The translations under genes and the position numbers were made by a program. The notes beneath the pieces were generated by a model. That model had not been told where the DNA came from, did no database searches, and was given only the letters and a program-made list of their open reading frames with translations. A DNA stretch of 22,071 nt from a virus: IMG/VR virus record IMGVR_UViG_3300042923_000220, positions 1-22,071 of that record; one strand, 5' to 3'. Shown here in pieces: positions 1 to 22,071 of this stretch (the first letter of the stretch is position 1; each line of letters begins with the position of its first letter).

Positions 1-1
1 C

Positions 2-46
2 GAGAAAGCGATCAAGGAAAAGCTTGAACGTGATAAGGCGGTGTAG
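2..46 (+). CDS. 3' end of an upstream gene, product unknown
   Basis: Only the last 14 codons are in the window, ending EKLERDKAV and a TAG at 44-46. The tail is charged and probably helical. It lies two bases before the start of the replication initiator, so the two are very likely in one operon. Nothing allows a functional call. Confidence 0.6.
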   Translation, partial: EKAIKEKLERDKAV

Positions 47-48
47 AT

Positions 49-876
49 ATGGCGAAGTATCGGCAGATCCAAATTAGCTTCTGGCAAGATGGGTTCATTC
101 TTACGCTTCCACCGGAAGAAAAGTACTTTTACATCTATCTTATGTCCAACAGCAAAACAACTCAGTGCGGAATCTATGAGCTGCCTTTGAAGGTTATCGA
201 GATGGAAACAGGGTTGTCACCGGATCGGATATTCGAACTGATAAACAAGTTTATTGGATATCGGAAGATAAGGTACAACGAGGAAACGAGGGAAATATTC
301 CTTCTTAACTGGTTGAAGCATAATAGCCTAAAAAGTCCCAAAGTTCGGTCATGTGCAGAGAAAGAATTGCTCGAAGTGAAGCATATACCCTATCAAACCG
401 AGTTTGTACAACTATCCATACAGTATGGATACCCTATCAATAGACTATCCATAGACTCGGGGGAAGAAGAAGAAAAAGAAGAAGAACAAAAAGAAGAACA
501 AGAACAAGAGAAAGTTTTGCATAATTCGAATTTACATCAAGAACGATTAAGGAAATTAGTGATTCAATGCAACATCAAGGGCGCAGGTATAGATGGGTTA
601 GAAACAGTTTATTCCTACATCGGACAAGCTGATCTTGAAGTCATTGAAAAAGCTTTGAAAAAGTCAGAAGGAAAGCATGTTAACTACTTCGTTGAGATTA
701 TCAACGGGATGATTGCAGAGGGAAAAACGTCTAAGGATTCGGTTCGATATATCCAAGCGGTTCCTGATAAGAAACTAGACCTCGAATTAGAATCAAGGCG
801 TATCGAAATTGCACGAAACAAATGGATACAAAATGGCGGTGATCCGAGTGAGTTTAGATACCCAGCAACTTCTTAA
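49..876 (+). CDS. Phage replication initiator / replisome organizer, DnaD-like
   Basis: This is a 275-aa protein with the layout of Firmicute phage replication-initiation proteins. Residues about 1-110 look like a winged-helix domain, opening with KYRQIQISFWQD and continuing into a helical stretch with LPLKVIEMETGLSPDRI, as in the phage replisome-organizer N-terminal family. Residues about 138-155 form a Glu/Lys/Gln linker encoded by an A-rich GAA/AAA tract (460-515). The C-terminal helical part, with KKSEGKHVNYFVEIINGM, resembles the DnaD C-terminal domain that binds ssDNA. The inferred role is to open or coat the phage origin and recruit the helicase encoded immediately downstream, whose start overlaps this gene. 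The ATG at 49 follows AAGGCGGTG, one mismatch from the ideal ribosome binding site. The function rests on family resemblance and neighbourhood; the origin itself was not identified. Confidence 0.8.
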   Translation: MAKYRQIQISFWQDGFILTLPPEEKYFYIYLMSNSKTTQCGIYELPLKVIEMETGLSPDRIFELINKFIGYRKIRYNEETREIFLLNWLKHNSLKSPKVRSCAEKELLEVKHIPYQTEFVQLSIQYGYPINRLSIDSGEEEEKEEEQKEEQEQEKVLHNSNLHQERLRKLVIQCNIKGAGIDGLETVYSYIGQADLEVIEKALKKSEGKHVNYFVEIINGMIAEGKTSKDSVRYIQAVPDKKLDLELESRRIEIARNKWIQNGGDPSEFRYPATS

Positions 877-2119
877 TACAGAATCAGCGGTGTTAGGAGC
901 TGTCCTGCTCGACAACGATGTGATGCACGACATAGCCGAAATGCTAGAACCTCGGGATTTTAGCTATATGGTCCATGAGTTGATATGGAAGGCCATGCAA
1001 TACCAGTACCGCAACAATCGGCCTAATGACCTTGTAACGCTAACGAGTATGTTGGCAAAGTACGATCGGTTGCAGGAGGTTGGAGGGGTAGCATATCTAT
1101 CCCAACTCGCTAATTCCTGCCCAACCTCTGCTAATGCAAAATACTATGTCGATATCGTCAAGCATGCTGCCTATCGGAAACGAGCAAAAGAAGCAGCCGA
1201 GCGCATCCTGCAATTGTGTGAGGATGAAGACGATAACGAACAGCTATTCTCGGAAGTAGAAAAGGCAGCGTTAGGCGTTAGACCGGGCGAATCGGGAACT
1301 ATGCAGCACATTTCCGACAACAAGCAATCCTACATGCAATATCTCCAAACAAAAGATGATTTTATATTCACCAACTTCACAAAGTTTGACGAATGGATGG
1401 GCGGTATTGGTCGAGGATGGCTCTACATACTAGCAGGAAGGCCGAGCGTAGGAAAAACCGCTAAGATGCTCCAGGTCGCAAGAGGAATCGCAGAGCAGAA
1501 CGTTGGCGAAGTGTTGATCTGGTCGCAGGAAATGAAGCGAAATCAACTCTTTAACCGCATGATCGCTCCGGTCGCTCTGGTAAACGGGAACCGCATTAGA
1601 AAAAAAGAGTTAGAGCCATTCGAGTTAGAGCGCATAACAGAAGCTTTTGACAAATTAGAGCAATTGCCACTACACATCGAAGACGCCAAAAACGTAACCA
1701 TCGAGGAAGTACGAGCAACAGCAAGACAGATTAAGCGGAAGTACGGAAAGCTTGGCGCTATTATCGTGGATTACTTAACCATCATGAACATTAAGCAGCA
1801 GAAGGGCGAAACCCGAAGCCAAGCGGTGGGGTATGTGACCCGAACCGCCAAGCAGATCGCACTTGAAATGGATTGCCCGTTTATCATGCTTGCACAGCTC
1901 AGCCGAGATGGGAAAGACGAACCGAAGCTGGAACATCTGAGAGACTCAGGGGAAATCGAACAGGACGCCGATGTCGTGGAGTTCCTTTGGCACAATCCAG
2001 AAGTAACGAATCCAAAGGGGAAGGTTATTCAATCGGTGATCGCAAAAGGTCGGGACGTGGGGGTGAACAATTTTGAGTACCTCTTCGAAGGTTGGTATCA
2101 ACGGTATTCCGAACTGTGA
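848..2119 (+). CDS. dnaB: Replicative DNA helicase, DnaB family
   Basis: Hexameric 5'-3' replicative helicase for the phage fork. The N-terminal domain starts LDTQQLLNTESAVLGAVLL, typical of DnaB. The RecA-like core carries Walker A GRPSVGKTA (about residues 197-205), Walker B IIVDYLTIMN (about 303-312), the LAQLSRD sensor stretch, and a closing motif ending SGEIEQDADVVEF. The length, 423 aa from this start, is close to the usual 430-470. Start choice: the frame is open from a TTG at 809 and has an ATG at 833, but neither has a ribosome binding site. The GTG at 848 lies four bases after GGCGGTGAT (835-843), one mismatch from the consensus, so it is preferred. This gives a 29-base overlap with the initiator and implies translational coupling. 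The DnaD-like neighbour probably helps load it. Confidence 0.93.
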   Translation: MSLDTQQLLNTESAVLGAVLLDNDVMHDIAEMLEPRDFSYMVHELIWKAMQYQYRNNRPNDLVTLTSMLAKYDRLQEVGGVAYLSQLANSCPTSANAKYYVDIVKHAAYRKRAKEAAERILQLCEDEDDNEQLFSEVEKAALGVRPGESGTMQHISDNKQSYMQYLQTKDDFIFTNFTKFDEWMGGIGRGWLYILAGRPSVGKTAKMLQVARGIAEQNVGEVLIWSQEMKRNQLFNRMIAPVALVNGNRIRKKELEPFELERITEAFDKLEQLPLHIEDAKNVTIEEVRATARQIKRKYGKLGAIIVDYLTIMNIKQQKGETRSQAVGYVTRTAKQIALEMDCPFIMLAQLSRDGKDEPKLEHLRDSGEIEQDADVVEFLWHNPEVTNPKGKVIQSVIAKGRDVGVNNFEYLFEGWYQRYSEL

Positions 2120-2129
2120 TCAAGAGTAC

Positions 2130-2309
2130 ATGGATTTATTAGGAGCGATCGTGAAGGGAGCGGAGTTCCTAGAGAACCCACTTATAAAACCAGACCAATA
2201 CCAGAAAGGGATGCAACGCTATGACCAATACTGTGAATGGGCTAGAGCATATCAACGAGAAGATCCACAACATCAGCCAATTGATGGACAAAGAAACCAA
2301 TCCGCATAA
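2130..2309 (+). CDS. Small acidic-aromatic phage protein, unknown
   Basis: A 59-aa protein starting MDLLGAIVKGAEFLENP, rich in Tyr, Gln and charged residues (YQKGMQRYDQYCEWARAY). It looks like a short helical protein with no membrane segment or catalytic motif. The frame is open from a TTG at 2073 inside the helicase gene. The ATG at 2130, ten bases after the helicase stop, avoids that 47-base overlap and is preferred, although its ribosome binding site is weak. No function can be assigned; it probably belongs to the replication operon. Confidence 0.55.
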   Translation: MDLLGAIVKGAEFLENPLIKPDQYQKGMQRYDQYCEWARAYQREDPQHQPIDGQRNQSA

Positions 2310-2316
2310 ACGATGA
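2221..2316 (+). CDS. Candidate 31-aa small protein in an overlapping frame
   Basis: The reading frame encodes MTNTVNGLEHINEKIHNIS and ends at TGA 2314-2316. It would be an amphipathic helix. It overlaps the preceding gene in another frame. AAAGGG lies ten bases upstream of its ATG, a mediocre ribosome binding site. One of the two overlapping frames may be incidental; the helical periodicity is the main reason for listing it. Confidence 0.25.
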   Translation: MTNTVNGLEHINEKIHNISQLMDKETNPHKR

Positions 2317-2349
2317 ACGACAACTATTAAATAAACGGAGGTAGTGAGG

Positions 2350-2730
2350 ATGACGAATGATGAAGCGAGGGCGCACTTTGCAAACAGCGGACTTACGTAT
2401 GCGGACATAACCGAAGGTGACATTTGTACCTTGGCGATATTGTTAAATAAGCATCTGAAAGCTGCAAATAAAGCAAAAACAACATCGGTTGATATGCGAA
2501 TGAGTGAAAAGATCAAAAGCAAATACAAGAGCAACGGAACGATTATCGAGTGCTACATGTTCGTGAATAGCCACTATTTTACTCGTAGGGAAGCGATCAG
2601 TTTCAACAAAGATGGATTTATCGGTTTTTCAGGATGGGCTAGCAGTAGGAATACACAACCGCTAATAGCAGCTTTTAAAGAGTGGGTTGATGGTTTACCG
2701 AAGGCCATCGAATCGACCGAATCCGCTTAA
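2350..2730 (+). CDS. Phage protein of unknown function, 126 aa
   Basis: Starts MTNDEARAHFANSGLTYADI. The N-terminal third is helical, and the rest looks alpha/beta (GTIIECYMFVNSHYFTRREA, then SFNKDGFIGFSGWASS) and ends in an amphipathic helix. No catalytic motif was recognised. GGAGGT at 2337-2342 is followed after seven bases by the ATG at 2350. The in-frame GTG at 2344 is only one base from GGAGGT and is therefore rejected. It sits in the replication region between the helicase and the TGT-like enzyme. Confidence 0.75.
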   Translation: MTNDEARAHFANSGLTYADITEGDICTLAILLNKHLKAANKAKTTSVDMRMSEKIKSKYKSNGTIIECYMFVNSHYFTRREAISFNKDGFIGFSGWASSRNTQPLIAAFKEWVDGLPKAIESTESA

Positions 2731-2758
2731 CGAAGTGGTAGCCGAGAAAGGAGAATTT

Positions 2759-2917
2759 ATGAATTGGTCTAAAGCATCTAAAACTCAACTACTCCTAATC
2801 ACCAGTAACTTTGAAGATTGTCCAGTATGGCTAAAGACAGAAGCAAGAGCAGAGTTAATGCGAAGACAAAAACAAACCCACACAAGGATTCAGATGCGGA
2901 GGAAGGAGATCGGATGA
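2759..2917 (+). CDS. Small basic phage protein, 52 aa, unknown
   Basis: Starts MNWSKASKTQLLLITSNFED and becomes strongly basic (ARAELMRRQKQTHTRIQMRR). A clear AAAGGAG lies just ahead of the ATG. The frame is open further upstream, but the extra part overlaps the preceding gene and has no ribosome binding site. Its TGA overlaps the ATG of the next gene (ATGA at 2914-2917), so the TGT-like enzyme is probably translated by coupling from this gene. The basic C-terminus would suit nucleic-acid binding; that is inference. Confidence 0.7.
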   Translation: MNWSKASKTQLLLITSNFEDCPVWLKTEARAELMRRQKQTHTRIQMRRKEIG

Positions 2918-3564
2918 GACGGACTATTTACGTAGCAGGAGTAAACCGAAAACACTTAGCCAAACAAGCAGATAGCGTTCCCTATTGGCTGCTGTCCGTT
3001 ACTTTGCTCCGTAAGTATCCGACATGGCTAGATCAACATTTAGCGAATCGAACGTTGATATGGGACCCTGGAACGTTCACAGAGGATTCCGTAAGTTACA
3101 CCTACTACCGACAATACATCGATAAGTACATGCGCTCCAAGGATCGTTATCTGCAATATGACGAGATCGGAGACGCAGAAGCAACCGAGTATTACTTGCG
3201 AGATATGCGGAAACGTGGGTACAAACCTATTCCTATCATGCAAGGGAGAAGCTTCCACCTACTCCGACAAGAACCCATAGTCGCAATAGGCGGTCTGGTG
3301 ATGATGGGGGATGAAGAACGAAGACGGTATCTGGATGAAATCTTCTACGATTACCGACCAACCGCACAAATCCATTTACTCGGCATGATCAAGCACGAAT
3401 GGTTTACACCTTACCAAACAGCCATTCAAGGAGACAATACGAGCTGGATTCCGAGGGATGAGTGGAACCGAAGAAAAACAATCGAGCAATGGCTAACCGA
3501 GTACGGAGAACAATGGATCCCCTACAGGCAAAGAGAGTTCGTACAGTTAGCGATGGGCTTCTAG
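2914..3564 (+). CDS. TGT/DpdA-like base-exchange enzyme
   Basis: A 216-aa protein whose ordered motifs match the tRNA-guanine transglycosylase superfamily: DPGTFT (51-56, counterpart of DSGGF), YDEIGD (82-87, substrate-pocket Asp), PIMQG (107-111), AIGGLV (124-129, the hallmark GGL loop), HLLGM (154-158), and GDNTSW (173-178), where D174 sits at the position of the nucleophilic Asp. It has no cysteine at all, so the CxCxxC-His zinc site of true TGT is absent, and it is far shorter than TGT (about 370 aa). This points to the phage DpdA-like branch, which places 7-deazaguanine bases into DNA, rather than to a tRNA enzyme. Its true substrate cannot be read from sequence. No preQ0 synthesis gene is in the window. 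The ATG at 2914 follows GGAGGAAGGAG and overlaps the previous stop. Ser of the usual DSGGF is Pro here. Confidence 0.72.
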   Translation: MRRTIYVAGVNRKHLAKQADSVPYWLLSVTLLRKYPTWLDQHLANRTLIWDPGTFTEDSVSYTYYRQYIDKYMRSKDRYLQYDEIGDAEATEYYLRDMRKRGYKPIPIMQGRSFHLLRQEPIVAIGGLVMMGDEERRRYLDEIFYDYRPTAQIHLLGMIKHEWFTPYQTAIQGDNTSWIPRDEWNRRKTIEQWLTEYGEQWIPYRQREFVQLAMGF

Positions 3565-3574
3565 GAGGCAGGAT

Positions 3575-3760
3575 ATGAGCAGGAAACAAGTCCTCTATCA
3601 GATCGACAAGCTATTAACGGGATGTGCGGTATGTCCGAAGAGAGCCGAAATGAATCGGGAAATGAAAGGGCTCTTTGCAAGGATGGATGGACACTGTAAT
3701 AAAAATTGCGAAGTCGGAAGTAAACTGCAGCAACTCGGTAAGTCCTTGGTTAGAACTTAA
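3575..3760 (+). CDS. Small zinc-finger protein
   Basis: A 61-aa protein starting MSRKQVLYQIDKLL. It carries C17-x2-C20 (GCAVCPKR) and, after a helical spacer, HC41-x3-C45 (GHCNKNCEVG), then a short helix KLQQLGKSL. This is the arrangement of the small Bacillus-type zinc-finger proteins found in phages and hosts. One structural zinc is likely; the role (DNA binding or protein contact) is not known. CTAGGAGG lies ahead of the ATG, ten bases after the stop of the TGT-like gene. Confidence 0.8.
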   Translation: MSRKQVLYQIDKLLTGCAVCPKRAEMNREMKGLFARMDGHCNKNCEVGSKLQQLGKSLVRT

Positions 3761-3814
3761 CGCCCTGCATCGATTCGACCGAACCACCCAAGCCGATAAA
3801 GGAGGTTTAAATCA

Positions 3815-4060
3815 TTGAAATCCTACTACACCAACTCCATATACCCCATAAACCGATCAGACGAAAAACCCAGTCCACCCGGAGACGTCATCATCAAGAC
3901 CATCGCTGACTATCCACCCGAGCTCCAGCAAAGATGGAACAGCATAACCGGCTACGTAAAACCGACCCGAACCGAGACATTAGCCCCACAGCGCAAACCA
4001 TACAATCCAGGGAAAACAAAGGCACACAGCTGGGAGAAAAAAGGAGGAGAAGGCGCATGA
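3815..4060 (+). CDS. Proline-rich phage protein, 81 aa, unknown
   Basis: TTG start at 3815, eight bases after a strong AAAGGAGG, which decides the start. It begins MKSYYTNSIYPINRSDEK, has PPGDVIIKTIADYPPELQQRWNSITGYV in the middle, and ends with a basic low-complexity tail. No family recognised. The stop overlaps the next start (ATGA 4057-4060), so it is the first of three coupled genes leading to the RusA-like resolvase. Confidence 0.65.
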   Translation: MKSYYTNSIYPINRSDEKPSPPGDVIIKTIADYPPELQQRWNSITGYVKPTRTETLAPQRKPYNPGKTKAHSWEKKGGEGA

Positions 4061-4209
4061 GTCAATCTGTGAGGTTCCAAGCCTATTACAAAGGACAGAA
4101 GCTAGGCAATCCCCGAACCGAGAAGCAAAAGAACCAAGTCGAGTTTTGCTGCAGCGATATTTTATGGGCCGTTATCAAGGAGCCCAACGAAAGGGAGGTA
4201 CGGGGATGA
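4057..4209 (+). CDS. Small phage protein, 50 aa, unknown
   Basis: Starts MSQSVRFQAYYKGQKLGNP and ends in a charged tail. It contains an adjacent cysteine pair (FCCSDILW). AGGAGG lies nine bases ahead of the ATG. Both ends overlap their neighbours by four bases (ATGA), a clear sign of a coupled operon. The upstream extension of the frame runs through the preceding gene and was not taken. No function assigned. Confidence 0.65.
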   Translation: MSQSVRFQAYYKGQKLGNPRTEKQKNQVEFCCSDILWAVIKEPNEREVRG

Positions 4210-4568
4210 AGCAAACGCTGAAAGTAAACAACATGCCGCCCAGCTTAACCAAATACCGCAATATGCACTACCAGGTCATCAACAACCAAAAACAAGAGTG
4301 GGAAAGTATCATCGGCTGGCTAGTGAAAGAGCAAAAGATCCAACCGATGCAGCAGATCAAAATGACCTACGAGTTTTATTTCCGCAACCGAACCGAACAC
4401 GATCCCGACAATTACGCCTGTTGCGCCAAGTTTATCAACGATGGATTAGTCAAAGCTGTAGTACTGCCGAGAGATAACTTTGTGCACATCAAAGAATTCA
4501 CGGTAAAACAAGGCGGAGTTTGCAAGCAACCGTACATACTCATTCACATGGAAGAGGTGAGTGCGTGA
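4206..4568 (+). CDS. rusA: RusA-like Holliday junction resolvase
   Basis: A 120-aa protein with the RusA signature DPDNY (66-70), K75, FINDGLVKAVVLPRDN (76-91) with D79 and D90, and a closing strand PYILIHME. The spaced aspartates match the metal-binding set of RusA, which resolves four-way junctions as a dimer. The length equals E. coli RusA (120 aa). The phage role is resolving recombination or replication branches before packaging. GGAGGT lies six bases ahead of the ATG, which overlaps the previous stop as ATGA. The upstream extension is out of place and rejected. Confidence 0.88.
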   Translation: MKQTLKVNNMPPSLTKYRNMHYQVINNQKQEWESIIGWLVKEQKIQPMQQIKMTYEFYFRNRTEHDPDNYACCAKFINDGLVKAVVLPRDNFVHIKEFTVKQGGVCKQPYILIHMEEVSA

Positions 4569-4681
4569 AGTTCAAAGCGGTGTGTATCATAGAAAGCACC
4601 AGAGGGCGCTCAGGAATCCTTTTTATGCTCAACCATACAAAACCATTACCACCTATCATAACACCTCTCAGACCGCCTTGA
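4565..4681 (+). CDS. Candidate 38-aa protein coupled to RusA
   Basis: A GTG at 4565 overlaps the resolvase stop (GTGA 4565-4568), five bases after GAGGTGA. It encodes MKFKAVCIIESTRGRSGILF and ends in a proline-rich tail ending PLRPP. The coupling signal is good and the peptide is strand-like at first, but 38 codons is short and nothing is recognised. It is the only coding candidate in this gap. Confidence 0.45.
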   Translation: MKFKAVCIIESTRGRSGILFMLNHTKPLPPIITPLRPP

Positions 4682-4721
4682 AATGCGTCACAGGTAGATT
4701 GATAGAGAAAGGAGGATCACC

Positions 4722-4835
4722 ATGCGACTAACCCCGATTACTCCGATACACAATTTGCAGGATCGAAGGCGGAGGAAACCGAGCAAGGAAGACTATAAAA
4801 AGATGGGCAAAAAGCCGCCGAATGGGTGTGCGTAA
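4722..4835 (+). CDS. Small basic protein, 37 aa; possible N-part of a split zinc ribbon
   Basis: An excellent AAAGGAGGATCACC precedes the ATG. The product starts MRLTPITPIHNLQDRRRR and ends KKMGKKPPNGCA. It is strongly basic. In the -1 frame the same stretch reads into a CxxC...CxxC segment (see 4799-4897), so the complete gene may need a -1 shift around the AAAAAG run at 4809-4814, or the gene may be broken there. The strong ribosome binding site argues that it is translated. Confidence 0.55.
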   Translation: MRLTPITPIHNLQDRRRRKPSKEDYKKMGKKPPNGCA

Positions 4836-4897
4836 CCTGTACAAAAATGCTAGGAAATGGTATAATAATCAAAGGAATATGTAGATATTGCGAGTAA
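4799..4897 (+). pseudogene. Cysteine-rich zinc-ribbon-like segment in the -1 frame
   Basis: The frame open from 4799 reads AAEWVCVTCTKMLGNG, then IIIKGICRYCE and stops at TAA 4895-4897: two CxxC knuckles 17 residues apart, a typical zinc ribbon. It has no good start of its own (only a GTG at 4826 without a ribosome binding site). It would be continuous with the 37-aa gene by a -1 shift at about 4809-4814. The run is C AAA AAG, not a perfect slippery heptamer. It is either a frameshifted gene, a sequencing or mutation event, or chance. Confidence 0.35.
4838..4866 (+). promoter_or_regulatory. Sigma-A-type promoter for the middle gene block
   Basis: TGTACA at 4838-4843 (four of six bases match the -35 consensus), a 17-base spacer, and TATAAT at 4861-4866 with the TG extension (TGGTATAAT). 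This is the best promoter in the window. It faces the coiled-coil gene at 4973 and would give an AT-rich leader of about 100 bases. Confidence 0.7.
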
Positions 4898-4972
4898 ATC
4901 AGGTACTACATAACAATAGTGGCGGAAATTATTAATTATAAGTAAAATATGAGCGAAAATGGAGCGTGTACC

Positions 4973-6040
4973 ATGTCAAAAGAAGAATTAAAGCAAGCGA
5001 TCAAGCAATTAAAACAGCAACGAGAGAACTTCCAGGGCAATCCCGGCATGCAGAATGAAATCACTGGACGAATTAACGAGATTGAAGAACAGTTGGTCCA
5101 GATGCAAGCAGAGGAAGAGCAGCAGCAACGAGAATTAGTCGAACAAAACCATGAAAGCCGGTTGCAGGAATCTCAATCACGTATTGCGCAAGAACTGGAC
5201 AACCTTGATTTTGGTGGGATGACCTTACGCCAGATGTTCAGCGGTGAAGACGAGTACCAAGTGGTGCGGATTAAATTCCAACGGATGCTTGAAGACCGAG
5301 ATGATGCATGGAGCAAGAATATCAAAGGGTACGAAGAACGGGAAATCCAGCTTAAAGCGCAGAACAAATACTTGCAGGAAGTCGTTGTGGCAACCGAAGC
5401 AGAGAATGCCCAACTCCATAACAACGTGATTCGTCTGACCAACGACAACATCCGATTGGCCGAGGAGAAAGAAGACTCCGACACTAAACGGGATGCGGCT
5501 GTCAGGGAAGCGGAATCCTATCGAGGCGAGATCGAGCAATTGAAGAGTTGGAACGATGACCTACGGAACCAAGTAGCGTTAGGCGTAGGTGGGGCTATTC
5601 GGATCATGGACGAAGCCGAGTTAGAGCGGCAAAAGGCCGAGGAACTCGAGAGACTCGAACGAATCAAGGCGCAAAAGACCGTATACGACCTGGTGCCGGA
5701 CAATGATATCAACCCGAAGAATTACACGGCCAAACGTGCCACAGACGGAGAAGAAGTCACGATCAATTGGACGCAGCTCAAGAGCTATATCGTGTTAACC
5801 GATGAAGAGCAGGTGCAGCAGTTTCGTCTCCAACATCAAACCCAAGTTCTACCGGATATATCAATGGCTGATATCACCCCTGCGGCGGTTGATCAAGTAG
5901 AGAGTCAGTTTCAAACCGAAACAGGATCTGAGCTGGTTGTACCGACATCAGGCGTGGAAGAAACGGTATCACGCCAAGAGTTCGAAGCGCTGAAGGCTGA
6001 CGTTGAAGTGTTGAAGCGTAGACAAGGGATGGTGGCGTAG
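4973..6040 (+). CDS. Long coiled-coil phage protein, unknown
   Basis: A 355-aa protein. Residues about 1-70 and 85-210 are long charged helices of coiled-coil type (e.g. EEQLVQMQAEEEQQQRELV, then KYLQEVVVATEAENAQLHNN). Residues about 230-300 form a more globular part (KTVYDLVPDNDINPKNYTAK), followed by a linker and a last coil ending SRQEFEALKADVEVLKRRQG. No enzyme motif. Start: the ATG at 4973 has GGAG eight bases upstream; the ATG at 4949 has none, so it is rejected. It is the first gene after the promoter at 4838-4866. It could be an early accessory protein, a structural adaptor or an inhibitor of a host complex; none of these is supported over the others. Confidence 0.8.
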   Translation: MSKEELKQAIKQLKQQRENFQGNPGMQNEITGRINEIEEQLVQMQAEEEQQQRELVEQNHESRLQESQSRIAQELDNLDFGGMTLRQMFSGEDEYQVVRIKFQRMLEDRDDAWSKNIKGYEEREIQLKAQNKYLQEVVVATEAENAQLHNNVIRLTNDNIRLAEEKEDSDTKRDAAVREAESYRGEIEQLKSWNDDLRNQVALGVGGAIRIMDEAELERQKAEELERLERIKAQKTVYDLVPDNDINPKNYTAKRATDGEEVTINWTQLKSYIVLTDEEQVQQFRLQHQTQVLPDISMADITPAAVDQVESQFQTETGSELVVPTSGVEETVSRQEFEALKADVEVLKRRQGMVA

Positions 6041-6265
6041 ATGAATGTTGATACAGGGCATTTGATGTATGCAGAAAAAGCGCCCACTGGGTACACTCCT
6101 GTTCCTGATGAATTAAGGGACGAAGTAAAACGGGCTCTAGGTGACAGCGAAGAAGGATACGTTGATATAAAAGGCCCTTCGCCTTTATCGGCATGGGCGA
6201 AACAGCAACGAAAGAACAGGAACAAAATTGCCAAATCTTCGAGAAGTAAAAATAGATCACGATAA
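6041..6265 (+). CDS. Small phage protein with basic tail, 74 aa
   Basis: Starts directly after the previous stop with MNVDTGHLMYAEKAPTGYTP. A Val/Pro-rich front part is followed by DIKGPSPLSAWAKQQRK and an Arg/Lys/Ser tail (KIAKSSRSKNRSR). Similar short proteins with a SPLxxWAKxxRK motif and basic tail are familiar from Firmicute phages, without known function. A weak GGGATGGTGG serves as ribosome binding site; translation may be coupled to the coiled-coil gene. The tail suggests nucleic-acid or ribosome contact, as inference only. Confidence 0.75.
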   Translation: MNVDTGHLMYAEKAPTGYTPVPDELRDEVKRALGDSEEGYVDIKGPSPLSAWAKQQRKNRNKIAKSSRSKNRSR

Positions 6266-6282
6266 GTGAAGGGAGAACGAAT

Positions 6283-6489
6283 ATGAATCCGCAAATTGAA
6301 AACAATTTTAAGTACCACTCACCAAAGGAAGGTCAACCAGAAAAGTACACTGCTTTGAGAGAAAAAGCAAAGGAACTGGCTTACATGATCGAGGAATTAT
6401 GCCCGAACAGCCGAGAAAAGTCGGTAGCTTTAACTAATCTTGAAACAGCGGTCATGTGGGCTAATGCTTCCATCGCACGTAACGAATAA
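6283..6489 (+). CDS. acb2: Acb2-like anti-CBASS cyclic-nucleotide sponge
   Basis: A 68-aa helical hairpin protein matching the Acb2 (T4 Vs.4) / Tad1 hairpin family: NFKYHSP (8-14), Y22, REKAKELA (26-33), CPNSREKSVAL (40-50), and LETAVMWANASIARNE (53-68), the conserved closing helix. Acb2 proteins assemble as hexamers and bind cyclic di- and trinucleotides made by CBASS cyclases, so the downstream effector is not triggered; Tad1 relatives bind Thoeris signals. The length fits the minimal hairpin form. GAAGGGAG lies ahead of the ATG. It sits in a run of tiny genes after the middle promoter, suiting expression before packaging. Ligand range cannot be told from sequence; the gene symbol is by family resemblance. 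Confidence 0.8.
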   Translation: MNPQIENNFKYHSPKEGQPEKYTALREKAKELAYMIEELCPNSREKSVALTNLETAVMWANASIARNE

Positions 6490-6498
6490 ATAATTTAA

Positions 6499-6517
6499 GG
6501 GGAGCCTAGCGCTCCCT
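6499..6517 (+). other. GC-rich hairpin between genes, weak terminator at best
   Basis: GGGAGC (6500-6505), loop CTAGC, GCTCCC (6511-6516), plus one outer G-T pair. It follows the Acb2-like gene by ten bases. There is no T run after it, so it is more likely an RNA processing or stability element or an attenuator than a full terminator. Confidence 0.4.
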
Positions 6518-6547
6518 CTCTCCAAAATAAAATAGGCGGTGGAAGGG

Positions 6548-6766
6548 ATGCTTAAAGACGAACCACTTGATGCCGGGGTAGAAGAAATAACAATTACTCT
6601 GAAATCAAACCTGGATCTATACATTGGACAAATCCTAGAAACAACCGATACAGAGGGCCACAAGGTACTTTGTGCGGTTACGGAAATTAACAGCGTCAAG
6701 ATCAAGAAAGGAAAGTTGTCGCTGGACTGCAAAATGCTTCCTCTGCATTTGATCAACGGGGTTTGA
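6548..6766 (+). CDS. Small beta-rich phage protein, 72 aa, unknown
   Basis: Starts MLKDEPLDAGVEEITITLKS and continues NLDLYIGQILETTDTEGHKV, then a LCAVTEINSVKIKKGKLSLD strand pair. It looks like a small beta-barrel or OB-like fold, but no family was recognised. The ATG at 6548 is seven bases after AGGCGGT; the in-frame GTG at 6539 is too close to be used. It is next to the Acb2-like gene in the accessory block. Confidence 0.65.
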   Translation: MLKDEPLDAGVEEITITLKSNLDLYIGQILETTDTEGHKVLCAVTEINSVKIKKGKLSLDCKMLPLHLINGV

Positions 6767-6824
6767 TCCCTTACATCGAGCCGAACGAATAAGCTTAAGG
6801 AGATTGCGACTGGAGGCCGTATCC

Positions 6825-6899
6825 ATGCTTCTAATCATCTTTTTAACGATTGGAACAGTACTAAACGACATCACTAATCAATCTATAAACAAATGGTAG
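6825..6899 (+). CDS. Tiny membrane peptide, 24 aa
   Basis: ATG eight bases after a clean GGAGG (6812-6816). It encodes MLLIIFLTIGTVLND plus a short polar tail ending SINKW. The first 13 residues are hydrophobic, enough for membrane insertion. The stop overlaps the start of the next tiny gene (ATGGTAG). It is too short for family recognition; the ribosome binding site is the main support. Confidence 0.5.
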   Translation: MLLIIFLTIGTVLNDITNQSINKW

Positions 6900-6976
6900 A
6901 CAGTATTGTAAACGGACTCATCATCACATTGCTGGCAACAGTGATTAAATCAATCTTTGAACGAAAGCGGAGGTAA
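6893..6976 (+). CDS. Tiny membrane peptide with basic tail, 27 aa
   Basis: Starts inside the end of the preceding peptide (ATG 6893, stop of the former at 6897-6899) and would be translated by coupling, as it has no ribosome binding site of its own. It encodes MVDSIVNGLIITLLATVIKS followed by IFERKRR: one membrane helix and a positive C-terminus. This layout resembles type I toxin peptides (Fst/TxpA-like) and small phage membrane effectors, but no antitoxin RNA was recognised. Function unknown. Confidence 0.5.
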   Translation: MVDSIVNGLIITLLATVIKSIFERKRR

Positions 6977-6981
6977 CCATG

Positions 6982-7149
6982 ATGAAATGTGACTACATCG
7001 GCTGTACATCAGACGCAACCACGAGCGGACATATTTACGGGCATCTCAGTTATAGCGGAAAGCCCGACGAACTTCACCCCGTTAACGCCTGCGATAAGCA
7101 CAAACAAGAAGATGGATTTTTCGAACAAGTGGGTAACAAAGACGAGTGA
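6982..7149 (+). CDS. Small zinc-binding protein, 55 aa
   Basis: Starts MKCDYIGCTSDATTSGHIYG and contains C-x4-C near the start and NACDKHKQEDGFF (C-x2-H) later, giving a likely C2CH zinc site. GGAGGT lies seven bases upstream of the ATG at 6982; a second ATG at 6979 directly before it would add one Met. Similar short CxxxxC...CxxH proteins occur in phages with no known role. Confidence 0.65.
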   Translation: MKCDYIGCTSDATTSGHIYGHLSYSGKPDELHPVNACDKHKQEDGFFEQVGNKDE

Positions 7150-7160
7150 GGTGATAACCA

Positions 7161-7337
7161 ATGAGCGAAATCATTCGCAAAATGGACGAACTAAACGACC
7201 TATGTGAAGGCGTACTTGCGGTGCCGAATCCAGAAGAGCGAACAAAAGAAACTCAACGCAAAACAGCCGAAGCATTCAGAAAGGCCCCGTTTTTCAAAGG
7301 ATACAAACCCGACTTCTACTTCAGGACAAAGGATTGA
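7161..7337 (+). CDS. Small phage protein, 58 aa, unknown
   Basis: Starts MSEIIRKMDELNDLCEGVLA, helical and acidic, then a basic stretch and an aromatic end FFKGYKPDFYFRTKD. GAGGTGAT lies five bases ahead of the ATG. It is twelve bases downstream of the zinc-binding protein and ten bases upstream of the ArpU-like gene, in one operon. An overlapping frame open from 7204 is only an upstream extension of the ArpU-like gene. Confidence 0.65.
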   Translation: MSEIIRKMDELNDLCEGVLAVPNPEERTKETQRKTAEAFRKAPFFKGYKPDFYFRTKD

Positions 7338-7347
7338 GGTGAGACTT

Positions 7348-7893
7348 ATGGTAGACGTAAAGAAACTGTTATACAAATCCAAACAGTTAGCAGAAGCCAG
7401 AAGAAATGCATTAACAGCTATTGACTCACTAGAAGAGCGAAGCCGAAGATACCGACAAGACGAGAACTGGTACATTCGAGGATCCGCACCGTCTAACCCT
7501 GTACTCGCCACATGCATACAAGAAGAGGATACAGTCGGACGAATCGATTACATGCGTTGGGTAGTCAAGGAGCTCAACATCATCATTGATGCGATCAGCC
7601 GAGCAGCTCAGACGCTGAACCAGGAGCAAAGGCAGCTTATCACACTGAGATACTTTGACGACAACACAGTGACCTATGTATGCGGTGAAATGCACATCAA
7701 AGAGAATAAGTATAACTACACCCATAGAATCGCTATAGAGGCCATGGGAGCGTGCCTGAACCCGTTGTGCATCACAGAGGAATACTTGGATTCGCTGTTG
7801 TTCTCAGGGTACAAACTGAGATTGGATGGACTGAACAAACCAAGGAAAATTCAAGATTTTGAGAGGATAATGAGTGGTTTTCAGGCCTCTTGA
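7348..7893 (+). CDS. ArpU-like late transcriptional regulator
   Basis: A 181-aa helical protein. The N-terminal half is a charged helix bundle (DVKKLLYKSKQLAEARRNAL). Residues about 90-130 look like a sigma-70 region-4-type helix-turn-helix: LNQEQRQLITLRYFDDNTV then a second helix and KYNYTHRIAIEAMGACL. This arrangement, and the position just before the terminase genes, fits the ArpU/RinA-like family that turns on packaging and structural genes in Gram-positive phages. The ATG at 7348 follows GAGGTGAG; the longer frame from 7204 would overlap the previous gene. Its target would be a late promoter, none of which was clearly recognised in 7894-8130. Confidence 0.7.
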   Translation: MVDVKKLLYKSKQLAEARRNALTAIDSLEERSRRYRQDENWYIRGSAPSNPVLATCIQEEDTVGRIDYMRWVVKELNIIIDAISRAAQTLNQEQRQLITLRYFDDNTVTYVCGEMHIKENKYNYTHRIAIEAMGACLNPLCITEEYLDSLLFSGYKLRLDGLNKPRKIQDFERIMSGFQAS

Positions 7894-7942
7894 CGTAGTA
7901 AAGTAGTATCATAGCAAGTCTCATACAGCAGGACGTGATAAT

Positions 7943-8056
7943 ATGGATAACCTCCCCGATGTGGTGTCCTTATTCTCAGTCCTGTTTTTAATTTGGTTTA
8001 GAATATGGTGCTACGTCTATTATGACGTGTTAGGTGATGACGAGGATAAAGACTGA
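7943..8056 (+). CDS. Small membrane protein, 37 aa
   Basis: Encodes MDNLPDVVSLFSVLFLIWF, continuing through RIWCYVYY and an acidic tail GDDEDKD. One membrane helix of about 19 residues is evident. The ribosome binding site AGGACGTGAT is imperfect but well placed. It fills most of the gap between the regulator and the terminase; the rest (8057-8130) shows only a short GGGC/GCCC hairpin and the terminase ribosome binding site. Function unknown. Confidence 0.5.
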   Translation: MDNLPDVVSLFSVLFLIWFRIWCYVYYDVLGDDEDKD

Positions 8057-8130
8057 TTGGGCGATGCCCGGAGGTGATCCCGATTATCTGCAACACATCG
8101 GCAACTAGCCAAGAGAGGGAGTGAGAGGGA

Positions 8131-8661
8131 ATGGCTAGACCTAGCAAGTACGACACGCATGTACAACCGAAGCTAAACCTAGTGGAAGCGTGGGCTAGGG
8201 ATGGCTTAACGGACGATCAGATCGCAAACAATTTAGGGATTGCGGTATCGACACTGTACGAGTATAAAAAGGAGTATTCGGAGTTTGCGGAGGCTTTAAA
8301 AAACGGCAAGGATGATATTGACGTAATCGTTGAAAACTCACTACTAAAGCGTGCGGTTGGATACGAGTACGAGGAAACTACTCAAGAACCGTTGTATGAC
8401 ATTGAAGGTAATCCCATATTAAACCATGACGGGACTCCGAAAATAGCCGTAACCAAAATCGTACGAAAGCAAGTAGCACCTGACACCACAGCACAAATAT
8501 TCTGGTTGAAAAATAGGCGTCCTGCAGCATGGCGAGATAAGCAGGACATTGAACATAGCGGAAACGTCACGCAGGAAGTAAAGCACGATTTACGCAAGTT
8601 GGATCGAAAGGAGTTGGCAGCACTTGAGCAGATCCTTAGCAAAACTGCCGACTCTGGATGA
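8131..8661 (+). CDS. terS: Terminase small subunit
   Basis: A 176-aa protein. It starts MARPSKYDTHVQPKLNLVEA, with a helix-turn-helix at about residues 25-50 (GLTDDQIANNLGIAVSTLYE) that would recognise the packaging site. The middle is a helical/beta segment (ENSLLKRAVGYEYEETTQE) and the C-terminal part WLKNRRPAAWRDKQ is typical of phage small terminases. It works with the large subunit encoded directly downstream, whose start lies inside this gene. GAGAGGGA serves as ribosome binding site. Confidence 0.85.
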   Translation: MARPSKYDTHVQPKLNLVEAWARDGLTDDQIANNLGIAVSTLYEYKKEYSEFAEALKNGKDDIDVIVENSLLKRAVGYEYEETTQEPLYDIEGNPILNHDGTPKIAVTKIVRKQVAPDTTAQIFWLKNRRPAAWRDKQDIEHSGNVTQEVKHDLRKLDRKELAALEQILSKTADSG

Positions 8662-10156
8662 GGTAAGACAGGCAAGATCGTACCAAGATTTCTCCTACTT
8701 CATCGATTACGACAGTGAATACCGAGATGCAGAAGGAAAACACCTTGATGTCCTAGACGAAACACTCATGAAAGTATCCTCCGGCGAACTTAAGCGTGTC
8801 ATAGTCACCATGCCTCCACGTCATGGCAAATCCGAGCGAGTGAGCAAAAAGTTCCCGGCTTGGCATGTCGGCAAGAATCCCGGCGATGAAATCATATTAG
8901 CCTCGTACTCGGTTGACCTGAGTCGGGGCTTTTCTCGTATTGCCCGTGACACGCTAACGGCTCATTCTAACACGTTTGGGGTGAAGGTAGACCCTAACAA
9001 CCAATCGGCTGAATCATGGGGCATAGAGGGATATAGAGGCGGTGTGACCGCAGCAGGGGTAGGAGGACCCATAACCGGTAAAGGCGCACGGATCGCCATC
9101 ATCGATGACCCTGTGAAGAACGCAGAGGAAGCCAATTCCGAGGTGATGCGTGAGAAGGTATGGGATTGGTATCAATCGACTTTATACACCCGATTAACGC
9201 CGGATGGACGCATTATCGTGGTTATGACCCGTTGGCATGAGGATGATTTAGTGGGGCGACTCCTAAAAAAGCAAAAGGAAGAGATTGAAGCCGGAACACA
9301 TGTTGGAGAGAAGTGGACGGTGATCAACTTTCCTGCACTAGCCGAGGCAGACGATTACCTGGGACGTGCAGAGGGCGAAGCGTTATGGCCGGAGTTTGGA
9401 TTCAACAGAGAGCGTATGCTGCAGATATTTGCAGATGTTGGCTCATATGTGGCGAATGCCTTGTATCAGCAACGGCCATCAGCAGCAGGGGGAACGATAT
9501 TCAAGCGGATCCACTTTAGGTACTTCCGAGAAGAGACAATAGGTAATGCACAATACTTTGTGTATGGTGAAAAAAGAGTCCTAAAGCGTGAGTGCTGGGC
9601 ATTCCAGACAGTCGACACAGCAAACAGTGAGAAAACAATCAATGACTATTTCGTGGTGAGTACCTGGTATGTCACACCTCAGAATGAATTGCTGTGGTAT
9701 GACGCTTATCGAACACACATCACTGGGCCCGATCAAAAACCGCTGATGAAAGAGCTTAACAACCGATACCGACCGAGATTCCAAGCCATTGAAGATAAAA
9801 CATTTGGAACGAATCTCATACAAGAAATGAAACGAGAAGGCATGACGGTACGACCTATCAAAGTAGACAAGGATAAAGTCACACGATCACTCGTTATAGC
9901 TGCCCGTTATGAAGTCGGTTCAGTGTACCACAGAGAGGATATGCCGAACCTTACAGACGTTGAGGATGAGCTGCTTTCGTTCCCGAGAGGTAAAAACGAT
10001 GATACGGTGGATACGGCTTCAATAGCTGGGGAAATTGTTCATAGCATCGTAGCGGACAGCACGCCTTGGAACGCTACTCCGGACGATAGGGCTAACAATG
10101 AATTCGAAACAGACTATGACGAAGATAACGAACCAACGGAAGAAGGTTTCTGGTGA
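8624..10156 (+). CDS. terL: Terminase large subunit
   Basis: A 510-aa packaging motor and nuclease. ATPase: Walker A PPRHGKS (64-70), Walker B AIIDD (158-162), coupling motif MTRWH (201-205). Nuclease (RNase H-like): D331 in QTVDTA, E390/D391 in AIEDKTFG, and D460/D463 in DDTVDTA. The length is normal. TTG start at 8624, nine bases after AAAGGAG (8608-8614); no other start fits, and it gives a 38-base overlap with the small subunit. The acidic C-terminus (DYDEDNEPTEEGFW) may contact the portal. It drives DNA through the portal encoded two genes downstream. Confidence 0.95.
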   Translation: MSRSLAKLPTLDEVRQARSYQDFSYFIDYDSEYRDAEGKHLDVLDETLMKVSSGELKRVIVTMPPRHGKSERVSKKFPAWHVGKNPGDEIILASYSVDLSRGFSRIARDTLTAHSNTFGVKVDPNNQSAESWGIEGYRGGVTAAGVGGPITGKGARIAIIDDPVKNAEEANSEVMREKVWDWYQSTLYTRLTPDGRIIVVMTRWHEDDLVGRLLKKQKEEIEAGTHVGEKWTVINFPALAEADDYLGRAEGEALWPEFGFNRERMLQIFADVGSYVANALYQQRPSAAGGTIFKRIHFRYFREETIGNAQYFVYGEKRVLKRECWAFQTVDTANSEKTINDYFVVSTWYVTPQNELLWYDAYRTHITGPDQKPLMKELNNRYRPRFQAIEDKTFGTNLIQEMKREGMTVRPIKVDKDKVTRSLVIAARYEVGSVYHREDMPNLTDVEDELLSFPRGKNDDTVDTASIAGEIVHSIVADSTPWNATPDDRANNEFETDYDEDNEPTEEGFW

Positions 10157-10377
10157 ACATATACGTGATATACAAAGAAGGAGTCGTAATCAACGCCACA
10201 CCCGTTCCTAGAGTGGTCATAGACGGGTTTAAACAAGGCGCAGATAAAATCCAACTATGGCGAAATGACAAGCTTATAAAGACGTTTACAAGCCTTAAGG
10301 AGTTTACTCGGTTTGTCAATCCAAGGCCGAGTGAAGATGATGATACTGGTGACGGAGGAAATGGGTATGACTGGTGA
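10153..10377 (+). CDS. Small phage protein, 74 aa, unknown
   Basis: GTG start overlapping the terminase stop (GTGA), preceded by GAAGAAGG. Begins MNIYVIYKEGVVINATPVPR, then KIQLWRNDKLIKTFTSLKEF, and ends in an acidic Gly/Asp tail. The front looks like a small beta fold. Genes of this size are common between terminase and portal; no function known. Confidence 0.65.
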   Translation: MNIYVIYKEGVVINATPVPRVVIDGFKQGADKIQLWRNDKLIKTFTSLKEFTRFVNPRPSEDDDTGDGGNGYDW

Positions 10378-10591
10378 TGTACACTTTGCGCTTGTTGCTG
10401 TTTCCATTTTTGGGCTAGTTGTAACATTTGTTTCGTACTTGCAACACAGGGCGCAACAAGAGACTATAGACCGCTTGACGGACAAACTCATGTCACGCAG
10501 CTATGTGGAGTACAAGAGTATTGGAGCGCCAAAGGAAGAAGATGCAAGCCCTATAAGGGAAGAAGAATCCAAAGGATGGTACGACCATTAA
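10367..10591 (+). CDS. Small membrane protein, 74 aa
   Basis: One clear membrane helix (HFALVAVSIFGLVVTFVSYL, residues 6-25), then a charged cytoplasmic helix (ETIDRLTDKLMSRSYVEYKS) and an acidic end. GGAGG (10354-10358) is eight bases before the ATG at 10367; the ATG at 10361 is too close to it. The gene overlaps the preceding one by 11 bases. It sits between terminase and portal, where similar one-helix proteins of unknown role are often found. Confidence 0.7.
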   Translation: MTGDVHFALVAVSIFGLVVTFVSYLQHRAQQETIDRLTDKLMSRSYVEYKSIGAPKEEDASPIREEESKGWYDH

Positions 10592-10603
10592 GGAGGTGAT
10601 GAT

Positions 10604-12733
10604 TTGTCAACCTTAGATAAGATAAAAGGGATCTTCATCGACTCTCCAGCCGACAAAGAAACCAAAGCTAACCTGAATACACCTGAACAGCAGAAGCTTG
10701 TCGATGTAGTCATGGGCGATTACCCAGCTTTCCGAGAAGGCAGGCAGGACATAGAGGACACATGGCGCACAGAGGATCGGATGTACGAGGGCGGCAAGAA
10801 GCAATGGGAAGGTTTGCGTTCAGAAGCGACCATGAAGAATCGGCCTAACAGCTCGGATAATATCGCATTCTCACAGATCGAGTCCATTGTATCGGCGCTA
10901 ACCGGATGGACACCGGAAGGGAAGTATCTAGCTACTGAGGATGGTGACGAAGCCAAAGCGCAGGAGTTAGCCAAGTTCATGCCATGGGAGCTCCGGGAGA
11001 TCAAGTTCAAAGCTAAGTATGTGAAGGCCGTTAGAAGGTTCGTCAATCATGGACTGTTCCTACTCAAGCAAGTTCACGATCCCACTGTTGAGGGTGGTCG
11101 AGGACAGAACAGATGGACAGGTCAAAACGATGTAATCCCCTTAGACTACGGCTCTTTCTTTCCAGACCCGAGGATAGGGGATTTGTTGTATATCCAAAAA
11201 TCGAAGGCTCTCATCCTCAAATATGTGCATGAAATTGAGTATTTCTCCGAACGGTTTGGGGAGCAAGGAAAGAAAGTGCAGCCGGACGATAGTTCCAGTG
11301 ATGTGAAAATATTCGAAGAGGACCGTACACCATCGGAAAACACGTTCAACACCACATCGGGCGGTAGTGGATCCCAACAAAGAAGGTCACAAACGGCCGG
11401 ACTTATCGAGTATTGGTACAAAGGAACGCCAAAGATCATGACTAAGGAAGACAAACAAGCGTTCAAGGAATTGGCTGAACAAAAGCTCTCCGAAGGTAAG
11501 GACCCGACTGAGGCATTAGCGAAGTCAGAAGGCAAGGCAAAAGGTGTCCATTGCATTTACGTATCAACTACAGGCGTATTCTTGGAGCACAAATCCTATG
11601 TGTACGATCATGGTCAATACCCTGTTACCGTTAGATGCTTATTTACCGTAGAGGGCAGCATATGGCCGAAAGGGTACATGAGGGACCTGGTAAGCCCTCA
11701 GATTATGCTCAACAAGTTCTCCGAGTTGGCGGTTGAACAAACGGCTAAGATGGGCAACGGAGCGGTCATGTACGAAGAGGGTGCGATTGCCGAACCCAAG
11801 ATCAACATATGGAAACGAATCCGCAGCACAGTTGGTGCAATGCTCCCGGTAGTAAGGTTGGATGGCGTGAAGGAGATCGAAGGCAAGGGACCGCCTCCAA
11901 TGATTATGAACTTTATTCAACATTGGTTGACCATCCTACAGAAGATTCCAAGGCGGTTTGATAACTCCAACGGCGGCGCAAGCTTTCAAGGGGAGTCAGG
12001 GAAGCATGCAGAAGCCCTGCAATCGGCTGCACAAGGAAATCTATCTACCCCGACTGAACTCATCGAGGACGGCCTAGCAGAATCGTTTGAGCAGCTAATC
12101 GAGTTGGTAGCGCAGTTCTACCCGACTGAGCGAATAGGTAGGGTGTTGGGTAAAAAGTTCTCCATGAGCCGAGACACATTAATCAGCTCAGAAATGGTGG
12201 ATTATGAAACAGGCAACATGATACCGGATCCGCAAACGGGTGAAATGGTGCCCGAGGTTATCCAGGTTAAAGAAGAATATGTGCCAAAGTTTGATATATC
12301 CGTATCCATTGGGGTTGAACGTCCGACTGACAGAGAGTACTGGGTGAACCTTGCGTTTACATTGTTAGACAAAATCGATCCCAACACACAGATGCCCATG
12401 ATTGACACACAAGGGGTACAGTATGTGATTGAAAATGGGCGTATGGAACCGTTCGAAATCATAGCCGATCGCATCCAAAAGGAACAGATGCTCATGCAAC
12501 AGATGCAGGAATTGCAGGGACAGGTTGAGCAGCTGACTCAAGACAACCAAGTCATGCAGGATATGCTCGTTGAAGCTGAGCAAAACAACATGGGGCAATC
12601 AGTTGAAGCGCTCCGAATGCTACAGGAAGACGAAGACAGACAGCATCAACGGAATATGGACGTGAACAAAATAGACATCGAACGCCAAAGAGTGGCCCAA
12701 ATGGGGCAACGTCAGGCGATCGGTGCAAGGTGA
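10604..12733 (+). CDS. Portal protein, large P22-type
   Basis: A 709-aa protein. The TTG start at 10604 follows AAGGAGGTGATG. The N-terminal part has helices of the portal wing (RTEDRMYEGGKKQWEG) and NSSDNIAFSQIESIVSALTG; the centre contains the aromatic-rich wing and stem segments; the end is a long coiled coil (about 620-709, QLQGQVEQLTQDNQVMQ-like) as in the barrel helices of P22-type portals. The length matches P22 gp1 (725 aa) rather than the 400-500 aa of siphovirus portals. Twelve copies would form the packaging gate and tail platform. A terminator follows two bases after the stop. Confidence 0.85.
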   Translation: MSTLDKIKGIFIDSPADKETKANLNTPEQQKLVDVVMGDYPAFREGRQDIEDTWRTEDRMYEGGKKQWEGLRSEATMKNRPNSSDNIAFSQIESIVSALTGWTPEGKYLATEDGDEAKAQELAKFMPWELREIKFKAKYVKAVRRFVNHGLFLLKQVHDPTVEGGRGQNRWTGQNDVIPLDYGSFFPDPRIGDLLYIQKSKALILKYVHEIEYFSERFGEQGKKVQPDDSSSDVKIFEEDRTPSENTFNTTSGGSGSQQRRSQTAGLIEYWYKGTPKIMTKEDKQAFKELAEQKLSEGKDPTEALAKSEGKAKGVHCIYVSTTGVFLEHKSYVYDHGQYPVTVRCLFTVEGSIWPKGYMRDLVSPQIMLNKFSELAVEQTAKMGNGAVMYEEGAIAEPKINIWKRIRSTVGAMLPVVRLDGVKEIEGKGPPPMIMNFIQHWLTILQKIPRRFDNSNGGASFQGESGKHAEALQSAAQGNLSTPTELIEDGLAESFEQLIELVAQFYPTERIGRVLGKKFSMSRDTLISSEMVDYETGNMIPDPQTGEMVPEVIQVKEEYVPKFDISVSIGVERPTDREYWVNLAFTLLDKIDPNTQMPMIDTQGVQYVIENGRMEPFEIIADRIQKEQMLMQQMQELQGQVEQLTQDNQVMQDMLVEAEQNNMGQSVEALRMLQEDEDRQHQRNMDVNKIDIERQRVAQMGQRQAIGAR

Positions 12734-12735
12734 CG

Positions 12736-12770
12736 GGCTATTGGTGAGAATCCAGTAGCCTTTTCTATTG
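12736..12770 (+). terminator. Rho-independent terminator after portal
   Basis: GGCTATTGG (12736-12744), loop TGAGAAT, CCAGTAGCC (12752-12760): a 9-bp stem with one G-T pair, followed by TTTTCTATT. It separates portal from scaffold and capsid genes. No promoter is visible between it and 12821, so capsid expression would need read-through, antitermination or an unusual promoter. Confidence 0.85.
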
Positions 12771-12820
12771 CTTAACCCTAGCCCCAGCCATAGGGCCATT
12801 TGATAAAGGAGGATTTACCC

Positions 12821-13729
12821 ATGATTGAAGAGGAAGTAATCGGCAGCCAGTCCGAAGAATCCGAAGAAAGCGAAACGAGTTATAACGATGCCTTGAAAGC
12901 CTTTGGTGTTGAACCCGAAGTAAAGACGGAAGAAACCGAGGAAAAGCCAACTCCTGCCATAGAGAAGGCCGAACCGAAGAAACTCACCGTTAAGTACAAC
13001 AAAGAAGATGTTGAGATTGAAGAGGATAAGATCCCGGAGCTTGTAGAGAAGGGAATGAACCTTGACAAGGTACGCAATCAGAAAAACGAGTATGAAAAAG
13101 CCCTTGATCGTGTAGCCAAACAGCAAGGGTATAAAGATCATGCCGAGCTCATTGCGAACCTTGACCGAATCGAACTGGAAAAAGAGCAGCAGCAGAAAGA
13201 TCAGTTTGACCAAATGAAACAAAAGATCATCGAAGACCTGGTTTATAACGGTGTCGATGAACAAACAGCCCGAGAGTATGCGGAAAATAACCCTCTTGTG
13301 AAAGAGGCCCGTATTGCCCTCCAAGAGCGTGATAGAGTCCGGCAGGAACAACAAGCTCAATCGATGGAACAGCAACGCCTAGCAGGGTGGCAGGAGCTTT
13401 ATAACGCCTTTCCTGACATTGCAGAGGACGCAAAGAAGTTTTCAGAAGGAAAAAGAGCCGATTTCTACACGCCTGAAATGGAAGCCATGGTCAACCAAGG
13501 GTATAAGCCGATTGACGCTTACAAATTGGCGCACATGAATAGGTTGCAGACACAAACGAAAAAGGCGACTGAGCAGAGAATCATTAAAGAACAACATTTA
13601 GGACTCCGGTCGAAGGTGGAAACAACCTCCGCACCGGATAATGAACCGCAAGTACCGAAAGCACTCGCAGATGCGTTTGCGGCTTTTGGCTTGCCTGTTG
13701 AATCAGCTAAAAAATACGTGAAAAAGTGA
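12821..13729 (+). CDS. Capsid scaffolding protein
   Basis: A 302-aa protein, highly acidic at the start (MIEEEVIGSQSEESEESE), then long charged helices (KQQGYKDHAELIANLDRIE, EQTAREYAENNPLVKEARIA) and a basic C-terminus ending FGLPVESAKKYVKK. An acidic head, coiled middle and basic capsid-binding tail are the features of tailed-phage scaffolds, and the gene lies between portal and capsid genes. It would guide procapsid assembly and then leave or be cut; no protease is next to it. AAGGAGGATTTACCC precedes the ATG at 12821; an upstream in-frame ATG lacks a ribosome binding site. Confidence 0.8.
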   Translation: MIEEEVIGSQSEESEESETSYNDALKAFGVEPEVKTEETEEKPTPAIEKAEPKKLTVKYNKEDVEIEEDKIPELVEKGMNLDKVRNQKNEYEKALDRVAKQQGYKDHAELIANLDRIELEKEQQQKDQFDQMKQKIIEDLVYNGVDEQTAREYAENNPLVKEARIALQERDRVRQEQQAQSMEQQRLAGWQELYNAFPDIAEDAKKFSEGKRADFYTPEMEAMVNQGYKPIDAYKLAHMNRLQTQTKKATEQRIIKEQHLGLRSKVETTSAPDNEPQVPKALADAFAAFGLPVESAKKYVKK

Positions 13730-13740
13730 GGTTATGAAAA

Positions 13741-14160
13741 ATGACAGGTTTCGAGTGGCTGAATACTAGTCAATACGCCGTACCAAGTCGAGTCACGCAC
13801 ATTGCGGGTACGACTGATGAAGTTTTCACCAAAGGTGAAGCATTGATGTTAGCAAGTGGAAAGTGGACCAAGGCAACAAATGGCAGTCCAGTTGGAGGAT
13901 TCGCAAACGAGTCCAAAACATGTACCGCTGCCGACAACACTCTTGAGGTAATTGAGGCAAGAGCTGGTGACCGTTTCCGAGCTCCTTACACTGGAACTCC
14001 TGCAGGTGGTTTTGTAGTAGGTGTTAAACTGGCCGATATCTCCACAGACGGTCTATCTGTCTTATCATCCGATGTTACGGGCGGTCCATTCGCAGTATGG
14101 GAAATAAACACAACTAAATTGACGTGCGTAGTTACGGTAGTTAACCGTATCTTTAGCTAA
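13741..14160 (+). CDS. Head decoration-like protein
   Basis: A 139-aa beta-rich protein starting MTGFEWLNTSQYAVPSRVTH, with glycine-rich strands (ASGKWTKATNGSPVGGFANE; TPAGGFVVGVKLADIS). The position between scaffold and major capsid genes is where decoration or capsid-stabilising proteins sit, and the composition fits. No definite family match was recognised. GAGGTT precedes the ATG. Confidence 0.6.
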   Translation: MTGFEWLNTSQYAVPSRVTHIAGTTDEVFTKGEALMLASGKWTKATNGSPVGGFANESKTCTAADNTLEVIEARAGDRFRAPYTGTPAGGFVVGVKLADISTDGLSVLSSDVTGGPFAVWEINTTKLTCVVTVVNRIFS

Positions 14161-14173
14161 GGGGGAAATGTAG

Positions 14174-15133
14174 ATGCAAACAGCAGTTCAATGGGATCCA
14201 CAGGTTCTAGAAAATGTATTTCGTGAATTATATTCTCGTGCTGCAAGCCCGAAGAAAGATTATATTTCTTTGATGTTCGGCGTGGAGACATCCACCAAAG
14301 CGGTTGAATCCGTTGATATGATCGGTGGAGAAGGTTTGATGGATGAATGGTCCCAAACCGGAAACTCCGTCAAGTATGAAGATGTTAACGAGCTATGGCA
14401 GAAGTATTTCCGTCATATTAAGTATTCGGATGGTCGTATCATCGAGCGTGACTTTGTAGATGATGTGCAGTTGACCAAGATCAAGGACCGCATTAAATCG
14501 TTGGTTGACTCTGTATACAAAACACAGCAGCTTCAGGCAGTGGAATGGTTCAATAACATGGACGCCACAACAGCAGCTACGAACTTCCGAGGGCGTACAT
14601 ACAACGCTGCTCTTCCAGACGGTAAAGCCTTTATTGCAACGGATCACCCGTATGCTCCTGGTTCCTCTGAAACACAATCCAATAAAGGCACATTGGAACT
14701 ATCCATTGATGCTTGGGATGAAACAAGCGTTAAAATGCAGCAATTAGTGGACGACAAAGGGAATCCATTGGTTGTTATTCCAGACACGCTTATCGTACAT
14801 CCGTACAACGCTCGCAAGGCGTTCCAAATTGCGGGTATGCCGGGTAAAGAAGCCGCAAAGTACGATCCGGATCAAGCCAACTACAATATCAACATTTACG
14901 AAGGCGATATTACCGTTGTGGTCAATCCGTTTATCAGCGCAACCAAGCGCCGTAACTGGGTAGCTGCAGAAGGCGAAAGAATGAAGCGTGCTCAGAAGTG
15001 GTTCTGGAGGCGTAAGGTCGAAAACGGCACCATGACCGACTTTGACACTGAGGTAGCGAAGTACAAAGCCATTGGTCGTTGGAGCTATGGAAATATCGAC
15101 TGGACCTGGGGCTTTGGAAACATCCCAACCTAA
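14174..15133 (+). CDS. Major capsid protein
   Basis: A 319-aa protein with an HK97-like plan: N-arm (QTAVQWDPQVLENVFRELYS), a long spine helix (TKIKDRIKSLVDSVYKTQQ), and A-domain strands (GNPLVVIPDTLIVHPYNA) followed by NIYEGDITVVVNPFIS and a closing strand near WFWRRKVENGTMTDFD. It is reminiscent of Mu gpT-like capsid proteins. Size, position after the scaffold and the strong ribosome binding site (AAGGGGGAAAT) all fit. It would form the shell on the scaffold core. Confidence 0.85.
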   Translation: MQTAVQWDPQVLENVFRELYSRAASPKKDYISLMFGVETSTKAVESVDMIGGEGLMDEWSQTGNSVKYEDVNELWQKYFRHIKYSDGRIIERDFVDDVQLTKIKDRIKSLVDSVYKTQQLQAVEWFNNMDATTAATNFRGRTYNAALPDGKAFIATDHPYAPGSSETQSNKGTLELSIDAWDETSVKMQQLVDDKGNPLVVIPDTLIVHPYNARKAFQIAGMPGKEAAKYDPDQANYNINIYEGDITVVVNPFISATKRRNWVAAEGERMKRAQKWFWRRKVENGTMTDFDTEVAKYKAIGRWSYGNIDWTWGFGNIPT

Positions 15134-15145
15134 GGAGGGTTAACG

Positions 15146-15490
15146 ATGCCAAACTATAGAAACCGACAAGGCGACGGTATTGTTGAGGCCGATATCTTCT
15201 CCAATGCCGAGGGTGTCAACATGCCAAGGGTTGTTGTTAGCACCACCGTTACCTTTGATCCTCCCTCGCTTACTACAGGAGCGTTTGCGGAGTCTAGCGA
15301 TATTCCGATAACTGGAGTCGAATTGGGGGATTCCATTGAACTGTATCCACCATACGACACGCAAGGGATCATTTACCAGGCTTCACCTGCCTCTGCTGGC
15401 AACATCACCATTTCTCTAACCAGTTGTGCAGCCGGTACCGTAGACCTCGCAAGTGGCACATGGGGCGTTGTTGTGAAACGGAGGGCGTAA
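15146..15490 (+). CDS. Small beta-sandwich virion protein
   Basis: A 114-aa protein starting MPNYRNRQGDGIVEADIFSN, followed by a beta domain with TTVTFDPPSLTTGAFAESS, GVELGDSIELYPP, and DLASGTWGVVVKRRA. This VxGxxxGD...VDLxSGTW pattern is a familiar small beta module of phage virion proteins, seen free or fused in decoration and fibre proteins. AAGGAGGGTTAACG precedes the ATG. It lies just after the capsid gene, so decoration or head-fibre is more likely than tail. Confidence 0.65.
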   Translation: MPNYRNRQGDGIVEADIFSNAEGVNMPRVVVSTTVTFDPPSLTTGAFAESSDIPITGVELGDSIELYPPYDTQGIIYQASPASAGNITISLTSCAAGTVDLASGTWGVVVKRRA

Positions 15491-15492
15491 CC

Positions 15493-15684
15493 ATGAATGA
15501 AGTTACATGGACGGTTACAGAGGCGAGCGGCAAAAGCGCAGTTGTAACCTCGCAACCCAAAATTCCGTTCCTGCATGAAATTGAAATCACCGATAAGATG
15601 CCAAAAGGTCAACTGGCCTTTGCGGAAAATTACAATATGATGCGGAAACGATTGATCGAACTAAATCAAATGGAATCGAGATGA
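15493..15684 (+). CDS. Small phage protein, 63 aa, unknown
   Basis: Starts MNEVTWTVTEASGKSAVVTS, beta-like, then PFLHEIEITDKMPKGQLAFA and a helical end. ACGGAGGGCGTAACC precedes the ATG. It follows the small beta virion protein by two bases and is likely co-translated. A terminator begins one base after its stop. No function recognised. Confidence 0.65.
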   Translation: MNEVTWTVTEASGKSAVVTSQPKIPFLHEIEITDKMPKGQLAFAENYNMMRKRLIELNQMESR

Positions 15685-15713
15685 GGGCGGCGCTTGCTGC
15701 CCTTTTTCTCTTT
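15685..15713 (+). terminator. Rho-independent terminator within the head operon
   Basis: GGGCGGC (15685-15691), loop GCTT, GCTGCCC (15696-15702), then TTTTTCTCTTT. A 7-bp GC-rich stem with one G-T pair and a T run. It ends the scaffold-capsid unit, probably giving lower expression of the downstream connectors. Confidence 0.85.
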
Positions 15714-15727
15714 AGTCAGGAGGAATT

Positions 15728-15883
15728 ATGTTTCCAAGAGATACCGACCAACAAAGAGAATGGATTTATAACGAGCAAGTGAAGACGAACGCCTTGTTGG
15801 AAAAGCTTATTGAGTTAAGCAAGCCTGTTGAAAAGGCTGTACCGCAAGAGAGAACAGCACAAAGGACGAGGAGGAAAGCATAA
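15728..15883 (+). CDS. Small helical phage protein, 51 aa, unknown
   Basis: ATG after AGGAGGAATT. Encodes MFPRDTDQQREWIYNEQVKT, then LLEKLIELSKPVEK and a basic tail RTAQRTRRKA. It is one long amphipathic helix. The stop shares bases with the next start (TAATG at 15881-15885). No function recognised; small helical proteins here may be head-completion or assembly factors. Confidence 0.65.
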   Translation: MFPRDTDQQREWIYNEQVKTNALLEKLIELSKPVEKAVPQERTAQRTRRKA

Positions 15884-16137
15884 TGATCACTAGTTCAAAG
15901 TCTCCACTACATGTAAATGCAGCAACCGGAGCAGCAGTAATAACACCGAGCGACTCCGCAGAAGTTGATTTTAATGGTATCTATGTTGGAGGTGCAGGAA
16001 ATCTTGCCGTCACGCTGCTAGATGGTTCTGAGGTAACTCTTACCGCTGTGATTGTAGGCACGATCTATCCGTTACGTGTTACTAAAGTGCTTGAAACCGG
16101 GACAACTGCAACTAATCTAATCGGCTTAAAGTGGTGA
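15883..16137 (+). CDS. Spike-base-like small structural protein
   Basis: An 84-aa beta protein: SPLHVNAATGAAVITPSDSA, GIYVGGAGNLAVTLLDGSEV, LTAVIVGTIYPLRVTKVLET, GTTATNLIGLKW. The phrase order AxxITPSD...IYVGGAGxxAVTL...GTxxPxRVxxVLxTGTTAT is that of the small spike-base proteins common in tailed phages (RCAP_rcc01079-like). It probably sits at a vertex or spike. It starts at ATG 15883 overlapping the upstream stop, so translation is coupled. Confidence 0.65.
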   Translation: MITSSKSPLHVNAATGAAVITPSDSAEVDFNGIYVGGAGNLAVTLLDGSEVTLTAVIVGTIYPLRVTKVLETGTTATNLIGLKW

Positions 16138-16141
16138 TGAT

Positions 16142-16717
16142 ATGTCCATTTTATTAGATTTGCGCTTCATTGTGGAACGCTTTACAGGCGGGACCGTCGA
16201 CAACGAATGGTTTATCAACGTATGCAATGATGCTCAGGCTGAATTTGCACTGAACATCAATATTCAAGATGCCGACCAAATATCGCTTACAACAAGCGAT
16301 CTGGAATACACTCTACCAACGGGGTTGAAAATCATTAACCGGCTTTGGTTACAGAGTAACTTCGATGCTGGAATTGACAAGGAATTTAAATGGCCGTACC
16401 GCACATACAAGGGGAAAATTATTTTCACTCAGCCTTGGGTGCAAACCGATACACTGAACATCGACTATTACCGTCATATGACTTACTTCACAAGTATGGA
16501 TGATGAGATCGACATAGAGGAACGATTTAACTCATTGTACACGTCCTATGGGCAGCGAGAGTATTATGACAGGCCAGAGGTTAGAGCGGCTATAGGGGAA
16601 TCTCAGGCACGCAAGGAATGGGAGAAACATAACGCTCGATACCTAAACATTCAGCAACAAGTGATTTCCTACTACAACATCCAAAACGAGCCTGTTTCCG
16701 TCAATGAAAGGTGGTAG
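16142..16717 (+). CDS. Head-tail connector / adaptor candidate 1
   Basis: A 191-aa protein: N-terminal helices (ILLDLRFIVERFTGGTVDNEW, with a WFINVCNDAQAEFAL helix), a beta part (DLEYTLPTGLKIINRLWLQS; IIFTQPWVQTDTLNIDYYRH), and a helical C-terminus (RAAIGESQARKEWEKHNARY). The helical start, beta middle and helical end, with LPxGL..IxxL, resemble head-completion/adaptor proteins of podoviruses. Its position after the capsid genes supports this. No exact family was identified. The ATG is preceded by GTGGTGAT. Confidence 0.5.
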   Translation: MSILLDLRFIVERFTGGTVDNEWFINVCNDAQAEFALNINIQDADQISLTTSDLEYTLPTGLKIINRLWLQSNFDAGIDKEFKWPYRTYKGKIIFTQPWVQTDTLNIDYYRHMTYFTSMDDEIDIEERFNSLYTSYGQREYYDRPEVRAAIGESQARKEWEKHNARYLNIQQQVISYYNIQNEPVSVNERW

Positions 16718-16719
16718 CC

Positions 16720-16896
16720 ATGAGAACGTACACCTTCACCTGTGCCAAACGCACCAATGGCGTACTAGAAGAGATCCCCGACCTTTACACGCCTCCAGTG
16801 ACGTGCAGCACGCCAACAGAGGCGATCCATCATGCGGATGTGAAAGCATTCTGCGAAACAAACAATTGTGTTGTATACAAAATCGTAGGGAGGTAA
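16720..16896 (+). CDS. Small cysteine-containing phage protein, 58 aa
   Basis: Starts MRTYTFTCAKRTNGVLEEIP and ends FCETNNCVVYKIVGR; four cysteines (C8, C32, C48, C53) could bind a metal but are not in a standard knuckle. AAAGGTGGT precedes the ATG at 16720; the ATG at 16711 overlaps the previous gene. It lies between the two connector candidates. Function unknown. Confidence 0.6.
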   Translation: MRTYTFTCAKRTNGVLEEIPDLYTPPVTCSTPTEAIHHADVKAFCETNNCVVYKIVGR

Positions 16897-16899
16897 GCC

Positions 16900-17568
16900 A
16901 TGCCAAACTTATACAACGCAGGTCAGCTGGCCTCCATCATCATCAAACTCGGAGAAAAGGACATCGATGACCTGGGAAGTGACGTAGACTCTCAGCAGAG
17001 TTACATTTTCTACTACATGAACCTCGCCATGATGGAACTTGCCAAGCTTGCGGATGTATCCGTGGAAAGTGATGCAATGGCTCTATCATCAGACGGTATA
17101 GTGACCTTCACACGTTCCGGCAGCGCTATAACGGATATGTTCGAGCCGAAGCGCATCATGTACACGCAAGGCTCAACAATTAAGACTTTACAGAAGCGCA
17201 CAGCAGATGAAGCTCCAATAGGCTGGTGGCGTGAATCACAGAACTCGGATATACACATTAGAGGCTTTGCAGCTACGTCCCAACCATTGCCGGCCACAAC
17301 ATACACATTGAAATACTTGAAATACCCGAAGCAAGTCACGATTGCAACGGACGAGGTTGAATTTTCGCCATCGGGTTACATGACGCTGATTCATCGTGTG
17401 TTATCGCTGATCAAGTATGCCAAGAACAGTTACCAAGGCATTGAGATAATGGATCAGAAAGCCAAGGCTGGCTACAATAATTTAGTTCAAGGCGCAATCT
17501 CAGCTAGAGGAACGGGTACAAGTGGGCAGCCCCTCGGAATAGCAGATGCCACGCAAGCAAAAGGTTAA
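16900..17568 (+). CDS. Head-tail connector / adaptor candidate 2
   Basis: A 222-aa protein: helical N-terminus (GQLASIIIKLGEKDIDDLGS, then SYIFYYMNLAMMELAKLADV), a beta core (GIVTFTRSGSAITDMFEPKR; AATSQPLPATTYTLKYLKYP), and helices (LIHRVLSLIKYAKNSYQGIE). The plan is like the preceding 191-aa protein, so the two may be successive rings between portal and hub (P22 gp4-like position). GGGAGGT lies six bases ahead of the ATG. Its Gly-rich end falls just before the endonuclease cassette. Confidence 0.5.
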   Translation: MPNLYNAGQLASIIIKLGEKDIDDLGSDVDSQQSYIFYYMNLAMMELAKLADVSVESDAMALSSDGIVTFTRSGSAITDMFEPKRIMYTQGSTIKTLQKRTADEAPIGWWRESQNSDIHIRGFAATSQPLPATTYTLKYLKYPKQVTIATDEVEFSPSGYMTLIHRVLSLIKYAKNSYQGIEIMDQKAKAGYNNLVQGAISARGTGTSGQPLGIADATQAKG

Positions 17569-17574
17569 CAAATA

Positions 17575-17583
17575 TGGTATAAT
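17575..17583 (+). promoter_or_regulatory. Extended -10 promoter of the endonuclease cassette
   Basis: TGGTATAAT, identical to the -10 of the 4838-4866 promoter. No convincing -35 hexamer at 16-18 bases. Extended -10 promoters can work without one. It begins seven bases after the connector stop and faces the HNH gene. Confidence 0.6.
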
Positions 17584-17670
17584 TAAGTGGTGGATAGACC
17601 GACGGGTTGAAAAGGAGCATCCTACTCCCTTCCACATTTTACATAGGATAACTACTAAGGAGGTAGTGAT
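17584..17670 (+). other. Structured 5' leader with ribosome binding site in a hairpin
   Basis: An 87-base leader. ACTAC (17651-17655) can pair with GTAGT (17663-17667), with TAAGGAG in the loop, so part of the ribosome binding site is in the stem. Further up, GGAG and CTCC around 17615-17630 could form another stem. It may dampen translation of the endonuclease. No known riboswitch or group I intron core was recognised. Confidence 0.4.
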
Positions 17671-18423
17671 ATGTTAAAAAGATGGAACTTGATTGAAGCT
17701 AGGCAAAGAATGGGATTGAAACAGAAAGATATTGGATGGATGCTTGGAATTAAAGAGGCTGCGGTATGTTCTATTGAGTCCGGGTTAAACAATCCAAAAC
17801 CTTTTTACCAAGATGTCCTAGAAGAAGTTTTCTCTATCCCTCGGGATACGCTGTTCGCATTAATACCACAACCTAAAGCGCAAATGAAGAACAAGTATGA
17901 AGTTCGAGGGGATATAACAGCAATTTTCTTGAAAACGAAAGATGGCAGTGTATTGGAAACGCTGATTGACACCAATGACTTAGAAATAGTGAAAAATGTT
18001 TCTGGATGTTGGTATGCGAGTCTCAATAAAGACAAAAAAACTTACTATGCTAAAATTACAACGAAGAATAACAAAGGGATCAAATCAACAATTAGTATGC
18101 ATCGATTAATAATGGGACCACAAAGTAATAATGTGATAGACCACATAAATCATAAGACACTTGATAACAGGCGCTCAAAGAATTTGAGGGAAGCAACAGC
18201 GTCTGAAAATGCACAGAATAGAAAAGGCCCCACAAAGGTATCATCAAGTGGTATCCGCGGTGTACGATGGTATGAAAAGTTACAGAAGTGGATGGTACAC
18301 GCTAAAATAAACGGTAAGAAAACAACGGTCGGATATTATGAGACTATTGAAGAAGCTGAACGTGTTGCAAAAGAAACAAGAGCCAAACATATGCCATACT
18401 CACAAGAAGCACTCGCTAACTAG
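17671..18423 (+). CDS. HTH-HNH-AP2 homing endonuclease-like protein
   Basis: A 250-aa protein with three parts. Residues 8-62 form an Xre-type helix-turn-helix (EARQRMGLKQKDIGWMLGIK, then SIESGLNNPKPFYQDVLEEV). Residues about 108-185 form an HNH nuclease, with MHRLI (H144), IDHINH (D157, H158, N160) and LDNRRSKNLR (N166), followed by NAQNR. Residues 191-240 form an AP2-like DNA-binding domain (SGIRGVRWYEKLQKWMVHA; TTVGYYETIEEAERVAKETR). HNH plus AP2 is the standard layout of free-standing phage homing endonucleases; an Xre-type domain at the front is less usual and could add site choice or self-repression. It has its own promoter, leader and terminator, and looks more AT-rich than its neighbours, so it is a mobile insertion between structural genes. 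Confidence 0.85.
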   Translation: MLKRWNLIEARQRMGLKQKDIGWMLGIKEAAVCSIESGLNNPKPFYQDVLEEVFSIPRDTLFALIPQPKAQMKNKYEVRGDITAIFLKTKDGSVLETLIDTNDLEIVKNVSGCWYASLNKDKKTYYAKITTKNNKGIKSTISMHRLIMGPQSNNVIDHINHKTLDNRRSKNLREATASENAQNRKGPTKVSSSGIRGVRWYEKLQKWMVHAKINGKKTTVGYYETIEEAERVAKETRAKHMPYSQEALAN

Positions 18424-18438
18424 CGGGTGCTTTTCTTT
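18409..18438 (+). terminator. Terminator of the endonuclease cassette
   Basis: GCACTCGCT (18409-18417), loop AACT, AGCGGGTGC (18422-18430), then TTTTCTTT. A 9-bp stem with one T-G pair. It overlaps the last codons and stop of the endonuclease gene, so the cassette is compact. It would also reduce read-through into the tail hub gene. Confidence 0.85.
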
Positions 18439-18443
18439 GGAAA

Positions 18444-18460
18444 GAAGGTGATGAAATATC
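18444..18460 (+). promoter_or_regulatory. Ribosome binding site without a matching start for the tail hub
   Basis: GAAGGTGAT (18444-18452) is one mismatch from the ideal ribosome binding site. The hub frame downstream of it has no ATG/GTG/TTG at the right distance: a non-standard ATC lies at 18458, five bases on, and the only nearby ATG (18451) is one base out of frame. See the hub gene and the finding. Confidence 0.6.
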
Positions 18461-18487
18461 TACCAAGACGAAGAACAACCCATAAGC

Positions 18488-20023
18488 ATGACCGTCACTC
18501 CTCTGCTTGGACTCAACACAGCAGCAGCGCCAACCACACTAAAGCCCGGACAGTGGCGGTATCTGCTCAACGCTTACCAAGCCAAGATCGGCTCAAGCGG
18601 TCAGCGTCCCGGTTCGGCACCTGTCACCACAACCGCACTCGGAGCCGCTATAGAACGTCTGACGCTGTTCCGTAACGGCAGCACGGATAAACTATTGGCA
18701 ACATCAGGAACCTCACTCTATAAGTACGCAACAGGCGCATTAACCGCACTCACTGGCACACTGGAAAGCGCAGCAATAACCGATGTGAATTTCACCGATG
18801 GGAGCAGCAACAGCCGTAAGATCATTGCAGACGGTGGGGACTTGAAGGAGTACAACGACAGCACCGAAACGGTAAGCGCCATTGTTCCTGCTGCTGATGA
18901 TGTTTCCCCAGCACCGCCCAATGTACTGGCAACGTTAAATGGCCGAGATCCCGTATATGTGTGGTCGTACAGTGGGCATATCTTCATAGCCTTTGCACAG
19001 TCCGATGAAGTGTGGTATTCCAAGCGATACACCTATGACTATTTCCCCTCCGTCCAATATGAGCGGTGGGTGAAGGAGAATGATTACGTCAATGGGCAAG
19101 GCATCGCCTTTGATAACTGCATGTTGATCCCAATGCGTAGAAGTTGGGGTGTGTTGGTCGGCTCGACATTCGATGATTTCATAGGCAATCAGTTTTTGAA
19201 CACGATTAACGGTGTTATTGCTCCTAGATCAATTCAGCGAATTACCTATCCCGGAGGCACGCAGACCATTGTGTACCTGTCGGATGATGGTGTGTACGAG
19301 ATTTACGACACGGGATACCAAGACACAGGCTCCAGAAGGTACTCCACACGCTCACTTATGACCGACAAGGTAGACTTTGACGCTATAGGCTTCACAGACG
19401 CCGAGAAAAAGGCTGCTGTGGGCTTTTTTGATGCCAAGTTGAACCTTTACCTTCTCAAGATCAATCGTGGCTCTGAGCGCCTTGTGTACGCCTACGATTG
19501 TAGGAATATGGAGTGGTATCCGTGGAACAACATAAAGGCCAATGCGTTTGAACGAGTGGATGACACTCTGTACTATGCCGGGGAAACGGGGCATTTGCAT
19601 GAGTTTGATGAGGAATTGGCGCAGGATTACAACGAATCGAACAAAACTACAGGAACGCCGATTGATTGGGATAATGTGACGGATGCCATTATGCTAGAGG
19701 ACTCTGGGTATTCCTCGGTGCTTGATTATCTAGTGGTGTTTGCCAAGCAGTTTGAAACACCTTCAACGATGGATATCACCATTCGTACGTTCAGTACAAC
19801 GGTTGAAATGAAAGAAGCCATGAAAAACCAAACGATGGTTTGGGGCGGGGCAGAGTGGGGTGTGGCTGCTTGGTACAATATCGACTTGTCAGACTTGGTA
19901 GGTAGACCGAAGCGAATTTCCTTCAAGAAGCGTTCGCCATTCTTTCAAATACGATTTAGAAATAACCGAGGTGAAAAGTGCGAATTGCATCAATTCAAAC
20001 TAATCGGTCGTGCTAATGGGTAA
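18488..20023 (+). CDS. Tail hub / DNA stabilisation protein, P22 gp10-like
   Basis: A 511-aa protein from the first ATG. It starts TVTPLLGLNTAAAPTTLKPG, then a repeating beta pattern typical of beta-propeller tail tube/hub proteins of short-tailed phages (LLATSGTSLYKYATGALTAL; YVWSYSGHIFIAFAQSDEVW; TIVYLSDDGVYEIYDTGYQD; NLYLLKINRGSERLVYAYDC) and a separate C-terminal beta domain. In P22 the counterpart closes the portal channel after packaging and carries the tailspikes. The ATG at 18488 has no ribosome binding site. The same frame upstream reads NIYQDEEQPIS from 18455, after a TGA at 18452, and a good ribosome binding site lies at 18444-18452, so the true N-terminus is probably about 11 residues longer and is disturbed here. 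It is followed by the tailspike after the methyltransferase cassette. Confidence 0.75.
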   Translation: MTVTPLLGLNTAAAPTTLKPGQWRYLLNAYQAKIGSSGQRPGSAPVTTTALGAAIERLTLFRNGSTDKLLATSGTSLYKYATGALTALTGTLESAAITDVNFTDGSSNSRKIIADGGDLKEYNDSTETVSAIVPAADDVSPAPPNVLATLNGRDPVYVWSYSGHIFIAFAQSDEVWYSKRYTYDYFPSVQYERWVKENDYVNGQGIAFDNCMLIPMRRSWGVLVGSTFDDFIGNQFLNTINGVIAPRSIQRITYPGGTQTIVYLSDDGVYEIYDTGYQDTGSRRYSTRSLMTDKVDFDAIGFTDAEKKAAVGFFDAKLNLYLLKINRGSERLVYAYDCRNMEWYPWNNIKANAFERVDDTLYYAGETGHLHEFDEELAQDYNESNKTTGTPIDWDNVTDAIMLEDSGYSSVLDYLVVFAKQFETPSTMDITIRTFSTTVEMKEAMKNQTMVWGGAEWGVAAWYNIDLSDLVGRPKRISFKKRSPFFQIRFRNNRGEKCELHQFKLIGRANG

Positions 20024-20027
20024 ATTA

Positions 20028-20036
20028 TGGTATAAT
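20028..20036 (+). promoter_or_regulatory. Extended -10 element 1 before the methyltransferase
   Basis: TGGTATAAT five bases after the hub stop, followed by CAAAGTGG, close to the sequence after the 17575 promoter (TAAGTGG). No clear -35. Confidence 0.55.
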
Positions 20037-20055
20037 CAAAGTGGTTTCCAAATCA

Positions 20056-20064
20056 TGGTATAAT
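20056..20064 (+). promoter_or_regulatory. Extended -10 element 2 before the methyltransferase
   Basis: A second TGGTATAAT 28 bases after the first. It is 26 bases before the methyltransferase start and 13 bases before its AGGAGG. No clear -35. One of the two may be the active site, or both form a tandem promoter. Confidence 0.55.
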
Positions 20065-20090
20065 ATACAAAACCATTAGGAGGTTAAACA

Positions 20091-21053
20091 GTGCGTAACA
20101 TACTGTTTAGGATGATCAACATTGCAGATATTGTAATGATTCCGGTCACGATTATTAGTTCGTTTATCCTTTTTTGCATCCGCAGAGCAGGCGTACATCG
20201 GATGCCCATGAGTAGAAAGGTATTTCATTGGGTCGGCATTTTTCCAATAAGAGAGCATTATTATGAACCATCCTTTAACTCTATCCATTACAATAAGGCG
20301 TTTGATAGAGAGAGAAGCTTGCCGGGAATTGATTTAAATATTACGGAACAACTGGAAATTCTAGATCGGTTTTCATATAATTCAGAACTAGAAAGATTAC
20401 CCCTAGAAAATACGAATGATCACAGGTACTATTATCGAAATGTTCCTTTTGGATCAGGGGATTCGGAATACCTATACAATATGGTTCGATTGTTTAAACC
20501 GAAGAGGATTATTGAAATCGGTTGCGGATTTTCTACTTTGATGACAATTGAAGCCATCAATGCCAACATGAAGGAAGATAGGAACTATCGGTGCGAACAC
20601 ATCTGTGTAGAACCTTATGAGCAACCTTGGTTAGAAAACACCTCTGCCCAAATTATCCGAAAAAAAATCGAGGATGTAGACAAGGAAGTTTTCAAAAATT
20701 TAGTGGAAAACGACATATTATTTATAGATTCATCGCACGTTATTCGTCCACAGGGTGATGTTCTATTCGAGTATTTAGAGGTTTTACCCATCCTTAATAA
20801 AGGTGTGATTTTACATGTTCACGACATTTTCACACCGTACGATTATCCCAAACAATGGGTCGTTGACGAGGTTAAATTTTGGAATGAACAATACTTACTG
20901 GAATCATTTTTGAGTATGAACAAAGAATATAGAATAATCGGCTCATTAAACCACCTCGCTCATAACTTCTATGAAGAACTAACAGCAAAATGCCCAGTTC
21001 ACAAAAAAGAGCCGTTTAGGGCCCTCGGTTCGTTTTGGATGGTTCGAAACTAG
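20091..21053 (+). CDS. Membrane-anchored class I SAM methyltransferase
   Basis: A 320-aa protein. GTG start after AGGAGGTTAAACA. Residues 12-30 are a hydrophobic membrane segment (ADIVMIPVTIISSFILFCI) flanked by RR. The methyltransferase core follows: motif I IIEIGCGFST (140-149), acidic ribose-binding end of strand 2 ICVEP (171-175, E174), motif IV ILFIDSSHV (209-217, D213), and HVHDIF (242-247), as in Methyltransf_24-type enzymes. The relatives known are often in surface glycan clusters and modify sugars or small molecules; the substrate here is not known. Its own promoters and terminator, its more AT-rich look and its place before the tailspike suggest a moron acting on the host surface from the membrane. 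Confidence 0.75.
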   Translation: MRNILFRMINIADIVMIPVTIISSFILFCIRRAGVHRMPMSRKVFHWVGIFPIREHYYEPSFNSIHYNKAFDRERSLPGIDLNITEQLEILDRFSYNSELERLPLENTNDHRYYYRNVPFGSGDSEYLYNMVRLFKPKRIIEIGCGFSTLMTIEAINANMKEDRNYRCEHICVEPYEQPWLENTSAQIIRKKIEDVDKEVFKNLVENDILFIDSSHVIRPQGDVLFEYLEVLPILNKGVILHVHDIFTPYDYPKQWVVDEVKFWNEQYLLESFLSMNKEYRIIGSLNHLAHNFYEELTAKCPVHKKEPFRALGSFWMVRN

Positions 21054-21124
21054 TTACAAGTAGACCAACCTTGAGGTGAGGCTTATAAGCATGGCGATTA
21101 GGTGAAATTAAATATCGGATAAAC

Positions 21125-21153
21125 AACCGTCCTAATAGGGCGGTTTTCTATTT
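21125..21153 (+). terminator. Terminator of the methyltransferase cassette
   Basis: AACCGTCC (21125-21132), loop TAATA, GGGCGGTT (21138-21145), then TTCTATTT. An 8-bp stem with one T-G pair. It lies between the methyltransferase and tailspike genes. The 70 bases before it (21054-21124) hold only a five-codon frame after a ribosome-binding-site-like GAGGTGAGG, probably a remnant. Confidence 0.8.
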
Positions 21154-21171
21154 GAAAAAAGGGGGATAAGT

Positions 21172-22071
21172 ATGGGAAGTCCTATTGACAGAACAGCGAA
21201 ATCCGCATTAGACACTAACCTTGTGAATGGGGTTACGTCTGATGCGCCGAAAGTTAAAGCCAACAATGATGTGCTATACAACTATGTTGATGCGCTGAAT
21301 AACGGACAAGACGCACATGCATCTGCAACAACATTGCCACATGCGGACGGAAGTGTCACAGGCCCTAAGATAAAGGATGGAACAATAACGGAACCCAAAT
21401 ATGCTACTGGTTCAGTATCATCACGTGCAATTGCCAATGGAGCTGTTGGTGTCAATCAACTTGCTACAGGACTGGGTGCTACAGCAGATGTTCAAGCGCA
21501 GTTTGCCAAGCGCGGTATTGATATAACGAGTGCGCCTTACAATGCGGTGAGTGGCGAGACGGATAATACAGTAGCGATCCAAGCAGCAATAAACGCATTA
21601 GAATCAGGCGGTGGTGGTAATCTTTTCATCCCAGCGGGAACTTTTTGTGCAAGCGGATTGGTAATTTCGAAGAAGGTCAATATATTTGGAACGGGTTATA
21701 GTTCTATCCTCAAAAACAACGGATCTACTGTGTTGCTAACTGTAACCGACATTGGCGCATTTCCTGATGAGGGGATAATAATTCGAGACTTATCGTTTCA
21801 AGGCAGCACCACCAGTGGAGGGGGGCTGTATACCCAAAAGATATTTAGATCATCGTTCGAAAATTTATACTTCTACGATTTCTCGAAAACGGGCGTATAC
21901 GCCTGGAATGCTGAAGGATGCGAGAAGATTTCTGTACGATCGCTAAGCTTTACTAAGAACTATTTCGGATTGTGGATCCACGATTCCGATTATCCCAACC
22001 AGTCTAATGAATGGGACATATCGGGACTTAATTTTTACCAGAACTTCTACCCTATTTATTTTGATGGGACC
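21172..22071 (+). CDS. Tailspike with beta-helix (pectate-lyase-like) domain, partial
   Basis: Open from ATG 21172 to the window end (300 codons, no stop). AGGGGGATAAGT precedes the ATG. The N-terminal part (about 1-115) is an attachment region with collar-like repeats (GPKIKDGTITEPKYATGSV; RAIANGAVGVNQLATG). From about residue 122 it becomes a right-handed beta-helix start of the pectate-lyase-3 type: IDITSAPYNAVSGETDNTVA, IQAAINALESGGGGNLFIPA, GTFCASGLVISKKVNIFG. Such spikes bind and often cut host surface polysaccharide. The active site and C-terminal trimer part are beyond the window. Confidence 0.85.
   Translation, partial: MGSPIDRTAKSALDTNLVNGVTSDAPKVKANNDVLYNYVDALNNGQDAHASATTLPHADGSVTGPKIKDGTITEPKYATGSVSSRAIANGAVGVNQLATGLGATADVQAQFAKRGIDITSAPYNAVSGETDNTVAIQAAINALESGGGGNLFIPAGTFCASGLVISKKVNIFGTGYSSILKNNGSTVLLTVTDIGAFPDEGIIIRDLSFQGSTTSGGGLYTQKIFRSSFENLYFYDFSKTGVYAWNAEGCEKISVRSLSFTKNYFGLWIHDSDYPNQSNEWDISGLNFYQNFYPIYFDGT

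Follow-up and report, generated by a model that had tools for sequence, protein, structure and literature searches.

A compact DpdA-like transglycosylase of Bacillota phages and its probable role in DNA modification with a host-made base

The stretch of DNA analysed here (the window, 22,071 nucleotides of a virus record) contains a 216-aa open reading frame that encodes no cysteine and carries the motifs DPGTF, YDEIGD, PIMQG, AIGGLV and GDNTSW in this order (Table 1). The coordinates, the length, the absence of cysteine and all five motifs were as given in the original prediction. The same prediction had placed the gene in a replication operon, and this label is fair because the block containing the enzyme comes after a DnaD-like replisome organizer and a DnaB-like helicase; homologues of the helicase were also found near the enzyme gene in records L007, L009 and L010. 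The ATG of the enzyme follows a strong Shine-Dalgarno sequence AGGAAGGAGA and corresponds to the residue at which the aligned homologues begin, so that there is no need to invoke the longer frame from TTG 2818. The stop codon of the preceding 76-aa frame, for which no PHROG family was found, overlaps this start as ATGA. On the other side, a zinc-finger gene starts 10 bp past the enzyme stop codon and its Shine-Dalgarno sequence overlaps that codon, which suggests the coupled translation of both genes. Elsewhere in the window, a homing-endonuclease-like frame with HTH, HNH_3 and AP2 matches was noted between structural genes (17671-18423), and a frame located after them (20091-21053) matched PF13578, a class I methyltransferase domain, with E 4.6e-11.

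Table 1. Features at the locus, with the acidic-protein gene of other records carrying the enzyme
Feature	Position	Strand	Basis or remark
DnaD-like replisome organizer / helicase loader	49..876	+	phrog_6251, E 3.8e-47
DnaB-like replicative helicase	809..2119	+	identified by reading alone
76-aa frame	2687..2917	+	read directly
Shine-Dalgarno AGGAAGGAGA of enzyme gene	2900..2909	+	read directly
Compact DpdA/TGT-like transglycosylase gene, 216 aa	2914..3564	+	ATG 2914, TAG 3562-3564
Shine-Dalgarno AGGAGG of zinc-finger gene	3563..3568	+	read directly
61-aa zinc-finger protein gene (zf-C2HCIx2C), conserved neighbour	3575..3760	+	Pfam match, PF10782
RusA-like Holliday junction resolvase	4146..4568	+	PF05866, E 0.0041, Pfam match below cut-off
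Acidic protein gene, 61 aa	L005:20659-20844		also in L011, L017, L019, L021, L022, L023, L031

The scans of viral contigs returned 19 distinct records with copies of about 212-216 aa that were 54-72% identical to the enzyme, and a further copy in Paenibacillus phage PG1 (PANG_00049) was 63.7% identical; the window and these 20 others are together referred to as the 21 virus records. The search of a genome collection located the gene in six host-level genomes, namely four of Paenibacillus, Alicyclobacillus sp. ALC3 and Tumebacillus permanentifrigoris. The scan of genome contigs with the single enzyme sequence gave no match, and the alignment-based search succeeded. The dN/dS of close pairs ranged between 0.03 and 0.11; purifying selection on the frame is strong, and the gene is real. 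One copy on a 59.7-kb prophage contig (L032:8001-8645) has an in-frame TAG, which suggests decay.

The enzyme matched no Pfam family even at E 10 and PF01702 (TGT) matched none of the 21 virus records, but the enzyme matched phrog_887, annotated as queuine tRNA-ribosyltransferase, with E 3.8e-5. When the profile of this short family was compared by hhalign with that of phage DpdAs, which includes the CAjan protein, the two were joined with E 3.5e-18 over 176 columns, whereas no link was found to the TGTs of the hosts (E 0.09). A direct sequence link to host TGT was therefore rejected, and that relation is visible by fold only. The sole sequence hit of the short-family profile in the PDB (n = 177,635) was the DpdA 7ui4, with E 0.0086, improving to 6.7e-6 once distant members had joined the profile. 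The distant relatives obtained by alignment (L024-L030 and Sulfitobacter phage M39) mostly occur in contigs with FolE, QueD and QueC genes, and one of them, L024, matches both the CAjan DpdA (E 4e-52) and the PG1 copy (E 5e-4). The role of the CAjan DpdA in DNA modification has been proven by inactivation (PMC6884629). The NCBIfam equivalog NF041059 scored 14.8 bits (E 0.0095) with the enzyme, under its 200-bit cut-off, and this model may be specific to the long bacterial form. Judged by these profiles, the enzyme is homologous in sequence to experimentally proven DpdAs. The five motifs are beyond chance, given the matches to phrog_887, to the DpdA profile and to 7ui4 and the low dN/dS. Among the sequences compared, the lineage of the enzyme, which belongs to Bacillota, formed a separate clade (support 96/96); its placement among the DpdAs was ambiguous, as DpdA2 of nt-1 and others are long branches. 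Other DpdA-like arrangements were noticed during this search. One viral contig carries two different DpdA-like genes in tandem (L026:7977-9625). In Paenibacillus terrae (L048, minus strand), a 448-residue frame with LLDSGEY, GDPEES and CDSTG motifs matches the short-enzyme profile with E 6e-11 (1534-1941, 2548-2649); this frame, which lies next to a transposase-like one, encodes a second DpdA-like protein, a long one.

The AlphaFold2 model of the enzyme, made with 25 sequences, had a pLDDT of 80.8 and a pTM of 0.80. It contains eight strands (residues 4-8, 24-28, 47-51, 78-80, about 107-109, 122-125, 152-155 and 170-175), and on this model the enzyme is a complete TGT-type (beta/alpha)8 barrel within about 175 residues. 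A TIM barrel was thus found where structure prediction had been proposed as a check, and together with the profile matches to DpdA it upholds the predicted membership of the transglycosylase superfamily. A Foldseek search of the PDB ranked the DpdA 7ui4 first and TGTs second to eighth (E 2e-3 to 4e-2), and the best function-named viral matches were queuine tRNA-ribosyltransferases, some of just 207-251 aa. In VIA-align, the model was superposed on archaeosine TGT 1j2b with Z 14.2 (212 residues, 3.6 Å), on 7ui4 with Z 13.3 (199 residues, 3.5 Å) and on Cap10 (9ntn) with Z 12.3. The long phage DpdA L029, when modelled alike, had the eight strands of the enzyme and, beyond them, a hairpin and two helices, and its first structural match was 7ui4 (Z 15.2). 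The model of the enzyme is without this hairpin and helices after strand 8, and the C-terminal part of about 100 residues present in other phage DpdAs is missing from it, leaving the barrel only; such an extension is common in long phage DpdAs but is not known to define them. The residues 179-216 are conserved in the short family but are of low confidence in the model.

The residues D51 (DPGTF), D83 (YDEIGD), G126-G127, H154 and D174 (GDNTSW) align with CAjan and with nearly all other phage DpdAs. All the catalytic positions are retained in the 18 aligned copies, in which D51, D83 and D174 are invariant; the aspartate expected at the nucleophile position was confirmed by the alignment of D174 with the proven CAjan DpdA. 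H154 (HLLG) is common to DpdAs including 7ui4 (VHLLG), whereas the host TGTs have a tyrosine (YLMGVG). The short family is set apart by Pro52 (DPGTF) and by Gln110, which takes the place of a histidine that almost every other phage DpdA in the comparison has; in TGT the same strand ends with a glutamine (IVQGG), the equivalence being by strand order. The replacement of the DSGGF serine by proline had been read as a hint of different substrate use. The replacement is real, but the position holds serine in TGT and CAjan, cysteine in 7ui4, asparagine in the transporter-linked phage proteins described below and proline in the enzyme. Because of this variation across the superfamily, the proline alone is no argument for a different substrate, and its role as a substrate switch is weakened. 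Similarly, the enzyme has no cysteine and the CxCx2C...H zinc site is absent as predicted, but the loss of zinc was rejected as a special trait because CxCx2C is missing from the CAjan DpdA too. The stronger departures from known DpdAs are the missing C-terminal extension and the glutamine at position 110.

Of the 21 virus records, 11 carry the PF10782 zinc-finger gene, which in every case lies immediately beside the enzyme, in either gene order; it is downstream in the window and upstream in the ten others (L012, L013, L014, L016, L017, L018, L021, L022, L023 and L032). A scan with the window's zinc-finger protein as a single sequence gave no match, and an alignment-based search succeeded. 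Its being an exclusive partner of the enzyme was rejected, as 8 of 18 viral loci with this gene have no enzyme nearby; in four of these eight, a C5-cytosine methyltransferase gene lies no more than about 1.4 kb away. Six of the 21 enzyme records also carry a C5-cytosine methyltransferase gene, which in four cases lies a short distance upstream of either the enzyme gene or the zinc-finger gene beside it; the mutual exclusion of the two enzymes was therefore rejected. Eight records encode a 61-aa acidic protein directly beside the enzyme; TDNPDPD stands near the end of most copies, and the Pfam and PHROG search with its PG1 copy found no family. All seven viral contigs found with this protein were enzyme contigs, a count that is biased because the search patterns were taken from enzyme contigs. 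The neighbour counts as a whole are not independent events, since many copies are related.

In the Tumebacillus record L041, a 159-aa transporter of the VUT/YhhQ family (1974-2453) starts 14 bp downstream of the enzyme. It shares its PHROG (phrog_4899) with a CAjan gene that is annotated as a preQ0 transporter, and the two are 32% identical. A viral-contig search with this transporter gave 14 loci, and in 11 of these a DpdA-like gene lies at a distance of up to about 0.7 kb. The DpdA-like proteins so linked (loci L077-L090) are mostly of 220-258 aa, most of them with DNGAF, and seem to form a group of short DpdAs of the salvage type.

The genes for FolE, QueD, QueC and QueF were searched and none was found in the window, in agreement with the earlier claim that it holds no preQ0 gene, though this record covers just 22 kb and further genes may lie elsewhere in the genome. 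The result was the same for all 21 virus records, among them that of PG1 with 37.6 kb; the records may be fragments, which cannot prove absence, but the count is nonetheless consistent. All four genes, as well as TGT, are present in each of the six host-level genomes carrying the enzyme gene, and the four Paenibacillus genomes have a strong YhhQ/VUT match as well. This distribution supports the predicted reliance on the host pathway. The records fit the 'third group' of DpdAs, which have no pathway genes and for which the host pathway is the likely source (PMC6884629).

We consider it fairly likely that the enzyme is a compact salvage-type DpdA modifying phage DNA with host-made 7-deazaguanine and thereby giving protection from restriction. 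Asp174 would open the N-glycosidic bond of guanine in phage DNA and a 7-deazaguanine base, most likely preQ0 or preQ1, would replace the guanine. As the phages have the enzyme for insertion and no genes for synthesis, the base would be drawn from the host queuosine pathway in a salvage mode, the supplying host being probably Paenibacillus-type, and host restriction would be less effective against DNA with the modified guanines. The barrel fold, the DpdA homology, the catalytic columns, the host supply and the context of transporter and methyltransferase count for DNA modification; the lack of the C-terminal part, the low-confidence tail (179-216) and Gln110 for histidine count against it. There are published cases of singleton DpdAs in phages whose hosts have the Q pathway; one phage of this kind, Salmonella phage 7-11, has low dADG, only ~0.02% of G (PMC6884629). 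The DNA of singleton-DpdA phage Orion is unmodified, and its host lacks the pathway (PMC6884629). In view of these two cases, singleton DpdAs may have little activity or another function. A rather doubtful variant is a two-part transglycosylase, in which the barrel would have shed its nucleic-acid-binding part and the separate zinc-finger protein would supply the binding of DNA or of a partner; it draws on the zinc-finger gene lying next door in about half of the virus records, in either order.

The targets of TGT-family enzymes besides DNA include tRNA and, for CBASS Cap10, protein (PMC11996544). A small TGT that swaps guanine in host or phage tRNA and tunes decoding during infection would agree with the fold match to archaeosine TGT, which is as good as that to DpdA, and with Gln110 at the place of TGT's glutamine, where most phage DpdAs have histidine. 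This is unlikely, as the profiles join the enzyme to phage DpdAs and not to host TGTs, the zinc domain and the PTR motif of TGT are lacking, every host-level genome already has a full TGT, and the neighbours are genes of replication and DNA methylation. It is distinctly unlikely that the protein is a catalytically weak or idle DpdA relic retained to serve some other function, for example DNA binding: the truncation relative to other phage DpdAs, the unmodified DNA of Orion (PMC6884629) and the interrupted prophage copy in L032 would be in line with it, but the strict retention of the active site in all aligned copies and the low dN/dS argue against it. The structural match to Cap10, a TGT-family enzyme remodelled for protein (PMC11996544), brings in a non-nucleic-acid target, for example the conjugation or binding of a 7-deazaguanine-tagged protein as in type IV CBASS, possibly in counter-defence. 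We regard this as very unlikely, since a QueC-like Cap9 partner was found in none of the 21 virus records (which may be fragments) and both the transporter link of DpdAs and the closer sequence similarity point to the DNA-acting DpdAs.

If the salvage-type DpdA reading is true, the smallest form of DNA base exchange needs little beyond a barrel of ~180 residues, Bacillota phages without pathway genes draw 7-deazaguanine from the tRNA pathway of their hosts, and phage DNA hypermodification extends to prophages of Paenibacillus, Alicyclobacillus and Tumebacillus. It would also offer a compact enzyme for DNA labelling. The named isolate PG1 allows a direct test of singleton DpdA activity.

Among the known systems, the CAjan DpdA (AJT60520; phrog_887) shares with the enzyme the barrel order, the D/D/GG/H/D columns and a DxTxW-like nucleophile motif, and both are without the zinc site of TGT. 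It differs in having 306 aa with a C-terminal extension against 216 aa, DSGAF against DPGTF, and histidine against glutamine after strand 5; its gene lies in a FolE/QueD/QueE/QueC cluster with a transporter, whereas the enzyme gene is without pathway genes. The bacterial DpdA 7ui4, a DNA preQ0 insertase, has HLLG and DSTT-type motifs that align with the enzyme, but is about twice as long and has DCGAF; it belongs to the multi-gene bacterial dpd system. Bacterial TGT (PF01702) has the same fold and equivalent D, D, Q, G and D positions by strand order, while the enzyme lacks the zinc domain, the PTR motif and the Pfam hit and is found in a phage replication context. The transporter-linked short TGT-like phage proteins (L078-L090, mostly 220-258 aa) are small and lie beside a VUT transporter as in L041, but they mostly have DNGAF and PVWH and form a sequence group other than that of the enzyme; they were not found as a named group in a literature search of accessible papers. 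The singleton phage DpdAs, like the enzyme, are inserting enzymes without synthesis genes and with the host pathway as a possible source. They are known from 76 phages, the published ones clustering in Mycobacterium and gamma-proteobacterial phages (PMC6884629), and the enzyme differs from them in its compactness, its Bacillota lineage and its separate clade among the sequences compared. Singleton and short DpdAs are already known, and what marks the lineage of the enzyme is its own active-site changes together with the conserved small zinc-protein neighbour.
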